A stretch of DNA of 64,000 bases from Granulicella mallensis (lineage in GTDB: Bacteria; Acidobacteriota; Terriglobia; Terriglobales; Acidobacteriaceae). The stretch spans positions 62,001-126,000 of the forward strand of contig NZ_JACHIO010000017.1 in the NCBI RefSeq assembly GCF_014203225.1, written 5' to 3'. Positions 1-64,000 of the stretch are shown piece by piece. The notes under the pieces are model-generated. The model did no database searches, was not told the origin of the DNA, and saw only the letters and a list, made by a program, of their open reading frames with translations. Both the position numbers and the translations under genes were made by a program. Position 1 is the stretch's first letter, and each line of letters begins with the position of its first letter.

Positions 1-1
1 G

Positions 2-1360
2 ACGGCCATGAACGCGGAGCTGCACAAGCTGGGCTTTCACAGCATGATCAGCGTGTGGCCGCGCTTTGTGCCGGAGGACCGCTACTACGATCTGCTGCTC
101 AAGAAGGGTTGGTTCGAGCACCTTGCTGACGGAACGCCGACCAATGGCCTGCCGTACGATCGCGCGGGCTCCGATATCGACACGACGAATCCTGAAGCAG
201 CGCGATGGTACTGGGATACGATTCGCGAAAACTTTGTGAGCAAAGGCTTCGATTCGTTCTGGGCCGATGAAACGGAGCCCGACCTGCCGCCCAATGGGAG
301 TTATCTGCACGTTGGGCCGGGGACGGAGTACTTCAATGTCTATCCCTACTTCCACACGAAGGCTCTGTATGACGGCTTCCGGCGCGACCTGCCGCAGACG
401 CGCGCGTTGATCCTCTCGCGCGATGCCTACCTGGGAGCACAGCATAACGGCGCGATCTTCTGGTCGTCGGACATCGCTCCGACGTGGGACACGCTACGAC
501 GGCAGGTGCCGACGGGACTGAACTTTGTGGCTTCAGGCATGCCGTACTGGAGCACCGACATCGGCGGGTGGCAGTATCTTCCCTACTCGCACACGCCCGC
601 GCATCCGCCGCTGATCGATCCCAGCGATGCACGCGAGAACGTGAATCACTACGACGACTATCCCGAGCTGTATGTGCGCTGGTTTCAGTATGCGACGTTT
701 CAGCCGACGATGCGCGCGCATGGAAGCCGCAACTTTAACGAGGTCTGGTCCTATGGCAAACAGGCCGAGCCTATCCTTGAGAAATATCTGAAGCTGCGCT
801 ATCAACTCATGCCGTACATCTACTCGCTCGGATATTTTTCGCATCAGACCGGAGCACCGTTCATGCGTGGGTTGTTCATGGACTTCGGCAGCGATCCCAA
901 CACAGCCGCAATCGGCGATGAGTTCATGTTCGGGCCTGCGCTGTTAGTGGCTCCGGTTACAAAACAGGGCGCGACGAGCCGATCCGTGTATCTCCCTGCG
1001 GGCAGCGATTGGTACAACTTCTGGACGAACGAACGTGTTCATGGCGGACAGCGTGTGGAAGTTGCCGCCGCGATCGATACGATTCCGGTCTTTGTGCGGG
1101 CCGGTTCGATTCTGCCGCTGGGTGCGCCGATCGAGAGCACGGAGCAGAAGCAGGCGATCGAAAGCGTGCGGGTTTATCCCGGGGCTAATGGGGACTTCAC
1201 GCTCTATAGGGACGATGGCAAGACGTATGCGTATGAAGAGGGTAAGAGTGAGATTACGCGTCTTCATTGGTCGGAGGCGAAGGGTAAGTTGGAGCAGACG
1301 GGGGCGGCGGCGTGGGCGGGTGAGGGGGTTGTGATGGTGGTGGGGGTGGGAAAGAAGTGA
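2..1360 (+). CDS. GH31 glycoside hydrolase (alpha-xylosidase/alpha-glucosidase type), 5'-truncated by window edge
   Basis: The reading frame is open to base 2, so the true start lies upstream; the first internal Met is at base 8 and numbering is from it. The visible 450 residues cover the later part of the GH31 barrel and the C-terminal beta domains. FWADETEPD at residues 84-92 fits the GH31 nucleophile loop (Asp87), and WSSDIAPTWDTLRRQ fits the acid/base loop. GMPYWSTDIGGW follows, as in the family. GH31 enzymes release alpha-linked glucose or xylose from the non-reducing end. The motif style resembles alpha-xylosidases, but the substrate is not decided by sequence alone. The last 25 residues are Gly/Val-rich. 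Family assignment is firm and substrate uncertain. Confidence 0.9.
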   Translation, partial: TAMNAELHKLGFHSMISVWPRFVPEDRYYDLLLKKGWFEHLADGTPTNGLPYDRAGSDIDTTNPEAARWYWDTIRENFVSKGFDSFWADETEPDLPPNGSYLHVGPGTEYFNVYPYFHTKALYDGFRRDLPQTRALILSRDAYLGAQHNGAIFWSSDIAPTWDTLRRQVPTGLNFVASGMPYWSTDIGGWQYLPYSHTPAHPPLIDPSDARENVNHYDDYPELYVRWFQYATFQPTMRAHGSRNFNEVWSYGKQAEPILEKYLKLRYQLMPYIYSLGYFSHQTGAPFMRGLFMDFGSDPNTAAIGDEFMFGPALLVAPVTKQGATSRSVYLPAGSDWYNFWTNERVHGGQRVEVAAAIDTIPVFVRAGSILPLGAPIESTEQKQAIESVRVYPGANGDFTLYRDDGKTYAYEEGKSEITRLHWSEAKGKLEQTGAAAWAGEGVVMVVGVGKK

Positions 1361-1426
1361 GTGAAGTTTCAGATAGTGTCTGAGAAATCGGAGCCACCGA
1401 TTTTAATTTGATTTCACCCTCGAAGC

Positions 1427-1675
1427 GTCATCCTGAGCGTAGCGTCCCAGCTTTTGGGGACGCGGAGTCGAAGGACCCCGAGAGGCTTAATCTTACCTAT
1501 GGCCTTTGCACCTTTTCTATCTCAAGCGCCTGCGCCTGGGCTTTCGTCGTGGAAAAGGTCCCGATAGCATGGGATGAGACCAAGCCCCTCGGGGTCCTTC
1601 GACTGCGCACCTCGCAAAAAGCGCGAGGTGCTTCGCTCAGGATGACGATTCTGTGGGGGCGTGAGCAAGAACAGA
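1427..1675. repeat. Composite palindromic repeat, family A copy 1
   Basis: The left arm begins GTCATCCTGAGCG and continues to TCGAAGGACCCCGAG (about 1482). The right arm (about 1588-1646) is its near reverse complement, ending CTCAGGATGAC. A central segment of about 100 bp (CCTTTTCTATCTCAAGC...GGAAAAGGTCC) lies between. The same arrangement, including the central segment, recurs at 14480-14698. This copy fills most of the gap between the GH31 gene and the convergent GDPD gene. Confidence 0.8.
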
Positions 1676-1678
1676 GGC

Positions 1679-1795
1679 GAAGGGCCTCTAACCGCAGAGT
1701 GCGAGACAGACCGCTTGTGACACGGTCAGCATTAAGAGGCCCCTGTATCTCGCCCGTAGCCGCAACGCTGCTCCGGGCAAAATACAGGGGTCTCT
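1679..1795. repeat. Two tandem intergenic hairpins
   Basis: GGGCCTCTAA near 1680 pairs with TTAAGAGGCCC near 1735, and CCCCTGTAT (about 1740) pairs with ATACAGGGG (about 1782). These stems lie between two convergent genes, directly after the family A repeat. They may act as a bidirectional transcription stop, which is inference. Confidence 0.5.
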
Positions 1796-1897
1796 CCACT
1801 ACGCATGACATAAAGCCGTCATGCTCCGGTCGAGATGACAATGTTTGAAATAGTTGAAGAAAAACAATGGCTATCTACAAAGATAGCCATCCTGTCT

Positions 1898-2716
1898 CTA
1901 GTGGGTCGCCAGATTGTGTGCACGCAGATAGGTAGCCAGCTCTGCGGGCAGGTTGGTCTGGATGCCGTTGGCGCCGAGGTCGATGGCCTTCTGCCAGGTC
2001 TCCGGGTTGTCGGCATCGCCGAGGCGGTCGACGTAGATCTTCGCGTTGGCGTCTTTCGCGCAGGCGATGACCGGGTCTTTGAAGTCGTTCGCATCAAAGG
2101 CCAGGACCTGTGGCTGCATGCCGCGCACCAGGAACTTGCAGATGTCGGGGCTGATCGTCTCCGGCATCACCTTCAGCGTCGGCTTGATCTTGTGAACCTC
2201 GTAGAGGAAGAAGGGATTGCCGTAGACCACGACGTGATCCTGCATGTCGTGACGCACGATCGTATCGACGAGCTGCTGGGGATCGGCGTACTTGGTGTCG
2301 ACGTAGACGTTGATCTTGCCGTGTGCGAGATCGAAGGCTTCGTCGAGGGTGGGGACCTTGGTTCCGGCGAAGGCAGCACCGAACTTGGCTCCCGCATCGA
2401 GAGCACGGATCTCGTCGAAGGTGTGCTTGTGGACTTCACCGGTGCCGTTGGTGGTGCGGTCCAGCGTGCCGTCGTGCATGATGACGAACTTGCCGTCCGA
2501 GGTGGTGCGGACGTCGAGCTCGAAGTAGTCGGCGCCGGCATCGATGGCGGCCTGGAAGGCAGGCATCGTGTTCTCGGGATGATGGAGGTGCTCACCGCGA
2601 TGGGAGATGACCTTGATGGTCTTCGCATCGTCCTTCGGGGTCCATGCGGTCTGGGCGCAGGCAACGCCGCCTGCGAGGGTGTAGCCGATCAGTAGCTTCG
2701 TGATGGAATGACGCAT
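1898..2716 (-). CDS. Secreted glycerophosphodiester phosphodiesterase
   Basis: The 272-aa protein has a short signal peptide (residues 1-21, ending ACAQ) and a GDPD domain. HRGEHLHHPENT (39-50) carries the catalytic His and metal-binding residues; FELDVRTTSDGKFVIMHD (65-82) supplies the Glu/Asp ligands and second His. The family hydrolyses glycerophosphodiesters to glycerol-3-phosphate and an alcohol. The signal peptide places it in the periplasm or outside, like GlpQ rather than the cytosolic UgpQ. AGAGGA lies upstream of the ATG. It starts 71 bases after the stop of the upstream TonB-dependent receptor on the same strand, so the two may be co-transcribed. Confidence 0.92.
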   Translation of the reverse strand: MRHSITKLLIGYTLAGGVACAQTAWTPKDDAKTIKVISHRGEHLHHPENTMPAFQAAIDAGADYFELDVRTTSDGKFVIMHDGTLDRTTNGTGEVHKHTFDEIRALDAGAKFGAAFAGTKVPTLDEAFDLAHGKINVYVDTKYADPQQLVDTIVRHDMQDHVVVYGNPFFLYEVHKIKPTLKVMPETISPDICKFLVRGMQPQVLAFDANDFKDPVIACAKDANAKIYVDRLGDADNPETWQKAIDLGANGIQTNLPAELATYLRAHNLATH

Positions 2717-2787
2717 TTTGTTGTCCTCTTTATTTTCCGAATTTCTCTTGTTGTTTTGTTCGTTGAAATCTCTGTTGTCAGGCGGCT

Positions 2788-5700
2788 TTAGAACTTAAGG
2801 CGAGCGATGAGAAGCAGCATGCGCGGATCCTGTGCGCCCGTAACCTGGCCGAAGTTGGCGCTGGTAATTGTCGTACCCAGGCCGGAGAACTGCGGATGGT
2901 TGAAGGCGTTGTGAGCGTCGACGCGGAAGCTCAGACCGGCGTGCTTCCAGAGTGGAACCTCACGCATGAGACTGAGGTCCCACACATTCTGGCCCGGCCC
3001 ATAAAGCGCGGCGCGTGGCGCATTGCCCAACGTGTCCGCAGGAGTAATCGCGAAGGCCTTGGTGTTGAACCACTCCTGCACCGTCCGCGAACCGCGTGAC
3101 AGATTGGGGTTGCCCACCTGCGTTACGTACTGAGCACCAGAGAAGGTACCAAGCTCGTTGGTCTGGGAGATGAAGTAGGGATAGCCCTTCTGGAACTGGG
3201 CCACCGTGCTGATCTTCCAGTGCCCGATCGCCTGGGAGACGACCGGCATGTTCGCGAGGAACTTGCCGCCCGAACCAATCGGCAGCGCGTAGACCGCGGA
3301 GAGAGAGAAACGTTGCGGAACGTTCGTCATAGCAGTTCCCCACTGGGCGTGGAGGTTGTAGACGTTCTGCACCGGAGCGGCATCTGCGCGGGCCGGTGCA
3401 TCGACATCGTCCGTTGCATGCGCCCAGGTATAGGCCGCGCGAACCGAGATGCCGTTGCTCCAGCGGTGGCTCAACGTCGCCAGGAGAGCGGCATACTTTG
3501 ACGCACCTCCATTGGTCAGTGCGGTGACGGTAAGGAACTGGGGGAAGGGCCGGAGGCTCTGGGCATTCGATACGCCGAAGCAGCAGCCAGCGGGAGGATT
3601 GATCTGGTTGATGGGCAGCTCGATCGGCTGATGCACACCGTGGTTGCCCTCGTAGTCGAGCTCCGCGATCCAGTCATGACCGAGGTCCTGCTGTACGCCG
3701 AACTGCCACTCCTGCAGATACGGAAGCACAGCGTGCTGCGGCAGTTCCGTGGGGCTGAAGGAAGGCTTGGTGAGGCTGGTCGGGATGAGCGGCTCGCCGT
3801 CCGGGCCTACGTTGGGACCGTATGCCGGGACGCCCTGCGACAACTCGAAGGCCGGAGTAACGCCAGGATCGGAGCTCTGGAAGCTGGCACTGACAGTAGA
3901 AGCGGAGGTGAGCCCCGCAGTACCGAAGCCGATGCTCGGGAGCTCGTAGATTCCATAGCCGCCACGAACCACGATGTTATGCGCGGCATGGTAGTTGAAG
4001 CCGACGCGCGGCAGGATGCCGGTGTAAATATTCGGGATCAGGCTGTGGGGCGCTCCGTTGTTGCCGGCGAATTCAATCCCGCCCGGCTTCTGCGTTGCGG
4101 GGTCGATGATGTTCGGATTGAAGGTGTACATATTGTTGTGCTCTTCAGAGAACGGTCCATCGAACTCGTAACGCAGACCGAGGTTGACCGTGAGTTTCGT
4201 CGAGACCCTGTAGTCGTCCAGGACATAGCCCGCAAAGTAGTTCAGGTTTTCGTGAAAGATCGTATTGGTGGTGCTGATCGACGCGCTTGCGGGAATGCCC
4301 AGTTCGAGATCGGGAAGACCCAGTCCGGACTGACCGCCCGCGGTGGTAAAGGTCCCCGTGAAGCCATAGCTTCCGGAGAGAACGCCGGGGGTGTAGTAGC
4401 TGTAGGCGTAGCGCATGAACTCGCCACCAATAGAGAGGCTGTGACGGCCCATCTGCAGGACCATGGCGTCGTTCAGGATGTAGTGGCCGTCCCTCGTCCT
4501 GGCAAAGGAGCCTGCGCCGAAGCTGATGTACTGGCTGGTGGAGATGCTGGGGAACTGGGTGAGAGGAACACCCTGAAGACCGATGGCATTGGCATCCGCC
4601 GTCGCCGGGGTGCTGAAGTTCTCTTCCGAGACATAGCCGAAGCGAGCCTCGTTGGAGATGCGCGGCGAGAAGATATGGCTCCAGGAGACAGCGTAGTGGT
4701 CATCGACCCAACCGCCTAGCGCCGAGGTGTTGGCAGCGTTAGGAATATCGATGGTGGGCTGGTTCGTTGGGCCGTCGCGCGAGAACTTCGCCCAGATGTG
4801 GTCGTAGTCGGAGGCGTTGTAGTCGATGCGGTCAGCGTTATAGAGATAGCTGCTGACCGATACGGGATTGATGCAATAGTTGTAGGTCAGATAGCTGCAG
4901 TTCGGTTGTGGGAAAAACGAGCTGAGATTGAGACCTACCTGATCGAGCCGCGCCTTCGGAATGATGTTTCCCTTGAAGGGGGTACGGGTGATCTTGCCGT
5001 TGACGACGGTCGTGGTGTTGGGGTCGTAGATGGTGGGTGTCGGCTGATTTTGGGGTGAGATGCCGGAGAAGTCTCCGCCGAGCTCTGCCATGGTAGGCAC
5101 GTCGCTATTAAGCGGGCTAGTTGCGTGGGTGAGCGTGTCTTCCCAGTCGGTGAAGAAGTAGAGGCGATGCTTGCGGCCGTCGAGGATCTTTGGAATCCAG
5201 ACCGGGCCACCAATCGATCCTCCGAAGTAATTGAAGGACTGGGGCGGTGTGACGGTGCCGTGAGCGGTGAAGTAGCCCAGAGCAACGAGATCCTGCGAGC
5301 TGTAGGACTCGAAGGCGCTACCGTGAAATCTATCCGTGCCGGACCTGGTGGTGGTCAGGATAGCGCCGCCGCCGCTCTGGCCGTACTGGGCCGAGAACGG
5401 CGAGGTCAGAACCTGGAGTTCTTCCGTGGAGTCCGGCGTGGGGATGAGGCCGTAGGTGCCGTCGACTCCCATGTTGCTGGGCAGACCGTCGATGATGATG
5501 GGGTTCGTGACCGGTCTTCCGCCGCCAAGCGAGACGTTATTCACGTTCGAGTAGTCCTGGCTGGTGCTGGCGACGCCTGCGAAGGTCTTGGTCAGCAGGA
5601 ACTCGTTCGCACCCTTCGTGCTGGTCTCTTCGGGGAGATCGATCAGCTCCTGTGTGCTGAGTTCGCCGCCCACCTGGGGATTGGTGGCGTTGAGCGGGCT

Positions 5701-6168
5701 CGCGGCGCCGGTGACCGTGATGACCTCGGAGTTCGCGCCGACCTTCAGCGCTCCATCGACGACGAGCTCCTGGTTCAGGACGATGTTGAGCTCGTCCGTA
5801 ATGTACTGTGCGAAACCATCCTTTTCAAAGCGAACGGTATAGCCGCCCGGCTTCAAGAAGGAGACGCGATAGCTGCCAGCCTTATTGGTAAGGCTCTTGT
5901 ACTCCGTCGCAGTGCGGTTCTCGTGCACGGTGACAGCGACCTCCGACACCACCGCTCCGCTGGGATCTTTGACGACGCCGCTGATGGAGCCATAGAAGGT
6001 CTGAGCCTGGAGAACGCCACCGGAAACGATCAGGGCAAACAACAATGCCAGTCCGTAGAAAGTCTGAAAGACTCGGCAGCTCATTCGTTTGTCGCTACCA
6101 TAGGATCGGCGAACGATACCGGATTGCAGACAGACAGTTGCAGTAGATGCGGGCAGGACGCAATTCAT
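2788..6168 (-). CDS. Oar-like TonB-dependent receptor with carboxypeptidase regulatory-like domain
   Basis: The 1126-aa frame encodes a large outer-membrane receptor of the Oar type, abundant in Acidobacteria. A hydrophobic signal segment (GLALLFALIVSGGVLQAQ) is followed by a carboxypeptidase regulatory-like domain (about 57-130, GSISGVVKDPSGAVV). Next come a plug-like region with GGGRPVTNPIIIDGLP and a long beta-barrel ending in an aromatic-terminated strand (LLLIARLKF). Met29 (base 6084) gives the cleaner signal peptide (MSCRVFQTFYGL), so translation may start there; neither start has a strong ribosome-binding site. The ligand is unknown; these receptors are usually assigned to uptake of large carbohydrates. 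It is divergent from the DeoR regulator at 6472 and is followed by the GDPD gene. Confidence 0.9.
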   Translation of the reverse strand: MNCVLPASTATVCLQSGIVRRSYGSDKRMSCRVFQTFYGLALLFALIVSGGVLQAQTFYGSISGVVKDPSGAVVSEVAVTVHENRTATEYKSLTNKAGSYRVSFLKPGGYTVRFEKDGFAQYITDELNIVLNQELVVDGALKVGANSEVITVTGAASPLNATNPQVGGELSTQELIDLPEETSTKGANEFLLTKTFAGVASTSQDYSNVNNVSLGGGRPVTNPIIIDGLPSNMGVDGTYGLIPTPDSTEELQVLTSPFSAQYGQSGGGAILTTTRSGTDRFHGSAFESYSSQDLVALGYFTAHGTVTPPQSFNYFGGSIGGPVWIPKILDGRKHRLYFFTDWEDTLTHATSPLNSDVPTMAELGGDFSGISPQNQPTPTIYDPNTTTVVNGKITRTPFKGNIIPKARLDQVGLNLSSFFPQPNCSYLTYNYCINPVSVSSYLYNADRIDYNASDYDHIWAKFSRDGPTNQPTIDIPNAANTSALGGWVDDHYAVSWSHIFSPRISNEARFGYVSEENFSTPATADANAIGLQGVPLTQFPSISTSQYISFGAGSFARTRDGHYILNDAMVLQMGRHSLSIGGEFMRYAYSYYTPGVLSGSYGFTGTFTTAGGQSGLGLPDLELGIPASASISTTNTIFHENLNYFAGYVLDDYRVSTKLTVNLGLRYEFDGPFSEEHNNMYTFNPNIIDPATQKPGGIEFAGNNGAPHSLIPNIYTGILPRVGFNYHAAHNIVVRGGYGIYELPSIGFGTAGLTSASTVSASFQSSDPGVTPAFELSQGVPAYGPNVGPDGEPLIPTSLTKPSFSPTELPQHAVLPYLQEWQFGVQQDLGHDWIAELDYEGNHGVHQPIELPINQINPPAGCCFGVSNAQSLRPFPQFLTVTALTNGGASKYAALLATLSHRWSNGISVRAAYTWAHATDDVDAPARADAAPVQNVYNLHAQWGTAMTNVPQRFSLSAVYALPIGSGGKFLANMPVVSQAIGHWKISTVAQFQKGYPYFISQTNELGTFSGAQYVTQVGNPNLSRGSRTVQEWFNTKAFAITPADTLGNAPRAALYGPGQNVWDLSLMREVPLWKHAGLSFRVDAHNAFNHPQFSGLGTTITSANFGQVTGAQDPRMLLLIARLKF

Positions 6169-6401
6169 AGAAACCCCAAAGTTTGGAAGATGCGTTCGTC
6201 GGGAAGACTCAGGATCGAGAACGATAAAACCGCGAATGCTCCCGTGCGTGGTGAGCAGACGCGACGTACTTCAGTTGCGATGAGAAGACCGTAACAAAGA
6301 AATGTTAATAAGGGACAAACTTTTGCCGCATCATGAGAAAAAGTTACACAACGTAGACATATGGCTTATCTGGATTCGCGGTAAAGAAAATGCAGGCTTT
6401 C

Positions 6402-6429
6402 TTGTTTTCGTCTGAAAATAGGCTAAAAT
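6402..6429 (+). promoter_or_regulatory. Possible sigma-70-type promoter for the DeoR-kinase-EamA operon
   Basis: TTGTTT (6402-6407) and TAAAAT (6424-6429) are 16 bases apart, and the second box lies 42 bases before the ATG at 6472. The rest of the 303-base gap between the receptor and this operon shows no gene or clear repeat; it is AT-rich, as expected of a divergent promoter region. Confidence 0.35.
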
Positions 6430-6471
6430 TCGTAGAACAATCGCTAAACTTACCTTTGGGAAACGGACAAC

Positions 6472-7233
6472 ATGAGTGAGATCACAGAACGCTCCCGGCT
6501 AGAGTCGATCGTTCAAATGTTAAAAATAAACACATCTGCCTCGATCGGGGAGATCGCGGAGACCTTTCACGTGTCGCAGATGACGATTCGGCGTGACCTG
6601 CAAAAGCTGGTCGAAGCCGGGCAGGTCATTCGAATTCCCGGTGGGGCACGAATTGAAAACTGGCGGGGCGCGGAGCGGAGCTTCTTCGAACGCCTGCAGA
6701 AGATGTCGCATGCCAAGCGCAGCATCGGCGCGGCAGCCTCCGCACTGGTTCATGACGGAGAGTCCGTGGTTCTCGACTCGGGAACGACCACGCTCTATGT
6801 GGCCAGGGAGCTGCGTGCACGGCGCAATGTTGTTGTCTTCACCTTTTCGCTGGCGGTGCTCGAAGAGCTCACCTCGGCCGAGGATATCCGGGTGGAGCTG
6901 ACCGGCGGCGTCTATCGTTCGAGCAGCCACGACCTCATCGGACATGCCGTCGGCAAGAGCCTGACCTCGATCTGCGCGGACACCATCATCTTTGGTGCGG
7001 CGGCGGTCTCGTTCACGCGCGGCATCATGGTCCACGACCCCGATGCACAGCGCGAGATGCTGCAGGCCGGCAAGCGGAGAGTGCTGGTCGTCGACAGCAG
7101 CAAGATCGGCACCGAGGCCACGTATCGCCTCTGCGGAATCGAGGATTGCGACCTGATCCTGACCGATAAGGACATCTCTGCGGAAGATCTTGCACGGTTG
7201 CGTCAAATTACGCAGGTTCAGGTGGCGGAATGA
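6472..7233 (+). CDS. DeoR/GlpR-family transcriptional regulator
   Basis: The 253-aa protein has the two DeoR domains. An N-terminal helix-turn-helix (about 25-45, TFHVSQMTIRRDLQKL) is followed by a sugar-phosphate sensing domain with the LDSGTTTLYVA loop (101-111), related to the phosphosugar isomerase fold. Such regulators repress sugar genes until a phosphorylated sugar binds. It is the first gene of a run with the GHMP sugar kinase (7315) and the EamA transporter (8715), and lies back to back with the Oar receptor at 2788-6168. The kinase product is a reasonable but unproven inducer. GGAAA upstream of the ATG supports the start. Confidence 0.9.
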   Translation: MSEITERSRLESIVQMLKINTSASIGEIAETFHVSQMTIRRDLQKLVEAGQVIRIPGGARIENWRGAERSFFERLQKMSHAKRSIGAAASALVHDGESVVLDSGTTTLYVARELRARRNVVVFTFSLAVLEELTSAEDIRVELTGGVYRSSSHDLIGHAVGKSLTSICADTIIFGAAAVSFTRGIMVHDPDAQREMLQAGKRRVLVVDSSKIGTEATYRLCGIEDCDLILTDKDISAEDLARLRQITQVQVAE

Positions 7234-7314
7234 GCTTTTATTAACGTTCTGTGTATAGCAATTCGGTAGCCTGAAAAAGAGAATGTCATCTCCCGTCGAG
7301 AGAGCCAGCCGGAA

Positions 7315-8715
7315 TTGAGCATCTTCGAAGATCAGGTTGCCACCACCGTCGCAACGTACGACTTCTTTTCTCCAGAGAAGCCGCTATGGATCGCGCGTGC
7401 GCCTGGCCGTCTCGATGTGATGGGAGGCAACGTCGACTACACCGGCGGCATGGTGCTGCAGGGCCTTCTCCGTGAGGCCGTGTGGGTTGCGATGCAGCCG
7501 CGTGCCGACGATGCGATCCGTCTGCTCAATCCCGGCGCTGCGGAGTTCGGCTGGGAGAGTTCCCTTGAATTTTGTGCGGGCGACCTGGATGATCTGGCGA
7601 GCCTGCGCCTGCTCTGCCATAGAAGAGAAGGTTCACGCTGGGCCTGCTATGTGCTCGGCGCACTCCATTTTCTGAAGAGCCGTTATGGGTGTAGCACCGG
7701 GGCCGATCTTTTTCTGGCCTCAGACCTGCCTCCGAACAAGGGAGTCAGCTCCTCGGCGGCGCTTGAGATCGCAGTGCTCAAAGCGGCCTCGGCGGCATGG
7801 GGAGTTTCGCTCGATGGTGTCGCGCTGGCAACGGCCGGGCAGTGGGTAGAGAACGTTGTGGTCGGTGCAGCGTGCGGCATCATGGACCAGGCGGCGATTG
7901 TGCTGGGCAAAGAGAATCATCTTCTTCCCCTGCTCTGCCAGCCCTGCCGGCCCTTTGCTCCGGTGAAGCTGCCCGATGGCCTGCGTCTCTGGGGCATCGA
8001 TTCGATGGCTCCCCGTTCGACGACCGGCGCGGCCTACGAGATCGCCCGCGCCGCCGCCTTCATGGGATACAAGCTGATCTGCCAGCAGGAAGGCCTCGCA
8101 GTAATTCCGGAGCAGGTATCGGGAATTCCCCGCTGGACGGATTCTCGCTGGAACGGCTACCTCTCGAATCTCGCGCCCTCGGAGTATCGCGCGCGCTTCG
8201 AACGAGGCTTGCCAGAGTCGATCAGTGGACGCGAGTTCCTGGCGCGGGCCGGCGAACATGTTGATCCCTTCACCCCCCTTGATCCCGTTGCGGAGTATCC
8301 CGTCCGTGCAGCGGTTCGATACGCGACGGAGGAGAATCTCCGCGTGCAGACGGTGTACACGCTGCTTCAGGGCAGCGTATCGGATAGCACGCTCCAGCTC
8401 ATCGGCGAGATCCTCTGCCAGTCGCACGTCGCCTATGCCGAATGCGGCCTTAGCTCCCCGGCCTGCGATGAGCTGGTATCGCGCGCGCGCAAAGCAGGCT
8501 TTCCCGGCGCCAAGATGACCGGTGGCGGCGCGGGTGGCGTGGTGGCCATCCTGGGACGCTCCGGGCCTGAAGATCAGCGTGCCATTGAGCGGATCGCACA
8601 GGAGTACGCAGCCGAACAGGGCAGGATGCCTCACCTCTTTGAGGGCAGCTCCAGCGGCGTCGATGCCTTTGCGGCTCGCACGCTACAGCTCGCCTCGCTT
8701 CAGGGAATGGCCTAG
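7315..8715 (+). CDS. L-arabinokinase-like GHMP sugar kinase
   Basis: The 466-aa protein is a GHMP-fold, galactokinase-related kinase. APGRLDVMGGNVDYTGG (29-45) is the sugar-binding motif, LPPNKGVSSSAALE (138-151) the ATP loop, CGIMDQ (187-192) contains the probable catalytic Asp191, and KMTGGGAGG near residue 400 is the third GHMP motif. From memory of the plant ARA1 kinase domain, DVMGGxxDYxGxxVLQ, RxWGIDS and the EFLxxxGxHxD region match ARA1 better than ordinary galactokinase. Phosphorylation of L-arabinose or a related pentose at C1 is therefore likely, but galactose is not excluded. No ATG is available at the N-terminus, so a TTG start is used. The stop overlaps the GTG of the transporter by one base. 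Confidence 0.8.
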   Translation: MSIFEDQVATTVATYDFFSPEKPLWIARAPGRLDVMGGNVDYTGGMVLQGLLREAVWVAMQPRADDAIRLLNPGAAEFGWESSLEFCAGDLDDLASLRLLCHRREGSRWACYVLGALHFLKSRYGCSTGADLFLASDLPPNKGVSSSAALEIAVLKAASAAWGVSLDGVALATAGQWVENVVVGAACGIMDQAAIVLGKENHLLPLLCQPCRPFAPVKLPDGLRLWGIDSMAPRSTTGAAYEIARAAAFMGYKLICQQEGLAVIPEQVSGIPRWTDSRWNGYLSNLAPSEYRARFERGLPESISGREFLARAGEHVDPFTPLDPVAEYPVRAAVRYATEENLRVQTVYTLLQGSVSDSTLQLIGEILCQSHVAYAECGLSSPACDELVSRARKAGFPGAKMTGGGAGGVVAILGRSGPEDQRAIERIAQEYAAEQGRMPHLFEGSSSGVDAFAARTLQLASLQGMA

Positions 8716-9665
8716 TGCGTTCGACACGGAACACGCGTCTGCTTTTGGCAGTTCTGCTGCTGATCGTCGCCAACCTTCTGTGGGCCGGACAGGGGGTTGC
8801 GGTCAAACTGCTGGCCGGGGGACTTGGTCCGCTGGCTACGGCCCTGCTTCCGCTTTACTTCATCACGTTCCTCGGCCTGGGTCTTCTGTGCCTCCGTGGA
8901 GACGTCGCCCAGAAGTTCAAGGCCGCGTGGACGCTGCGCCGCGAGTTCTTTCTCGCCGGCATCTGCGGCCAGCTCATGGCCCAGGTGGGGATGACCCTCG
9001 GCATCAGCTGGTCGACGGCCTCGAACGGCGCCATCCTCAGCCTTCTGATCCCGATCTTCGGCGCGCTGATCGCCGTGTGGCTGCTGCGCGAACGGCTCTC
9101 CGCTCTTCGCGTGAGTGTGCTGCTGCTCGGCCTCGCGGGAGTCTTTCTGCTCTCGCCCCTGAATGGAGTGTCCAGTGCAGGAACGCGCAACCATGCACTG
9201 GCCGGAAACCTGCTCATCGCGGCTGGATGCCTGGGCTCCGCGTTCTACAACGTCTACTCGAAGCGGCTCCTGAATCACTTCTCAGGCATCGAGATTCTGT
9301 TCTTCAGCTATCTGCCGACGACGGTTTTCAGCCTGCCTGTTCTTTTTGTGTTCGAACCGCATTGCCTCAGCCACCTGGCCCACCTCACGGTGGTTCAATG
9401 GGGAGCGCTGGGATATTTAGCGATCTTCTTCTATGGCCTGTCGATGGTGTTCTTTCTCCGGGCGCTGGGGACGGTCGATGTCGTGATTGCGTCGGCATCG
9501 CTGTATCTGATGCCGCTGTTCGGTGTCGCTCTGGCGTTCAGCATTCTGGGCGAGCGGCTGGTTCCGAGGGAGTTTTTGGGATCGGCTATCGTGCTTGTCG
9601 CGACGTTGATGCTGTTTCGATTCGACTATTCCGAGCCGCAGGGGAATGGGCTGCGAACGTCTTAG
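8715..9665 (+). CDS. EamA/DMT-family transporter
   Basis: The 316-aa hydrophobic protein shows about ten membrane segments in two homologous EamA halves, e.g. LLLIVANLLWAGQGVAVKLL at the start and LYLMPLFGVALAFSILGERL near the end. The family exports or imports small metabolites; RhaT-like sugar carriers belong to the wider superfamily. The GTG start overlaps the kinase stop (TAGTG), implying translational coupling and a shared pathway. The substrate is unknown; a sugar or sugar derivative handled by the kinase is the simplest inference. Confidence 0.85.
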   Translation: MRSTRNTRLLLAVLLLIVANLLWAGQGVAVKLLAGGLGPLATALLPLYFITFLGLGLLCLRGDVAQKFKAAWTLRREFFLAGICGQLMAQVGMTLGISWSTASNGAILSLLIPIFGALIAVWLLRERLSALRVSVLLLGLAGVFLLSPLNGVSSAGTRNHALAGNLLIAAGCLGSAFYNVYSKRLLNHFSGIEILFFSYLPTTVFSLPVLFVFEPHCLSHLAHLTVVQWGALGYLAIFFYGLSMVFFLRALGTVDVVIASASLYLMPLFGVALAFSILGERLVPREFLGSAIVLVATLMLFRFDYSEPQGNGLRTS

Positions 9666-9702
9666 TTATTTCGTCAGACTGCGCTTCGAGAAGAGATTGA
9701 AG

Positions 9703-10051
9703 TGTGCAAATGGCTTCTTGTGGCAAGCTTCGGAAGGGCACGGTTTCAACCGTGCCGCCAAAGCTGGATTAAGGGGCAATACATCTCTGCCGAAGGCCGG
9801 AGTGAAGGCGCAGCCGTAACGACTGAATTGCTTTCTTCGGTACCGCCAAGGCTGTGCAGGGTTCTCCAAGGATGTATTCGAGGCTGGGGCGATTGGTTTC
9901 GCCACGGCCAAAGAAAGCAATTCAGTCGCTCCGGCTTCGCCTTCACTCCAGCCTTCGGCAGAGCGGTGTAAGTCTTCGGTTCGCCGTTTTGCGGCACGGT
10001 TGAAACCGTGCCCTTCCGATCTGTGCCTTAACAAACTGCTTGCACGGTTTT
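9703..10051. repeat. Long inverted repeat, family D copy 1
   Basis: Arms near 9703-9760 and 9992-10051 share GGAAGGGCACGGTTTCAACC and its complement. A second pair of arms inside contains GAATTGCTTTCTT and AAGAAAGCAATTC. The right half recurs at 42158-42310 and a degraded tip at 33530-33590. No gene is convincing within 9666-10227; the remainder before 10228 is AT-rich with a small palindrome GTTAATTTTTAAC near 10099. Confidence 0.75.
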
Positions 10052-10227
10052 GGTCTCTCTCAGAGATCATTTATTTCAGGGAAGCTCTAACGCCTGAATT
10101 GTTAATTTTTAACATAATACCCGCGAAAATCTCTCACAAGGATTATCCTTCTGTTTTGTGGCTTTTCTGTACGAGATCCCCTGTTCGCTCAACGTAAGCG
10201 GCGGGGCCTCGCAGATAAGAGGGTCCA

Positions 10228-10662
10228 GTGGGTAATGTGAATTATTTTCTCCGAGAACAGAACGGCTTTGTTGTATCGACCGACCCCGGCGACCTTGATC
10301 CAGAGGCAATCTACGGGTTTCTTACGCAGGCGAAGTGGTGGACGGAATTGACCCAGGAGTCGCTCGACCGCGCCCTGCGCAGCTCCCTCTGCTTTTCACT
10401 GAAGGAAGGCGACCGCCAGATCGGCCTGGCCAGGGTCATCACCGACTATGTCACCTACGCCTATCTCTGCGATGTCTTCATTGTGGAAGAGCGGCGGGGG
10501 CAGGGCCTGGGATCGTGGCTGGTCCGCTGCGTGCTGGAGCATCCGGAGCTGAAGCCGCTCAAACGGATCGCCCTCATCACGCACGATGCCCAGACGTTCT
10601 ACCTGAAGCTCGACTTTCGCTTCGCCTCGCAGCCGGACAGCTATATGGAGCGGCTTTCTTAG
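10228..10662 (+). CDS. GNAT-family N-acetyltransferase
   Basis: This 144-aa single-domain protein has the GNAT acetyl-CoA loop RRGQGLG at 89-95, preceded by the beta4 strand YLCDVFIVEE and followed by WLVRCVLEHPEL. The region RIALITHDAQTFYLKLDFRF matches the C-terminal strand and the common GF-like ending. It transfers an acetyl group from acetyl-CoA to an amine on an unknown acceptor. The GTG start is preceded by AGAGGG. It stands alone between two palindromic repeat regions. Confidence 0.85.
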   Translation: MGNVNYFLREQNGFVVSTDPGDLDPEAIYGFLTQAKWWTELTQESLDRALRSSLCFSLKEGDRQIGLARVITDYVTYAYLCDVFIVEERRGQGLGSWLVRCVLEHPELKPLKRIALITHDAQTFYLKLDFRFASQPDSYMERLS

Positions 10663-10697
10663 CGGGGCGCCACAAACATTTGCATCGCGCTCTGCGG

Positions 10698-10835
10698 CAA
10701 GGGTGAAACCCTGGGTTGGCGAATCGCCACAAAGGTAGAGCCCTGAAGGGGCGATCTATCGTGGCTGCTTCGATAGATCGCCCTTTCAGGGCTCTGCATC
10801 CCTCAGCTCCGTAACCCAGGGTTTCACCCTGGGCT
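10698..10835. repeat. Nested inverted repeat, family G
   Basis: The outer arms AGGGTGAAACCCTGGG (about 10700) and CCCAGGGTTTCACCCT (about 10815) enclose inner arms AGAGCCCTGAAGGGGCGAT and ATCGCCCTTTCAGGGCTCT (10737-10795). It lies between the GNAT gene and the 3' end of the convergent catalase gene. The rest of 10663-11002 shows no gene. Only one copy occurs in this window. Confidence 0.75.
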
Positions 10836-11002
10836 GTGATGGAGCCGCCCCTGCGGGGCTGGGATTTGTGACTCGCAATCCCCTTCTGCCTCCACCTAAG
10901 GTTCTCGAATAGACGGCGGCGAAAAAAAGCGCGCCTCCGGTCGAGATGACAAGTTAGGGGTAGGGTTCGTAAGGGCCTAGGGAGCGCCCATAGAGGAACT
11001 CC

Positions 11003-12451
11003 TCAAGCTGATTGCTTTTGCAGCTCCACAAGCGCCTTTGCCACACCCGCACCGTAGGCAGGATCAGCCTTGCTGCAGTTCGAGATGTGGCGCTCCTGGA
11101 CGATCTGCGAGGCGCCAACGATTGCCCGTGCCGTGTTCTCGAACAACCGCTGCTGCTCCTCCGGCGTGAACAGGCGGAACAGAATGCCCGGCTGGGAGAA
11201 GTAGTCGTCGTCATCCTCGCGGAAGTCGAACTTCGCGGCCTCTCCGTTGATCGCCAGCGGCGGCTCGGAGAAGTCCGGCTGCTCCTGCCATTCGCCGTGG
11301 CGGTTCGGCTCATAGCTGATCGTTCGTCCACCGTTGCCGTCGGTTCGCATAGCGCCGTCGCGGTGGTAGCTGTGAACCGGACACCGGGGAGCATTGACGG
11401 GGATGTGATCGTGGTTGACGCCGAGACGGTAGCGCTGGGCGTCGCCGTAGGAGAAGAGCCGCCCCGCGAGCAGCTTGTCGGGCGAGAATCCGATGCCGGG
11501 AATAATGTTGGTCGGCGCGAACGCCACCTGCTCGACCTCCGCGAAGAAGTTCTCCGCATTCCGGTTCAGCTCCATGACTCCGACTTCGATCAGCGGATAG
11601 TCCGCGTGAGGCCAGACCTTGGTGATGTCGAAGGGATGGATGCGATAGGTGTTCGCGTCTTCTTCGGGCATGATCTGGACGTACAGCTTCCAGCGCGGAA
11701 AGTCCCCCTTCTCTATGGACTCGAACAAGTCACGCTGATGGCTCTCACGGTCGCGGCCGATCAGGCTCTCCGCCTCGGCATCGGTGAGATTCTGAATGCC
11801 CTGCTGGGTCTTGAAGGTGAACTTCACCCAGAAGCGCTTGTTCTCCGCGTTGATGAAGCTGTAGGTGTGACTGCCGAAGCCGTGCATGTGCCGCCAGGAG
11901 CGCGGAATGCCGCGGTCCGACATCGTGATGGTGACCTGGTGCAGGCTCTCCGGGAGCAGCGACCAGAAGTCCCACTTCGCGTCAGGGTTGTGAACGCCGG
12001 AGCGTGGGTCGCGCTTGACGACGTGGTTGAGGTCAGGGAACTTCAAGGGGTCGCGGATGAAGAAGACCGGGGTGTTGTTCCCGACGAGGTCCCAGTTCCC
12101 TTCTTCGGTGTAGAACTTCATCGCGAATCCGCGGATGTCGCGCTCGGCATCGGCCGCGCCGCGCTCTCCGCCTACCGTGGAGAACCGAGTGAACATGGGA
12201 GTCTGCTTGCCGACTTCGGAGAAGATCTTCGCCTTGGTGTACTGGGTGATGTCGTGGGTCACGGTGAAGGTGCCGTAGGCTCCAGCGCCCTTGGCGTGCA
12301 TGCGCCGCTCGGGGATGACCTCGCGGTCGAAGTGCGCCAGCTTCTCGATGAGCCACACATTTTCCATCAAGGCCGGGCCGCGCTTGCCGGCGGTTGCGAT
12401 GTTTTGGTTGTTGTCGACGGGGGCTCCAAATTTGGTTGTGAGCTTCTTCAT
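11003..12451 (-). CDS. katA: Monofunctional haem catalase
   Basis: The 482-aa enzyme has the size and motifs of a small-subunit catalase converting hydrogen peroxide to water and oxygen. [13 protein letters not shown] contains the catalytic His52. [13 protein letters not shown] holds the distal Asn (124/125), and [14 protein letters not shown] near residue 335 carries the proximal haem Tyr. There is no signal peptide, so it is cytosolic. A GAGGTGAT Shine-Dalgarno precedes the ATG. It is a single-gene unit. The gene symbol is by family resemblance only. Confidence 0.95.
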
Positions 12452-12605
12452 CTGCCTGTATCACCTCGAAGACCAAGATAGGCAGCGGTGGTTGGCGGAG
12501 GTAGTGTGCGGAGCCTATGGGTCTTATAGGTGGAGGCTTCTAGATCGAGCAGTGCGTGGTGAGTATGCTTTTGGGGATTGAGGTGAGTTTGAATGCCTTG
12601 CTTTT

Positions 12606-12776
12606 GCTTTTCTTGTTGTCATTCCGAGCGTAGCGAGTGAACCTGCTGTCTCCCGTTTTTAAACTATGCTGGCACCAGCCAAACCTCTTGCCTCTACTCG
12701 CTATGCGAGTAACCCGAACGAAGAACGGGAGGAAGCAGGTTCACTCGCTACGCTCGGAATGACAACAAGAAAAGCA
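12606..12776. repeat. Long inverted repeat, family B copy 1
   Basis: Arms of about 55 bases (12606-12660 and 12721-12776) are near-perfect complements built on TTGTTGTCATTCCGAGCG and AACCTGCT...CCCGTT. A further CTGCGGGAATGAC-type piece and A-rich CAAAAGC runs extend to about 12870. Other copies are at 16316, 40084, 57191 and 62571. Nothing else recognisable lies in 12452-12998. Confidence 0.85.
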
Positions 12777-12998
12777 AAGGCAAAAGCAGAAGCAGATTCC
12801 CTGCGGGAATGACAACAAGAAAAACAAATGCAACCGCAACTGCAACTGCAAAGGCAAAAAACAACTGCAACTACTTCTTTTCTTTGCGCAATCTTGCCCC
12901 TTCGGGGCTAAGACCACGCCTTTTCACTAGTATTGAGATGGCGGCCTAGAAGCTCGCCGGTTTTGTGACTTACCCACTTGCTCGACAGGAGATCGCTT

Positions 12999-13472
12999 AT
13001 GACAACGCCCGCTCCCAATCTCGTTCCCCCCTTCGATCGCGACACGGCTGCTCAGAAAGTACGGAAAGCCGAAGACGGCTGGAACTCGCGCGACCCGGAG
13101 AAGGTCTCCCTGGTCTATACCGTCGATAGCGTCTGGCGTAACCGGGCTGAGTTCGTGAATGGCCGTGAACAGATCGTCGAGTTTCTGCGCAGGAAGTGGA
13201 ACAAGGAACTCGACTACAGATTAATCAAGGAACTCTGGGCCTTCGATGGCGACCGCATCGCCGTTCGCTTTGCGTATGAGTGGCATGACGACGCAGGTAA
13301 CTGGTACCGCTCCTATGGCAATGAGAACTGGGAGTTCGCTCCGGATGGATTGATGCATCATCGGTATGCCTGCATCAACGATCTGCCCATCAAGGAATCA
13401 GACCGGCTGTTCCACTGGCCGCTCGGCCGTAGGCCAGACGATCATCCCAGCCTGAGCGATCTCGAACTCTAA
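12999..13472 (+). CDS. DUF1348 (NTF2/SnoaL-like) protein
   Basis: The 157-aa protein starts at ATG 12999, chosen because AGGAG lies at 12987-12991; an upstream TTG at 12978 is less likely. The sequence ([67 protein letters not shown]) matches the DUF1348 family of small cone-shaped NTF2-like folds. No catalytic role is established for the family. It is followed after 83 bases by a LysR gene in the same direction. Confidence 0.85.
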
Positions 13473-13555
13473 CAACAACGCCCCAACCGAATTGAATCAT
13501 TCGCCAGGCAGGCCACTCAGCAGAGATCGTTGAGTGGCCTGTCAGGAAGAGCAAC

Positions 13556-14449
13556 ATGGAACTCCATCAGCTCCGTTATTTTTGTTCCGTCGTAAAGAAC
13601 GGCAGCTTCACGAAAGCCGCCGAGGAAGAGGGCATTGCTCAGCCCTCTCTGTCCCAACAGATCCGTCGGCTCGAAAGATCTGTTGGGGCGGAGTTGTTTG
13701 AGCGGCTTGGCCGTTCGGTTCGCCTGACGCAGGCTGGCTCCGTCTTTCATCCCTATGCGGAGAACATCCTCCATCAATCCAAGCTGGCAACGGCGCAGGT
13801 GAGGCAACTGGAGACGGAGCCTCGTGGATCGCTTCGCATCGGCGTGATCCCAACGGTACTTCCCTACCTGGTTGCGCCGCGATTGCAGGAGTTCACCAGG
13901 AGTTATCCCGATATTGAGATCACTCTTGAAGAAGACCTGACCGAACGGCTTGTGGAGAGGCTGCAGGCGGCCGATCTCGATCTCATCATCGTCAGCCTTC
14001 CGATGAAACGCGCTGACCTGGTGTGCAGCGAACTACTCCGCGATCCGCTGGTGCTGGTTACTCCCAAGGGCCACAAGCTGGTCTCCCAGCCGCTGGCCAG
14101 CAAGATGGACCTGACGGGAGAGAAGCTGCTGCTACTCAAAGAGGGACACTGCTTTCGCGAAGATATGCTGATGGCGTGCAAGCGCGGCAAGACAGAGATG
14201 GCGCCGGCCTTCGAGTCCAATCACTTCGGATCGATCTTTCCGCTGGTGGCTGCGGGAGCGGGCGTTACGATTGCACCTTCGATGGCGGCGGCGCATGCAA
14301 AAGATTGTTCGATCGTGCCGCTGGCCAAGCCGCAGGTTCGGCGTATCGGTTATACGAGGCTCAAGGGTGGGACGAACTTTAAATCTCTGACGGTATTTAC
14401 GCAGTGGCTGCGGGAGATTGCTGCGGAGATGAGTAGGTCAGGACGATAG
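13556..14449 (+). CDS. LysR-family transcriptional regulator
   Basis: The 297-aa protein opens with the LysR helix-turn-helix (MELHQLRYFCSVVKNGSFTKAAEEEGIAQPSLSQQIRRLE, residues 1-40 or so). A linker helix and a two-lobed effector domain (RGSLRIGVIPTVLPYLVAP onward) follow. The pattern is close to OxyR/CynR-like LysR proteins, but there is no OxyR-style redox Cys pair that I can identify. AGGAAGAG before the ATG supports the start. Its target is unknown; the upstream DUF1348 gene in the same orientation is the nearest candidate. Confidence 0.9.
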   Translation: MELHQLRYFCSVVKNGSFTKAAEEEGIAQPSLSQQIRRLERSVGAELFERLGRSVRLTQAGSVFHPYAENILHQSKLATAQVRQLETEPRGSLRIGVIPTVLPYLVAPRLQEFTRSYPDIEITLEEDLTERLVERLQAADLDLIIVSLPMKRADLVCSELLRDPLVLVTPKGHKLVSQPLASKMDLTGEKLLLLKEGHCFREDMLMACKRGKTEMAPAFESNHFGSIFPLVAAGAGVTIAPSMAAAHAKDCSIVPLAKPQVRRIGYTRLKGGTNFKSLTVFTQWLREIAAEMSRSGR

Positions 14450-14479
14450 TTATATTTTTATTTCTCTGACTTCAGAAAC

Positions 14480-14698
14480 GTCATCCTGAGCGGAGCGTCC
14501 CGGCCCTTGGGGACGCGGAGTCGAAGGACCCCGAGCGTTGCAATCTTGCCTATGCCCTTTGCACCTTTTCTACCTCAAGCTTTCGCGCCTGAATTTTTGT
14601 GCTGGAAAAGGTCCTGACCTCATGGGCTAGATAGAGCCCCTCGGGGTCCTTCGACTGCGTAGCTCGCAAAGTACGCGAGCTACTCCGCTCAGGATGAC
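14480..14698. repeat. Composite palindromic repeat, family A copy 2
   Basis: This is the second copy of the element at 1427-1675. It has the same GTCATCCTGAGCG arm, the same CCTTTTCTACCTCAAGC and GGAAAAGGTCC central segment, and the same CTCAGGATGAC end. It lies between the LysR gene and the convergent hydrolase gene. The 14699-14837 remainder contains a short palindrome GGCGCGCACGATATCGTGCG near 14790 just past the hydrolase stop. Confidence 0.8.
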
Positions 14699-14837
14699 GA
14701 TTCTGGGGGGATGCGAACAAAAACATATCGGAGCATCCATCTTTCTTGGTTCGTTCTAAGAATTCAGGGCAATTACTTAAAGCCAACCGGCGCGCACGAT
14801 ATCGTGCGCGCCGGCTTGATGGAGCTTGAAGATCAAG

Positions 14838-15611
14838 TTACTTCGCAGCTTCTTCAATCAGGTCCGCCACGGCCTTGGGGTGGGAGATCATGACGACGTG
14901 CGAAGCGCCCTTGATGGCGACAGTGTGCTTCGAGTGCGCTCTATCCGCCATAAAGATGCTTGTCTGCTGAGGAATATTCTTGTCCTTATCACCATAGATA
15001 AAGTAAGACGGAATCGTCTTCCAGGCTGGATCGGTAGAGGCTTCACCCAGAGCTGCCGCTGCGATCGGACGCTGCGTCGCAGCCATGACCTTTGTCTCTG
15101 GCTCCGGCACGTCGGCCGCAAACTGGTCGTGGAACTTGTCCTGCTGGATGTAGAGATCCTTGCCACCACCGGGAAGATCGACCGGGGGAGCGAGCGTGGG
15201 TTCAAGGGTGGCCCCAGGGAACTTGCCTAACAGGCCGCCGACAGTTTCACCGGCTTCCGGAGCCATGGCTGAGACAAAGACCAGCGACTTCACATTGTCC
15301 TTGCCGAAGGCGGCTTCACTGATCACAAATCCACCATAAGAGTGGCCAACCAGCACGACAGGCGTCTTGATTCCCGCAACGATGTTCGCGACATAGTCCG
15401 CGTCGCTCTTCACGCCGCGCAGTGGGTTGGAGGCCGCGACAACGGTGTAGCCATCCTTTTCAAGGATCTTGACTACGCCATTCCAGCTTGAGTTATCCGC
15501 GAAAGCACCATGGACCAGGACGACCGTTGGCTTTGTGGGTTCAACTGCCTTTGCAGATGAAGCGGAGAGGGCGACGAAGGCGACGGCGAGAGCTGCAACA
15601 AGTTTTTTCAT
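14838..15611 (-). CDS. Secreted alpha/beta hydrolase
   Basis: The 257-aa protein starts at ATG 15611 (AAGGAAAA just upstream) with a clear signal peptide (MKKLVAALAVAFVALSASSAKA). The alpha/beta hydrolase fold is shown by VVLVHGAFADNSSW (oxyanion-hole HG), the nucleophile elbow VGHSYGGF, the acid region YFIYGDKDKNIP and the His in GASHVVMISHP. It resembles the EstC/hydroxynitrile-lyase-like subfamily often annotated only as alpha/beta hydrolase. The substrate is unknown. It is divergent from an OhrR-like MarR gene, with two palindromic sites between them, so it is probably controlled by that regulator. Confidence 0.88.
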   Translation of the reverse strand: MKKLVAALAVAFVALSASSAKAVEPTKPTVVLVHGAFADNSSWNGVVKILEKDGYTVVAASNPLRGVKSDADYVANIVAGIKTPVVLVGHSYGGFVISEAAFGKDNVKSLVFVSAMAPEAGETVGGLLGKFPGATLEPTLAPPVDLPGGGKDLYIQQDKFHDQFAADVPEPETKVMAATQRPIAAAALGEASTDPAWKTIPSYFIYGDKDKNIPQQTSIFMADRAHSKHTVAIKGASHVVMISHPKAVADLIEEAAK

Positions 15612-15670
15612 TTTAGATTTTCCTTTCGAATTTCTGTTCACCTGCGTTGATTCCAATCGCACAATATATC

Positions 15671-15680
15671 TCGCATGCGA
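15671..15680. promoter_or_regulatory. Candidate MarR/OhrR operator, site 1
   Basis: TCGCATGCGA is a perfect palindrome within ATATCTCGCATGCGATTCAA, in the 172-base divergent region between the hydrolase (start 15611) and the MarR gene (start 15784). A near copy in inverted orientation lies at 15739-15752. Confidence 0.5.
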
Positions 15681-15738
15681 TTCAATCGACCACGATGTAA
15701 ATCTACCTGCCGATCCGCTCTATGTCAATTGCGATTTG

Positions 15739-15752
15739 ATCGTATGCGATAT
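15739..15752. promoter_or_regulatory. Candidate MarR/OhrR operator, site 2
   Basis: ATCGTATGCGATAT is an imperfect palindrome. Its reverse complement, ATATCGCATACGAT, lines up with site 1 (ATATCTCGCATGCGAT). It sits 32 bases before the MarR start, suitable for autorepression. Confidence 0.5.
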
Positions 15753-15783
15753 AAAATTTACGTGGAGTTCACGAGGCCCACTT

Positions 15784-16263
15784 ATGAACGCGAAGAAGAA
15801 GGTTCCTTTTATCGATCCGGCCGATCCAGCCAACCCCAAACTCAGCAATTTTCTTTGCTTTGCGGTCTATTCAGCCAACCTTGCGTATGGGAAAGCCTAC
15901 AAGCCGATTCTCGAAAAGCTCGGACTGACCTATACGCAATACATCACGATCGTCGCGCTCTGGGAGGAAGACAACCAGACGGTGAGCAGCCTGGGGGAGA
16001 AGCTGTTTCTCGAATCCAATACCCTGACCCCCATCCTCAAGAAGCTCGAAGCGCTGGGATATCTGCGGCGGCAGAGAGATGCAGAGGACGAACGCCGCGT
16101 CTTTGTAAGCCTGACCGACGCGGGACGGCGCTTGAGAGAGAAAGGCCTGGGAATGAGCCTCTCCAAGGCTATCGGCCTGACAGCCGAGGAATATCCGCAG
16201 GTACAGAAAGCTATCGTCACCCTGCGCAACAATCTCATCAAAGCCGTCGAGGGGTATGAATAA
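15784..16263 (+). CDS. OhrR-like MarR-family regulator
   Basis: The 159-aa protein starts at ATG 15784, where the family similarity begins; ACGAGG lies five bases upstream. LSNFLCFAVYSANLAYGKAYKPILEKLGLTYTQYITIVALWE matches the OhrR subgroup, and Cys25 aligns with the peroxide-sensing Cys of OhrR. The winged helix ends in the usual DERR wing (RDAEDERRVFVSLTDAGR). OhrR proteins release DNA when this Cys is oxidised by organic hydroperoxides. Here the divergent target is an alpha/beta hydrolase, not the usual Ohr thiol peroxidase. Confidence 0.88.
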   Translation: MNAKKKVPFIDPADPANPKLSNFLCFAVYSANLAYGKAYKPILEKLGLTYTQYITIVALWEEDNQTVSSLGEKLFLESNTLTPILKKLEALGYLRRQRDAEDERRVFVSLTDAGRRLREKGLGMSLSKAIGLTAEEYPQVQKAIVTLRNNLIKAVEGYE

Positions 16264-16315
16264 AAGAGCTGCGCGGTCAAAGCGCGTGGGACGATTTTAA
16301 GGCGCTTTTGTTGTT

Positions 16316-16483
16316 GCTTTTCTTGTTGTCATTCCGAGCATAGCGAGGAAGCTGCTTCCTCCTGTTCTTCGTTCGGATTACTCGCATGGTGGGTAGAAGC
16401 AAGAGGTTTAGCTTGTACCGGCACGAGTTAAAAACGGGAGGAAGCAGGTTCCTCGCTGCGCTCGGAATGACAACCAGAAAGGC
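16316..16483. repeat. Long inverted repeat, family B copy 2
   Basis: The left arm GCTTTTCTTGTTGTCATTCC (about 16316) and right arm GGAATGACAACCAGAAAGGC (about 16464) carry the family B core CGAGC..AGCGAGGAA/TTCCTCGCTGCGCTCG. It lies between the 3' ends of the MarR gene and the convergent phosphoesterase gene. Confidence 0.8.
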
Positions 16484-16565
16484 AAAGGCAACAACAGCAA
16501 AAGCAACAACAACAGCAAAAGCAACAACAACAGCAAAGGCAATAACAACAGCAAAAGCACCAGCG
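16484..16565. repeat. Tandem CAACAACAACAGCAAAAG repeat
   Basis: About four imperfect copies of an 18-base unit (AGCAACAACAACAGCAAA) run directly from the family B arm to the stop of the phosphoesterase gene at 16573. There are no spacers, so it is not a CRISPR. It looks like expansion of the A-rich tail seen at other family B copies. Confidence 0.7.
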
Positions 16566-16572
16566 AACCGCG

Positions 16573-17955
16573 TCAGATCGTGTCCGTGAACGCAATCTGC
16601 TCGTACACCCCATCGGGCGGGACCTGGTAGTAGTTGACCACAGCAGGTTCTGCGCCATTGAGCGTCATGATGGCGAAGGCGTTGTTGTAGTCACCGTCCG
16701 TGCTCCCGAGGTTCGCGGCGGGGTTCCAGGTAGGCAGCGTTGTTACCTGGGCGTTCAGGAGACTGGTATCGGCGATGTAGTCCTGCTGGTTGGTGAAGAC
16801 CGGCACAGCCGAGGCGCCGACGCAGCGTCCGCGCACTAATCCCAGATACGGATCGTAGAGAGCGAGCGTGTGCTCGTGTCCCCAGAACCAGATGTCGACC
16901 TTGGGCAGAACGCTTTGAAAGTTAGCCAGGAGGTTGGGGTTATAGGCTGATGGTTGACCGGCAGCATTGTTCCCCACCGAGATGAACGGCGAGAACAACT
17001 GATGGTGCGAGAGCAAGGCGATCCTGCGATTGCCGGCCTGTTGGATTTTGCCGAGGTGCCAATCAGCTTCGTTCCAACCGTTCTTGTTATACAGGCTGGT
17101 CATATTAGTGTTCACGGTAAACGGATCGCAGTCGTTATAACCGGTGTCCATGGCGAGAAGCTGCCAGTAGTCGTTCTGCAGGCAGAAGTAACTGGACTTC
17201 TGCCCGATCTGATCGAGCAGCCAATAGTAGCCGTCGCCGCCCGAGTACATGTCGTGATTGCCGCACAGACTGTACAGCGGAATGTTGCCCAGCACCTGGC
17301 GGCAGATCGCAAGAAAGTTATCGTTCGCCTCGCTCTGCGTGCCGGCAAAGTAGATGTCGCCGAGGTGTAGCAGGATGTCCGGCTTGAAGCTGGCAACCTG
17401 CTGCAGTAGATTCGTTGCCGTCGAGCCACCTGTTCCCCAGTCGCCGATAATCGCGATCTTAACCTGATCGGGGATCGTGACGACGACGTTCTGGTTGGGC
17501 CGATACGGCAGACTGCCGAGCGAAGCCTTAAAGCCCAGATAGGTTGTCACGCATTCAAACCAGCCGAGCGCATTGCATGGGCTGTCGCGCAACTGTGCTG
17601 CATAGATAGCTGAGTTCTGCTGATTCCCCGTCATCTCGGCCCACAGAAACCTGGCTGCCGTCTCGGCGCAGTCGACCGCCAACCCGGCGGTGCCCACAGC
17701 TTCGGACACGATGGCCGGCGGTGGTGAAGTGACTGCGGCGGGAGCCGGTTGCCCTGCGGAGAGCGGCACGCCGATGAGATGGGCCGGCGCCATCAAATCG
17801 TCTTCCGTGGGAGGAGGCGTCGTTGAGACCACTGAGCTTTTCAGGACGTGGGGAGACGCCGCGTCCTGATGCTTGAGCTGGACCGCATGCACAGCCGATT
17901 GCCAAAGCGAAAGGATCGGGGATCGATACGTGGCGTACGACTTCGGACTGGACAT
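16573..17955 (-). CDS. Calcineurin-like metallophosphoesterase
   Basis: The 460-aa protein has the dinuclear metal motifs in order: IIGDWGTGG, LLHLGDIYFAG, SLCGNHDMYSGG, ALLSHHQLF and FWGHEHTLALY. The N-terminal 130 or so residues precede this domain and have no recognised fold; no export signal is evident. The family hydrolyses phosphoesters with Mn/Fe/Zn pairs, but its substrates vary and cannot be read from the sequence. TTGAGG precedes the ATG. It is isolated between repeat elements. Confidence 0.85.
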   Translation of the reverse strand: MSSPKSYATYRSPILSLWQSAVHAVQLKHQDAASPHVLKSSVVSTTPPPTEDDLMAPAHLIGVPLSAGQPAPAAVTSPPPAIVSEAVGTAGLAVDCAETAARFLWAEMTGNQQNSAIYAAQLRDSPCNALGWFECVTTYLGFKASLGSLPYRPNQNVVVTIPDQVKIAIIGDWGTGGSTATNLLQQVASFKPDILLHLGDIYFAGTQSEANDNFLAICRQVLGNIPLYSLCGNHDMYSGGDGYYWLLDQIGQKSSYFCLQNDYWQLLAMDTGYNDCDPFTVNTNMTSLYNKNGWNEADWHLGKIQQAGNRRIALLSHHQLFSPFISVGNNAAGQPSAYNPNLLANFQSVLPKVDIWFWGHEHTLALYDPYLGLVRGRCVGASAVPVFTNQQDYIADTSLLNAQVTTLPTWNPAANLGSTDGDYNNAFAIMTLNGAEPAVVNYYQVPPDGVYEQIAFTDTI

Positions 17956-18057
17956 GAGCGGGCCTCAAAGACAAAAAGGATGATGTTAGGAGGCATGCTA
18001 CTTCATCCGTGTTTCAGTTTGTTCATCCTCTATCAGCGTAAAGTTTTTTAACTATGG

Positions 18058-18175
18058 CTAGAGCATTTTCCCTGTTGCTGGGAATCCGGAAACGGGCGTG
18101 CAGCGGCGTTTTCATTGGGGAAAACACCCATAAAGATCGAGGCCCCGCTCTACACCTACAGGGAAAATGCTCTAG
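18058..18175. repeat. MITE-like element, family H copy 1, with perfect 18-bp terminal inverted repeats
   Basis: CTAGAGCATTTTCCCTGT at 18058-18075 is exactly repeated in reverse complement at 18158-18175. The 118-bp element holds an internal hairpin (GTTTTC...GAAAAC). A diverged copy of the same architecture, 116 bp long, occurs at 45669-45784. It has no coding capacity. Confidence 0.75.
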
Positions 18176-18220
18176 TGCGGTGAGTAGTTAATTCGCTGAA
18201 CGATGATGGCCTGGGCATCA

Positions 18221-18475
18221 CAGCGCGAAGCGCAAGTCGTAACGCTTTAGCGTTGCGGGGCGGAGGGTAAGGGAGGCAACCGCCTTTAGGCTACGGAAAT
18301 TAGGTCAGGCAAGAATTGGGCTATAGCCCCGGGCAGTTTGGTCGCAACCGAAACAAGGCCCGGGCCTAAAGGCCACATCTTTGCCAAGCCTGAATTCCGT
18401 AGCCTAAAGGCTACGGCTCCCTCCGACTCCCTGACGCTAAAGCATCAGGGAATGCGCTTCGCGCTATGGATGGCC
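18221..18475. repeat. Long inverted repeat, family C copy 1
   Basis: The outer arms are CAGCGCGAAGCGCA and TGCGCTTCGCGCT. Inside are GACTCCCTGACGCTAAAGCA against CGCTTTAGCGTTGCGGGGCGGAG, TTTAGGCTACGGAA with its complement, and GGGCTATAGCCCCGGG against CCCGGGCCTAAAGGCC. A second copy is at 44587-44823. Together with the family H element it fills the gap 17956-18494 before the fucosidase stop. Confidence 0.8.
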
Positions 18476-18494
18476 ACACGGCTTCTTCGACAAA

Positions 18495-20168
18495 CTAACG
18501 GCTCATTACACAAGTGGTCGCATCCATTGAGCGGATGTGGAGAGCAAGCTGTGTTCCCTTTACGAAGGGCTGTGGGGGAGTGATCTCCAGCACTCTATCG
18601 TCACCGACCGTTACCGTACGCTCGGTTCCGTCAGCGAGTGAGATCTCTGTCGCCTTGTGGTCCGCAACCAGCGCAACTGTTCCCTGACCCTCCGTGTGGA
18701 ACGTGACATGAGCGCAGCCTGCAGGAAGATACCAACGCATCTTGTAGAGGGTGGCAGGTGCTTCATAGCCCCTGCCGTTGTAGTTGAAGTACTTCTCTGC
18801 TTCCGCACTTGTCAGCTTGAGGGCTCCATGTTGATTCCACTGCGGAATATCGTGTCGCACGACAAGGCCCTGCGCGGTCGTGAGCTTGATCACGGGCAGA
18901 TAGCCTGAAAGCTGATCGGGAGTTACCTTGATGACGAGATCCTCACCTCGTGTCTCGAATCTCAGCGGGGTGTGGTTCTGGAGAAGGCTCGCACTCAGTA
19001 CGTTCGTCCTGGCTGCGCGCGGCAGGATGATCGGGGCTGTCGCGTCTTTCACGAAGAGATAAACGCTATGGTCCTTCACCGTCACATAACCGAAGCCCAG
19101 ATTCCCGAACGGCGATGACCTCGTACCGTAGATCGCCTCTCCATTCGGCTTCAGCCACGCGCCTACGCCGCGCAACACCTCGGCCTCATACGGCACAACC
19201 GATCCATCGCCCTCCGGGCCGATGTTGAGGATGTAATTCCCTCCACGGCTTACGACCTGAACCAGCTTCAGAATGTTCTCCTGAATTTTTCCGTCGACAT
19301 TCTCACGCTTCTGCCAGGACCGATACCCCCACGTCTCGCCAAAGATCGACGCGGGAGTCTGCCAGGGTTCATCGATGCCATATTCGGGAACCTGGTTATC
19401 GCCCATGACGGTGAAATCGCCCTGGTAGTTCCAGACGCGTCCGCTCACCATGGCCTGTGGCTGCAGCTTGTGGACCGTCGTTGCAAAGAGATTGCTCTGC
19501 TCTGGAGTGGGCTTGCCCATATCGAACCAGATCTCGCTGATGGGGCCGTAATGACTCAGCAACTCCCGCAACTGCGCGGCATTGAAGCGAGCGTGTTCGT
19601 CGCTTAGCGGATTGCTGTTGCCTTCGATGTAATGATCCAGACCAGGCTGATGCCAATCGATAGACGAGTAGTAAACACCGAACGCGAGTCCACCCCGGCG
19701 GCAGGCTTCAGAGAGCTCCTTCACAATATCCCGATGATAGGGCGTCGCGTCGACGATGTTGTATCGCGTCTGCGCTGTAGCGAACATATTGAAGCCGTCA
19801 TGGTGCTTGGATTTGATGACGATGTACTTCATCCCCGCAGCTTTGGCCAGAGCGACGATGGCATCCGGGTCCCATTTCGTGGGATTGAAGGTCTGGGCTG
19901 CGGCGGCGTATTCCTCCAGAGGGATGGGAGCATTCGCCATGATCTGCTCGCTATACCCGTTGTCGATCTGATTGCCGTGATAAACCCCGCCGAACTCCGA
20001 AAACAGTCCGAAGTGGATGAACATGCCAAACTTGCGGTCCTGCCACTGCGCCACGGTCGCCTGCGACGGACGTGGCTGCGAAGCGGGCACAGGACGATCT
20101 TTCACTGCGCTCTGCGCGGACGCAAAAGCTGTAATCGCAAGAACAGGGGCTAGCCAGGCAATTTTCAT
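18495..20168 (-). CDS. GH29 alpha-L-fucosidase, secreted
   Basis: The 557-aa protein has a signal peptide (MKIAWLAPVLAITAFASAQS). Its GH29 catalytic barrel shows FGMFIHFG (47-54), KSKHHDGF (119-126), a VYYSSIDWH segment, and SEIWFDMG (211-218) with the probable nucleophile Asp216. A C-terminal beta region of about 200 residues follows. It should remove alpha-L-fucose from glycans in the periplasm or outside; specificity is unknown. The GH29 acid/base residue varies between subfamilies and I do not assign it. AGGAAAG precedes the ATG at a longer spacing than usual. The gene stands alone. Confidence 0.92.
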   Translation of the reverse strand: MKIAWLAPVLAITAFASAQSAVKDRPVPASQPRPSQATVAQWQDRKFGMFIHFGLFSEFGGVYHGNQIDNGYSEQIMANAPIPLEEYAAAAQTFNPTKWDPDAIVALAKAAGMKYIVIKSKHHDGFNMFATAQTRYNIVDATPYHRDIVKELSEACRRGGLAFGVYYSSIDWHQPGLDHYIEGNSNPLSDEHARFNAAQLRELLSHYGPISEIWFDMGKPTPEQSNLFATTVHKLQPQAMVSGRVWNYQGDFTVMGDNQVPEYGIDEPWQTPASIFGETWGYRSWQKRENVDGKIQENILKLVQVVSRGGNYILNIGPEGDGSVVPYEAEVLRGVGAWLKPNGEAIYGTRSSPFGNLGFGYVTVKDHSVYLFVKDATAPIILPRAARTNVLSASLLQNHTPLRFETRGEDLVIKVTPDQLSGYLPVIKLTTAQGLVVRHDIPQWNQHGALKLTSAEAEKYFNYNGRGYEAPATLYKMRWYLPAGCAHVTFHTEGQGTVALVADHKATEISLADGTERTVTVGDDRVLEITPPQPFVKGTQLALHIRSMDATTCVMSR

Positions 20169-20313
20169 ATACGAATCATAGCTTTCCTAGAAGAACAAAG
20201 CACGGAAGCCTGATCTCAGCACGCGAGGTACAGGACTCAAGTCAGCGAGACGTGCTGTATGCCGAAAACCGGTCGCGTTCATCTTCTATTCACATTTCCT
20301 GTACAAATAGCAG

Positions 20314-21513
20314 ATGCCTAAAGCTGTCCCTTCCGTTAAACCCACCGACCGGGCCAAGGTTCTCACTGCTAATCGTCAAGCAAAGATGGCTCAATCAGCC
20401 CATGCTTATGTTCGGGGCAACACTCTCCATTTTTATGAGTGGTTGAAGAAGCATTCGGCACGGAGCATCCCGGAGGGCCCGCCGGTCTGGATCTGCGGGG
20501 ATTGCCATGTCGGAAATATTGGGCCTCTGGCTGATGCAGAGGGCCATATCGAGATTCAGATTCGGGACCTCGATCAGACGGTGGTCGGTAATCCGGCCCA
20601 TGACCTCGTTCGCCTGGCTCTGTCGCTGGCTACTGCCGCGCGCGGCTCGGATCTGCCGGGGGTCACCGTGGTCAAGATGATGGAGCAGATGATCGAAGGG
20701 TATGAACAGGCGCTCACCACTCCGAAGGCCTCAATGAAGGCGAACGGTGATGGTCTCGAGCCCATCCAGGCCGTACTCAGGCAATCGCGCCGGCGGCGCT
20801 GGCACCATCTTGCCGAGGAACGCATTGAAGACGTAAAACCTGTGATTCCGCTCGGCAAGCGCTTCTGGGCCCTGGAGGAGAAAGAGCGCGCCGGAATCAA
20901 GGCGCTCTTTGAGGAAGAGAGCGTTGTAAAAAAGATATTGGAATTTAAGGGACGCAAGCCGAAGACCAGAATTTCGGTTGTGGATGCAGCGTACTGGATG
21001 AAGGGATGCAGTTCTTTGGGACGGCTTCGGTATGCCGTCCTGTTGGGAATCGGGAAGAAGAGCGAACGAAGCTACTGCCTCCTCGATTTGAAAGAGGCCA
21101 CGTCGGCAGCGGCACCTCAAGGCAGGATGAGAGTCCACAACAATGCTCAAAGGGTGGTGACCGGAGCGTGTGAGCTCTCACCAAACCTCGGACAGCGCAT
21201 GCTGGCCGTCAGACTCGGAGGCAAAGACCTGGTCATGCGGGAGCTGATGCCTCAGGATCTCAAGTTCGACCTGGACCGCCTGACCCAGGAAGAAGCGGTA
21301 GCCGCGGCACGTTATCTGGCTGGCGTCGTTGGAAAGGCCCATGGGAGACAGATGAGCGTAAAGGTGAAGACCTCCTGGCTCTCCAAGTTAAGAAAGCAGC
21401 ACTCGAAGAGCCTCGATGCACCGAGCTGGCTCTGGTCCAGCGTGGTCGCCCTCATCGCGGATCATGAGGCGGCGTACCTCGAACATTGCAGGCTCTACGC
21501 CACGAACCATTAG
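20314..21513 (+). CDS. DUF2252 family protein
   Basis: The 399-aa protein matches DUF2252: HAYVRGNTLHFYEWL near the N-terminus, WICGDCHVGNIGPL (a kinase-like HxDxHxxN-type loop), IQIRDLDQTVVGNPAHDLVRLALSL, and late LVMRELMPQDLKFD and AARYLAGVVGKAHGRQM. The DCHVGN and RDLDQ segments recall the catalytic and metal motifs of aminoglycoside-phosphotransferase-like folds, but no biochemical role is firmly known. No signal peptide is seen. It precedes the DUF892 gene by about 100 bases. Confidence 0.85.
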   Translation: MPKAVPSVKPTDRAKVLTANRQAKMAQSAHAYVRGNTLHFYEWLKKHSARSIPEGPPVWICGDCHVGNIGPLADAEGHIEIQIRDLDQTVVGNPAHDLVRLALSLATAARGSDLPGVTVVKMMEQMIEGYEQALTTPKASMKANGDGLEPIQAVLRQSRRRRWHHLAEERIEDVKPVIPLGKRFWALEEKERAGIKALFEEESVVKKILEFKGRKPKTRISVVDAAYWMKGCSSLGRLRYAVLLGIGKKSERSYCLLDLKEATSAAAPQGRMRVHNNAQRVVTGACELSPNLGQRMLAVRLGGKDLVMRELMPQDLKFDLDRLTQEEAVAAARYLAGVVGKAHGRQMSVKVKTSWLSKLRKQHSKSLDAPSWLWSSVVALIADHEAAYLEHCRLYATNH

Positions 21514-21616
21514 GCACGGAGACGGTTCTCCCAATCGACTCTTAGAGAGATTGCTCCTGACGCGTGCGCGCGAGTCGCGTGATTTGCATCCTTCTAAGTA
21601 CAAGGAGAATCGACAC

Positions 21617-22192
21617 ATGGCACTCAAGGAAGTTTTGATCGATGAACTCCGCGATATGTATAGCGCGGAGAACCAACTGGTAAAGGCTTTGCCGAAGCTC
21701 GCCAAGGGAGCGAAGAACCCCAAGTTGAAGCAGCTCTTCGCCGCCCATCTCGAGGAGACCAAGGGCCAGGTGGAGCGGCTGAAGAAGGTCTTCCTTGAGC
21801 TAGGGGAAAAGCCGACCGGACAACATTGCAATGGGATGGAAGGCGTCATTGAAGAAGGAAAAGATGCTTTGGAGAAGGACGAGGAAGGCGCATCGTTCGA
21901 TTCCGGCCTGATCGGCGCGGCACTGCGAACCGAGCACTATGAGATCGCCGGTTACGAAGCCTGCATCTCCATGGCGACCACCTTAGGCCTGGCCAAGATC
22001 GCCAAACTCCTCAACTCCAATCTGAAAGAAGAGCTGAACGCTGCGAAGAAGATCACGGCAGCAGGCGGCCCGATTATGAAGCAGAGCGCCAGCGAGCCGG
22101 AAGAACCCAAAAAGCCGAAGACGGGCAAGGAAAAGTATTCAGCGAAGAAGAGCAAAGAAGACGAAGCAAAAGCCGCTCCAGATCTCAACTAG
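21617..22192 (+). CDS. Ferritin-like DUF892 (YciF-type) protein with Lys/Glu-rich tail
   Basis: The 191-aa protein starts at ATG 21617 after AAGGAGAA. MALKEVLIDELRDMYSAENQLVKALPKLAKGA and the following helices match DUF892/YciF, a four-helix ferritin-like bundle induced by stress. The helix with EETKGQVERLKKVF and the TEHYEIAGYEACI segment carry the Glu/His pattern that could bind a di-metal centre. The last 35 residues are Lys/Glu/Pro-rich and probably disordered. The function of the family is not settled. Confidence 0.88.
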   Translation: MALKEVLIDELRDMYSAENQLVKALPKLAKGAKNPKLKQLFAAHLEETKGQVERLKKVFLELGEKPTGQHCNGMEGVIEEGKDALEKDEEGASFDSGLIGAALRTEHYEIAGYEACISMATTLGLAKIAKLLNSNLKEELNAAKKITAAGGPIMKQSASEPEEPKKPKTGKEKYSAKKSKEDEAKAAPDLN

Positions 22193-22222
22193 ATCTAAGG
22201 GCTAATCGAAGATCATCCGGCG

Positions 22223-22252
22223 AGTCCCCTGCTGCGGCAGGGGCTTCGCTTT
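22223..22252 (+). terminator. Possible intrinsic terminator after the DUF892 gene
   Basis: AGTCCCCTGC and GCAGGGGCT form a stem with a loop of about five bases, 30 bases after the stop. The following TCGCTTTGG is only weakly T-rich. Confidence 0.5.
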
Positions 22253-22406
22253 GGTGCTTCGACGTGATGGCGATGTACTTCATTGATTCCCGCGCAGACA
22301 TTCTTCCAGAACCGCCATGACTGCTACTCGCTCGAAGACCTGTAGGAAAAGCGGATGGCTCGACGAAAGAAAATTTCTTGTCTTTCTTGATTGTGCATGG
22401 TAATTC

Positions 22407-23225
22407 TTGTTTGTGCACGTTTCATTAGGGACAACAAGAAAAGACGAGATCGAAAGCCGGCTACTGAGCGGTCTGGCAGTCAATGCCACCGCTCTTGCAA
22501 AGGAGTTCCTGGTGTCTGAGGACGCCATCCGTCGAGATCTGCGAGCGTTAGCTGCCGAGGGCAAGTGCAAACGGGTTTACGGGGGTGGGCTTCCGATATC
22601 GCCGGAAGGCGTTCCGCTTGAACAAAGACTCCTGAACGATTCGAAAGAGAAGCGCGCTTTAGCTTTGGCCGCCCTCCCCTTACTCTCTGAAGCATCGACG
22701 GTGTTCCTCGACAGCGGCAGCACCAACCTGGCCCTGGCCAGAGAGATGCCGCCCGATCGCTCTCTTACCATCGCCACGAATTCGATCTCCATCGCAAGCG
22801 CCCTCCTCGATCGGAAGAACTTCAAAGTCATCGTCCTGGGAGGAGAGATCGACCGTGAAACCGGAGCCGCGATCGGGCTCTCTGCGATTCGTGAAGCAGA
22901 ACGATTGAGCTTTGATCTGTGTTTCCTCGGAACCTGCGCCATCTCCATGTCTCTGGGAATTGGCGCGTTCGTGCTGGCGGACGCCGAATTTAAACGCACA
23001 CTCCTGGCAAGAAGTAATCGCACCGCAGCGCTGGTCACGATGGACAAAGTTGAGACTCGCGCACCGTTTCAGGTGGCCGCACTCGCAGTCCTTGACCATA
23101 TTGTTCTTGAGAACGGTACCTCTGAAGAGATCGTTTCGACCTTTTCCAATGCTGGCCCCAAGGTAATCATTGCGCAATCCCAGGTTGCGTCTCGTTCGAC
23201 ACAACTGAGAGCAGGGATCTCATGA
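22407..23225 (+). CDS. DeoR-family transcriptional regulator
   Basis: The frame encodes up to 272 aa with a DeoR helix-turn-helix (about 26-50, ALAKEFLVSEDAIRRDLRAL) and a sensor domain with FLDSGSTNLALAREM (100-114). The family similarity begins at TTRKDEIESRLL, so the exact start is uncertain; the TTG at 22407 and GTG at 22413 are candidates and neither has a good ribosome-binding site. The stop overlaps the ATG of the MFS gene (ATGA). Control of that transporter is the obvious inference. Confidence 0.85.
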   Translation: MFVHVSLGTTRKDEIESRLLSGLAVNATALAKEFLVSEDAIRRDLRALAAEGKCKRVYGGGLPISPEGVPLEQRLLNDSKEKRALALAALPLLSEASTVFLDSGSTNLALAREMPPDRSLTIATNSISIASALLDRKNFKVIVLGGEIDRETGAAIGLSAIREAERLSFDLCFLGTCAISMSLGIGAFVLADAEFKRTLLARSNRTAALVTMDKVETRAPFQVAALAVLDHIVLENGTSEEIVSTFSNAGPKVIIAQSQVASRSTQLRAGIS

Positions 23226-24367
23226 CAGCGGATGTGAATCAATCACGCGCGAAGCTGGCGACCAGGCTGGCGTTTGTCGCCGCTGGGTTCGGTGTAGCCT
23301 GCTGGGCACCCTTAGTGCCCTTTGCCAAGACCCGCTGCCATCTCGGCGACGGCACGATGGGGCTGGTTCTGCTCCTCCTGGGCGCCGGTTCCATTGTGGC
23401 GATGCCGCTCGCGGCGAATCTGAGCGGACGCTTCAGCAGCAAGCCGATCGTACTTGCGGGCGGCCTGGGACTGGCGGTCACATTGCCGCTCCTGAGCATT
23501 GTCTCGTCGCCGCTTGCACTTGGAGTTGCGCTGTTCGCCTTCGGGGCTTTTCTCGGATCGCTGGATGTTGCCATGAACCTGCACGCTGTCGATGTTGAGC
23601 ATGCTTCTGGGAAGCCGTTGATGTCTGGATTTCACGCACTCTTCAGCATTGGGGGCTTTCTGGGTTCGGGGACCGTGACGGCTCTTCTTTCTCGAGGAAT
23701 CGCACCCAGCTCAAGCACCCTTCTTAGCTCCGCGATTCTTGTCGCACTGATTCTTGTGGCCCTTCCGCGCATGCTCTCGAATCGAGAGGGAACAAAACAA
23801 CCTTTTTTTGCGATTCCGAAAGGGATCGTGCTCGTCATCGCTATCTTCGCGGCCATCTCATTTTTGGTTGAGGGGGCTCTCCTCGACTGGAGCGCGCTCC
23901 TGCTCGTCGGCGAACATCTCGTCTCTGCTGCGCACGGAGGGCTGGGATACATGCTTTTCTCCATCGCGATGACGTTCAGCCGTTTCGTCGGCGATGGCAT
24001 CGTGGCGCGATTCGGGAATCGAATCGTGCTGACACTTGGTGGCGTGACAGCGCTTCTCGGGTTGTGCGGTGTCCTGCTCGCACCCGTCGCATGGATCGGA
24101 CTTGTCAGTTTCGTCTTTGTGGGCCTTGGAGCCGCAAACATCGTGCCTATCTTGTTCAGACTCGCGGGCACGCAACACACCATGCCAAAGGGATTAGCCG
24201 TTGCTGCCCTCACTACGGCGGGTTACACGGGCATGCTGACGGGGCCGGCCGTCATTGGCTTCCTGTCCAAGGGGATCGGCTTGCACAATGCATTCTGGTT
24301 TCTGGCCGCCCTGCTGGCGTGTGTGCCGATCTTCTGCAAATATGTGACGGTCGAAGATCCTCATTGA
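23222..24367 (+). CDS. YbjJ-like MFS transporter
   Basis: The 381-aa protein has about twelve membrane segments. Its N-terminus (FVAAGFGVACWAPLVPFAKTR) closely recalls E. coli YbjJ, whose substrate is not established. SLDVAMNLHAVDVE is another marker of this MFS subgroup. It overlaps the DeoR gene by four bases, implying co-translation. In related groups such carriers sit beside sugar or polyol genes, but none is adjacent here. Confidence 0.87.
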   Translation: MTADVNQSRAKLATRLAFVAAGFGVACWAPLVPFAKTRCHLGDGTMGLVLLLLGAGSIVAMPLAANLSGRFSSKPIVLAGGLGLAVTLPLLSIVSSPLALGVALFAFGAFLGSLDVAMNLHAVDVEHASGKPLMSGFHALFSIGGFLGSGTVTALLSRGIAPSSSTLLSSAILVALILVALPRMLSNREGTKQPFFAIPKGIVLVIAIFAAISFLVEGALLDWSALLLVGEHLVSAAHGGLGYMLFSIAMTFSRFVGDGIVARFGNRIVLTLGGVTALLGLCGVLLAPVAWIGLVSFVFVGLGAANIVPILFRLAGTQHTMPKGLAVAALTTAGYTGMLTGPAVIGFLSKGIGLHNAFWFLAALLACVPIFCKYVTVEDPH

Positions 24368-24601
24368 ACGAAGCGGTAGCCCACCCCGCTAATGAGCCAC
24401 GAAAGAAAGCCTGTACTGACTGGTCGGAGTAAAGCATCTGAAAAGCTTGCTAAATCATTAACAAAGCAACAATCTGAAAAAAGAAACATCTCGCCACAGC
24501 ATCTATCCAGCAGGGAATAAATCTGGCCTCCTCGGTGTTTTATCTGACAACACCCACTTCTTCATCCCTAACGCTGAATTCAGGTACTGAAAGGCACCGT
24601 A

Positions 24602-25942
24602 ATGAAAAGAGCATCTCTTGTTCTATTGATATTGCTGTCTCTGGGAAGCAGGGCGGCGTTGGCTGGACCCTGTCCTGTGAAATTTCCAACATCGCGCGGC
24701 ACGGGTACGGTCGCCGGCGCGCCCGTTGCGGGCGGAACGCAATATTACTTCAAGGACGCTTTACTCAATGGCTTCGATTGTTTCGAGGAGTTAAGTTCCT
24801 GGTTCCCCTCCTATATCACCTCATCGAACGCGTCGAATCCTGCCAAAGAGACCGTCGATATGGCCTATACGACTGACGGCACAGCGACCTTCTCGAACGT
24901 GGTGGTACCGGCCCCCGGCATCTACACTTTGGCGATCCGCTATGCATTCGCCACCGGCCTTTTTCAAGGGGTTTTGAATCGTCCAGAGGGCGTGATGGTA
25001 AACGGCACTGTCATGACCGATGATCTGAACTTCCCTGTCACCGGAGACTTCGACACCTTTAACACTGTAACCATTGCGGTCCCTTTGAAGGCTGGCCAAA
25101 ACACCGTTCAAGTCTTCAACGTGGCCACTCAAAGCATCTCTCGTCTTGACTCGATGACTGTCACCGCAGGTGGAAGCAATAGTTGCAGCATCCTGCCTCA
25201 GACGCCGAGCGCATTGAGCGCGGCGGAAGACTCCAACAATGCGATTGCACTGACCTGGAACGCCAGTGCCGCTCCCGCAGGCTGCGCGGTTGGGTACTAC
25301 AAGGTGTTCCGCAGCATCACGTCCGGCTTTAGTCCATCGGCCGCCAACCAGATCGCAACGGTAGTGTCCGGCACAAAGTATGAAGATACGACAGTGACCT
25401 GTCAGACGCCCTACTACTACACCGTACAAGCGGTAGATTTGGCGGGACTATCACTCTCGTCGCCTCAATCCAGCGCTTCAATCAGCGCCTGCCCGACGAT
25501 TGGGAGTGCCAGGATTAATGTGGGTGGTTCAGAGGTTGCTCCCTTTATTCCGGATGTTGACTTCGAGGGCGGTTCGATTCTTAGCCACAAGAACGTCATC
25601 GATCTCAGTGGTGTTACGAATGCTGCGCCGATGGTTGTGTATCAGGACGCACGTCAGGGAAACTTTAGCTACGCGTTGTCAGGCTTCGTCCCCGGATCGA
25701 GTCATACGGTGAGGTTGCATTTCGCCGAAACCTACTTCTCCACTGCCGGCTCCCGCACCTTCGATATCAGCATCAATGGCACGCAGGTGATGACAAATTA
25801 CGATATCTTCGCGGCGGCGGGCGCCAAGAACAAGGCAGTGATACAGCAATTCACGACAAATGCGGATTCCAACGGTACTTTCGTAGTTACGTTCACTTCG
25901 GTCGTCAACAATTCCCTGCTCAGTGCAATCGAAATTAACTAG
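24602..25942 (+). CDS. Secreted carbohydrate-binding protein: CBM-like, FnIII and malectin domains
   Basis: The 446-aa protein has a signal peptide (MKRASLVLLILLSLGSRAALA). Residues about 40-190 look like a CBM35/CBM6-type beta sandwich (YTLAIRYAFATG...MVNGTV...VTIAVPLKAGQNTVQVFN). Residues about 200-300 form a fibronectin type III domain (ALTWNASAAPAGCAVGYYKVFRS...YYYTVQAVDLAG). Residues about 303-446 are a malectin-like domain (INVGGSEV..., VRLHFAETYF, RTFDISINGTQV). There is no catalytic domain, so it probably binds glycans at the cell surface. Two Cys pairs may be disulphides. It is a single-gene unit. Confidence 0.85.
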   Translation: MKRASLVLLILLSLGSRAALAGPCPVKFPTSRGTGTVAGAPVAGGTQYYFKDALLNGFDCFEELSSWFPSYITSSNASNPAKETVDMAYTTDGTATFSNVVVPAPGIYTLAIRYAFATGLFQGVLNRPEGVMVNGTVMTDDLNFPVTGDFDTFNTVTIAVPLKAGQNTVQVFNVATQSISRLDSMTVTAGGSNSCSILPQTPSALSAAEDSNNAIALTWNASAAPAGCAVGYYKVFRSITSGFSPSAANQIATVVSGTKYEDTTVTCQTPYYYTVQAVDLAGLSLSSPQSSASISACPTIGSARINVGGSEVAPFIPDVDFEGGSILSHKNVIDLSGVTNAAPMVVYQDARQGNFSYALSGFVPGSSHTVRLHFAETYFSTAGSRTFDISINGTQVMTNYDIFAAAGAKNKAVIQQFTTNADSNGTFVVTFTSVVNNSLLSAIEIN

Positions 25943-25973
25943 TTAACTTACGATGCAGGATAGATAGTCCCTC

Positions 25974-26004
25974 ACCCAGATCGCAGCTAAGCTGCGATCT
26001 GGGT
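25974..26004 (+). terminator. Perfect 15-bp hairpin after the malectin gene
   Basis: ACCCAGATCGCAGCT and its exact reverse complement are separated by one base, 31 bases past the stop; GTTTGCC follows. The stem is strong but the T-tract is poor, so it may instead be a small palindromic repeat. Confidence 0.5.
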
Positions 26005-26437
26005 GTTTGCCAGCCGATGACGAACCGCCCCTATCACCTGACCGAGATCCAGAAGCGGCATCTTCGCCGCTCTGGTTACTGTGTGGTCCGTCCTACTTTG
26101 GGCTAGCAAGGTGAGTCCAAAGCGGACGGCAAGCGCGTTCTGATCCATGACAAGTTGGGACGGGGAAGCTCGGAGAGATCGGCCAGCACACGTTCCGTTC
26201 ACCGGAGCTCCCATGAAGGAGCAACAGGAATGGAAGCGGCATGCCTCCATCCAGACGACGATGAGTATCTATGGATAGGCCATGTCGTCATCGAAGAGAG
26301 ATGCAAAAGGCAAGGTTGTAGCGAGGGTGCTCAAGCCGGTAAAAGCGAGCGCCTAAACCCATGATTTTTCTTGTTGGGGAGTTTTAGTGGGAATCGACCG
26401 GTAGAATCCGACGTCCTGTAACTTACTTTGAATCTTT
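26005..26437. other. Intergenic stretch without a supported gene
   Basis: A minus-strand frame (25987-26250, 87 codons) and a plus-strand frame (26155-26364) exist but match nothing I recognise and lack ribosome-binding sites. I see no repeat family here. It may be a decayed gene. Confidence 0.4.
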
Positions 26438-26514
<77 letters not shown>

Positions 26515-26732
26515 CTTTGACTATAGCGTTACAAAGCCGCTCAGGTCAATTCCTGCCAGGTTGCTGGATAAACGGAAGTAAGAGAAATGCTGCCTACAAG
26601 AAATCGGAACTTTTCTCCTGAAACTGCGTCAATGATAGTGCGAGGCATTGGCCTAAACGATTTGGCCAGGCAAACAAGCATCAAAAGGGTTAGGCGCTCA
26701 TGGCCGCTGAGTCCCTGGAGGGAGATAGAGTT

Positions 26733-28142
26733 ATGAGTTTTCATCGAATCAATCGTCTGGGCGGAGTGGTGCTGGCAGGTGGGCTTGCCTTGGGCGTTGC
26801 CGGTGCGCAGACCCAAAGTCAGACCCAGAACAATAACAATCCACAGCCTCAGGGGAAAAGCACGATCTCGGATGCCCAGATTGAGGCCAATGTTCTCCGC
26901 CAGCTAGCTGGCGCTCCCGAGCTTTCGAATCAGAATATTCAGTCCACTACCGTCTACGGCACCGTGACCCTTTCCGGAAACGTGCACGACGAGACCCTGC
27001 GCGCCAAGGCTGAAAACCTCGCCGCGCGGGCCCAGGGCGTGAACAAAGTAGTCGATGAACTCACCCTCGGCGATACGCCTGCAACCACCGCCGGAAATAA
27101 CGGTGACGCCCAGCAGCAGGGCGCGCCGGACGGCGGACAGGGAGCCCCTGGGGCCGATCCCAATAACCCCAATCAGGGCCAGCCCGGAAACAACATGGTT
27201 CTCCAGTCGGATGGAACCTATGCCCCCGCGCAGCCGGACGATCAGGGCCAGCCCGCACAGCAGCAGGCTGACAACGGCAACCAACCGCCGCAGCCTGGAT
27301 ATGACAACGGCGGACAGCCCAATGGACAGCCCGGCCAGCCGGGTGGTCAGCCTGGATATGGCCAGCCTGGCCAACCCAACGGCCAACCGGGTAATGGACA
27401 GCCTGGTCCCCCGCCCCCTCCGGGCCCCCAGCCGATGTACGGTGGTAACGGTGGTAACGGTGGTAATGGCTATGCTCCCGGTGGTGCCCCCAATGGCAAT
27501 CCTTATGCCGGTCAGAGAGCCGGTCTGCAGGTTACCGTCCCGAATGGCGCGGCAGTGCAGGTTCGCATCAATCGCGGTCTGGACTCCAATCACGTTCAGC
27601 CCGGAACACCCTTCGATGGAATCGTGATGAACGACATCGTGGCTAACGGCGCGGTTGCCATCCCTCGTGGCGCTTCCGTTCAGGGATCGGTGGTCGAAGC
27701 CAAGAAGGCCGGCACGCTGAAGGGCCGGGGCGTGCTGACGCTCCAGATCACGAGCCTTACTCTCGGCGGCCAGACCTATCCCCTGATGAGCAATGTCTGG
27801 GCGCAGGCCGGCCGGGACAAGACGACCGGAACGGTCAATAGCGCGATCGGTCTGGGTGCGGTTGGAGCTCTCTTCGGTGCAGTGGCGGGTGGCGGTGCAG
27901 GTGCGGCCATCGGTGCAGGCGTCGGCGGAGCAGCCGGTGTTGCCAGCTCGGCGGCGTCGCCCAACGGACGCGTCATCGTACAGCCCGAGACGGTGCTGAC
28001 GTTTACGCTGGCCCAGCCGACGACGGTAACGACCGTATCGCAGCAGGAGATGGCACGGTTGTCGTACGCCGCTGGACCTCGTCCGGGACCTCGCTACTAC
28101 GGCCCGGGACCCTACCCACCGCCGTATTACCGTCCGTACTAA
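26733..28142 (+). CDS. Exported BON-domain protein with Pro/Gly/Gln/Asn-rich linker and glycine-zipper region
   Basis: ATG 26733 is chosen for GGAGGGAG eleven bases upstream and a following signal peptide (RLGGVVLAGGLALGVAGAQ); the protein has 469 aa. A BON domain (about 48-112: ISDAQIEANVLRQLAG, TVTLSGNVHDETLRAKAENLA) should bind periplasmic membranes or polymers. A low-complexity PGQ/GN-rich segment spans about 124-265. The C-terminal part has a beta-rich region with PRGASVQGSVVEAKKAG, then a glycine zipper (GAVAGGGAGAAIGAGVGGAAG, about 373-409) that could insert in a membrane. The tail is Pro/Tyr-rich. The function is unknown; an envelope role is inferred. Confidence 0.85.
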   Translation: MSFHRINRLGGVVLAGGLALGVAGAQTQSQTQNNNNPQPQGKSTISDAQIEANVLRQLAGAPELSNQNIQSTTVYGTVTLSGNVHDETLRAKAENLAARAQGVNKVVDELTLGDTPATTAGNNGDAQQQGAPDGGQGAPGADPNNPNQGQPGNNMVLQSDGTYAPAQPDDQGQPAQQQADNGNQPPQPGYDNGGQPNGQPGQPGGQPGYGQPGQPNGQPGNGQPGPPPPPGPQPMYGGNGGNGGNGYAPGGAPNGNPYAGQRAGLQVTVPNGAAVQVRINRGLDSNHVQPGTPFDGIVMNDIVANGAVAIPRGASVQGSVVEAKKAGTLKGRGVLTLQITSLTLGGQTYPLMSNVWAQAGRDKTTGTVNSAIGLGAVGALFGAVAGGGAGAAIGAGVGGAAGVASSAASPNGRVIVQPETVLTFTLAQPTTVTTVSQQEMARLSYAAGPRPGPRYYGPGPYPPPYYRPY

Positions 28143-28175
28143 GCCTTCAACGCAACATCTTCCCAAACAACAAGG

Positions 28176-28207
28176 GCCGCCAGAGGAATCCTCTGGCGGC
28201 TTTTTCT
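28176..28207 (+). terminator. Intrinsic terminator after the BON-domain gene
   Basis: GCCGCCAGAGG pairs with CCTCTGGCGGC across a short loop and is followed by TTTTTCTTT, a textbook rho-independent terminator 33 bases after the stop. Confidence 0.85.
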
Positions 28208-28414
28208 TTGTGCTGTAACAGCGTGGTTCCGAAACTGAGCAAATACAGATTTAGCTACCGGGAAGCTGTGCTGCGCTGATTTATACTTTAGAGCGAGCCC
28301 CTGCAAGCAGGCGTGGTGCGTTCGATACGGGACGAGTACCTGCCGTGCGCAAAAATCCCGGGCACGCGAGACGTTCTCTCTGGACTCGCGCGAAGTGAAG
28401 GTCGTTAGCCAAGC

Positions 28415-30385
28415 ATGATCCGCATTCTGCAGCAAGACAACCGGCTCACCAAAGCCATCTTTGCGCTCATTATCGGCGCTGCCATTATCACGATGGTCAT
28501 CACCCTGGTTCCCGGCATCTTCGACAACGGCGCGAACAGCAATCCAGCGGTGTTCGCAACGATCCATACGCCGGGCATCTTCGGCAAGATCGTGGGCGAA
28601 TCTCAGCAGGTGCAGATGGCGGATGTGCAGCGCCAGACGATGCAGCAGATCCAGCAGCAGCATCTGCCCGAGCAGTATGCTCCTCTGTTGGTGGGCCGTA
28701 TCGGCCAGCAGCAGGTGGAGCGCAAGGTGCTCGCACTCGAGGCCGACCGCCTGGGTCTGCAGGTGAGCGACGAGGACCTGCGCTCCTTCATGCAGAAGGG
28801 CACCCTGTCCCAGTACATCTTTCCCGGCGGCAAGTTCATCGGGACCGACCAGTACACCAACTTCGTGCAGCAGTACTTCCAGATCTCGGTGCCTGAGTTT
28901 GAAGCCGAGGTGAAGTCTGACCTTGAGCTCCAGCGCCTGCAGTCGCTGGTTACCGCCGGCGTTACGGTATCCGATGCCGCGGTTCGTGCGGACTACATGC
29001 AGCAAGGAACCAAGGTCAAGTTCGACTACGCGGTCATCGCGGCCAGCGACATCAAGAAGACGATCAACCCCAGCGATGCGGACCTGCAGGCCTTCTTCAA
29101 GCAGTTTGCCGCCCGCTACGCGACCGCTATTCCTGAAACGCGTAAGCTGGAGCTCTTCTCCTTCGACGCCTCCAACATCCCGGGCGGTAAGCCCCAGGTG
29201 AGCGATGCCGACGTGCAGGCTTACTACAACGCCCATCTGGATCAGTACAAGGTTCCCGAGCAGGTAAAGACGCGGCACATCCTGATCACCGTCGCCAAGG
29301 GCGCGGATGCCAAGACTGACGCAGCGGCGAAGGCCAAGGCAGAAGACATCCTGAAGCAGATCAGGGCTGGCGGCAACTTTGCCGACCTCGCCAAGAAGAA
29401 CTCCGACGACCCCGGCAGCAAGGACCAGGGCGGCGAACTGCCCCTGATGCCGACCAGCGGATTTGTGCCTGAGTACTCGAAGGCAGCTATGGCCCTGAAC
29501 CCGGGCCAGACCTCGGACCTGGTGCGCTCGCAGTTCGGTTATCACATCATTCAGACCGAGCAGAAGGAAGCAGCCCACACCAAGACGCTGGCTGAGACCA
29601 AGGACACCATCGTTCCCCTCCTGCAGCAGCAGAAGGCCGGAGCAGCGGAGTTGAACTTCGCCAACCAGCTTGCGGCTGAAGCCAAGAAGAACGGCATGCA
29701 GAAGACCGCCGATGCCCACAGCCTGCATCTCGTAACCACCGACTACATCGGACACGATGGTGTGATCGCCAGCCTGGCCGACAGCTCCAACGTGCTGACG
29801 CAGGCGTTCGGTGTAGCCAAGGGCGCGGCGCCGGCAACGGCTTCCACGGGCGAAGGCTATGCGGTCTTCCAGGTGGATGACATCAAGGCAGCCCACGCTC
29901 CTGACTTTGCCGACTACAAGCCGCACATCCTCGACGACTACCGCGAGCAGAAGGCTCCTGAGCTTCTTAACTCGCAGCTGATCAAGCTCGCCGATCGCGC
30001 CAAGGTTCTGAACGACCTGAAGAAGGCCGCAGCCGAGATGAACGTCCCGGTGAAGACGAGCGACCTGGTCGGACGTGATGCCCAGGTACCCGATCTCGGT
30101 GCGCTTACCGGCCCTGCCTCGGTGGTGTTCTCGCTGCCCAAGGGCGGCATCTCCGGTCCGATCAACGAAGGCCCCAACGGCAGCGTGATTCAGCTTGCCG
30201 ACAAGCAGGAGCCCACCGCTGACGATATCGCCAAGAACCTTCCCACCAGCCGGGAGAAGCTCCTGAACGTGAAGCGCGAAGAGATCTTCAACGTCTTCGT
30301 CGGTTCGCTGATGGACAAGTACGAGAAGGCCGGTGCGATTGTCTATAGCACCAAGCAGCCTGCTTCGCCGTTTGGCGGACGCTAG
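28415..30385 (+). CDS. PpiD-like peptidyl-prolyl isomerase (SurA/parvulin foldase)
   Basis: The 656-aa protein has a short cytoplasmic N-terminus, one membrane anchor (about 13-34, KAIFALIIGAAIITMVITLV), and a SurA_N-like chaperone region. A parvulin domain begins near residue 282 (VKTRHILITVAKGAD...GGNFADLAKKNSDDPGSKDQGGELP...FGYHIIQTEQ). A long C-terminal region includes a second, degenerate parvulin-like segment. This matches PpiD, a periplasmic foldase for outer-membrane proteins. GAAGG upstream of the ATG supports the start. It lies between terminators on both sides. Confidence 0.9.
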   Translation: MIRILQQDNRLTKAIFALIIGAAIITMVITLVPGIFDNGANSNPAVFATIHTPGIFGKIVGESQQVQMADVQRQTMQQIQQQHLPEQYAPLLVGRIGQQQVERKVLALEADRLGLQVSDEDLRSFMQKGTLSQYIFPGGKFIGTDQYTNFVQQYFQISVPEFEAEVKSDLELQRLQSLVTAGVTVSDAAVRADYMQQGTKVKFDYAVIAASDIKKTINPSDADLQAFFKQFAARYATAIPETRKLELFSFDASNIPGGKPQVSDADVQAYYNAHLDQYKVPEQVKTRHILITVAKGADAKTDAAAKAKAEDILKQIRAGGNFADLAKKNSDDPGSKDQGGELPLMPTSGFVPEYSKAAMALNPGQTSDLVRSQFGYHIIQTEQKEAAHTKTLAETKDTIVPLLQQQKAGAAELNFANQLAAEAKKNGMQKTADAHSLHLVTTDYIGHDGVIASLADSSNVLTQAFGVAKGAAPATASTGEGYAVFQVDDIKAAHAPDFADYKPHILDDYREQKAPELLNSQLIKLADRAKVLNDLKKAAAEMNVPVKTSDLVGRDAQVPDLGALTGPASVVFSLPKGGISGPINEGPNGSVIQLADKQEPTADDIAKNLPTSREKLLNVKREEIFNVFVGSLMDKYEKAGAIVYSTKQPASPFGGR

Positions 30386-30408
30386 TAAAACTGGTTTACT
30401 CATCTTGC

Positions 30409-30447
30409 AGCGCCGGGAAGCTTTAACGCATCCCGGCGCTTCTTGTT
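30409..30447 (+). terminator. Intrinsic terminator after ppiD-like gene
   Basis: AGCGCCGGGA (30409-30418) pairs with TCCCGGCGCT (30431-30440), followed by TCTTGTTT, 24 bases after the stop. Confidence 0.75.
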
Positions 30448-30487
30448 TACGTCCTACGTTTCAGATCGATTGGTAAGCGGGGGTTCG

Positions 30488-32068
30488 ATGGCTGCGGAGC
30501 GCATCTCAGGAGTTTTGTTACACGTAACGTCTCTGCCCTCGTATGGCGGGGTGGGCGACTTCGGCCCGGCAGCCTACAACTTCGTTGACTTCCTGGCGGC
30601 GGCCAAGCAACGTATGTGGCAGGTGCTTCCGCTCAGCCCGACGGGCTACGGCAGCTCTCCCTACTCTGCCCTGTCGGCCTTTGCGGGAAACCCTCTGTTT
30701 ATCAGCCTGGAACGGCTGGCGGAGGCAGGATGGATTGGCTGGGACCGCATCCAGGGACTCCCCAGCGCGGAAGGGCCCTGCGACTTTGGAGCGGCCTTCG
30801 ACCTCAAGCATCCGCTGATCGAAGAGGCGGCGGCAAACTTTCTCGATCATGCCGGGGATGAAGACCGCGCGCGCTTCCAGCACTTCGCGCAGGACAACAC
30901 CTCCTGGCTCACCGACTATGCGATGTTCAACCTGCTGCGGCGACGCTTCGGCTATGCGAGCTGGAACGAGTGGCCCTCCGAGTATGCCCTGCGCATCCCC
31001 GAGGCCATGACCGCACTGCTGACGGACAGTGGCCGCGACCTGGCGATCGAGCAGGTGGTGCAGTTCTTCTTCAATGAACAGTGGGTTGCCCTGCGGGCCT
31101 ACTGTGCGGAACGCAAGATCAGCATCCTGGGCGATGTCGCGATCTTCGTCAGCTATGACAGCGCGGATGTGTGGACGCATCCTGAGATCTTCGAGCTCGA
31201 CGACCAGCGTAAACCGATTCGCGTCTCGGGCGTGCCGCCCGACTACTTCTCGAAGACGGGCCAGCGCTGGGGCAATCCCCTGTACAAGTGGAAGCTGCTG
31301 GAAGAACATGGGTTCGACTGGTGGGTGGCACGTATTCGCCGCGCGCTGGCGCTCTACGACAACGTTCGCCTGGATCACTTCCGCGGCTTTGAGGCCTACT
31401 GGTCCGTAGCCGCCGAGGAAGAGACCGCCATCAATGGCCAGTGGGTCAAAGCCCCCGGCCGGCCGCTGTTTCAGCGGCTCAAGGAGATCTTCGGAGAGCT
31501 GCCGTTTATCGCGGAGGACCTCGGCCTCATCACGCCTGAAGTCGACGAGTTACGCGAGTACTTCGGTCTGCCTGGCATGCGTATTTTGCAATTCGGCTTC
31601 GCGGACCGCGGCGGGCACCTCTACCTGCCTCATCGTTACGTGCCTAATACGGTGGTCTACACCGGCACGCACGACAACAACACGACGCTCGGCTGGTGGC
31701 TCAACGATGCCTCGCCGGTGGAGCGCGAGAATGTACAGGTTTACCTGCACCGTATCGACCACGACGGCGATATCGTATGGGCGATGATCAAGGCTGCAGC
31801 CGGCTCCGTGGCGACGACCTGCATCTTCCCCTTGCAGGACGTACTGCATCTCGGCAGCGAAGCCCGCATGAACGTACCTGCAGCGCCCAATGGCAACTGG
31901 ACGTGGCGCTATGCGCCTGATGCGCTGCATCCGGACTTCGCGACCCAATTGGCCGCGATCATGGAGATGACCGACCGCGACGGCTATCAAAAGCCGCTTG
32001 AGGGAGAGGGCGCAGGCGGCCCCACCGACGAAGCCCATCTGCGCGTGGATGAAGGATCGCAGAGCTAG
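30488..32068 (+). CDS. malQ: 4-alpha-glucanotransferase (amylomaltase)
   Basis: ATG 30488 is chosen because GGGGG lies just upstream and the family similarity begins at ERISGVLLHVTSLPSYGGVGDFG; an upstream TTG at 30443 overlaps the previous terminator. The 526-aa protein carries the GH77 motifs: PLSPTGYGSSPYSALSAFAGNP, RLDHFRGFE (about 295-303) with the nucleophile Asp, FIAEDLG (about 341-347) with the acid/base Glu, and TGTHDNNTTLGWW (about 392-404). It transfers alpha-1,4-glucan segments in maltodextrin or glycogen metabolism in the cytosol. It is a single gene here, without malP or glg neighbours. Confidence 0.95.
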   Translation: MAAERISGVLLHVTSLPSYGGVGDFGPAAYNFVDFLAAAKQRMWQVLPLSPTGYGSSPYSALSAFAGNPLFISLERLAEAGWIGWDRIQGLPSAEGPCDFGAAFDLKHPLIEEAAANFLDHAGDEDRARFQHFAQDNTSWLTDYAMFNLLRRRFGYASWNEWPSEYALRIPEAMTALLTDSGRDLAIEQVVQFFFNEQWVALRAYCAERKISILGDVAIFVSYDSADVWTHPEIFELDDQRKPIRVSGVPPDYFSKTGQRWGNPLYKWKLLEEHGFDWWVARIRRALALYDNVRLDHFRGFEAYWSVAAEEETAINGQWVKAPGRPLFQRLKEIFGELPFIAEDLGLITPEVDELREYFGLPGMRILQFGFADRGGHLYLPHRYVPNTVVYTGTHDNNTTLGWWLNDASPVERENVQVYLHRIDHDGDIVWAMIKAAAGSVATTCIFPLQDVLHLGSEARMNVPAAPNGNWTWRYAPDALHPDFATQLAAIMEMTDRDGYQKPLEGEGAGGPTDEAHLRVDEGSQS

Positions 32069-32085
32069 TCAGAACTCAAGGTTTT

Positions 32086-32352
32086 TGTTTTGAAGGGGCG
32101 GGGCTTTCAGCCCCGCCATTGAATCGCTACGTGCAGTGGCTTTAGCCACGGAGGGAACGATTCCGGAGCAGGCAAGAGCTCTTGCCTGGCACCTGCGCGG
32201 ATCTCCATGAAGTGGAAAAATGCTTCAATCTGCAAGCGGAAGGTATTTCAAGGGGCAGAGCTACTGGTTAGACCGACATCGTCCCCTCCGCGGCTGAAGC
32301 CGCTTTAGGAGATTGCCTCAACGGCGGGGCTGAAGCCCCGCCCCTTCAAAGC
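32086..32352. repeat. Long inverted repeat, family F copy 1
   Basis: TTTTGAAGGGGCGGGGCTTT at the left and GGGGCTGAAGCCCCGCCCCT near 32335 are inverted arms; inside are GTGGCTTTAGCCACGGAGGG and GCGGCTGAAGCCGCTTTAGG. A related copy is at 58929-59092. The rest of 32069-32537 has no gene. A promoter for the next gene is expected near 32460-32520 but I cannot assign boxes. Confidence 0.7.
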
Positions 32353-32537
32353 AAGAATCTGGTTAAACCTGGAACGAAGCTTGATGACACACCCTGGAGC
32401 ATTTTCATAAACCATGCGATGTGCCTCTTTCGATCCGCGCATATCCTATGGTGATTTCAAACGGCGCAACTCAGGGGCTAGGATTCCCTCGTTAGAGACG
32501 CGTACACTTAATAACAAAGAAGTAGAGGAGCCTATTC

Positions 32538-32720
32538 GTGCCACTTTCCGGTGAAGCTATTCGCACCATGAACTACGTCGACGATATCTCAGTGACCCTG
32601 CGCCGCATTCTGTCGGTGCTGCCGGTACTGACACCCGAAGAGCGCGAGCGCGTTGCAGAGCATGTCCGCCATGCCGACCCAAGCTACGAGTCTGTCGTAA
32701 CCGCTCTGTCGGCCAAGTAA
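32538..32720 (+). CDS. Small conserved-looking protein, 60 aa
   Basis: The GTG start is preceded by AGAGGAG at ideal spacing, and the gene is followed after six bases by the dehydrogenase-domain gene, so it is very probably real. The sequence is mostly alpha-helical and acidic/basic mixed (DDISVTLRRILSVLPVLTPEERERVAEHVRHADP). It has no membrane segment or Cys motif. An internal ATG (32568) would give a 50-aa form. I do not recognise a family. Coupling to the next gene suggests a partner or regulator of it. Confidence 0.65.
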   Translation: MPLSGEAIRTMNYVDDISVTLRRILSVLPVLTPEERERVAEHVRHADPSYESVVTALSAK

Positions 32721-32726
32721 CTGAAC

Positions 32727-33308
32727 GTGTCCGCAGAAGAACAAGGCGTGTTCCACGTGCGATCGGTCGCCGTCATTGGCGCGGGTCCCGCTGGACGCGC
32801 CTTTGCTTTTCGCTGTGCCAGTGCTGGCTTGCAGGTGGTGCTCGAGGATGTGATGCCCTCGAACCTGCGACGCGCGCAGGATGAGTACGCCGAGTTTATT
32901 GCGACGGCAGGTGCGACGGGTTCGCTGCGCTATGCTGGCACGGTCGAGGATGCTGTTCATGATGCGGATCTGGTGATCGACTTCGTCCCCGACGAGCTCG
33001 AATCCAAACTGGAGATCTTCAGCCTGCTGGACCGCATGGCGCCTCCACGCACGATCTTTTGCACACCTACGAAGACATTGAGCATTACCGATCTGGCCTC
33101 CTGCACCTATCGGCCGGAACGCTGCGTGGCGTTGCGCGGCACGACTGCCAGTCTGCTGGAGGGTGAGTTGGAGATTGTGCGCAGCCGCTTTTTAGAGGCT
33201 TCGGTCGTGCTGGCTGTGGGGGAGTTGCTTGCGACTCTTGGGCTGGCTTCGCGCGTTGTCGAGGATACCGAAGAGCCGATGTTGGTGAAGAATTCGGTGC
33301 GGCAGTAA
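32727..33308 (+). CDS. Short 3-hydroxyacyl-CoA dehydrogenase NAD-binding domain protein
   Basis: The 193-aa protein has only the Rossmann domain of the HCDH family: SVAVIGAGPAGRAFAFRCASAGLQVVLED (13-41) with GxGxxG and the NAD-selecting Glu40. ADLVIDFVPDELESKLEIFSLLD follows, as in HCDH enzymes. The C-terminal catalytic helical domain is missing; the protein ends soon after the segment where the linker would begin. A GTG start lies six bases after the 60-aa gene. It may be a monodomain dehydrogenase or a non-catalytic NAD-binding protein. Confidence 0.8.
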   Translation: MSAEEQGVFHVRSVAVIGAGPAGRAFAFRCASAGLQVVLEDVMPSNLRRAQDEYAEFIATAGATGSLRYAGTVEDAVHDADLVIDFVPDELESKLEIFSLLDRMAPPRTIFCTPTKTLSITDLASCTYRPERCVALRGTTASLLEGELEIVRSRFLEASVVLAVGELLATLGLASRVVEDTEEPMLVKNSVRQ

Positions 33309-33311
33309 ATT

Positions 33312-33474
33312 AGGGCCAAAGGCCCGTTTCATACCAGCCTGGGGTGGAGCGCAGCAGATTTTTAGCTTGCTGCCAGCCTAACCTGGGGCGTCGCTCCTGA
33401 AGCCACCACGCTATCGCGTGGTGACTCCGAGTTCGCTTTGCCTCAGGCTGGGATGAAACGGGCCTTTGGCCCTA
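33312..33474. repeat. Long inverted repeat, family E copy 1
   Basis: AGGGCCAAAGGCCCGTTTCA at 33312 is matched by TGAAACGGGCCTTTGGCCCT near 33455, with inner arms CAGCCTGGGG/CCTCAGGCTG and CACCACGC/GCGTGGTG. A longer copy is at 52816-53088. A short fragment related to family D follows at about 33530-33590. Confidence 0.75.
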
Positions 33475-33613
33475 AAGACCAAGATGCTCTTGAAGATCAA
33501 GCTCCTGCTTTCCGTAGCCTATGAAGCTATGTCCTTCCGATCCGTGCCCAACAAAACTATTTGCACGGTTCGACTTCACTCCAGCAGCAGGCACAAAGGA
33601 TAAACTTTCCCAT

Positions 33614-34867
33614 ATGAAGATGCAGATCAGGGCGCGGTTGGGTGTGATGATGTTTCTCCAGTACTTTATCTGGGGCGCGTGGTATGTCACGCTTGCAACC
33701 TGGCTGACGAAGTCGCTGCACTTCTCTGGGCAACAGATCGGCCTGGCCGCAGGCACGACCGCAGTGGGCGCCATGATCGCCCCCTTCTTTGTGGGCTTGA
33801 TTGCGGATAAGCTCTTCGCCACTCAGCGGGTACTGGCACTGCTTCATCTTCTGGGCGGCGTGCTGTTATTCATCGCTTCAGTGCAGACGGCGTTTCGAGC
33901 AGAGTACGCCCTGCTGTTGTTGTACAGCCTGTGCTACATGCCGACGTTGGCGCTGACCAACTCGCTTGCCTTTCGCCAGATGCGCGATCCGAAGCTGGAG
34001 TTCGGACCGATCCGCGTGCTGGGCACTCTCGGATGGATCGTTGCGGGCCTGTTGATCGGCACGCTGAAGCTTGAAAGCACAGCGCGACCGCTACAGATGG
34101 CGGCAGCCTTCTCCCTGCTGATGGCGGCTTATTGCCTTACGCTTCCGGATACACCACCGCTCTCACGCGAAGGCAAGTTCACGATAGAGAGCGTCTTCCC
34201 CAAAGAGGCACGATCGCTGCTGCGCGAGCGTTCCATGGCCATCTTTGCGATTGCCTCGTTTCTTATCTGCATCCCATTGCAGTTCTACTACGCCTTCACG
34301 AATCTGTTTTTGAATGAGGCAGGTGTCAGGAATGCAGCCGGAAAGATGACCGGCGGACAGATGTCGGAGCTGTTCTGCATGCTGCTGATCCCGTGGTTCT
34401 TTCGCAGGCTCGGCGTCAAATACATGCTGGTCGCGGGAATGCTGGCGTGGGTTCTGCGCTATGTTCTGTTCGCCTATGGCAATGCGAATGAACATGTGTG
34501 GATGTTGGTGCTCGGCATCGTGCTGCATGGCATCTGCTATGACTTCTTCTTCGTCACCGGCCAGATTTACATCGACCGAAAGTCTTCGCTGGCGCTGAGA
34601 GCCGCGGCTCAGGGGCTGATTACCTTCCTCACCTATGGTGTCGGGATGTTTGTCGGCTCCTGGTTATCGGGAGCGGTGGTTGAGCATTACACGACGCTCT
34701 CCGCGGCGGGTGCAGATGTGCACTCGTGGCGATCAATCTGGTTGTTTGCTGCTGGAGCTTCGGCTGTTGTTCTGGTGCTGTTCCTGTTGACCTTCTCGGA
34801 TAAAGAGGATGGTCAGGTACCGCAGGCTGAGGCTGCCGGAAGAATTCCAGTCGAGGCGTCTCTCTAG
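33614..34867 (+). CDS. NupG-like nucleoside permease (MFS)
   Basis: ATG 33614 is preferred because the upstream part of the longer frame lies in a degraded repeat. The resulting 417-aa protein begins MKMQIRARLGVMMFLQYFIWGAWYVTLATWL, which is typical of the nucleoside:H+ symporter family (NupG/XapB-like). It has about twelve membrane segments. KLEFGPIRVLGTLGWIVAGLLIG and YDFFFVTGQIYIDRK also recur in this family. Nucleoside uptake is the likely function, but no nucleosidase gene is adjacent. Confidence 0.85.
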   Translation: MKMQIRARLGVMMFLQYFIWGAWYVTLATWLTKSLHFSGQQIGLAAGTTAVGAMIAPFFVGLIADKLFATQRVLALLHLLGGVLLFIASVQTAFRAEYALLLLYSLCYMPTLALTNSLAFRQMRDPKLEFGPIRVLGTLGWIVAGLLIGTLKLESTARPLQMAAAFSLLMAAYCLTLPDTPPLSREGKFTIESVFPKEARSLLRERSMAIFAIASFLICIPLQFYYAFTNLFLNEAGVRNAAGKMTGGQMSELFCMLLIPWFFRRLGVKYMLVAGMLAWVLRYVLFAYGNANEHVWMLVLGIVLHGICYDFFFVTGQIYIDRKSSLALRAAAQGLITFLTYGVGMFVGSWLSGAVVEHYTTLSAAGADVHSWRSIWLFAAGASAVVLVLFLLTFSDKEDGQVPQAEAAGRIPVEASL

Positions 34868-34924
34868 CAGTTCCCCTTATAAAAGGTAGAGGACGCCTCC
34901 GGTCAAGATGACAATTTTGTAGCG

Positions 34925-35005
34925 GTCATCCTAAAGCGTAGTTGAAGGCCCCTGCGTCTGTGGTGGCACCGATGCGGGGGTCCTTCGCCGTTGGCTCAGG
35001 ATGAC
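34925..35005. repeat. Family A-related short palindrome
   Basis: GTCATCCT at the left and AGGATGAC at the right enclose GAAGGCCCCTGCGTC and GATGCGGGGGTCCTTC. It is a shorter relative of the elements at 1427 and 14480, placed between two convergent 3' ends. Confidence 0.6.
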
Positions 35006-35069
35006 GACGAAAAACAAACGACGTCCAGATCGTTCCAACCGAAAAGGCTGAAGCGCGAGATCGTCGCCG

Positions 35070-38000
35070 TTAGAACGAGATGCGCGCAGCAAACTGCAAC
35101 TGACGCATGCTCGAGTTCCCTTCCAGCGTGGTGATCACACCGCCATTCGAACAATCAATACAGCGCGCGTTCGAGGCGTTGGGAATATCCAGCTCCGGAT
35201 GGTTGAAGACGTTGAAGGCCTGGAACTGGAACTGGCCTTTGACGCGCTGGGTGATCGGAATGTCCTTGATGAGCGACATATCGGCGTAATAGTCACTCGG
35301 TCCCGTCAGGGAGTTGCGACCGACATTGCCGAAGGTTCCAAACGCAGGGCGAGTGAACGGGCCGGAGGAAGCGCCATTGGTCGTAAGCGCAGCCACAGGC
35401 GTGAAGAACTGCCTGGAGTGCGTCACAGGATCGAGCGCACCTACCGAACGCACGAGGTTTGCAGCGTCGCCGCTGGGACGGCAATCGCTGGTAACACCCG
35501 GGCCTCCGAAGTTATTGTCGATGTCCTCATCCGCACCGCACTCCTGATAGGTCGGAGTGAAGGGGCGTCCGCTCTCCCATGTCGTCGTGCCGCTGAGAGT
35601 CCATCCGCCGATCGCGTAATCGGTCAGGCGATTGACATGGCTGGCGAACATACGGTCGCGGCCGAACGGCAACGCGTAGACACCGCTCGCCACGAAGACG
35701 TTGGTGCGGTTGGTATCCCCGCGGCCGTGGCTGATCTGCGGGTAGTTCGCAAAGGCCTCGTCGTTGGCATAGTTCATCGCCTTCGACCAGGTGTAGTTGG
35801 CGTTGAACTGCAGTCCGTTGCTGAAGCGCTTGTCGAGCTTGGTCTGCAGCGAATTGTAGTTGGAGTTCGCCGTCGGAGCAGCCGAGGTCAGGCCGTTCGA
35901 GCAGCAGATGGTCGGAGCTCCCTGGTAGATCCCAGTGAACTTATTGAAGTAGGGACGGCGTGCCGACGTATCACCCAACTGTGCGGGAGAGGTAGGCAGC
36001 GTCGGCGCATTGAAGTCGAAGCCGTAGGTCTCACCAGGGTAGATACGCTCCGCGTGGTTGCCGACGTAGGCGATCTCCATCGTGAAGTTGCTGGAAAACT
36101 GCTGCTGCACCGTCACGTTCCACTGGTCGACCTCGGGAAGCTGGATGCGGTCGCCACGGAACTGCGGGCTGTAGGTGTTGGAGAACGGAATGATGCCGTT
36201 GGCCGGAATCGTGGGTGCGGGTGGCTTCGCGGGCAGTGTCGTCAACGTCGAGATGTACTGCCCGGTCGAGCTGGTTGAGCCTTCGTCTTCGTTGTTCAGC
36301 ACCGGCAGGTTGTGCGTCAGGACGGAACCGAAGAGCGTGCCGAAGAAGCCTACGTCGTCATACACCTGGGCGATGCCGCCACGGATGACCGTGTTGGGAT
36401 GCACCTGGTAGGCGAAGCCGAAGCGGCCTGCAAAGTTGGTGTAATCCATACGCTGGCCGCCATTGGTGCCGTTACCGCCAAAGCCTGCTACGCGCACGCC
36501 GCCCGCATTGATATCCGCAAAACCGCCATTGCCGGGGCTGTTAACCGTCTCAGGGAAGATGACGTCCCAATGCACGCCGTAGTTCACCTGCAGTTTGCTG
36601 TTAGGCCGCCAGGAGTCCTGGGCATAGAAAGATCCACGCTTCTGGCGGTTCGCAGCGTCCTGCGAGTAGACGTCGAAGCGCTGGAACTGGGCAACCTGGC
36701 CGAAGAGCAGCGAACCGAGAGCGGTACCGCTGGAGGCTGTGGGATCGGAAGGACCAGCCGCCGTCGACGCTGCTGCGAAGCTCAGTACGCCGGCGCGATC
36801 ATTGTCGCTAGCATTACGCAGGTTCAAGGCGTAGCGAATGTCTCCGCCAAACTTGATCGTGTGGTTGCCTAGAATCTTCGTCCAGTTGTTGGCGAGCTGG
36901 AAGACCTGTTCGCTCTCCAGTAGGGGGCAGTTGCAACCTTGATTGCCGAAGTTGCTGATCGTGTCGGCCATCGTGATGTTGGGAAGACCGCTGCTGTCAG
37001 GCGCAGAATTGAGGTTCGGAATGCCCGCGTTGGCAGCCGGGGTCTGGCCTGCCGTCAGTTTGTTCTCCGAGACGTGATAGCTGAGGAAGCCGGCACGCAG
37101 ATCCGTCAACAGTGTGGGGTGGATCGCCCAATCCATGCCGAGAGCCGCGCTCTGGTTCTGGACCTCGGAGGTACCGGTCGTTCCGGAGATGCCGAAGCCG
37201 ACACCGCCGCCCGGACCGAAGGCCGCACTGCCGAAGAGGCCGAAGAGCGCGTAGTCATACCGGCCAAAGAGGTGGATCTTGCTGTTCAGTTGATGGTCCA
37301 GACGAATGTCGGCCTGATCGGCATTGTCGTTGCCGTTGCCGGAGGCAGCAAAGTTATTGGTGATCGACGTACCGTTAGTGTTCGGGGCCGGCAACAGCTT
37401 CAACAGGTTCGCACCCTGCGGAGAGATGACCGAGACCGGGATCGCATTGCTCGCAAACAGCTGCCCTGGTCCGCCCGAGCCTGTCGGGTGGAAATAGATA
37501 GGCTGTGAGCCGAGGTACTGGCTCAGATCACAGGTGGCACCGGCGGTCTGCAGGACGCAGGAGTTACGGGCCGTCAGGGTCGGCACGGTGAGCAGCTGGC
37601 TGGCGCCGAGACGCTGCCGCGTGCCCTGATAGTCGAGGAAGAAGAAGGTGCGGTCCTTGACGATGGGGCCGCTGAGCGAGCCGCCGAACTGACCATAAAC
37701 CTGGCCCGGAATGAGCTGGCCGGTCACCGGGTCAGGCTCCGATTGCGTGAAGGGGTTGCGAGCCAACTGCGCTCCGCTGTGGCGATAGAAGAAGGCGTCG
37801 CCGTGGAGATCGTTGCCGCCGGACTTGGTCTGCGCGCTGACGATACCACCCACAGCGCCGCCGAACTCGGCATCGTAGTCGGCAGAGGTAACCTTCAACT
37901 CACCGACCGAATCCAGCGTCGGGTTGATCACGATGATGCCGTCGACCGGCTCACGATTGTCGGTGCCGTCGAGCAGCCATCCCTGGACGCCGTAGCTAGA

Positions 38001-38573
38001 GCCGTTCGTCGTCACCGAGGTAGTTCCCTGCGGGTTCTCCGGGCCACTGATATTAAAGGTGGAGTGCTGCACGCCCGGCGTAAGCAGGGTGAACTGCGTG
38101 AAGTTGCGGTCCAGGTTGGGCAGGTTCTGCACGGCGTGCTCGTCGATTACCTGCGAGACATCGGCGCGGTCCGTCTTCAGGGCGGGGGTATCGGAGGCCG
38201 AAACGGTAACCGTCTGGTCAGCCCCGGCGATTCCCAGTTGCACATCGACCAACTGCGAGACGTCAGCGTGGACCACTACGTCCTTCGACTCCGTTGATTG
38301 AAACGTCGGTGCGCTGATCTTGACGTCGTAGTTGTCAGGGACGAGATGGCCGACGTTCCAGCCTCCGCTCTCGTTGGTCTGGGTGGTTTGCACCGTTCCC
38401 TTTTGTTCGTCCGTGACCGTAACGGTGGCACCCTTGATGACTGCACCTGAGGTGTCTTTCACCGTTCCGTAAAGCGAGCCATAGACGGCCTGGCCGTAGG
38501 CACTGCTTCCCGCCAGCAACATACATGCAACGAGAAACAGCCCTGTGCGAGCTGGTTTCTTTTGATTCGGCAT
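35070..38573 (-). CDS. Oar-like TonB-dependent receptor, second copy
   Basis: ATG 38573 is chosen since AGGAG lies nine bases upstream; the protein has 1167 aa. A signal peptide (TGLFLVACMLLAGSSAYGQA) is followed by a carboxypeptidase regulatory-like domain (YGSLYGTVKDTSGAVIKGATVTVTDE). A plug with QVIDEHAVQNLPNLDRNFTQF and a long barrel ending LQFAARISF follow. It is the same architecture as the receptor at 2788-6168, but the two differ through most of the barrel. Uptake or surface binding of large glycans is inferred. It is divergent from the membrane-anchored regulator at 38800, a frequent pairing with Oar genes. Confidence 0.9.
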   Translation of the reverse strand: MPNQKKPARTGLFLVACMLLAGSSAYGQAVYGSLYGTVKDTSGAVIKGATVTVTDEQKGTVQTTQTNESGGWNVGHLVPDNYDVKISAPTFQSTESKDVVVHADVSQLVDVQLGIAGADQTVTVSASDTPALKTDRADVSQVIDEHAVQNLPNLDRNFTQFTLLTPGVQHSTFNISGPENPQGTTSVTTNGSSYGVQGWLLDGTDNREPVDGIIVINPTLDSVGELKVTSADYDAEFGGAVGGIVSAQTKSGGNDLHGDAFFYRHSGAQLARNPFTQSEPDPVTGQLIPGQVYGQFGGSLSGPIVKDRTFFFLDYQGTRQRLGASQLLTVPTLTARNSCVLQTAGATCDLSQYLGSQPIYFHPTGSGGPGQLFASNAIPVSVISPQGANLLKLLPAPNTNGTSITNNFAASGNGNDNADQADIRLDHQLNSKIHLFGRYDYALFGLFGSAAFGPGGGVGFGISGTTGTSEVQNQSAALGMDWAIHPTLLTDLRAGFLSYHVSENKLTAGQTPAANAGIPNLNSAPDSSGLPNITMADTISNFGNQGCNCPLLESEQVFQLANNWTKILGNHTIKFGGDIRYALNLRNASDNDRAGVLSFAAASTAAGPSDPTASSGTALGSLLFGQVAQFQRFDVYSQDAANRQKRGSFYAQDSWRPNSKLQVNYGVHWDVIFPETVNSPGNGGFADINAGGVRVAGFGGNGTNGGQRMDYTNFAGRFGFAYQVHPNTVIRGGIAQVYDDVGFFGTLFGSVLTHNLPVLNNEDEGSTSSTGQYISTLTTLPAKPPAPTIPANGIIPFSNTYSPQFRGDRIQLPEVDQWNVTVQQQFSSNFTMEIAYVGNHAERIYPGETYGFDFNAPTLPTSPAQLGDTSARRPYFNKFTGIYQGAPTICCSNGLTSAAPTANSNYNSLQTKLDKRFSNGLQFNANYTWSKAMNYANDEAFANYPQISHGRGDTNRTNVFVASGVYALPFGRDRMFASHVNRLTDYAIGGWTLSGTTTWESGRPFTPTYQECGADEDIDNNFGGPGVTSDCRPSGDAANLVRSVGALDPVTHSRQFFTPVAALTTNGASSGPFTRPAFGTFGNVGRNSLTGPSDYYADMSLIKDIPITQRVKGQFQFQAFNVFNHPELDIPNASNARCIDCSNGGVITTLEGNSSMRQLQFAARISF

Positions 38574-38799
38574 CCTGGTTCTCCTAAAGCCGTCGGGGAG
38601 ACTCGCCAAATGCTCATCCTTAGAAGGGACGTTCCAATTGGCTAAAGACCTAACGACAGTAGTTGTAGGATTGCTTCCCCTAATTAGTCGTTGCTACAGA
38701 CCACCCCGAAAACGACGTTCGGCATCGTATTCACGGTGTGTGGTTACTATTTGACGGGTAAAATCAGATGGAACCAACCGTTGTATTCTTGCGGGGCCT

Positions 38800-40062
38800 A
38801 TGGCTGTAAGCAACTCATTAGACGAAAGATATTCCGAAAGACCCGAGTGGGCACTGGCTCAACGGATTGTTGCAAGCCCCGAACTCAAATCCTCTCGCAA
38901 GCTGTGTCGATTTTTCCTCTACGTAGTCGATTGCTCCCTGCGTGGAACACCGGAAGAAGCCACAGAGCAGCAGATCGGCATCCATGTCTTCGATCGCCCT
39001 CCTGGCTATAACTCCAGCGACGACAGCATCGTCCGGTCACAAGCGCGCCTACTAAGAATCAAGCTGACTGCTTACTTCGCGAGAGTGGGAGATCAAGAAG
39101 ACCTTACCCTCGAAATTCCGAGGGGTCACTACCTGCCCGTCTTCCGTTCAGCCGCGGCTGTGCCGGAGCCCCAGCCGCTTGAAGAGGAGAGACAGCCGGA
39201 GGAGTCCCTATCCTCCGACTTCAGGAGCCTCAACGAAGTAGCCGCGCCAATCGTCTCTCCTCCGCGATCTCGCAACTGGCCGCTGACCTGGACGGCGATA
39301 GCCTGCGCCTGCATGGCCCTGGGTATCCTCATGGGATTCGCCTGGGCACGCAACCCGCATCTGGAACACAACTCCAGCACCAATCTTTTTTGGAAGCCTT
39401 TCCTGCAGGGAGCGCCGCCCCTGGTCATCTACAGCAATCCCCTCTTCACGGGTACGCCCTATACCGGCATGCGACTGGTGACCTCCGGCGTGCAGAGATC
39501 GCTGAACGATGTCGACGATGACACCTACACGGGAACAGGTGAGGCCTCGGCGATTCGCGACCTGACGCATGTCTTCGATGCCCACCATGCGGAGTTCATT
39601 CTGAAGCGCAGCCGCCTGGTCACGTGGGACGAGGCGAAGTCTCACAACCTTATCTTTATCGGGGCCGCGAGCCAGAACAGTGCGTTACAGGATCTGAAGA
39701 CGAACCTCGACTTTGCCATCGACCTCGATAGCGATCACCAGGGGTTCATCGCCAATCGCCATCCGCTGCAGGGCGAGCCCGCAAGCTTCAAGCCTTCGTC
39801 TGCGAATGAGGAGTATGCCATCATCGCCTCCGTTCCCGGACTCGAACCCGGAACGCGGATCGCCATCTTCACAGGGCTGACGACCAACGGCACGCAGGCT
39901 GCCGTAGAGTTCGTCTGCAATCCGGGCAACGCCCAGCAGTTGGCGAAGATCGTCCAGAGACCGGGCGATGCCCTGGTTCCCTTTGAGGCTGTTCTGCATA
40001 TCAAGATGAGTGGCGGCGTGCCGCTGCAGGCAGATGTGGTGGCGATTCATCCCCACGGCTGA
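38800..40062 (+). CDS. Membrane-anchored regulator-like protein (acidobacterial N-terminal module, TM segment, extracytoplasmic domain)
   Basis: The 420-aa protein begins with a module (about 17-116) that I recognise from many acidobacterial regulators and TPR proteins: RIVASPELKSSRKLCRFFLYVV, IGIHVFDRPPGYNSSDDSIVRSQARLLRIKL, IPRGHYLPVFR. A Pro/Glu-rich linker and one membrane helix (160-182, WPLTWTAIACACMALGILMGFAW) follow. The last 235 residues face the periplasm and have no family I can name. The design suggests signal transfer across the membrane. It lies back to back with the Oar receptor, with a 226-base shared promoter region. GCGGGG lies before the ATG. Confidence 0.75.
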   Translation: MAVSNSLDERYSERPEWALAQRIVASPELKSSRKLCRFFLYVVDCSLRGTPEEATEQQIGIHVFDRPPGYNSSDDSIVRSQARLLRIKLTAYFARVGDQEDLTLEIPRGHYLPVFRSAAAVPEPQPLEEERQPEESLSSDFRSLNEVAAPIVSPPRSRNWPLTWTAIACACMALGILMGFAWARNPHLEHNSSTNLFWKPFLQGAPPLVIYSNPLFTGTPYTGMRLVTSGVQRSLNDVDDDTYTGTGEASAIRDLTHVFDAHHAEFILKRSRLVTWDEAKSHNLIFIGAASQNSALQDLKTNLDFAIDLDSDHQGFIANRHPLQGEPASFKPSSANEEYAIIASVPGLEPGTRIAIFTGLTTNGTQAAVEFVCNPGNAQQLAKIVQRPGDALVPFEAVLHIKMSGGVPLQADVVAIHPHG

Positions 40063-40083
40063 TTGCCCCTGTGAACTTGTTTT

Positions 40084-40318
40084 TGCTTTTCTGGTTGTCA
40101 TTCCGAGCGCAGCAAGCGAACCTGCTTCCTCCCGTTTAGCTCGTTCTGGTACAGCTAACCCTCTTGCCTTTACTCACTATGCGTGTAATCCAAACGAAGA
40201 ACGGGAGACAGCAGGTTCGCTCGCTACGCTCGGAATGACAACCAGAAAAACAACAGCAAAAGCAACGGCAACAACAGAAGCAGATTCCCTGCGGGAATGA
40301 CAACCAGAAAAGCAAAAA
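40084..40318. repeat. Long inverted repeat, family B copy 3
   Basis: GCTTTTCTGGTTGTCATTCC (about 40085) and GGAATGACAACCAGAAAAAC (about 40232) are the arms. The tail to 40318 repeats CAGATTCCCTGCGGGAATGA. It separates the convergent ends of the regulator and the pyruvate oxidase genes. Confidence 0.8.
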
Positions 40319-40332
40319 CTCCCCACAACTCC

Positions 40333-42057
40333 TCAGCGAATGAGATTGGTCTTGGCGAGATCGATTACCTCGTCCCCACGTCCGCTAAAGACCGCACGCA
40401 CCATGTAGAGGCTGAAGCCAAGAGCCTGCTCGGCCGTGATCGATGGAGGCATGGAGAGTTCCTGCCGGTTCACGATCACCTCGATCAGGGCGGGTCCATC
40501 GTGCTCGAAGGCACGTGAAACAGCAGAGCGCAGATCCTCTGGCTTTTCGACGCGCACACCGAAGATTCCGGCGGACTCCGCTAACTGTGCGAAGTTCGGA
40601 TTGACGAGGTCTGTGCCATAGTCGACCAGCCCCGCGGCCTTCATCTCCAACTCGACAAAGCCTAGGCTGCTGTTATTGAAGACCACGATCTTTACCGGAG
40701 CCTTGAGCTGGCGGAGCGTCAACACCTCGCCCAGCAGCATCGCCAGACCGCCGTCGCCGGAGAGGCTGATCACCTGCCTGCCTGGATGAGAGGCCTGCAC
40801 TCCAATGGCTTGCGGCAAAGCGTTCGCCATGGATCCATGAATGAAAGAGCCCAGCAGACGGCGCCTGCCGTTCATGTGGAGATAACGCGCCGCCCAGATG
40901 GTCGGCGTTCCGACATCGCAGGTGAAGACAGCATCGTCCGCCGCCAGCTCATCGACAACTTTGGCGACGAACTGGGGATGTATCGGGGTACGGCCCGGCT
41001 CGCCTGTCGCCAGGTCGTCGAGCCCCTTGCGAGTCTGCTTGTAGTGGTCGAGACAGATGTCGAGATAGGAGCGGTCTTTCTTCTCCTGCAAGAGAGGAGT
41101 CAGCGCGTCCAGCGTATCCTTCACATTACCAATCAGGCCAAGATCGACCGGCGTACGGCGCCCAATCTGCTCGCCGCGCAGGTCGACCTGAAGGATCTTC
41201 GCCTTCTTCGGATAGAACTGCGGATACGGAAAGTCTGTGCCAAGCATCAGCAGCGCGTCGCAGTTCATCATCGCGTGATAGCCGGAGGAGAAGCCGAGCA
41301 GGCCGGTCATTCCCACATCGTAGGGATTGTCGTACTCGATGAACTCCTTGCCGCGCAGGGCATGCACGATGGGAGCCTTGAGCCTGGCCGCCAGAGCTAC
41401 CAGCTCGCCATGCGCGCCCTCGCAGCCGGCGCCGCCGAGAATCGTCACCTTCTGCGCTCCGTTGAGAAGGTCCGCCGCCTGGTGGAGTTCGTTGTCGGAG
41501 GGGCGAATGAGCGGAGCGGAGTCGTGAATGCCAAGAGCCAGCGTTGCGGCAGAACACTCGCGCGCCAGGACGTCTCCGGGGATCACAACAACGGCCACTC
41601 CTCGCTTGGCGATGGCCGTGCGCATCGCGATCCCCAGGACGCGCGGCATCTGGTCGGCCTGCGATACCATCTCGCAGTAGTAGCTGCAATCCTTGAACAG
41701 ATGTTCGGGGTGTGTCTCCTGGAAGTAGCCGCTGCCGATCTCCTGGCTCGGCACCTGGGCCGCAATCGCCAGTACGGGGACGCGGCTACGGTGGCAGTCG
41801 TAGAGCCCGTTGATGAGGTGCATGTTGCCGGGGCCGCAGCTTCCGGCACAGACAGCGAGCTTCCCGGTAACGTGGGCTTCCGCGCCGGCCGCGAAGGCCC
41901 CGGCCTCTTCATTCCGCACATGAAGCCATTCGATCGCCTTGTTCTGCCGGATGGTATTCGTGAGCCCATTCAAGGAATCGCCCACCACGCCGTAGACACG
42001 AGTTACGCCCGCTTGTACCAACGTATCTACAAAGACTTCCGCCACTTTCCTTGCCAT
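40333..42057 (-). CDS. poxB: Pyruvate oxidase / pyruvate:quinone oxidoreductase (PoxB type, ThDP enzyme)
   Basis: The 574-aa ThDP enzyme aligns along its whole N-terminus with E. coli PoxB: GVVGDSLNGL, the catalytic Glu in VRNEEAGAFAAGAEA, AVCAGSCGPGNMHLINGLYDCHR, and GSGYFQETHPEHLF. The ThDP-binding GDGG...NN motif lies at about 428-456. PoxB decarboxylates pyruvate to acetate and CO2 and passes electrons to quinone at the membrane. The C-terminal membrane-binding peptide of E. coli PoxB is not obviously conserved (it ends DEVIDLAKTNLIR), so the electron acceptor is less certain. AAGGGG precedes the ATG. Confidence 0.88.
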   Translation of the reverse strand: MARKVAEVFVDTLVQAGVTRVYGVVGDSLNGLTNTIRQNKAIEWLHVRNEEAGAFAAGAEAHVTGKLAVCAGSCGPGNMHLINGLYDCHRSRVPVLAIAAQVPSQEIGSGYFQETHPEHLFKDCSYYCEMVSQADQMPRVLGIAMRTAIAKRGVAVVVIPGDVLARECSAATLALGIHDSAPLIRPSDNELHQAADLLNGAQKVTILGGAGCEGAHGELVALAARLKAPIVHALRGKEFIEYDNPYDVGMTGLLGFSSGYHAMMNCDALLMLGTDFPYPQFYPKKAKILQVDLRGEQIGRRTPVDLGLIGNVKDTLDALTPLLQEKKDRSYLDICLDHYKQTRKGLDDLATGEPGRTPIHPQFVAKVVDELAADDAVFTCDVGTPTIWAARYLHMNGRRRLLGSFIHGSMANALPQAIGVQASHPGRQVISLSGDGGLAMLLGEVLTLRQLKAPVKIVVFNNSSLGFVELEMKAAGLVDYGTDLVNPNFAQLAESAGIFGVRVEKPEDLRSAVSRAFEHDGPALIEVIVNRQELSMPPSITAEQALGFSLYMVRAVFSGRGDEVIDLAKTNLIR

Positions 42058-42157
42058 CTGAATATCCCCTTGTCGTTTCGCTCTCCGATTGTGATTCTGG
42101 CCGGATATGCGGTTCGATGCTGCAAAAATTCGTGCCGATGGCCAGCCTGGTTTGCCT

Positions 42158-42310
42158 CAGGCAAAGAAAGCAATTCAGTCGTTACGGCTACGCCTGCACT
42201 CCAGCCTTCGGCAGAGCGGTGTAAGTCTTCGGTTCGCCGTTTTGCGGCACGGTTGAAACCGTGCCCTTCCGATTCGTGCCACAGCAACATGTTTGCACGC
42301 TACGAAACGT
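42158..42310. repeat. Family D right half, copy 2
   Basis: From GCAAAGAAAGCAATTCAGTC through GCGGCACGGTTGAAACCGTG this equals the right half of the element at 9703-10051. The left half is missing. A 17-base unit (GTTTGCACGCTACGAAA) is then duplicated in tandem at 42291-42325. Confidence 0.75.
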
Positions 42311-42410
42311 TTGCACGCTACGAAAGAAAATCGATGGCATATCCTTGGCAGTTTTCCTCCGGTGAGCCTGCACTTATAAATCCTGAGGCACTAAAATACA
42401 AAGCCACATT

Positions 42411-42441
42411 ACGAAGTAAAACGAAATATAAAGATATTTCG
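42411..42441 (+). promoter_or_regulatory. Candidate DeoR operator upstream of the sugar porter
   Basis: ACGAAGTAAA and ACGAAATATA are tandem 10-base units (42411-42430), and an inverted half follows (AGATATTTCG, to 42441), giving the palindrome CGAAATAT-AAAG-ATATTTCG. The first 20 bases match the site at 45954-45973 at 19 of 20 positions. It lies about 180 bases upstream of the porter start; nothing else recognisable lies in 42326-42623. Confidence 0.65.
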
Positions 42442-42623
42442 ATTCACCTTCAAGCAGATGCCCCGCAGGCCCTTGGGCGTCTCTTGGCCCTTTGCCAGGC
42501 CTGTTGCAGAAAGAAATTGGCAAAATACCTGCCAAAGCAGGCCGGAGAGCAGGAAGTACGAGGAACCGAAACGATATGATATTTCGACGGCCCCGTGCTT
42601 GAATCTGTTGGAGGTAGTGTTCC

Positions 42624-44477
42624 ATGCCCTATGTAGCTCCCGCATCCACGTTCCACGCTCCCGATAGCAACGCCACCCCTGGCAACGACACCTACAACCG
42701 CTTACTGTTGGTCGTCGCAGGCCTGGGTGGACTGCTGTATGGAGTCGATGTCGGCATTATTGCCGGGGCTCTACCCTATCTCCAGGCTACCTCTCACCTG
42801 AACCCCAGTCAGCTTTCCATTATTGTCGCGGCCGTACTCCTGGGAACCGTGATCTCAACCATGTTTGCAGGCCTGCTTGCCGACTGGATGGGACGCAAGC
42901 CGCTCATGATCCTGAGCGGGGTCACCTTTGTGGTCAGCATTCCGATGATTGCGCTCTCGCATGGATACGGGCCGTTGTTCTTCGGACGGCTTCTGCAGGG
43001 CGTCAGCGGAGGATTCATCGGCATCGTCATTCCGCTCTATCTGGCAGAGTGTCTTACCGCCTCGAAGCGTGGCAAAGGAACCGGAGCCTTTCAGTGGCTC
43101 CTCACCTTCGGCTTCGTTCTGGCAGCCCTGATCAGCACCTACTACAGCTATCGCGTAGCTGCCGTGGCCAACGCCGCCGTAGCCAACACGGCAGTGGCCG
43201 AGGCGGCCAAAGCGGCGGCTGTTCTTGCATTCAAGAACCAGGCGTGGCGTCGTATCTTCTGGACCTGTCTGCCTCCGGGCATCCTCTTTGTGATTGGCAG
43301 CTTCTTCGTTGGCGAGTCCCCGCGCTGGCTCTTCAAACGCGGCAAGAAAGACCGTGCGCTCGCATCGCTGCTTCGTTCGCGCAGCCCTGAACAAGCAAAG
43401 ATTGAACTGCAAGAGATGGAACAGGCTGCGCTTGCCGTCAAGGTACAGCCTTCCACCGGGAAAGAGATCAAGGACTCCCTTCTGCGCAGGAAATACCTGG
43501 TTCCCTTTGTTCTGACCTGCGTCATTCTTTTCTGCAACACGGCAACGGGAATCAATTCGATCATTGGATATAACGCCAGCATCCTGCTGCAGAGCGGTTT
43601 GTCCGACGTTCGCGCGCATTGGGGCTACGTCCTCTTCACCATCGTCAACTTCCTGATGACGATGGTCGGGATGACTCTGGTAGATCGCAAAGGGCGCAAG
43701 TTTCTTTTCATCCTCGGCACCTCCGGAATTATCGTCTCTCTGATCTGTGTCGGAGTGCTGTTCCTAAAGACGGAAAAGCTGAACGTGGATTGCCGCGATA
43801 CGGTTCAAGCCATGGTGGCTCCGAACCAGACCCTGACACTTCCGTTCAACGTGGCCGAAGCGAAAAAGCTTCTCTCTGCCAGCGGTTACCACGGCGACGG
43901 TGTTCAGAGCGAGCAAGCCTCAATGTCGGTGATCTACTCTTATGGCGATTTCACGGCAACCACAGAGTTCGTGCGCTCCGACGATACAGCTGCAGCGCCC
44001 ATTCAAATCACGCGTGAAAGCACCTTGCCCGATAACAAAGTGGAAGCCTTTTTCCAAAACCCCTTCGCCGATCTCGATACCGCTCGCACTGCGCCCTTGA
44101 AGATCAGCCGTGCCAATATCGGCAGCGTGCCCAATGCGGCACACGGCTGGTTAGTGGCCCTCTGTCTTTACGCCTTCATCGCCTTTTATGCGGTCGGTCC
44201 CGGCGTCTGCGTCTGGCTTGCACTATCGGAGTTAATGCCGACGCGCATTCGCTCCAATGGCATGAGCTTTGCCCTCGTGATCAACCAGATGGTTTCAACC
44301 ACGCTTGCAGGAATCTTCCTTCCTGTCGTCGGCAAGTACGGCTACTCCTCGATGTTCTTCCTGTTCACCGGATTTACGGTGGTCTATTTGCTGACCGTAA
44401 CCTTCTTCCTTCCGGAGACCAAAGGCAAGACGCTGGAAGAGATCGAGGCTTACTTCGAAGCGCCACGAAAAGCGTAA
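42624..44477 (+). CDS. Sugar-porter MFS transporter with large insertion
   Basis: The 617-aa protein has the sugar porter motifs: GVDVGIIAGALPYLQ, DWMGRKPLMIL, RLLQGVSGGFIGIVIPLYLAE, GESPRWLFKRGKK, DRKGRKFLFILG and PETKGKTLEEIE. Typical members have about 450-500 residues. Two additions explain the excess: an Ala/Val-rich stretch before the central loop (AAVANAAVANTAVAEAAKAAAV), and about 120 residues at roughly 383-504 between late membrane helices (NVDCRDTVQAM...NIGSVPNAAHGW) with no family I recognise. By topology this second insertion should be outside the cytoplasm. GGAGGTAG before the ATG is strong. It probably takes up a hexose by proton symport. Confidence 0.88.
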   Translation: MPYVAPASTFHAPDSNATPGNDTYNRLLLVVAGLGGLLYGVDVGIIAGALPYLQATSHLNPSQLSIIVAAVLLGTVISTMFAGLLADWMGRKPLMILSGVTFVVSIPMIALSHGYGPLFFGRLLQGVSGGFIGIVIPLYLAECLTASKRGKGTGAFQWLLTFGFVLAALISTYYSYRVAAVANAAVANTAVAEAAKAAAVLAFKNQAWRRIFWTCLPPGILFVIGSFFVGESPRWLFKRGKKDRALASLLRSRSPEQAKIELQEMEQAALAVKVQPSTGKEIKDSLLRRKYLVPFVLTCVILFCNTATGINSIIGYNASILLQSGLSDVRAHWGYVLFTIVNFLMTMVGMTLVDRKGRKFLFILGTSGIIVSLICVGVLFLKTEKLNVDCRDTVQAMVAPNQTLTLPFNVAEAKKLLSASGYHGDGVQSEQASMSVIYSYGDFTATTEFVRSDDTAAAPIQITRESTLPDNKVEAFFQNPFADLDTARTAPLKISRANIGSVPNAAHGWLVALCLYAFIAFYAVGPGVCVWLALSELMPTRIRSNGMSFALVINQMVSTTLAGIFLPVVGKYGYSSMFFLFTGFTVVYLLTVTFFLPETKGKTLEEIEAYFEAPRKA

Positions 44478-44586
44478 GAGGTATGGCCCGTGCCTCACAG
44501 GTTGAGGTACGGGCTATGTAGATTCTTAGGTCGGTTATTTATTGTCGACTGAGTTTATTTACCGTCGAAGACAGGGACGTTCCCCA

Positions 44587-44823
44587 CAGCGCGAAGCGCA
44601 ACCCGTGACGCTTTAGCGTTGCGGGGCGGAGGGAGCCGTAGCCTTTAGGCTACGGAATAAGGGGCAGGCGAGAATCGGGCTTTAGCCCCGGGCCTTTTGT
44701 CAGCAGCCGAAAGAAGGCCCGGGCCTAAAGGCCGCATCTTGGCTAGGCCTAAATTCCGTAGCCTAAAGGCTACGGCTCCCTCCGACTCCCCGATGCTGAA
44801 GCATCGGGGAACGCGCTTCGCGC
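44587..44823. repeat. Long inverted repeat, family C copy 2
   Basis: This is a second copy of 18221-18475 with the same outer arms (GCGCGAAGCGCA/CGCGCTTCGCGC) and inner TAGCCTTTAGGCTACGGAAT and CCCCGGGCCTT segments. It lies between the convergent ends of the porter and the DeoR gene and covers most of 44478-44848. Confidence 0.8.
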
Positions 44824-44848
44824 AATGGGATGTCCAGCCCATAGCAAG

Positions 44849-45649
44849 CTACACCAGGATGACTTCCACCCCAAGAGCCTTGATCGCTTCCGCCTGATCC
44901 TCGGAAAGGTTCGTATCGGTAATCACCGTGTGGATCGCGTCCGCCGGAACGATGAGAGACAGGCTTCGCCGTCCGAACTTCGTGGAGTCGCATACCATCA
45001 CCACCTTTTCGGCGGCGTGAACCATCGCCCGATTGATGCGGGCCTCCAGGACATTCGGAGTCGTCAGGCCTGCCTTGGCGTCGAAGCCATCCACGCCCAG
45101 AAACAGGATGTCGGCATGGATCTCGCGGAGCATGTCTTCGGCGATCGGCCCGGCAAGAGAGAACGAGCTCTTGCGCAAGGTTCCACCCGTCAGGATCACG
45201 TCGAAGTCCGTGCCGGCCAGTTCGGTCGCGATATTGACGGCGTTGGTAACCACGGTCAGGCTGCTGAACGCCGTGAGCGCGCGGGCGATGGCCGTGGTCG
45301 TCGTACCGGAGTCCAGAAGAACGCAATGCCCTTCCTCGACCAGCTTTACAGCGGCCTCGGCGATCCTTTGCTTTTCCTTGAGCTGGTGCTGCTCCTTGGC
45401 CTTGAGCGGAGGATCGGCCAGCACGCTGCTGCGCGGAAGGGCCCCGCCGTGGCTGCGCTGCAACAGTCCCTTCGATTCCAGATAGTCGAGGTCCTTGCGA
45501 ATCGTGATCCGCGAGATACCAAAGACATCCGAAAGCTCAGAGACGAGCACCCGGCCGTTGCGCTGGATGAGATCGAGCATCCGCTGCCGGCGTTCTCCGA
45601 TCAGAAGACCTTCCGTATTCGATGGAATGGGAGTTTTGGACTTTCGCAT
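44849..45649 (-). CDS. DeoR-family regulator (AgaR/GlpR-like)
   Basis: The 266-aa protein has an N-terminal helix-turn-helix (36-57, VSELSDVFGISRITIRKDLDYL) and a sensor domain with LLDSGTTTTAIARAL (111-125), VVTNAVNIATEL, LTGGTLRKSSFSLAGP and FLGVDGFD. These features are very close to the amino-sugar regulator AgaR and other DeoR proteins. It sits between the sugar porter (convergent) and the GlmS-like isomerase (divergent). Matching tandem ACGAAAT sites occur upstream of both. Repression of both genes until an amino-sugar or ketose phosphate binds is the likely role. Confidence 0.9.
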   Translation of the reverse strand: MRKSKTPIPSNTEGLLIGERRQRMLDLIQRNGRVLVSELSDVFGISRITIRKDLDYLESKGLLQRSHGGALPRSSVLADPPLKAKEQHQLKEKQRIAEAAVKLVEEGHCVLLDSGTTTTAIARALTAFSSLTVVTNAVNIATELAGTDFDVILTGGTLRKSSFSLAGPIAEDMLREIHADILFLGVDGFDAKAGLTTPNVLEARINRAMVHAAEKVVMVCDSTKFGRRSLSLIVPADAIHTVITDTNLSEDQAEAIKALGVEVILV

Positions 45650-45668
45650 GGGTTACCCATCATAACTT

Positions 45669-45784
45669 GTAGAGCAAACTTCCTGTTACTGAGAAGTTGA
45701 ATCGGGCGTGCAGTGCCGTTTTCTGGGGAAAAACGGCCATCAATATCGCAGTTTTGCTATACACCTACAGGAAATTTGCTATAG
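45669..45784. repeat. MITE-like element, family H copy 2
   Basis: GTAGAGCAAACTTCCTGT and ACAGGAAATTTGCTATAG are diverged terminal inverted repeats. Inside, GGGCGTGCAGTGCCGTTTTC and a TACACCTAC segment match copy 1 at 18058. The internal hairpin GCCGTTTTC-TGGG-GAAAAACGGC is kept although its bases differ from copy 1. Confidence 0.7.
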
Positions 45785-45953
45785 TCCGGAGGACACGAAA
45801 GCAAACCCTACGTCTTCTTCAAAGCGAAAGCCCTGTTTCTCGCTGGTAGTTCCTCCTTCCAGACAGGATTTGGGAACCGCAAAGCCCCCGCGAAACCTAT
45901 ATTTCCCTATACAGGCCTGCACATCCTCATTTATCATGAAATTAGACTGATAA

Positions 45954-45973
45954 ACGAAATAAAACGAAATATA
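45954..45973 (+). promoter_or_regulatory. Candidate DeoR operator upstream of the GlmS-like isomerase
   Basis: Two tandem units, ACGAAATAAA and ACGAAATATA, end 37 bases before the isomerase start. They match 42411-42430 except for one base. ACGAAA-type direct repeats are known operators of several DeoR-family regulators of sugar genes. Confidence 0.68.
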
Positions 45974-46009
45974 CTTTGTCAGCAAACGCGATCGTGAGGG
46001 ATTAAGACC

Positions 46010-47146
46010 ATGCCGGAAACACAGAGCCCCGCTCCTTATGCGCACTGGATGCTGCGCGAGATCCATGAACAGCCGGAGACCTTGAAGGCCACCCTGAACA
46101 GCTATGTGGAGGCGCAAGGCTTTCGTGCAGAGACCTGTGCCCCGCTGCGGATCTGGCTGAAGAAGGCCAGCGGAAAGATCGTGATTGCCGCGAGCGGTTC
46201 CAGCCGTCATGCCGGACTGGCTGCCGAGCTTTTCTTTGAAGACCTGAGCGGTATCCATGTCGATGTGGAGTACGCCAGCGAATACACCTACCGCAATGAA
46301 ACAGCGCTTGGGGATGCGGTAGTGATGGTGGTATCGCAGTCAGGCGAGACCGCGGACACGCTGGCCGCGCTGCGCAAGGCCAAGCTGGCGGGGCACGAGA
46401 CCCTGGCGATCACCAACGTTGCAAGCTCCACGATGGCGAAGGAGGCAACGGTCTCCTTCCCGACCGAGGCCGGGCGCGAACGGGCGATTCCAGCAACCAA
46501 AAGCTTCACCGCACAGTTGCTGAATCTTTATCTTCTGTCCTTACTCGCGGCGGAGTCGCGCGGAGTGCTCGATGCCGCCGAGATGGAGGTACGGCTCGCC
46601 GAACTGCGCGAGTTGCCGGCAAGCGTGAAGGCACAGTTGCCGGAGTGGGAGAGCTCCGTCCGGGCGATTGCGGAGCGGTACAAGACGGCCAAGAACTTCC
46701 TGTTCCTGGGCCGCGGTGTGCACTATCCAATAGCCCGCGAGGGCGCGCTGAAGCTGAAGGAATCGGCCTATCTGCATGCGGAAGGCTATCCCAGCGGCGA
46801 ACTGAAGCATGGGCCGAATGCGCTGGTGAGCGAAGGAACGCCGCTGGTGATGATTGCAACGGTAGACCGCAACGACTCGGAGTCGGTGCAGCGCTACGAG
46901 AAGATCGTGCAACTGATGCGCGACATGCGGGAGCAGGGCGCGAACATTCTGGCCATTGCCAATACAGGTGACGAAGTAGTGGCCGAACTGGCTACGAATG
47001 TGGTCTTTGTCGAGCCAGCACGCGAGGCTCTGCTTCCCATGCTGGAGGTGATCACCCTGCAACTGCTCGCTTACTTCATGGCGATCAATAACGGAATCGA
47101 CGTGGACCACCCGCGCAATCTGACGAAGGCCGTTCTCGCGGAATAA
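46010..47146 (+). CDS. GlmS-like SIS-domain sugar-phosphate isomerase/deaminase (no glutaminase domain)
   Basis: The 378-aa protein equals the isomerase half of GlmS. YAHWMLREIHEQPETL opens the first SIS domain (about 45-180, with VVSQSGETADTLAAL at 108-121); the second spans about 205-350. KESAYLHAEGYPSGELKHGPNAL and the C-terminal PRNLTKAVLAE match GlmS, including the region of its sugar-binding Lys. The N-terminal glutaminase is absent, so it should work on free ammonia or, more likely, deaminate glucosamine-6-phosphate or a fructosamine phosphate (NagB-II/AgaS/FrlB type). GTGAGGGA precedes the ATG. Confidence 0.87.
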   Translation: MPETQSPAPYAHWMLREIHEQPETLKATLNSYVEAQGFRAETCAPLRIWLKKASGKIVIAASGSSRHAGLAAELFFEDLSGIHVDVEYASEYTYRNETALGDAVVMVVSQSGETADTLAALRKAKLAGHETLAITNVASSTMAKEATVSFPTEAGRERAIPATKSFTAQLLNLYLLSLLAAESRGVLDAAEMEVRLAELRELPASVKAQLPEWESSVRAIAERYKTAKNFLFLGRGVHYPIAREGALKLKESAYLHAEGYPSGELKHGPNALVSEGTPLVMIATVDRNDSESVQRYEKIVQLMRDMREQGANILAIANTGDEVVAELATNVVFVEPAREALLPMLEVITLQLLAYFMAINNGIDVDHPRNLTKAVLAE

Positions 47147-47163
47147 TCGCCAGGGTTGGCATT

Positions 47164-47259
47164 AAACTGCAAACGCCGAGTGCACCGAGTACGCCAAGTT
47201 TGCGCAGAGTTTCCTTTGCGTCAACCTGGCGTCCTTCGCGCACTCGGCGTTTGCAGTTT
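47164..47259. repeat. Inverted repeat, family I
   Basis: The 20-base arms AAACTGCAAACGCCGAGTGC (47164-47183) and its exact complement (47240-47259) enclose CACCGAGTACGCCAAG and CTGGCGTCCTTCGCG pieces. It starts 17 bases after the isomerase stop and could end transcription. In the remainder to 47524 no repeat or gene is convincing. Confidence 0.75.
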
Positions 47260-47524
47260 GGATTGGCCGCAAAACAAGGTCGGCGAACTACTCACAATCC
47301 ATTCATCTAATTGACTTATTCCGGCGATTCCATAGGCTGCACTCACTGGTATCATCTATGGAAAGCACAGCAGGACCTTTTCTTGCGACGCCAGCCGGTA
47401 ACCGTCCTTTGTGCCTTGGACGGAACCGGAGGCCATCGCTCAACGTATCTCACTCCGGATCCAAACCTATCCGGGTCGTGCCAAAATTGCGCCACCGAAG
47501 AAAGCGCCAAAAGAAAACTTAACG

Positions 47525-48913
47525 ATGAGCCTGAAGAAAATCGCCCTAATCGTCCTTGGTTTCCTGCTTCTGGTAGGCGTTGTTGCGGGCACCATTATTC
47601 AAAGCCGCTCCAGCGTCACCGCCGTGACTACCAGCAAAGCTGCGCCCCAGGACCTCATCGCGACGGTCAGCGGCACCGGCCAGATCAAGCCCAAGACGGG
47701 CGTCAACGTCGGCGCGACGGCCTTTGGCCGCGTCACGCACCTCTACGTAAAAGAGGGAGACCACGTAAAGGCCGGCCAGCTTGTGGCCACCGTGGAAAGC
47801 GCGCAGCCCGCCAGCGCCGTCGATGCGCAGAAGGCAGCCATCGCCTCTTCCAGAACAGACGTCGACAGCAACATCGCAGCCGAGAAGACCGCGCGCGCCA
47901 ACATCGACGAGGCCAAGGCCGACCTCGAACAGAAGAAGTTCGACTTCGATCGCGCCAAGAGCCTCTACCAGGATCAGCTCATCGCCAAGCAGGACTACGA
48001 CGCCAAGAAGGCCGCGTATGACGTCTCTGCCGCGACACTGCAGCAACGCATCGCCAGCTTCACTCAGGCCAGGGCGCAGACTTCTTCCGCACGCGGCCAC
48101 GTCGATCAGGCTATCGCCACGCTGGCGGGTAATGATTACAGCCTGGGTCTCACCCAGAGCCGCGCGCCCTTCGATGCGCTCGTAACCAACGTTCCCATCC
48201 GTGAGGGCGAGACCGTCGTAACCGGCATCCAGAACGCCGAAGGCTCTACCCTGATGACCCTCGCCGATATGAGCGTCATCACCGCTGAGGTCAAGATCGA
48301 CGAGACGGACATCGTCAACGTCGCCATGAACCAGCCCGTCGACGTAACCGTCGATGCCCTGCCCGGCAAGATCTTCAAGGGCCACGTCACCGAAGTCGGC
48401 GACCAGGCGCTGCTGCGCACCACCGGCCTCGCCACCTCGCAGTCGACCACCGGCACGGAAGAGGCCAAGGACTTCAAGGTCATCGTCACACTCGACCAGA
48501 CAAGCGACGAGTTGCGTCCCGGTCTCTCCTGCACGGCCAAGATCACGACAGCGCACAAGCCCAACACCCTGACCGTACCCATCCAGTCGCTGGTACAGCG
48601 CGATCTTGCTTCCGAAAAGGCCCTGTTCAACAACCACGGCAAAGAAGGAGCGGCAGGCGGTCCGATCACCAAGTCCAATCTGACCCAGGGTGTTTACATC
48701 GTGGTACAGGATAACGGCCGGCTCAGGGTAAAGTTCGTTCCGATCACCACCGGCGTCACAGGGGCGACGGATATCGAAGTCCTGAGCGGTTTGAAGAATG
48801 GAGACGAGGTCGTCACCGGCCGCTATAAGGTCCTGCGAACGCTCAAGAGCGGGACCGCCATCAAGTACGACACCACCCTCCAGACGGCGACAGACGATAA
48901 TTCATCTAGCTGA
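47525..48913 (+). CDS. MacA-like membrane fusion protein (efflux adaptor)
   Basis: ATG 47525 is chosen because a membrane anchor follows at once (KKIALIVLGFLLLVGVVAGTII); an upstream frame to 47411 has no similarity. The 462-aa protein has the HlyD/MacA layout. A lipoyl half (GTGQIKPKTGVNVGATAFGRVTHLYVKEGDHVKAGQLVATVE) is followed by an Ala/Lys/Asp-rich coiled-coil hairpin (about 95-215). The second lipoyl half (APFDALVTNVPIREGETVVTG), a beta-barrel region and a membrane-proximal end follow. It should link an ABC or RND pump to an outer-membrane channel. The MacB-type ATPase gene follows after 57 bases. Confidence 0.88.
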   Translation: MSLKKIALIVLGFLLLVGVVAGTIIQSRSSVTAVTTSKAAPQDLIATVSGTGQIKPKTGVNVGATAFGRVTHLYVKEGDHVKAGQLVATVESAQPASAVDAQKAAIASSRTDVDSNIAAEKTARANIDEAKADLEQKKFDFDRAKSLYQDQLIAKQDYDAKKAAYDVSAATLQQRIASFTQARAQTSSARGHVDQAIATLAGNDYSLGLTQSRAPFDALVTNVPIREGETVVTGIQNAEGSTLMTLADMSVITAEVKIDETDIVNVAMNQPVDVTVDALPGKIFKGHVTEVGDQALLRTTGLATSQSTTGTEEAKDFKVIVTLDQTSDELRPGLSCTAKITTAHKPNTLTVPIQSLVQRDLASEKALFNNHGKEGAAGGPITKSNLTQGVYIVVQDNGRLRVKFVPITTGVTGATDIEVLSGLKNGDEVVTGRYKVLRTLKSGTAIKYDTTLQTATDDNSSS

Positions 48914-48970
48914 TACTCGTAGTCTGTATCTCGCAACCTGAATCTCGTTCTGTATCTCCGGAGACACCTG

Positions 48971-49915
48971 ATGGCCATCGAAACCGCACCCGTAGTTCCC
49001 CCCGCGCCGGACCGTATCGGCGCCAATGCCGATGGTCCTCATCCCGGTGACGTCATCGTTACGGACAACCTCTGGAAGACCTACGAGATGGGCGACCAGC
49101 AGGTCCACGCGCTGCGCGGTGTCGACATTCGTATCCGCCACAACGAGTACGTGGCGATCATGGGCCCCTCCGGCTCGGGCAAGTCGACGCTGATGAACCT
49201 GATCGGCTGCCTCGACTCCCCGTCGCAGGGTAAGTACTGGCTTAACGGCCACGATGTCTCGCAGCTCAACGACGACGAGCTTGCACGCATCCGCAACAAG
49301 GAGATCGGCTTCGTCTTCCAGACGTTCAATCTGCTGGCGCGCGCCACCTCGCTGCACAACGTCGAGCTTCCGCTGATCTACAACGGAACGCCGGTGGCGG
49401 AACGCATCGCGCGCGCCAAGGAAGTGCTGACGTCCGTAAATCTCGGCGAACGCATGATGCACAAGCCGAACGAACTCTCGGGCGGACAGCGCCAGCGTGT
49501 CGCCATTGCGCGCGCTCTGGTCAATCGCCCCAGCATCATCCTGGCCGACGAGCCTACCGGTAACCTCGACTCGAAGACCTCGGTCGAGATCATGGCGCTC
49601 TTCGACGACCTGCACGCCAAAGGCAATACGATCGTGCTGGTTACGCACGAACAGGACATCGCCGAGTTTGCGCACCGCATCATCAGCATCCGCGATGGCT
49701 CGGTCGCCACCGACAGCCTCAGCACCAAGGGGAAAAAGGCTGCCGCCGGCCTGCTGGCAAAAGAGACAAGCCCGAAAGCAGAGAATCCGAGCATACCTAC
49801 AGCAAGTTCGAGCACTCCTGCAAAAGAGGCAAGTCCCAGCGTTCCCGCGACAGAAGCGACGCCGAACACTTCTGAAAAAAAGGCGAGTCCGAGCAAGAAC
49901 CCTAAAAAAGCGTAG
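48971..49915 (+). CDS. MacB/LolD-type ABC transporter ATP-binding protein with Ser/Pro/Lys-rich tail
   Basis: The 314-aa protein has Walker A (GPSGSGKS, 65-72), a Q-loop ([21 protein letters not shown]), the signature [15 protein letters not shown] (about 167-181) and Walker B with [15 protein letters not shown]. These match the ATPase of MacB/LolD/FtsE transporters. Residues about 263-314 form a low-complexity tail of repeated KEASPS/ATPNT-like pieces. No FtsX-type permease is fused to it or follows it here. GGAGA precedes the ATG. With the MacA-like gene it implies an export system whose permease lies elsewhere. Confidence 0.9.
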
Positions 49916-49977
49916 CAGCCAGTTCGAGCTGGCTGTTGCCTTTCTTGCTTGTCATTCCCGCAGGGAATCTGCTTCCA
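49916..49977 (+). terminator. Hairpin and family B fragment after the ABC ATPase gene
   Basis: CAGCCAG and CTGGCTG (49916-49935) form a stem with loop TTCGAG directly after the stop, followed by TTGCCTTTCTT. The next bases hold a family B fragment (TTGTCATTCCCGCAGGGAAT). The hairpin is a possible terminator. Confidence 0.5.
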
Positions 49978-50052
49978 ACCCCACCCCTGTACCCTCTCGG
50001 TTCACTACCCCAAACACCTGTAACCCTCACGACACGCGTCTAAACTAGCAGT

Positions 50053-52788
50053 ATGGTCAAACGCGCGCGACTGCTTCTTCTGCCGTTTCTACTGCTTTCT
50101 CTCCTGCGCCCCCTGCACGCAGCGGATGGCCGTTTCGACCTCGTCGGGCCCCGTATCGATGTTCGCGTTACCCGCGGCAATGAAACCCTCCCGATCGCGA
50201 TTGTTCCCAATCTCCAGCCCGGCGACAAGATCTGGCTGCATCCCGATCTGCCCCCCACCCAGTCGGTTAAGTACCTGCTTATCTGCGTCTTCCTGCGCGG
50301 AACCACCAACCCTCCCCCGCAGAGCTGGTTTATCCGCATCGAGACCTGGGACAAGAAGGTCCGCCAGGAAGGTGTCTTCGTGACCGTTCCCGCCGAGGCA
50401 CAACAGGCCGTGCTCTTTATGGCTCCGGAGACCGGTGGCGACTTCTCCACTCTGCGCTCCGCCGTCCAGGGCCGTCCGGGGGTCTTCGTCCGCGCCTCGC
50501 AGGATCTTGCCGAAGCAGGCTTCGAACAGGCCCGTATCGAGAAGTACCTCGCCTCCATCCGCCGCGTTCCTCCCTCCGACCCGGAAGCCCTCCAGAAGCA
50601 CTCCGACCTGCTGGCCCGCACGCTGGCGCTCAAGCCCAATCCCGACTGCTTCAAGCGGCCGATCGATACCCAGTTCACCTGCCTCACCCAGACCGGCACC
50701 CAGACCCTGCTCGACGATGGCCACGGCCAGAACATCGCCTCCGCGCTCTCCAACGGCCCTGGCTCCGATCTCATCAACCAGGCCAGCACAGTTGGCGTGG
50801 CCGGCGGAGGGCTCTACTCCGCCTACGTGGGAGCCATTGTCGACGTCATCCGCCTCATGGGCACCCTGCACACCGCCCAATACCAGTACATCCCAGCCAT
50901 TGCCTTCCCTCAGGACGCCGCCATGAACCTGCGCCTGAACACACCGCCGTCCTTCCACAACCCCAAGTCGGTGCTGGTCATCGGACTCCCCTCGGTACAG
51001 GCCGCCGTGCCTCCCCCGCTGCGTTCCGCGAATGCGAACTATGTCGCCTGCCTGATTAAACCGTCCGTCTCGCTCCCCATCGAAGGCGCGCCGCTGGTCT
51101 TCTCTACCGACTTCGCACACGACATCGTGCTCCATCTGAATACGCCGCCCGGATCTCCCGCCGAGCCCGACATTCCGCTCATCCCCGACGCCTACCAGGG
51201 CGGCCTGGTCCTGCAGCAGACGCCGATCCATCACCGGGAGCTGCACGACCCCAAGCTGCTCAAACCCGATCCTGACAGATCTGCAGCTCCGGCAGCCCCT
51301 TCCGCCGACGTCAAGCCCGCACCTGAGAAGGCACCTGCTCCGGAACCGCAACCCAAGCCCGTACTGCTCACCGGCACCATCCAGGGCCGCTGGGGCTTCG
51401 ATCCCTTCACCGGGCCCACCGTCGGGCTGCAGCAGCTTCCGGGGGCAGGCTGGCACATCGTCAAGTCTTCCGAGGCCGTTCCCTCCAGCCTCATCGCCGG
51501 CCGTTCGACGCAACTCCAGGTCTCCTCGACGGGAAGCGCCTGCGTCCACACCATCACCGCGCAGCCCAACGGCAGTACCACCGATATGGCGATCGCGTTC
51601 GAACACTCGCCCGGACCTGAGGATCCGAACCTGCTCAACCTGACGATGCCTCTGCAGCACACAGAGACTCCCGGAGATCTGCATCTCGCCATCCAGCAGT
51701 ATGGACAGCCTAAGGCCGACGACATCGCCGCTCGCACCTTCTCGGAACCGGCGCATATCGCCTCCATCGAGCTGCATGCCGGGGACCGGTCCCTCATCCT
51801 GAATGGCACCAGCCTGTCCCAGGTGGACAAGCTGAAACTCGGCGACCTCAGCTTCCAGCCCACACCCAGCGCAGACAGCCAGGTCTCCCCGAACACCTTG
51901 CGTCTCTCCCTGGCAGCCGATGCCCCCGCACCTCCTACACATACCGACGATCACCTTACAGCCCGCGTGGAGTTGCACGATGGCCGCGTCCTGTCGATCC
52001 CGGTGGTCGTAGCCCAGGCCCGGCCTGTCATCACTCTGCTGCGCAAGAGCCTCCTTTCGGAGACACCTAACGCCACCATCTCGCTCAGTGACGCGAACGA
52101 CCTCCCGCTCTCCCAGCCTGTCAGCTTCACGCTCAAGAGCCCCGCACCCTTTCCCCGCAACGGCCAGATCGAGATCGAGACACTGGACGGCACGCTGCGC
52201 ACAGTGCTGACGCTCGCGCCTTCGGGCGGCCTGCTGCTGCAGGACCCTCATACCGTCGTCGCCACGCTGGACCCGCTGCGCTCCTTCGGCCCCAGCGCCT
52301 TTGGCCCCTTGCGGATGCGCTCCGTCTATCCGCTTCCGGCGACCACGCACGAGCACCGCAGCAACGAGCCGGACACCGCGCCCCTGGCTTCGATTACCAC
52401 AGACCAGCCCCCAGCCGAACCGGACGCTCCGATGAGCGACTGGTTCCCCCTGGGGACGCTCGTCCGCCTGCCTACGCTCCTGGGTCTGCAATGCCCTGTC
52501 GATACAGCCCTACCCTGCACGCTGAACGGCACCAATCTCTTCCTCGTCGAGTCGATCTCTATCGATCCGGCCTTCACGTCTCCGATCTCCGTCCCCGATG
52601 GCTATACCGGATCAAGCCTGACGTTGCCGCATCCGGCGGCGTCGACGATCTTCCTGCATCTTCGCGACGACCCCACGCCGATCAACCCAGCGATAGTCCC
52701 GACGGTGGCCCCTACACCGCCAACTGTCTCGTCCCACTCCCATAGCGCAAGCCACGCGGAGAGCAAGACGCCCAAGGGAGCGGCGTAA
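50053..52788 (+). CDS. Large secreted protein of unknown function, 911 aa
   Basis: A signal peptide (ARLLLLPFLLLSLLRPLHA) is followed by 890 residues with no family I can name. The first part (about 25-420) contains a GDKIWLHPDLPPTQSVKYLLICVFLRGTTNPP region. A Pro/Ala/Glu-rich linker lies near 420-435 (PAPEKAPAPEPQPKP), and the rest is beta-rich. Two similar pieces, LNGTSLSQVDKLKLGDLSF and LNGTNLFLVESISIDPAF, suggest IPT/Ig-like domains. The tail is Pro/Ser-rich. Codon use fits the plus strand; the 800-codon frame on the other strand is a shadow. It follows the MacA-ATPase genes in the same direction after 137 bases, so it could be an export partner, but this is weak. Confidence 0.8.
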   Translation: MVKRARLLLLPFLLLSLLRPLHAADGRFDLVGPRIDVRVTRGNETLPIAIVPNLQPGDKIWLHPDLPPTQSVKYLLICVFLRGTTNPPPQSWFIRIETWDKKVRQEGVFVTVPAEAQQAVLFMAPETGGDFSTLRSAVQGRPGVFVRASQDLAEAGFEQARIEKYLASIRRVPPSDPEALQKHSDLLARTLALKPNPDCFKRPIDTQFTCLTQTGTQTLLDDGHGQNIASALSNGPGSDLINQASTVGVAGGGLYSAYVGAIVDVIRLMGTLHTAQYQYIPAIAFPQDAAMNLRLNTPPSFHNPKSVLVIGLPSVQAAVPPPLRSANANYVACLIKPSVSLPIEGAPLVFSTDFAHDIVLHLNTPPGSPAEPDIPLIPDAYQGGLVLQQTPIHHRELHDPKLLKPDPDRSAAPAAPSADVKPAPEKAPAPEPQPKPVLLTGTIQGRWGFDPFTGPTVGLQQLPGAGWHIVKSSEAVPSSLIAGRSTQLQVSSTGSACVHTITAQPNGSTTDMAIAFEHSPGPEDPNLLNLTMPLQHTETPGDLHLAIQQYGQPKADDIAARTFSEPAHIASIELHAGDRSLILNGTSLSQVDKLKLGDLSFQPTPSADSQVSPNTLRLSLAADAPAPPTHTDDHLTARVELHDGRVLSIPVVVAQARPVITLLRKSLLSETPNATISLSDANDLPLSQPVSFTLKSPAPFPRNGQIEIETLDGTLRTVLTLAPSGGLLLQDPHTVVATLDPLRSFGPSAFGPLRMRSVYPLPATTHEHRSNEPDTAPLASITTDQPPAEPDAPMSDWFPLGTLVRLPTLLGLQCPVDTALPCTLNGTNLFLVESISIDPAFTSPISVPDGYTGSSLTLPHPAASTIFLHLRDDPTPINPAIVPTVAPTPPTVSSHSHSASHAESKTPKGAA

Positions 52789-52815
52789 GGCGTTGGGTTT
52801 TGGCTCTGGACCTTT

Positions 52816-53088
52816 AGGGCCAACGGCCCGTCTCATACCAGCCTGGGGCAAAGTGAACCCAGGGTCGCCACGCAAAGCGTGGTGGCTCGGGGAGCGTCGC
52901 CCCAGGTTAGGCGCAGGAGAAGAAGTTGAGGGCTGTAAGCCCGACTCATCTGTGCAGGCACTATGAATCGGGCTTACAGCCCTCTGCTCTCTTGTGAACC
53001 CTGTACCTGGGGCTACGCTTGCAGCGAGCGAGAAACCGCTCGCTGCTGCGCTCCACCCCAGGCTGGTATGAAACGGGCCGTTGGCCCT
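52816..53088. repeat. Long nested inverted repeat, family E copy 2
   Basis: The outer arms AGGGCCAACGGCCCG and CGGGCCGTTGGCCCT enclose CCAGCCTGGGG/CCCCAGGCTGG. A nested inner repeat, GAGGGCTGTAAGCCCGA against TCGGGCTTACAGCCCTC, lies at about 52928-52992 and is absent from copy 1 (33312). Confidence 0.78.
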
Positions 53089-53146
53089 AAAGATCAAAAC
53101 TCTCTTCCCATCCAAGAGTTTTTCCGCAGCCTCTTCAGTCGTGCCC

Positions 53147-53254
53147 TTAACGAAACATGATTTGCAGCACTTTCTTCAACCATGCTCTTCCAGTTCTTGC
53201 CGCCACGAAGATTACGACCGATACAAAGAGAAAAGCCAGAATCCACCACGTCAA
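53147..53254 (-). CDS. Candidate small membrane protein, 35 aa
   Basis: A TTG-started frame downstream of the APC permease encodes TWWILAFLFVSVVIFVAARTG, then RAWLKKVLQIMFR and a TAA stop. It is one strong hydrophobic helix followed by a basic amphipathic tail, the usual build of small regulatory membrane proteins. It begins 46 bases after the permease stop on the same strand. CAGGA lies about 11 bases upstream, but no ATG or GTG is available in frame. No homologue is known to me. Confidence 0.4.
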   Translation of the reverse strand: MTWWILAFLFVSVVIFVAARTGRAWLKKVLQIMFR

Positions 53255-53300
53255 TCGCGGCGAATCCTGGCTCTTCTCTCTGCGTGCTTTATCTCAAAAT

Positions 53301-54917
53301 CTATTCTTTGATGGGTGAATCCAGTTCCCCCGGAAGCAAGCCCCGCTGTACACGGCTATTCTTCTGTCCGTAGGTGAAGTACACAACCAGTCCAATGGCC
53401 AGCCAGATCACCAGCCGTGCCCAGTTGACCCAGCCCAGCTTGATCATCATGTAGCCGTTGAAGAGCACACCCAGGGCAGGAATAAACGGAACCCACGGCG
53501 TGCGGAACGGTCTCGCCTTGTCCGGGTCCGTCCTGCGCAGCACGATGATCGAGATACATACGATCACGAACGCCAGCAGCGTTCCAATGTTCACCATCTT
53601 GCCGATATCGTCGATCGGCGTCAGAGCACCCACGACACCTGCAATCGTTCCCACCAGGAAGGTGTTCTTGAACGGCGTGCGGAACCTGGGATGAACCTCG
53701 GCGAAGAACTTCTTGGGCAACAAACCATCGTTCGCCATGGCATACAGCACGCGGGTCTGGCCCAGCATCATGACCAGCATCACGCTCGTCAATCCAGCCA
53801 GCGCGCCCGCCGTGATGATATCGCTCGCCCACGGCAATCCGCGGTCGAGGAACGCACGAGCAATCGGGGCCTCAATATTGACCTGCTGCCACGGCACCAT
53901 GCCGGTAAGTACAGCCGCCACGCCGATGTACAGCAACGTGCAAAGAATCAGCGAGACGATGATGCCGATGGGCAGATCGCGCTGCGGATTCTTCGCCTCC
54001 TGAGCTGTCGTGGAGACCGCGTCGAAGCCGATATACGCAAAGAAGATGTACGCTGCGCCCGCGCCGATACCCGCAAATCCAAACGGCGCAAACGAGTGCC
54101 ACGAGGTGCCCCAGTTTGCCGGGTGGACATAGTGTGAACCCAATCCCAGAACAAACAGGACCACCACGACCTTGATCACGACGATGAGGGAGTTGAATCT
54201 CGCCGACTCCTGGATGCCGATCGCCAGCACTGTCGTAACGACCATCGCAATCAGGAAGGCCGGCAGGTTCAGGCCGATCTCGCGGCCGAACAACACAGGA
54301 GCTCCAAGAAAGGCATGCGCTCTCGCCAGCATGTCGGCTGTCGGGGCAGCTTTCAGAGCACCGAGCTGCACGATGTACTCCTGCGTTCCCGGAACGAGTG
54401 AAGCATAGTTGGAGGCCATGACCTGCCGCCCGATGTTATCCACCGCCACGCCCAGCGCAGTCCAGTGGTCATAGGCCAGCCACAGCGGGAACCGGATATG
54501 GAAGATCTCCAGCATCTCGATGAAATGGTTGGACCAGCCCGAACTGACCGTGCTCGCGCCCATGGCGTATTCCAGCGTCAGGTCCCAGCCGATGATCCAT
54601 GCGACCAGCTCTCCGAGCGTCGCATAGGCATAGGTGTAGGCCGATCCGGCCAGGGGAATCATGGCCGCAAACTCCGCATAGCAAAGTCCCGCGAAGGCGC
54701 ACCCCAAACCGCTCAACACGAACGACAGCATCAGGCCGGGGCCGGCATAGTGGGCTCCCAGGCCCGCCAGCACAAAGATGCCCGCGCCGATGACAGCGCC
54801 GACACCGAGCGCCGTCAACTGAAATGGCCCGAGTGAGCGATTGAGGGTTCCCTCGCCCGTGGCTCCCGCCTCGGCCATCAGCACGTTCATGGATTTCTTC
54901 GCAAAAAGATTCGCCAT
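53301..54917 (-). CDS. APC-family amino acid permease (cationic amino acid transporter-like)
   Basis: The 538-aa protein has about twelve to fourteen membrane segments. The APC consensus GVGAVIGAGIFVLAG occurs near residue 37, and AYIFFAYIGFDAVSTTAQEAKNPQRDLPIGI is typical of the CAT subfamily. GGGAGA lies before the ATG. Import of a basic or neutral amino acid by proton symport or exchange is likely. It follows a second APC permease by 33 bases in the same operon. Confidence 0.9.
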   Translation of the reverse strand: MANLFAKKSMNVLMAEAGATGEGTLNRSLGPFQLTALGVGAVIGAGIFVLAGLGAHYAGPGLMLSFVLSGLGCAFAGLCYAEFAAMIPLAGSAYTYAYATLGELVAWIIGWDLTLEYAMGASTVSSGWSNHFIEMLEIFHIRFPLWLAYDHWTALGVAVDNIGRQVMASNYASLVPGTQEYIVQLGALKAAPTADMLARAHAFLGAPVLFGREIGLNLPAFLIAMVVTTVLAIGIQESARFNSLIVVIKVVVVLFVLGLGSHYVHPANWGTSWHSFAPFGFAGIGAGAAYIFFAYIGFDAVSTTAQEAKNPQRDLPIGIIVSLILCTLLYIGVAAVLTGMVPWQQVNIEAPIARAFLDRGLPWASDIITAGALAGLTSVMLVMMLGQTRVLYAMANDGLLPKKFFAEVHPRFRTPFKNTFLVGTIAGVVGALTPIDDIGKMVNIGTLLAFVIVCISIIVLRRTDPDKARPFRTPWVPFIPALGVLFNGYMMIKLGWVNWARLVIWLAIGLVVYFTYGQKNSRVQRGLLPGELDSPIKE

Positions 54918-54950
54918 CCGCCGTTCTATCTCCCGTATAACTCGTTATCT

Positions 54951-56525
54951 TCAGGCGGCCTTCGCGGCTCGCCTTGTCCAAATCCAATACACCGGCACAC
55001 CGAGCAGCACCAGCAGCAGCCCGGGCCATGTGTACTGCGGCTTGTATCGCAACAGTACAACACAAATCCACAACGCCATGACGATGTACAGAGCCGGAAG
55101 CACAGGATAGCCAAACGCCCGGTAGGGCCGTGGGGCATCAGGGCGCGTCCGGCGAAGCCTGAACAGCCCCACGATCGTCAGCACATAAAACACCAGTACA
55201 GCAAAGATCACGTAATCGAGCAACTGCCCGTAGCTTCCACTCAGGCACAGGAGGCAGGTCCAGGCCCACTGAATCCAGAGCGAGTTCACCGGAGTCTTCG
55301 TCTTCTCGTCGAGCCTGCCGACGCTCTTGAAGAACAGCCCGTCCTGGCTCATGGCGTAGTACACCCGGGCGCCCGCCAGCAGCATTCCGTTCACGCAACC
55401 AAAGGTCGACACCAGGATCGCCGCCGCCATCAGCTTCGCGCCGATTCCGGCGAAGGCCGACTGCATTACTGCCGTGGCTACACGGTCCTCGGAGGCGAAC
55501 TGGATTCCCCGCCCCGCCAGCGTCGTCGCGCTCGCCGAACCCACCATCGGGAGCACGCTGAGGAAGACGAAGTTGCAGAGGATATAGAGCAGCAGCACGA
55601 CACCCGTCCCCAGCGCCAGGGACAGCGGCAGATTGCGCTTCGGGTTGCGGATCTCGCCCGCAGTAAAGGTCACATTATTCCAGGCGTCAGAGCTGAACAG
55701 AGACCCCACCTGCACGACCGCAATCACCGTAAAGATGCCGACATACTCAATCGGTCCGCCGACGCCGACCTGCACCGCATGCTGCGTATGCCAGCCCGCG
55801 TTCGCAAAGAAGGCGTGCCAGTTCGCGCCAAAGTTCGCGGCAATCGCAACGGCGTTCTTGGCGACGACACCGACCGCGATCACCCCCAGCAGCGCCAGCA
55901 CCTTCGCGCTGGTAAAGATGTTCTGTACCGCCGCGCCCAGCTTCACGCCACGGGTATTGGTGAAGGTCAGCAGCGTAATCACAGCTATGGCGGCAAGATT
56001 TGCCGTGTTCAATCCAATGTTGCCGCTGCCGATGTGCAACAGCCAGCGGTTCTGGCTCACTCCCGGGAAGAACACGCCGAGGAACTTGCCGAACGCCACA
56101 CCAACCGCCGCAATCGTTCCGGTCTGGATCACCAGGAACAGTGTCCAACCGTAGAGGAAGCCCCAGATCGGCCCCAGTCCTTCGCGCAGATAGACATACT
56201 GGCCGCCGGCCTTGGGCATCATGGCAGCGAGTTCGCCGTAGCTCAGGGCGCCGATCAGCGTCATTGCCGCCGTTACCAGCCACGCCGCAATCAACAGTGC
56301 GGGCGAGCCAAGTACGCGGCTCATGTCCGCCGGAACAATGAAGATGCCCGACCCGATCATCGAGCCCATCACGATGGCGGTAGCGGAAAAGAGCCCCATC
56401 CCCTGCACGAAGTTCGGAGCGGAAGAGGCGGCTACGGGAGTGTTTTCCCGACCAGCAGCGGCGCTTTTTGCCGATGCGGTGGAGAGGCTTGCGATGGTCC
56501 CAGCGTTGAATGACTCAGCTTTCAC
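54951..56525 (-). CDS. APC-family amino acid permease, second
   Basis: GTG 56525 is chosen because it follows the thiE stop by eleven bases and has TTTGGGG upstream; an ATG at 56576 would overlap thiE by 40 bases. The 524-aa protein has a Ser/Ala-rich start, then APC segments (FSATAIVMGSMIGSGIFIVPADM, WNNVTFTAGEIRNPKRNLPLSLALG). The pattern is closer to L-type/LAT-like exchangers (YfnA/SteT kind) than its neighbour. The substrate is unknown. It lies between thiE and the other permease gene. Confidence 0.9.
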   Translation of the reverse strand: MKAESFNAGTIASLSTASAKSAAAGRENTPVAASSAPNFVQGMGLFSATAIVMGSMIGSGIFIVPADMSRVLGSPALLIAAWLVTAAMTLIGALSYGELAAMMPKAGGQYVYLREGLGPIWGFLYGWTLFLVIQTGTIAAVGVAFGKFLGVFFPGVSQNRWLLHIGSGNIGLNTANLAAIAVITLLTFTNTRGVKLGAAVQNIFTSAKVLALLGVIAVGVVAKNAVAIAANFGANWHAFFANAGWHTQHAVQVGVGGPIEYVGIFTVIAVVQVGSLFSSDAWNNVTFTAGEIRNPKRNLPLSLALGTGVVLLLYILCNFVFLSVLPMVGSASATTLAGRGIQFASEDRVATAVMQSAFAGIGAKLMAAAILVSTFGCVNGMLLAGARVYYAMSQDGLFFKSVGRLDEKTKTPVNSLWIQWAWTCLLCLSGSYGQLLDYVIFAVLVFYVLTIVGLFRLRRTRPDAPRPYRAFGYPVLPALYIVMALWICVVLLRYKPQYTWPGLLLVLLGVPVYWIWTRRAAKAA

Positions 56526-56536
56526 GTACCCCAAAC

Positions 56537-57157
56537 CTACCGTAAAAACTCGAGAAAGTCTCTCGCTACTTTGCAAGGGCTCTCGCCACCGGAAAACAGG
56601 CCTCCGATGACCGCGATTGAATCCGCTCCGGCCTCGATCACAGCCCTTGCATTTTCGCGGTTAATCCCACCAATCGCCACGATGGGCTTTGCCGTCAGCG
56701 CTCGCGCTCGTCGTACTCCTTCGAGTCCCACCACCGGCTCGGCATCCAGCTTCGTCGAGGTCGCAAATACCGGCCCCACCGCGATGTAATCCGCCTCGCT
56801 CGCGTCCGCCACACGTACCTGCTCGTCGTTATGCGTCGAGACGCCGATCATGCGTCCCGCACCCAGAACGCGCCGCACCGCCGCCGGAGGGAGGTCGAGA
56901 TGTCCCACATGCACGCCGTTCCAGCCGGCCAGTGCCGCGAGGTCTGCGCGATCATTCAGGATCAGCGTGGCCTCCACTCCCGCGAATACCGCTGCAATCT
57001 CCGCGGCGGTCTGCAGAATCTCTTGCGGGGTACCGGTCTTGTCGCGATATTGCAGGAGCGTCACCCCTGCATCGCGGAGTTCGCGTGCAAAGTCCGCGAC
57101 GTGTACGCCGCGGGTGGTGAGGGTTTCTTTGTCGATGATGGGGTAGAGCGGGGTCAT
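56537..57157 (-). CDS. thiE: Thiamine-phosphate synthase
   Basis: ATG 57157 is preferred over the TTG at 57172; the protein has 206 aa. The TIM-barrel motifs of ThiE are present: LLQYRDKTG, LILNDRADLAALAGWNGVHVGHLDLP, GVSTHNDEQV, DYIAVGPVFATSTKLD and PIVAIGGINRENA. It couples the pyrimidine diphosphate and thiazole phosphate into thiamine phosphate in the cytosol. ThiE usually has a Thr/Lys pair at the thiazole site (TxTK), and ATSTK fits this. No thiamine riboswitch is seen upstream, and the gene is followed by permeases rather than other thi genes. Confidence 0.92.
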   Translation of the reverse strand: MTPLYPIIDKETLTTRGVHVADFARELRDAGVTLLQYRDKTGTPQEILQTAAEIAAVFAGVEATLILNDRADLAALAGWNGVHVGHLDLPPAAVRRVLGAGRMIGVSTHNDEQVRVADASEADYIAVGPVFATSTKLDAEPVVGLEGVRRARALTAKPIVAIGGINRENARAVIEAGADSIAVIGGLFSGGESPCKVARDFLEFLR

Positions 57158-57190
57158 CTTACGGTCTGGCAAACGCCTTGCCTTTGCTTT

Positions 57191-57442
57191 TGCCTTTCTG
57201 GCTTGTCATTCCCGCAGGGAATCTGCTGTTGCTTTTGCCGTTGTCGTTGTTTTTCTGGCTTGTCATTCCGAGCGCAGCAAGGAACCTGCTTCCTCCCGTT
57301 TTTCGTTCATGCTGCCCAGAAAACCTGCAGGCAAAACTGCAAACACGTAGCCTGTGCCACCCCATAACAATGATGGCGGCACAGGCAAAGAACGGGAGGA
57401 AGCAGGTTCCTCGCTCCGCTCGGAATGACAACAAGAAAGGCA
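57191..57442. repeat. Long inverted repeat, family B copy 4
   Basis: It starts with a TTGTCATTCCCGCAGGGAAT fragment, then arms TGGCTTGTCATTCCGAGCGC (about 57257) and GCTCGGAATGACAACAAG (about 57418) around CCTGCTTCCTCCCGTT and its complement. It lies between thiE and the 3' end of accC. Confidence 0.8.
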
Positions 57443-57469
57443 AGTGCAAAAGCGAAACAAGCAACAAAT

Positions 57470-58843
57470 CTATTTCGCTTCTGCCTTCAACCGATCCTTC
57501 TCGCGCTCCAGGAACCGTTCCATGAACTTCGTATCGAACGCCCCCGAACGGAACTCCGCATCGGCAAAGATCTTCTCATGCAGAGGAATGGTCGTATGAA
57601 TTCCCTGCACCACGAACTGGCTTAGCGCGCGCTGCATCTTGTTCATCGCCTCTTCGCGATCCTTGCCGTGGCAGATCAGCTTCGCGATCAGAGAGTCGTA
57701 GTACTGCGGCACGACGCCCTCGGCATACTGCGCCGTATCGACGCGCACACCGTTACCGCCGGGCACGTTGTAGACCGTGATCTTGCCAGGGCTCGGCGTG
57801 AACTTCTCCGGGTGCTCCGCGTTGATGCGGCACTCGATGGCGTGGCCGATGATCTCAGGCTGCTTCGGCACGATATCGCTGAGCTTCTCTCCCGATGCGA
57901 TCCGCAACTGGGCCTTGACGAGGTCTACCCCCGTCACCATCTCGGTGACGCAGTGCTCCACCTGGATGCGCGTGTTCATCTCGATGAAGTAGATCTGGCC
58001 GTCCTCGTCCATCAGGAACTCGATGGTGCCCGCGTTCCAGTAGCCGATGTCCTTGAGCGACCGCTTGATGACCTTGCCCATCTCTTCGCGCTGCTTGGGC
58101 GTAATCTGCAGGCTTGGGGCCTCTTCGATCAGCTTCTGGTGCCGCCGCTGAATGGAGCACTCGCGCTCGCCCAGAGACATCACATTGCCATGCTCATCGG
58201 CCAGCACCTGGAACTCGATGTGCCGGGGCCGCTCGATAAACTTCTCCATGTACAGCTCGCCGTTGCCGAACGCATTGAGCGCCTCGGTCGAGGCCTGCTG
58301 ATACAGCGCGGGCAGCTCCTCCTTGCTGCGGCAAATACGCATGCCGCGTCCGCCGCCGCCTGCAACGGCCTTCAGGATTACGGGATACTTGATTGACTGC
58401 GCCCACTCCAGCGCCTCGCCCTCGGTCGCAACGATGCCGTCCGAGCCGGGCAGAATCGGCACCTTGGCCTTCTTCATCGTCTGGCGCGCGGTGGACTTTT
58501 CGCCCATCATGCGCGTGACCTCCGGCGGAGGCCCGATGAACTTGATGTTCGAAGCGCGGCATACTTCAGCGAAGTTGGCGTTCTCGCTCAACAGACCATA
58601 GCCCGGGTGCACAGCGTCCGCGCCTGCAATCTCCGCCGCCGAGATGACCGCCGGCACATTGAGATAGCTGTCCGCCGACTTGGGCGGCCCGATGCAGATC
58701 GCCTCGTCGGCGAACCGCACGTGCAGGCTGTTGCGGTCGGCCTCCGAGTACACCGCCACCGTGCGGATGCCCATCTCCTTGCACGCGCTGATAACGCGCA
58801 ATGCAATCTCTCCGCGATTTGCAATCAGTACCTTACGAATCAT
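57470..58843 (-). CDS. accC: Acetyl-CoA carboxylase, biotin carboxylase subunit
   Basis: The 457-aa protein is full length for Acc[19 protein letters not shown] opens it. The ATP-grasp motif [34 protein letters not shown], the catalytic [18 protein letters not shown] region and [20 protein letters not shown] follow. It carboxylates biotin on AccB with bicarbonate and ATP, the first half of malonyl-CoA synthesis. It lies 297 bases after accB on the same strand, with a family F repeat between; the two are usually co-transcribed. Confidence 0.96.
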
Positions 58844-58863
58844 TCCATGCCCTTGGTCTTGTC

Positions 58864-58925
58864 GTTGCTTTTCTGGTTGTCGTTGTTCTCTTGCTTGTCA
58901 TTCCCGCAGGGAATCTGCTTTTGCC
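58864..58925. repeat. Family B fragment
   Basis: TTGCTTTTCTGGTTGTCG and TTGTCATTCCCGCAGGGAAT repeat the outer edge of family B elements just upstream of accC. Confidence 0.55.
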
Positions 58926-58928
58926 CTT

Positions 58929-59092
58929 GCTTTGAAAGGGCGGGACTTCAGTCCCGCCGCCTACGTCACCACGGGAATGCGGCTTTAGCCGCTGAGGGAA
59001 TATTTCCCTGGCTCAAGAATCCCTCAGCGGCTAAAGCCGTCCGCTGAAGTGCCTGTTTCCGTGTGGCCTGAAGGCCACACCTTTCAAAACAA
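58929..59092. repeat. Inverted repeat, family F copy 2
   Basis: TTTGAAAGGGCGGGACTTCA and GGCCACACCTTTCAAAAC form the ends. CTTTAGCCGCTGAGGGAATA and CCCTCAGCGGCTAAAGCC form a strong inner stem. It lies between accB and accC, so any co-transcript must read through it. Confidence 0.7.
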
Positions 59093-59140
59093 GTCTTACT
59101 CATATTAGCCAGCCCTCAGTAAAACTGCCTCTGCAAGCAC

Positions 59141-59665
59141 CTACCGCGCCTTGATCGCGAACAGCGGCTGCCCATACTCCACCGGCTGCCCAGGCTTGAC
59201 CAACACCTTCACGATTTCGCCCGCAGCGTCAGACTCAATCTCATTCATCAGCTTCATCGCTTCGACGATGCAGAGAACCTTGCCTGCCTCGACCTGGTCT
59301 CCGACCTTTACAAAGACCTCGGCATCCGGAGAGGGAGCATCGTAGAACGTGCCGACGATGGGCGACTTCACGATATGCGCGCCCGCGTGCGGATCGACCT
59401 CAGCCGCAGGTACAACCGCGGCGGGGGCACTTGCGGCAGGAGCCGCGACCGCAGCCGGTGCCGGAGCACTACCGCGCTGGGCAGCCATCAGGGCGGCTAA
59501 CTGCGCCATGTCAAAGCCCGCAGGAGTAGCAGCCGCTACCGGGGTCTCGCCCGCAAACTTCAACCCAACCTTCAGGTCCGGCCGCTCCATCTCGAACTCT
59601 TCGACACCGCTGGCCTTCAAAAACTCGACCAGCTCGCGCAATTCCTTCAGATCATTTCCGTCCAT
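59141..59665 (-). CDS. accB: Biotin carboxyl carrier protein of acetyl-CoA carboxylase
   Basis: ATG 59665 is chosen for GAGGAG nine bases upstream; the protein has 174 aa. The start (DLKELRELVEFLKASGVEEFEMERPDLKVGLKF) matches AccB. An Ala/Pro-rich linker (about 60-90) follows, and the biotinyl domain has EAMKLMNEIESD with the biotinylated Lys138. It carries carboxybiotin between AccC and the transferase. It lies 39 bases downstream of the Xaa-Pro peptidase gene and upstream of accC. The carboxyltransferase genes accA/accD are not in the window. Confidence 0.95.
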   Translation of the reverse strand: MDGNDLKELRELVEFLKASGVEEFEMERPDLKVGLKFAGETPVAAATPAGFDMAQLAALMAAQRGSAPAPAAVAAPAASAPAAVVPAAEVDPHAGAHIVKSPIVGTFYDAPSPDAEVFVKVGDQVEAGKVLCIVEAMKLMNEIESDAAGEIVKVLVKPGQPVEYGQPLFAIKAR

Positions 59666-59704
59666 TCGTTTCAACTCCTCTACTTCAGTCTTAAATCTCT
59701 ACTT

Positions 59705-60793
59705 TTACAACTCTATCCATGCTTTCGGGCTTGCCGCCGTCAGCACCTCGCCACCGGTTTGTGTCACCAGCACCATATCTTCAATGCGGATGCCAAACTC
59801 ACCCGGCAGATAAACACCCGGCTCGATCGTCACAACCATCCCAGCCTCGAGCACCTGTTCCTGCTTCGCCGCCAGCCTCGGCCCCTCATGAATCTCCAGG
59901 CCGACGCCGTGGCCCGTCGAGTGCGAAAAAAACTTGTCCAGCTTCTCTCGCCGCAATACCGATCTCGCGGCCTCGTCGACCTCGCCGCAGCTTACGCCCG
60001 GAGCTACAGCCGCAACCGCGGCCTGTTGGGCTTCCAGCACCGAATGATACACGTCCCACTCGCGCTGGCTCGCCTTGCCGAGGTGCACAGTACGGGTCAT
60101 ATCCGAGCAATAACCGTCCAGCAACACCCCGAAATCCATCGTACAAAAGCCTCGGCGAGGCAGTTTGGCCGTGGTCGCACGGCCATGCGGCAACGCCGAC
60201 CGCTCTCCACTGGCAATGATCGTCTCGAAGCTCATCGCCTCGGCCCCACCCATACGCGCCTTGAACTCCAGCGCCGCAGCCACCTCGGCCTCGGTCGCAT
60301 CCGTTACGACGTGCTCCAGAACACCTTCGAAGAGGCTGCAACCGAGGTCCGCAGCGCGGCGTACCAACACCAGCTCGTCGGCATCCTTTACCTCGCGCAG
60401 CCGGGCGACAAGGCCTTCCACCGGAGCAAAAAAGGCACGGCGCAGCTTCACGGGCAAGGCTTTGCGAAGTTTTTCCAGGGCCGCCACGGTTGTCTGCGTC
60501 GCATCGAAGCCGCAGCGCTTTGCGCCCGAGACGGCAAGCCACTCCGCTGCCAGCGCCGTGGCGGGTTTCTGCTCGACGACGACACGAAGCCCGCTCACCT
60601 CGGCCTTGGCCTGTGTCTTGTAGCGGCCATCCGTAAAGAGGCAGGCCCGCCCGCCGGATAAGGCCAGCGCGCCGTTGGAGCCTGTAAATCCTGTCAGATA
60701 GCGAACATCTGGGGGGTGCGTCACCAGCAGGGCGTCCATCCCCGCTGTTGCCGCGATCCGCATCGCTGCTCGCCGTCTCTTGAGTTGATTCAT
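59705..60793 (-). CDS. M24-family Xaa-Pro aminopeptidase/dipeptidase
   Basis: ATG 60793 is chosen (AGAGA just upstream, family similarity begins MNQLKRRRAAM); the protein has 362 aa. The N-terminal creatinase-like domain has LLVTHPPDVRYLTGFTGSNG. The M24 metal ligands are visible: Asp in CTMDFGVLLDGYCSDMTRTVHLG, His in STGHGVGLEIHEGP, and two Glu in TIEPGVYLPGEFGIRIEDM. It cleaves peptide bonds next to proline in the cytosol. It is probably the first gene of an operon with accB and accC. In many bacteria efp sits in between; here it does not. Confidence 0.92.
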   Translation of the reverse strand: MNQLKRRRAAMRIAATAGMDALLVTHPPDVRYLTGFTGSNGALALSGGRACLFTDGRYKTQAKAEVSGLRVVVEQKPATALAAEWLAVSGAKRCGFDATQTTVAALEKLRKALPVKLRRAFFAPVEGLVARLREVKDADELVLVRRAADLGCSLFEGVLEHVVTDATEAEVAAALEFKARMGGAEAMSFETIIASGERSALPHGRATTAKLPRRGFCTMDFGVLLDGYCSDMTRTVHLGKASQREWDVYHSVLEAQQAAVAAVAPGVSCGEVDEAARSVLRREKLDKFFSHSTGHGVGLEIHEGPRLAAKQEQVLEAGMVVTIEPGVYLPGEFGIRIEDMVLVTQTGGEVLTAASPKAWIEL

Positions 60794-60883
60794 TCTCTTC
60801 GATTCTACCCTTCCCCCTACCCACAACAGCAATGCCGCGTCTCAGTAATTGGTTGTTCCCAATCGACCCCGTTATCATGAACT

Positions 60884-61771
60884 ATGGTTCATCGACCGGC
60901 GCGAATTCGACGCGCAGAAGCTCAGCGCATCACTCGCCGAAACTTCCTCATCGGCAGCGCCGCCGCAGGTCTCGGTGTGGCAACCTATGCCGGAACCCAT
61001 GGCCGCCACCAGATCGAGTTCGTTCAGCGCAACATCCCCATCACGAAACTGCCCGACGCCTTTCAGGGCTTCCGCATCGTCCAGATCAGCGACATTCATC
61101 TGGAGGAGTACACCGAGGCCTACTTTCTCGAGGAGTTCGTCCGTCGCACCAATCTGCTCAAGCCTGATCTTGTCCTCCTGACCGGCGACTTCGTCAGTAA
61201 GGGCCCCCTCGATGTCTCGGTCGCTTACAACGCCGCCGGCATGTGCGCTGAGATTCTCACCGGCCTCACCTGCCCGCAGCGCTACGCTATTCTCGGCAAC
61301 CATGACGTCTCCGTCAGCTCCGAGCGTGTCATCCAGGCACTCGAGGCCCATGGGACCCCCGTTCTTGTGGACAGCTACATCCCCATCGAGCGCGGCAAGG
61401 ACCACTTCTGGCTCAGCGGCGCCTGCGACCCCGGCACCTCACACTGCTATCTCGAGATGGCCATCCCGCCGATGGCCGATGCGCCGGTCATCTTCATGGC
61501 CCATGAGCCTGACTTCGTCGAGACGGTCGTGCAGCACCCCCGCTTTCCCTCGATCGACCTGATGCTCTCCGGACACACCCACGGCGGACAGGTGCGCCTG
61601 CCCATCCTCGGCCCACTCATCCTGCCGCCGATGGGCAAGAAGTATGTCGAAGGCCTCTTTCACTTCGGGCATATGCAGCTCTACGTCAATCGCGGTGTCG
61701 GTACGGTAGGTCTGCCCTTCCGTCTGAACTGCCCCTCAGAGCTGACAGAATTGACTCTGGTGCGAGCCTGA
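60884..61771 (+). CDS. Tat-exported metallophosphoesterase (YaeI-like)
   Basis: The 295-aa protein starts with a twin-arginine signal (ITRRNFLIGSAAAGLGVATYAG, about 16-37). The calcineurin-like motifs follow: VQISDIHLEEY (Asp70, His72), LLTGDFVSKG, AILGNHDVS, FMAHEPDF and LSGHTHGGQVRLP. This pattern fits the YaeI/YkuE group of envelope phosphoesterases, some of which act on lipid phosphates. The substrate here is unknown. The ribosome-binding site is weak. The gene is divergent from the peptidase-acc operon, with 90 bases between starts. Confidence 0.88.
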   Translation: MVHRPARIRRAEAQRITRRNFLIGSAAAGLGVATYAGTHGRHQIEFVQRNIPITKLPDAFQGFRIVQISDIHLEEYTEAYFLEEFVRRTNLLKPDLVLLTGDFVSKGPLDVSVAYNAAGMCAEILTGLTCPQRYAILGNHDVSVSSERVIQALEAHGTPVLVDSYIPIERGKDHFWLSGACDPGTSHCYLEMAIPPMADAPVIFMAHEPDFVETVVQHPRFPSIDLMLSGHTHGGQVRLPILGPLILPPMGKKYVEGLFHFGHMQLYVNRGVGTVGLPFRLNCPSELTELTLVRA

Positions 61772-61923
61772 GCCCTGACTCGAAGCACGTGGAAGGGCCA
61801 GGTTTTGCGATGTCGACCCTAGCAAAGTCCGGCTCTTTTCGTTTTCGTCAGTTCTTTGTCAGTTCTTTGTCAGCGACCGCGTTGAATCCGAATACACGCT
61901 ACGCGAATCTATAGAATCAGCCT

Positions 61924-62541
61924 ATGCCGTTCGCTAGTGTTCAAAAGGTCGCCGATGCAGATTTCCCCACACGCTGGGGACACTTCCGCATCCTTGGATT
62001 TGAAGGTCTCACATTGCCTGGCGACCCCTCGCGCAAGGCAGTCGAAAGCGCCGTCGCGCTCGTGATGGGCGATATCCACGCCGCACCGCCTCTCGTGCGT
62101 ATCCACTCGCAATGCCTCACCGGGGATGTCTTCCACTCGCTCCGCTGCGACTGCCATGACCAACTCCACCTGGCACTCGGAAAGATCACCGAAGAGGGTT
62201 CGGGCATTCTGCTCTATGAGCAGCAGGAAGGCCGTGGAATCGGCCTGATGGCCAAGCTTCGCGCCTATGAGTTGCAGGACCAGGGACTGGACACCATCGA
62301 AGCCAACGAGCAGCTTGGGTTTGAAGCTGACTGCCGCCACTTCGAACTGCCCGCAGAGATCCTCAAATACCTGAAGGTTCCCGCGGTGCGACTGATGACA
62401 AACAACCCGGAGAAGATCGCGGCGATGGAAGCAGGAGGAGTCAAGGTTGTTGAACGGGTCTCTGCAGCCATCCCCAGCGAACCGACCTTCGCACGCTATC
62501 TGGAGACCAAGCGCGAGAGAATGGGACACCTGATCGTTTAA
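61924..62541 (+). CDS. ribA: GTP cyclohydrolase II
   Basis: The 205-aa protein is the stand-alone RibA domain. VRIHSQCLTGDVFHSLRCDCHDQL supplies the three zinc ligands (Cys64, Cys75, Cys77). LLYEQQEGRGIGLMAKLRAYELQDQGLDT carries the active-site Arg and Gly-rich loop, and the end (LMTNNPEKIAAMEAGGVKVVERV) is typical. It opens GTP to the first pyrimidine of riboflavin synthesis. There is no fused DHBP synthase domain, unlike the RibBA fusions common in many bacteria, and no other rib gene is nearby. A small direct repeat (TCAGTTCTTTG twice) lies upstream at about 61848-61871. Confidence 0.95.
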   Translation: MPFASVQKVADADFPTRWGHFRILGFEGLTLPGDPSRKAVESAVALVMGDIHAAPPLVRIHSQCLTGDVFHSLRCDCHDQLHLALGKITEEGSGILLYEQQEGRGIGLMAKLRAYELQDQGLDTIEANEQLGFEADCRHFELPAEILKYLKVPAVRLMTNNPEKIAAMEAGGVKVVERVSAAIPSEPTFARYLETKRERMGHLIV

Positions 62542-62570
62542 GGCGATTACGGCTGAAGGTAGAAGACGAC

Positions 62571-62772
62571 GCTTTTGCCTTTCTTGCTTGTCATTCCGAG
62601 CGCAGCGAGCGAACCTGCTGTCTCCCGTTTTTTGCCAGAACTTCCGAAAAAGCTATGCGCTGGGATAAAGGTTGGCCTTCTAGTTCTGCCCAAAGTCTTT
62701 TGGGTGATTCGAACCGAAGAACGGGAGGAAGCAGGTTCACTCGCTCCGCTCGGAATGACAAGCAAGAAAAGC
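62571..62772. repeat. Long inverted repeat, family B copy 5
   Basis: GCTTTTGCCTTTCTTGCTTG with TCATTCCGAGCGCAGCGAG at the left and CTCGCTCCGCTCGGAATGAC with AAGCAAGAAAAGC at the right. It lies between the convergent ends of ribA and the MarR gene. Confidence 0.8.
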
Positions 62773-62799
62773 AAGAGCAAAGACAAAAAGCAACAGCTC

Positions 62800-63279
62800 C
62801 TACTCCCCCACCAATTCCAGCCCCTTCAAATTCTCACAGCTAATCGCCAGCACCTCATCGAACACCGCCAGCTTCGCGGGATCGATCCTCTGCCAGAGCT
62901 TGTGATGCGCCACCTCGGCAATCGCCCGTGCGTGCTGCAACATCTTCTCGCCCTTCTTTGTCAGGCGGGCCAGCAGCACGCGCTCATTCGCCGGGTTTTT
63001 CTCCCGTGTAATCCAGCCGTTCGCTTCCAGCTTCATCATCAACTGCTGCCCGGTCTGCGGAGTCACCGAGCAGATATCCGCCAGCTTCGCTCCCGAGATT
63101 CCGGGAGCGTCCTGCACCGCGCGCAATAGACGCAGTTGAGCCGCCGTAATGCCCAAAGGCTGCAGCTCCTGGTCCAGCAGGCTGCGAAACCCCAGCAGCA
63201 CGCGCTTGACCTGCGTGATGCGCTCGAAGGGTTCCTTCCACTGCTGCATCGTCAATGCTTTTTTTCTCGGAGACTTCAT
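62800..63279 (-). CDS. MarR-family regulator of the divergent drug efflux gene
   Basis: The 159-aa protein has a MarR winged helix (about 55-120: LGITAAQLRLLRAVQDAPGISGAKLADICSVTPQTGQQLMMKLEANGWITREKNPANERVLLARLTKKG). AGGAAG precedes the ATG. It is divergent from an EmrB-type transporter, and a perfect 10-2-10 palindrome plus a half site lie between them. Repression of both genes until a toxic ligand binds is the usual arrangement. Confidence 0.9.
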   Translation of the reverse strand: MKSPRKKALTMQQWKEPFERITQVKRVLLGFRSLLDQELQPLGITAAQLRLLRAVQDAPGISGAKLADICSVTPQTGQQLMMKLEANGWITREKNPANERVLLARLTKKGEKMLQHARAIAEVAHHKLWQRIDPAKLAVFDEVLAISCENLKGLELVGE

Positions 63280-63296
63280 ATCAGCTTCCTGTTATT

Positions 63297-63318
63297 CTAT
63301 ATCAGCAAGCTGATATAG
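63297..63318. promoter_or_regulatory. MarR-type operator palindrome
   Basis: CTATATCAGC-AA-GCTGATATAG is a perfect inverted repeat. A half site ATATCAGCTT lies at 63279-63288, overlapping the first base of the MarR start codon and extending through the ribosome-binding region. Both lie between the MarR gene and the efflux gene. Confidence 0.75.
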
Positions 63319-63422
63319 TGATTTTACAAGCATCGGCTCAGTAGCACTTACGCAATGCGGTTTCATTGAAAGAACACCGCTCAAACCCTTTTTATTCCGA
63401 TACACCCGCTGCGAACCCTTCA

Positions 63423-64000
63423 ATGGCATACGACTCCTCCTGGAAACCCAAATACAATCCCTGGGCCATCGCGCTCACGGTCACACTGGCGACCTTTATG
63501 GAGGTGCTCGACACCTCTATCGCCAATGTCGCCCTGCCGCACATCGCCGGCTCGCTCGGGGCCTCACAGGAAGAGGCCACCTGGATCCTGACCAGCTATC
63601 TCGTCTCCAGCGCGATCGTACTCCCCATCTCCGGATGGCTGTCCAATCGTTTCGGCCGCAAGCGCTACTATCTCACCTGCGTCGCCATCTTCACCATCTT
63701 CTCGTTCGTCTGCGGCATCGCGCCGTCGCTTCCCCTCCTGATCATCGCCCGCATCCTGCAGGGAGCCGGCGGCGGCGGACTGGCGTCGTCCGAACAGGCC
63801 ATCCTGGCCGATACCTTCCCGGTTGAAAAACGCGGCCAGGCCTTCGCCGTCTATGGCATGGCGGTCGTCGTCGCCCCAGCGATCGGCCCTACGCTCGGCG
63901 GCTGGATCACCGATAACTTCAACTGGCACTGGATCTTCTTCATCAACATCCCCATCGGCATTCTCTCCATGTGGCTCAGCGCGCGCATGGTCGAAGATCC
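63423..64000 (+). CDS. DHA2-family MFS drug efflux transporter (EmrB-type), 3'-truncated by window edge
   Basis: The frame starts at ATG 63423 and is still open at base 64000 (192 codons seen). PWAIALTVTLATFMEVLDTSIANVALPHIAGSL is the first DHA2 segment with the VLDTSIANVALP signature. SYLVSSAIVLPISGWLSNRFGRKRYY, RILQGAGGGGLASSEQAIL and PAIGPTLGGWITDNFNWHWIFFINIPIG follow. This is the EmrB/QacA group, fourteen-helix proton-driven drug exporters that often work with an EmrA adaptor and an outer-membrane channel; those partners would lie beyond the window. The divergent MarR gene probably controls it. Confidence 0.92.
   Translation, partial: MAYDSSWKPKYNPWAIALTVTLATFMEVLDTSIANVALPHIAGSLGASQEEATWILTSYLVSSAIVLPISGWLSNRFGRKRYYLTCVAIFTIFSFVCGIAPSLPLLIIARILQGAGGGGLASSEQAILADTFPVEKRGQAFAVYGMAVVVAPAIGPTLGGWITDNFNWHWIFFINIPIGILSMWLSARMVED

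Follow-up and report, generated by a model that had tools for sequence, protein, structure and literature searches.

A protein family without a name, encoded back to back with an outer-membrane receptor gene, raises the question of what such a protein does for the receptor beside it. The case at hand lies in the window (the whole 64-kb stretch of DNA that was analysed), where an open reading frame at 38800-40062 (+) encodes a protein of 420 amino acids, hereafter called the regulator and represented in our family alignments A1 and A3. It has no significant match in Pfam (best E 0.1, which is chance level) or in NCBIfam (no match at E<=1), and a search of solved structures by sequence gave no usable match for it either. 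On the opposite strand, at 35070-38573 (-), lies the gene for an Oar-type outer-membrane receptor of 1167 amino acids with its ATG at 38573, recognized by a CarboxypepD_reg domain (E 5e-19) and a PF25183 barrel (E 1.9e-194), the latter located at 97094-99829 of contig C17 in the genome from which the window comes (G000, the own genome below). An earlier note on this DNA had described the two frames as divergent, and both are found at the coordinates it gave. The starts are separated by 226 bp (38574-38799), presumed to hold both promoters; a search of 38540-38830 found neither a promoter matching the sigma70 consensus nor a terminator, and an Rfam scan of 38000-40400 returned no family. Acidobacteria are common in soils, and in a literature search we found no description of how such Oar receptors are controlled.

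Pairing of the regulator family with Oar receptors

We compared the locus with its orthologs in public genomes. In all 14 orthologous loci the regulator has a divergent Oar gene as its neighbour, whose product is 26-82% identical to the receptor at 35070-38573. The pairing goes beyond chance, since 14 of 14 loci keep it. Among 58 six-frame open reading frames of at least 120 amino acids between 27 and 50 kb, nine match these 14 loci, and all nine lie within the pair or antisense to it. The conserved unit in orthologs is the regulator-receptor pair alone, with nothing else of the 27-50 kb interval.

We then counted, as the earlier note had suggested, how often proteins of this three-part build adjoin Oar genes. 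Stretches from six genomes (G000, G001, G006, G007, G010 and G014) contained 65 proteins with the N-terminal domain (N-domain); from G010 we took 20 stretches, and from the remaining genomes selected hits, which cover part of their copies. The C-terminal domain (C-domain) is also present at E<1e-3 in 54 of the 65, and these 54 members represent five genomes, because none of the four N-domain proteins of G014 has a C-domain at that threshold. A divergent Oar gene lies within 700 bp of 36 of the 54 members, at spacings of 113-582 bp. Four others share the strand of an Oar gene and stand just 5' of it, for 13 the nearest Oar gene is more than 700 bp away, and one has none in its stretch. Two of the 11 N-domain proteins with no significant C-domain have a divergent Oar gene. 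A survey of the class found a match in 89 of 151 genomes; it favours close relatives, because the loci of only 30 of these 89 genomes were used, one of them the window itself. In the remaining 29 loci the best match is divergent from an Oar gene in 23, upstream of one on the same strand in one and convergent with one in one, and four have no Oar gene in their 1.5-kb flanks. By these counts, the pairing of the regulator with Oar receptors is systematic.

The own genome allows a comparison with other classes of regulatory gene. The family is represented there by about 20 full-length members and by fragments, and Oar barrels number at least 65. Under a 2-kb criterion, a divergent Oar gene was found for 10 of 20 family members (three fragments in G000 being omitted), 2 of 22 Trans_reg_C genes, 0 of 30 sigma70_r2 genes and 2 of 17 LacI genes, counts that are lower bounds for every gene class because 65 of 142 candidate Oar places were scored. 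The difference between the family and the sigma and LacI genes taken together corresponds to a Fisher p of 3.5e-5. The family has no monopoly near Oar genes, since LacI genes adjoin them too: with any orientation allowed, an Oar gene is nearby for 12 of 20 family members, 6 of 17 LacI genes and 2 of 30 sigma genes.

In a sample of the phylum, 24 of 199 genomes match the regulator at E<=1e-15, 17 of them from its own genus, family or class. Among the seven others, a near-full-length match occurs in G178 only. Matches on Rhizobiaceae plasmids span only residues ~19-237 and fall within annotated proteins of ~586 amino acids.

Domains of the regulator

The earlier note had read the regulator as a protein of three parts, and structure prediction bears this out: in the AF2 model a helical N-domain carrying a wing of two strands is followed by a helix at residues 160-184 and an alpha/beta C-domain. 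The model of the whole regulator (alignment A1, 14 orthologs) has a pLDDT of 69 overall and places helices and wing at residues 15-117, followed by a disordered linker. Modelled alone, residues 11-122 reached a pLDDT of 90.9 (alignment A2, 15 sequences). The N-domain, at residues ~11-116 (38830-39147 (+)), begins with helices, continues with a long helix at 75-95 in the place of a recognition helix and ends in a wing at 102-117, which is the winged helix that the earlier note had proposed to look for. Foldseek alone found nothing significant for this domain (best E 1.1). When the model was re-aligned to PDB structures with VIA-align, the best solved matches were of OmpR type, led by the DNA-binding domain of SaeR (Z 7.1, 86 residues, 3.5 A); further matches included ScpB (Z 6.1) and AdeR (Z 5.9), with other winged helices interspersed. 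A Z of 7.1 is a middling score.

Profile comparison points the same way. A profile of the family N-domain, made from 64 of the 65 modules after one short module was dropped, aligned in HHalign with the 22 Trans_reg_C domains of the own genome over 65 columns (E 1.7e-4, probability 49%). The score of 26.5 was equalled by none of 300 column shuffles, and the reversed profile scored 10. In a Pfam survey of the 54 relatives, Trans_reg_C was the commonest weak match among the 25 families listed of 28 matched (10 of 54 relatives, best E 0.001; best E among those listed 5.6e-4). We do not file the N-domain as PF00486, because sequence match and beta-sheet both fail: PF00486 gave no match for the regulator at E<=1, and the N-terminal beta-sheet of the OmpR family is absent from the model, where helices take its place and the only two strands are those of the wing. 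A published account defines the OmpR family by this N-terminal beta-sheet before three helices (PMC7496328). Taken together, the model and the profile support a winged helix whose nearest counterparts are OmpR-type DNA-binding domains, and the N-domain is on these grounds a putative DNA binder.

The regulator has one hydrophobic stretch, between N-domain and C-domain, and the AF2 helix marks it as a single transmembrane helix at residues ~160-184 (39277-39351 (+)). Two arginines directly precede the helix, consistent with a predicted periplasmic position of the C-domain.

The earlier note had called this periplasmic domain unfamiliar. Its location, at residues ~193-420 (39376-40059 (+)), is presumably periplasmic as the note had it; its alpha/beta fold turned out to be recognizable. 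VIA-align superposed it on E. coli BcsB, a periplasmic cellulose synthase subunit (Z 12.9, 165 residues, 3.2 A), on the archaeal S-layer anchoring domain 9fsa (Z 8.4, 125/135 residues) and on GH67, GH115 and GH84 enzymes over their N-terminal parts (Z 8-11); in Foldseek, the best E was only 1.7e-3, again for BcsB. Residues 195-420 of the regulator share their fold with residues 533-723 of BcsB, which we take to be the second CBD plus flavodoxin-like repeat of that protein. Unlike BcsB, to which it is ~10% identical in sequence, the regulator has a winged helix fused to this fold and gives no match to the BcsB Pfam model at E<=1. A published account of BcsB describes two CBD + flavodoxin-like repeats (PMC11379886). 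The S-layer anchoring domain (S_layer_C, PF05124) resembles the C-domain in fold and also in sequence, being the next-commonest weak Pfam match among the relatives (8 of 54, best E 5.6e-4). The regulator's version differs in having a winged helix and a membrane helix in the same polypeptide.

The arrangement recalls ToxR and CadC, whose N-terminal domain is Trans_reg_C (PF00486). As in these proteins, a winged helix, one membrane helix and a further domain follow one another in that order, the gene lies beside its presumed target, and the conserved upstream DNA contains repeats, which in the family would be candidate binding sites; two PF00486 proteins of the own genome, with frames of more than 750 amino acids, are likewise divergent from Oar genes. 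Unlike ToxR and CadC, the family has an N-domain that falls below PF00486 recognition across its 54 members and is modelled without the N-terminal beta-sheet, a C-domain of BcsB/S-layer-like alpha/beta fold, and ~20 paralogs in one genome. We consider it likely that the regulator functions as a membrane-anchored one-component sensor-regulator, similar to ToxR and CadC, of a nutrient-uptake locus. The paired receptor is probably under its control. Transmembrane control of receptor expression, the reading suggested in the earlier note, is supported as a hypothesis: family members do tend to adjoin receptors, and the predicted N-terminal fold is of a DNA-binding type, so that neither of the two findings named in the note as refuting it was obtained.

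What the C-domain reads could also be the receptor itself. If it touched the periplasmic CarboxypepD_reg domain of Oar, the pair would be a sigma-factor-free form of TonB-dependent surface signalling, a reading that fits a pairing that stays tight across wide divergence and the presence of an N-terminal accessory domain on the receptor, which presumably faces the periplasm. However, co-divergence of regulator and receptor within genomes is weak: Mantel tests gave r 0.44 (p 0.005) in G000 and r 0.10 (p 0.17) in G010, and pooling 38 pairs gave r 0.63, a value that orthologs probably inflate. Receptors also appear swappable, for at locus L040 the paired Oar protein is 26% identical to the window's receptor and the regulator 46% identical to its counterpart, so that the receptor there has likely been replaced. 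We regard direct contact as unlikely, and continue with a sensor-regulator that would act on DNA.

Conserved DNA between the divergent genes

An alignment of the intergenic DNA from the nearest orthologs revealed a conserved operator-like element, CATCGTATTCACGGTG...TTTGACGGGTAAAA, at 38723-38763 (+), with the core TTCACGGTG at 38730-38738. The best-conserved block of these regions, which occupies the same 38723-38763 in the window, reads GTATTCACGGTG-N10-TTTGACGGGTGAAA. Its motif TT[CGT]AC[CG]GTG, counted on either strand and derived, like the second motif below, from the same sequences in which it was counted, occurs in 19 of 21 ortholog upstream regions (L039 and L189 lack it) versus 25 of 618 length-matched control windows drawn from loci L031-L044. 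A count of 17 of 19 is the fairer one, because L187 repeats L032 and L076, judged by eye, nearly repeats the window. The motif was found in none of 13 upstream regions of other subfamilies. Two TTNAC half-sites lie 11 bp apart in L037, L040, L041, L044 and L188, and their spacing is 19-21 bp in the 38574-38799 region and its nearest relatives.

A second subfamily (loci L191-L203) has conserved upstream DNA of its own. The motif TGAYACNGTTA is present in 10 of its 13 loci, with L194 and L202 among those missing it; a first count over 11 loci, from which these two had been left out, gave 10 of 11. A GTTAC-type repeat occurs in 8 of 11 loci of this subfamily, in six of them at a spacing of 11 bp. 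Neither TGAYACNGTTA nor the repeat is found in any of the 618 control windows, and in 282 tiles of L191-L203, read on both strands, the second motif occurs nowhere and the first twice. Direct repeats are named as binding sites of OmpR-type proteins in the account cited above (PMC7496328). The conserved element of the window lies nearer the start of the regulator than that of the receptor, and the conserved intergenic elements could in part be core promoter.

These elements bear on a different reading of the N-domain, as a docking module for a partner protein, in the manner of an anti-sigma factor or scaffold, with the receptor controlled through release of a sigma factor. Such a module would sit well with the lack of a significant DNA-binding match in Foldseek, with a weak match to NCBIfam 'antisigma' in 5 of 54 members (best E 0.0049), and with the places of two of the 30 sigma genes, one 382 bp after a same-strand Oar gene and another 3.1 kb before an Oar gene. 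Yet an OmpR-type winged helix emerged from both VIA-align and HHalign, the subfamilies differ in their positioned operator-like DNA, and not one of the 30 sigma70_r2 genes is divergent from an Oar gene, and we judge a docking role quite unlikely.

The earlier note had described the layout as unlike that of sigma/anti-sigma pairs, a judgement with which the genome agrees. An anti-sigma reading was set low in view of the 0 of 30 sigma genes divergent from Oar and of the receptor, which gives no match to the STN signalling domain model at E<=1. For an ECF sigma/anti-sigma system of FecR-like type, none of the own genome's 30 sigma70_r2 places falls on contig C17, and none of the seven neighbouring open reading frames scanned between 28 and 47 kb is a sigma-factor gene.

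Enzyme neighbours and a putative nutrient-uptake unit

We asked which genes follow the receptor. One homologous gene does so in 9 of the 11 orthologs where this position is visible, and the four of these nine genes that were scanned against Pfam matched MGH1-like glycoside hydrolase models. Among paralog pairs outside the window, a linked gene follows the receptor in 28 of 37, with gene calls for the locus and for paralog neighbours made as greedy open reading frames rather than by a trained gene finder, and with the second gene after the receptor taken at L144. The 28 comprise 12 glycoside hydrolases (GH1, GH3, GH13, GH28, two GH31, three GH92, two GH106 and one MGH1/GH63-like), seven phosphoester hydrolases and nine others or unknowns. 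The 12 of 28 glycoside hydrolases are only suggestive of enrichment, because several loci look orthologous across genomes and the control is weak: 40 genes from nearby yielded at least three glycoside hydrolases, with 25 of the 76 families listed. In the window, six-frame translation of 27-50 kb shows the glycosidase of the orthologs to be absent from the locus; a 51% homolog lies on another contig of the own genome. A plasmid of Granulicella tundricola carries a 24% relative of the regulator divergent from an annotated alginate lyase gene, after which comes an Oar-sized protein annotated as carboxypeptidase-regulatory-like.

Polysaccharide-utilization loci of Bacteroidota are controlled by SusR, hybrid two-component systems or ECF sigma/anti-sigma pairs. 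The loci described here are like them, as they are generally understood, in joining a regulator, a TonB-dependent receptor and, in many relatives, a hydrolase, and in occurring many times per genome; they are unlike them in their class of regulator and in having an Oar-type receptor.

Computation shows the folds of the domains, the pairing, the conserved DNA between the genes and the hydrolase neighbours, and these can be arranged into a mechanism. In the membrane orientation that we infer, the periplasmic alpha/beta domain would detect a nutrient, a breakdown product or the state of the receptor, and the signal would pass through the one membrane helix to the cytoplasmic winged helix. The winged helix would bind the conserved element at ~38723-38763 and, once bound, adjust how strongly the divergent Oar receptor gene and the regulator's own gene are transcribed, with ligand presumably raising receptor expression. 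At the 38800 locus the ligand is probably a glycan fragment. Where an enzyme gene is linked, its expression would be controlled together with that of the receptor. Because a receptor gene and then a hydrolase gene are found in many relatives, the unit may comprise sensor-regulator, receptor and enzyme, one per nutrient, and would be repeated ~20 or more times in members with large genomes.

It is very unlikely that the adjacency is a by-product, the protein regulating no more than itself or an adjacent enzyme, or being a structural envelope protein that moves with receptor islands: 18 of 54 members lie outside the tight divergent position (four of them just 5' on the same strand), the conserved DNA is nearer the regulator, and the Granulicella plasmid member has the alginate lyase rather than a receptor as its divergent neighbour, but no other gene of 27-50 kb is conserved with the pair in orthologs and the shared divergent intergenic layout recurs in 36 members at 113-582 bp.

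Since a switch-like membrane protein is so often back to back with a receptor, the sensor-regulator family may be one way in which soil Acidobacteria choose which nutrient to import. An unnamed protein family thereby gains a likely role, and a candidate operator is defined for direct bench test. A recurrent regulator-receptor-hydrolase unit, if true, would help to predict which nutrient each receptor imports. A wider proposal is that this class of Acidobacteriota has a regulatory system of its own for nutrient islands, with dozens of paralogous transmembrane winged-helix sensors whose BcsB/S-layer-like reading domains would differ in the glycan or phosphate ester that each recognizes, or would recognize the loaded Oar receptor itself, and each with its own co-evolved operator between regulator and receptor; we offer it tentatively, leaning slightly against it on balance. 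Genes around the pair in the window include one for a GH77 glucanotransferase, one that is sugar symporter-like and one for a sugar transporter.

Regulator classes beside Oar genes

The window holds another gene with the PF25183 barrel of the Oar outer-membrane receptors (2818-5352), and a search of the Granulicella mallensis genome for the regulator family returned no match adjoining it. Elsewhere in this genome, two Trans_reg_C (PF00486) proteins with open frames of more than 750 amino acids (G000:C31:51462 and G000:C8:77282) are each encoded divergently from an Oar gene, as if the classical CadC type filled the same role there as the regulator family does. LacI genes lie near Oar genes, in any orientation, more often than sigma genes do (6/17 versus 2/30), and a second regulator class, LacI, may therefore serve other Oars.

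Genes accompanying the receptor pairs

A metallophosphatase gene and a Ca-dependent PI-PLC-type gene follow two paralogous regulator-Oar pairs outside the window, L110 and L145, suggesting that inositol-phosphate or phospholipid products are taken up at these loci. Downstream of the window regulator, a sugar transporter (42624-44474) adjoins a DeoR-type regulator and SIS-domain gene (44849-47143); together these probably constitute a sugar locus of its own.

A repeat element and possibly interrupted family members

Directly after the regulator, the stretch at 40077-40319 contains an inverted repeat of 60 nt whose arms are 88% complementary, along with a 26-nt pair that matches perfectly. At least 111 matching pieces of this element were found in the genome with 40 of 187 candidate places scored, a pattern resembling a dispersed REP/MITE-type family. 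Within the regulator family, a single TAG falls inside the match in three members: L076 (by eye, a locus that nearly repeats the window), G002:C1:1832253-1833506 and G010:C12:77237-78499. These are possibly decaying copies, or the alignment possibly runs past the end.
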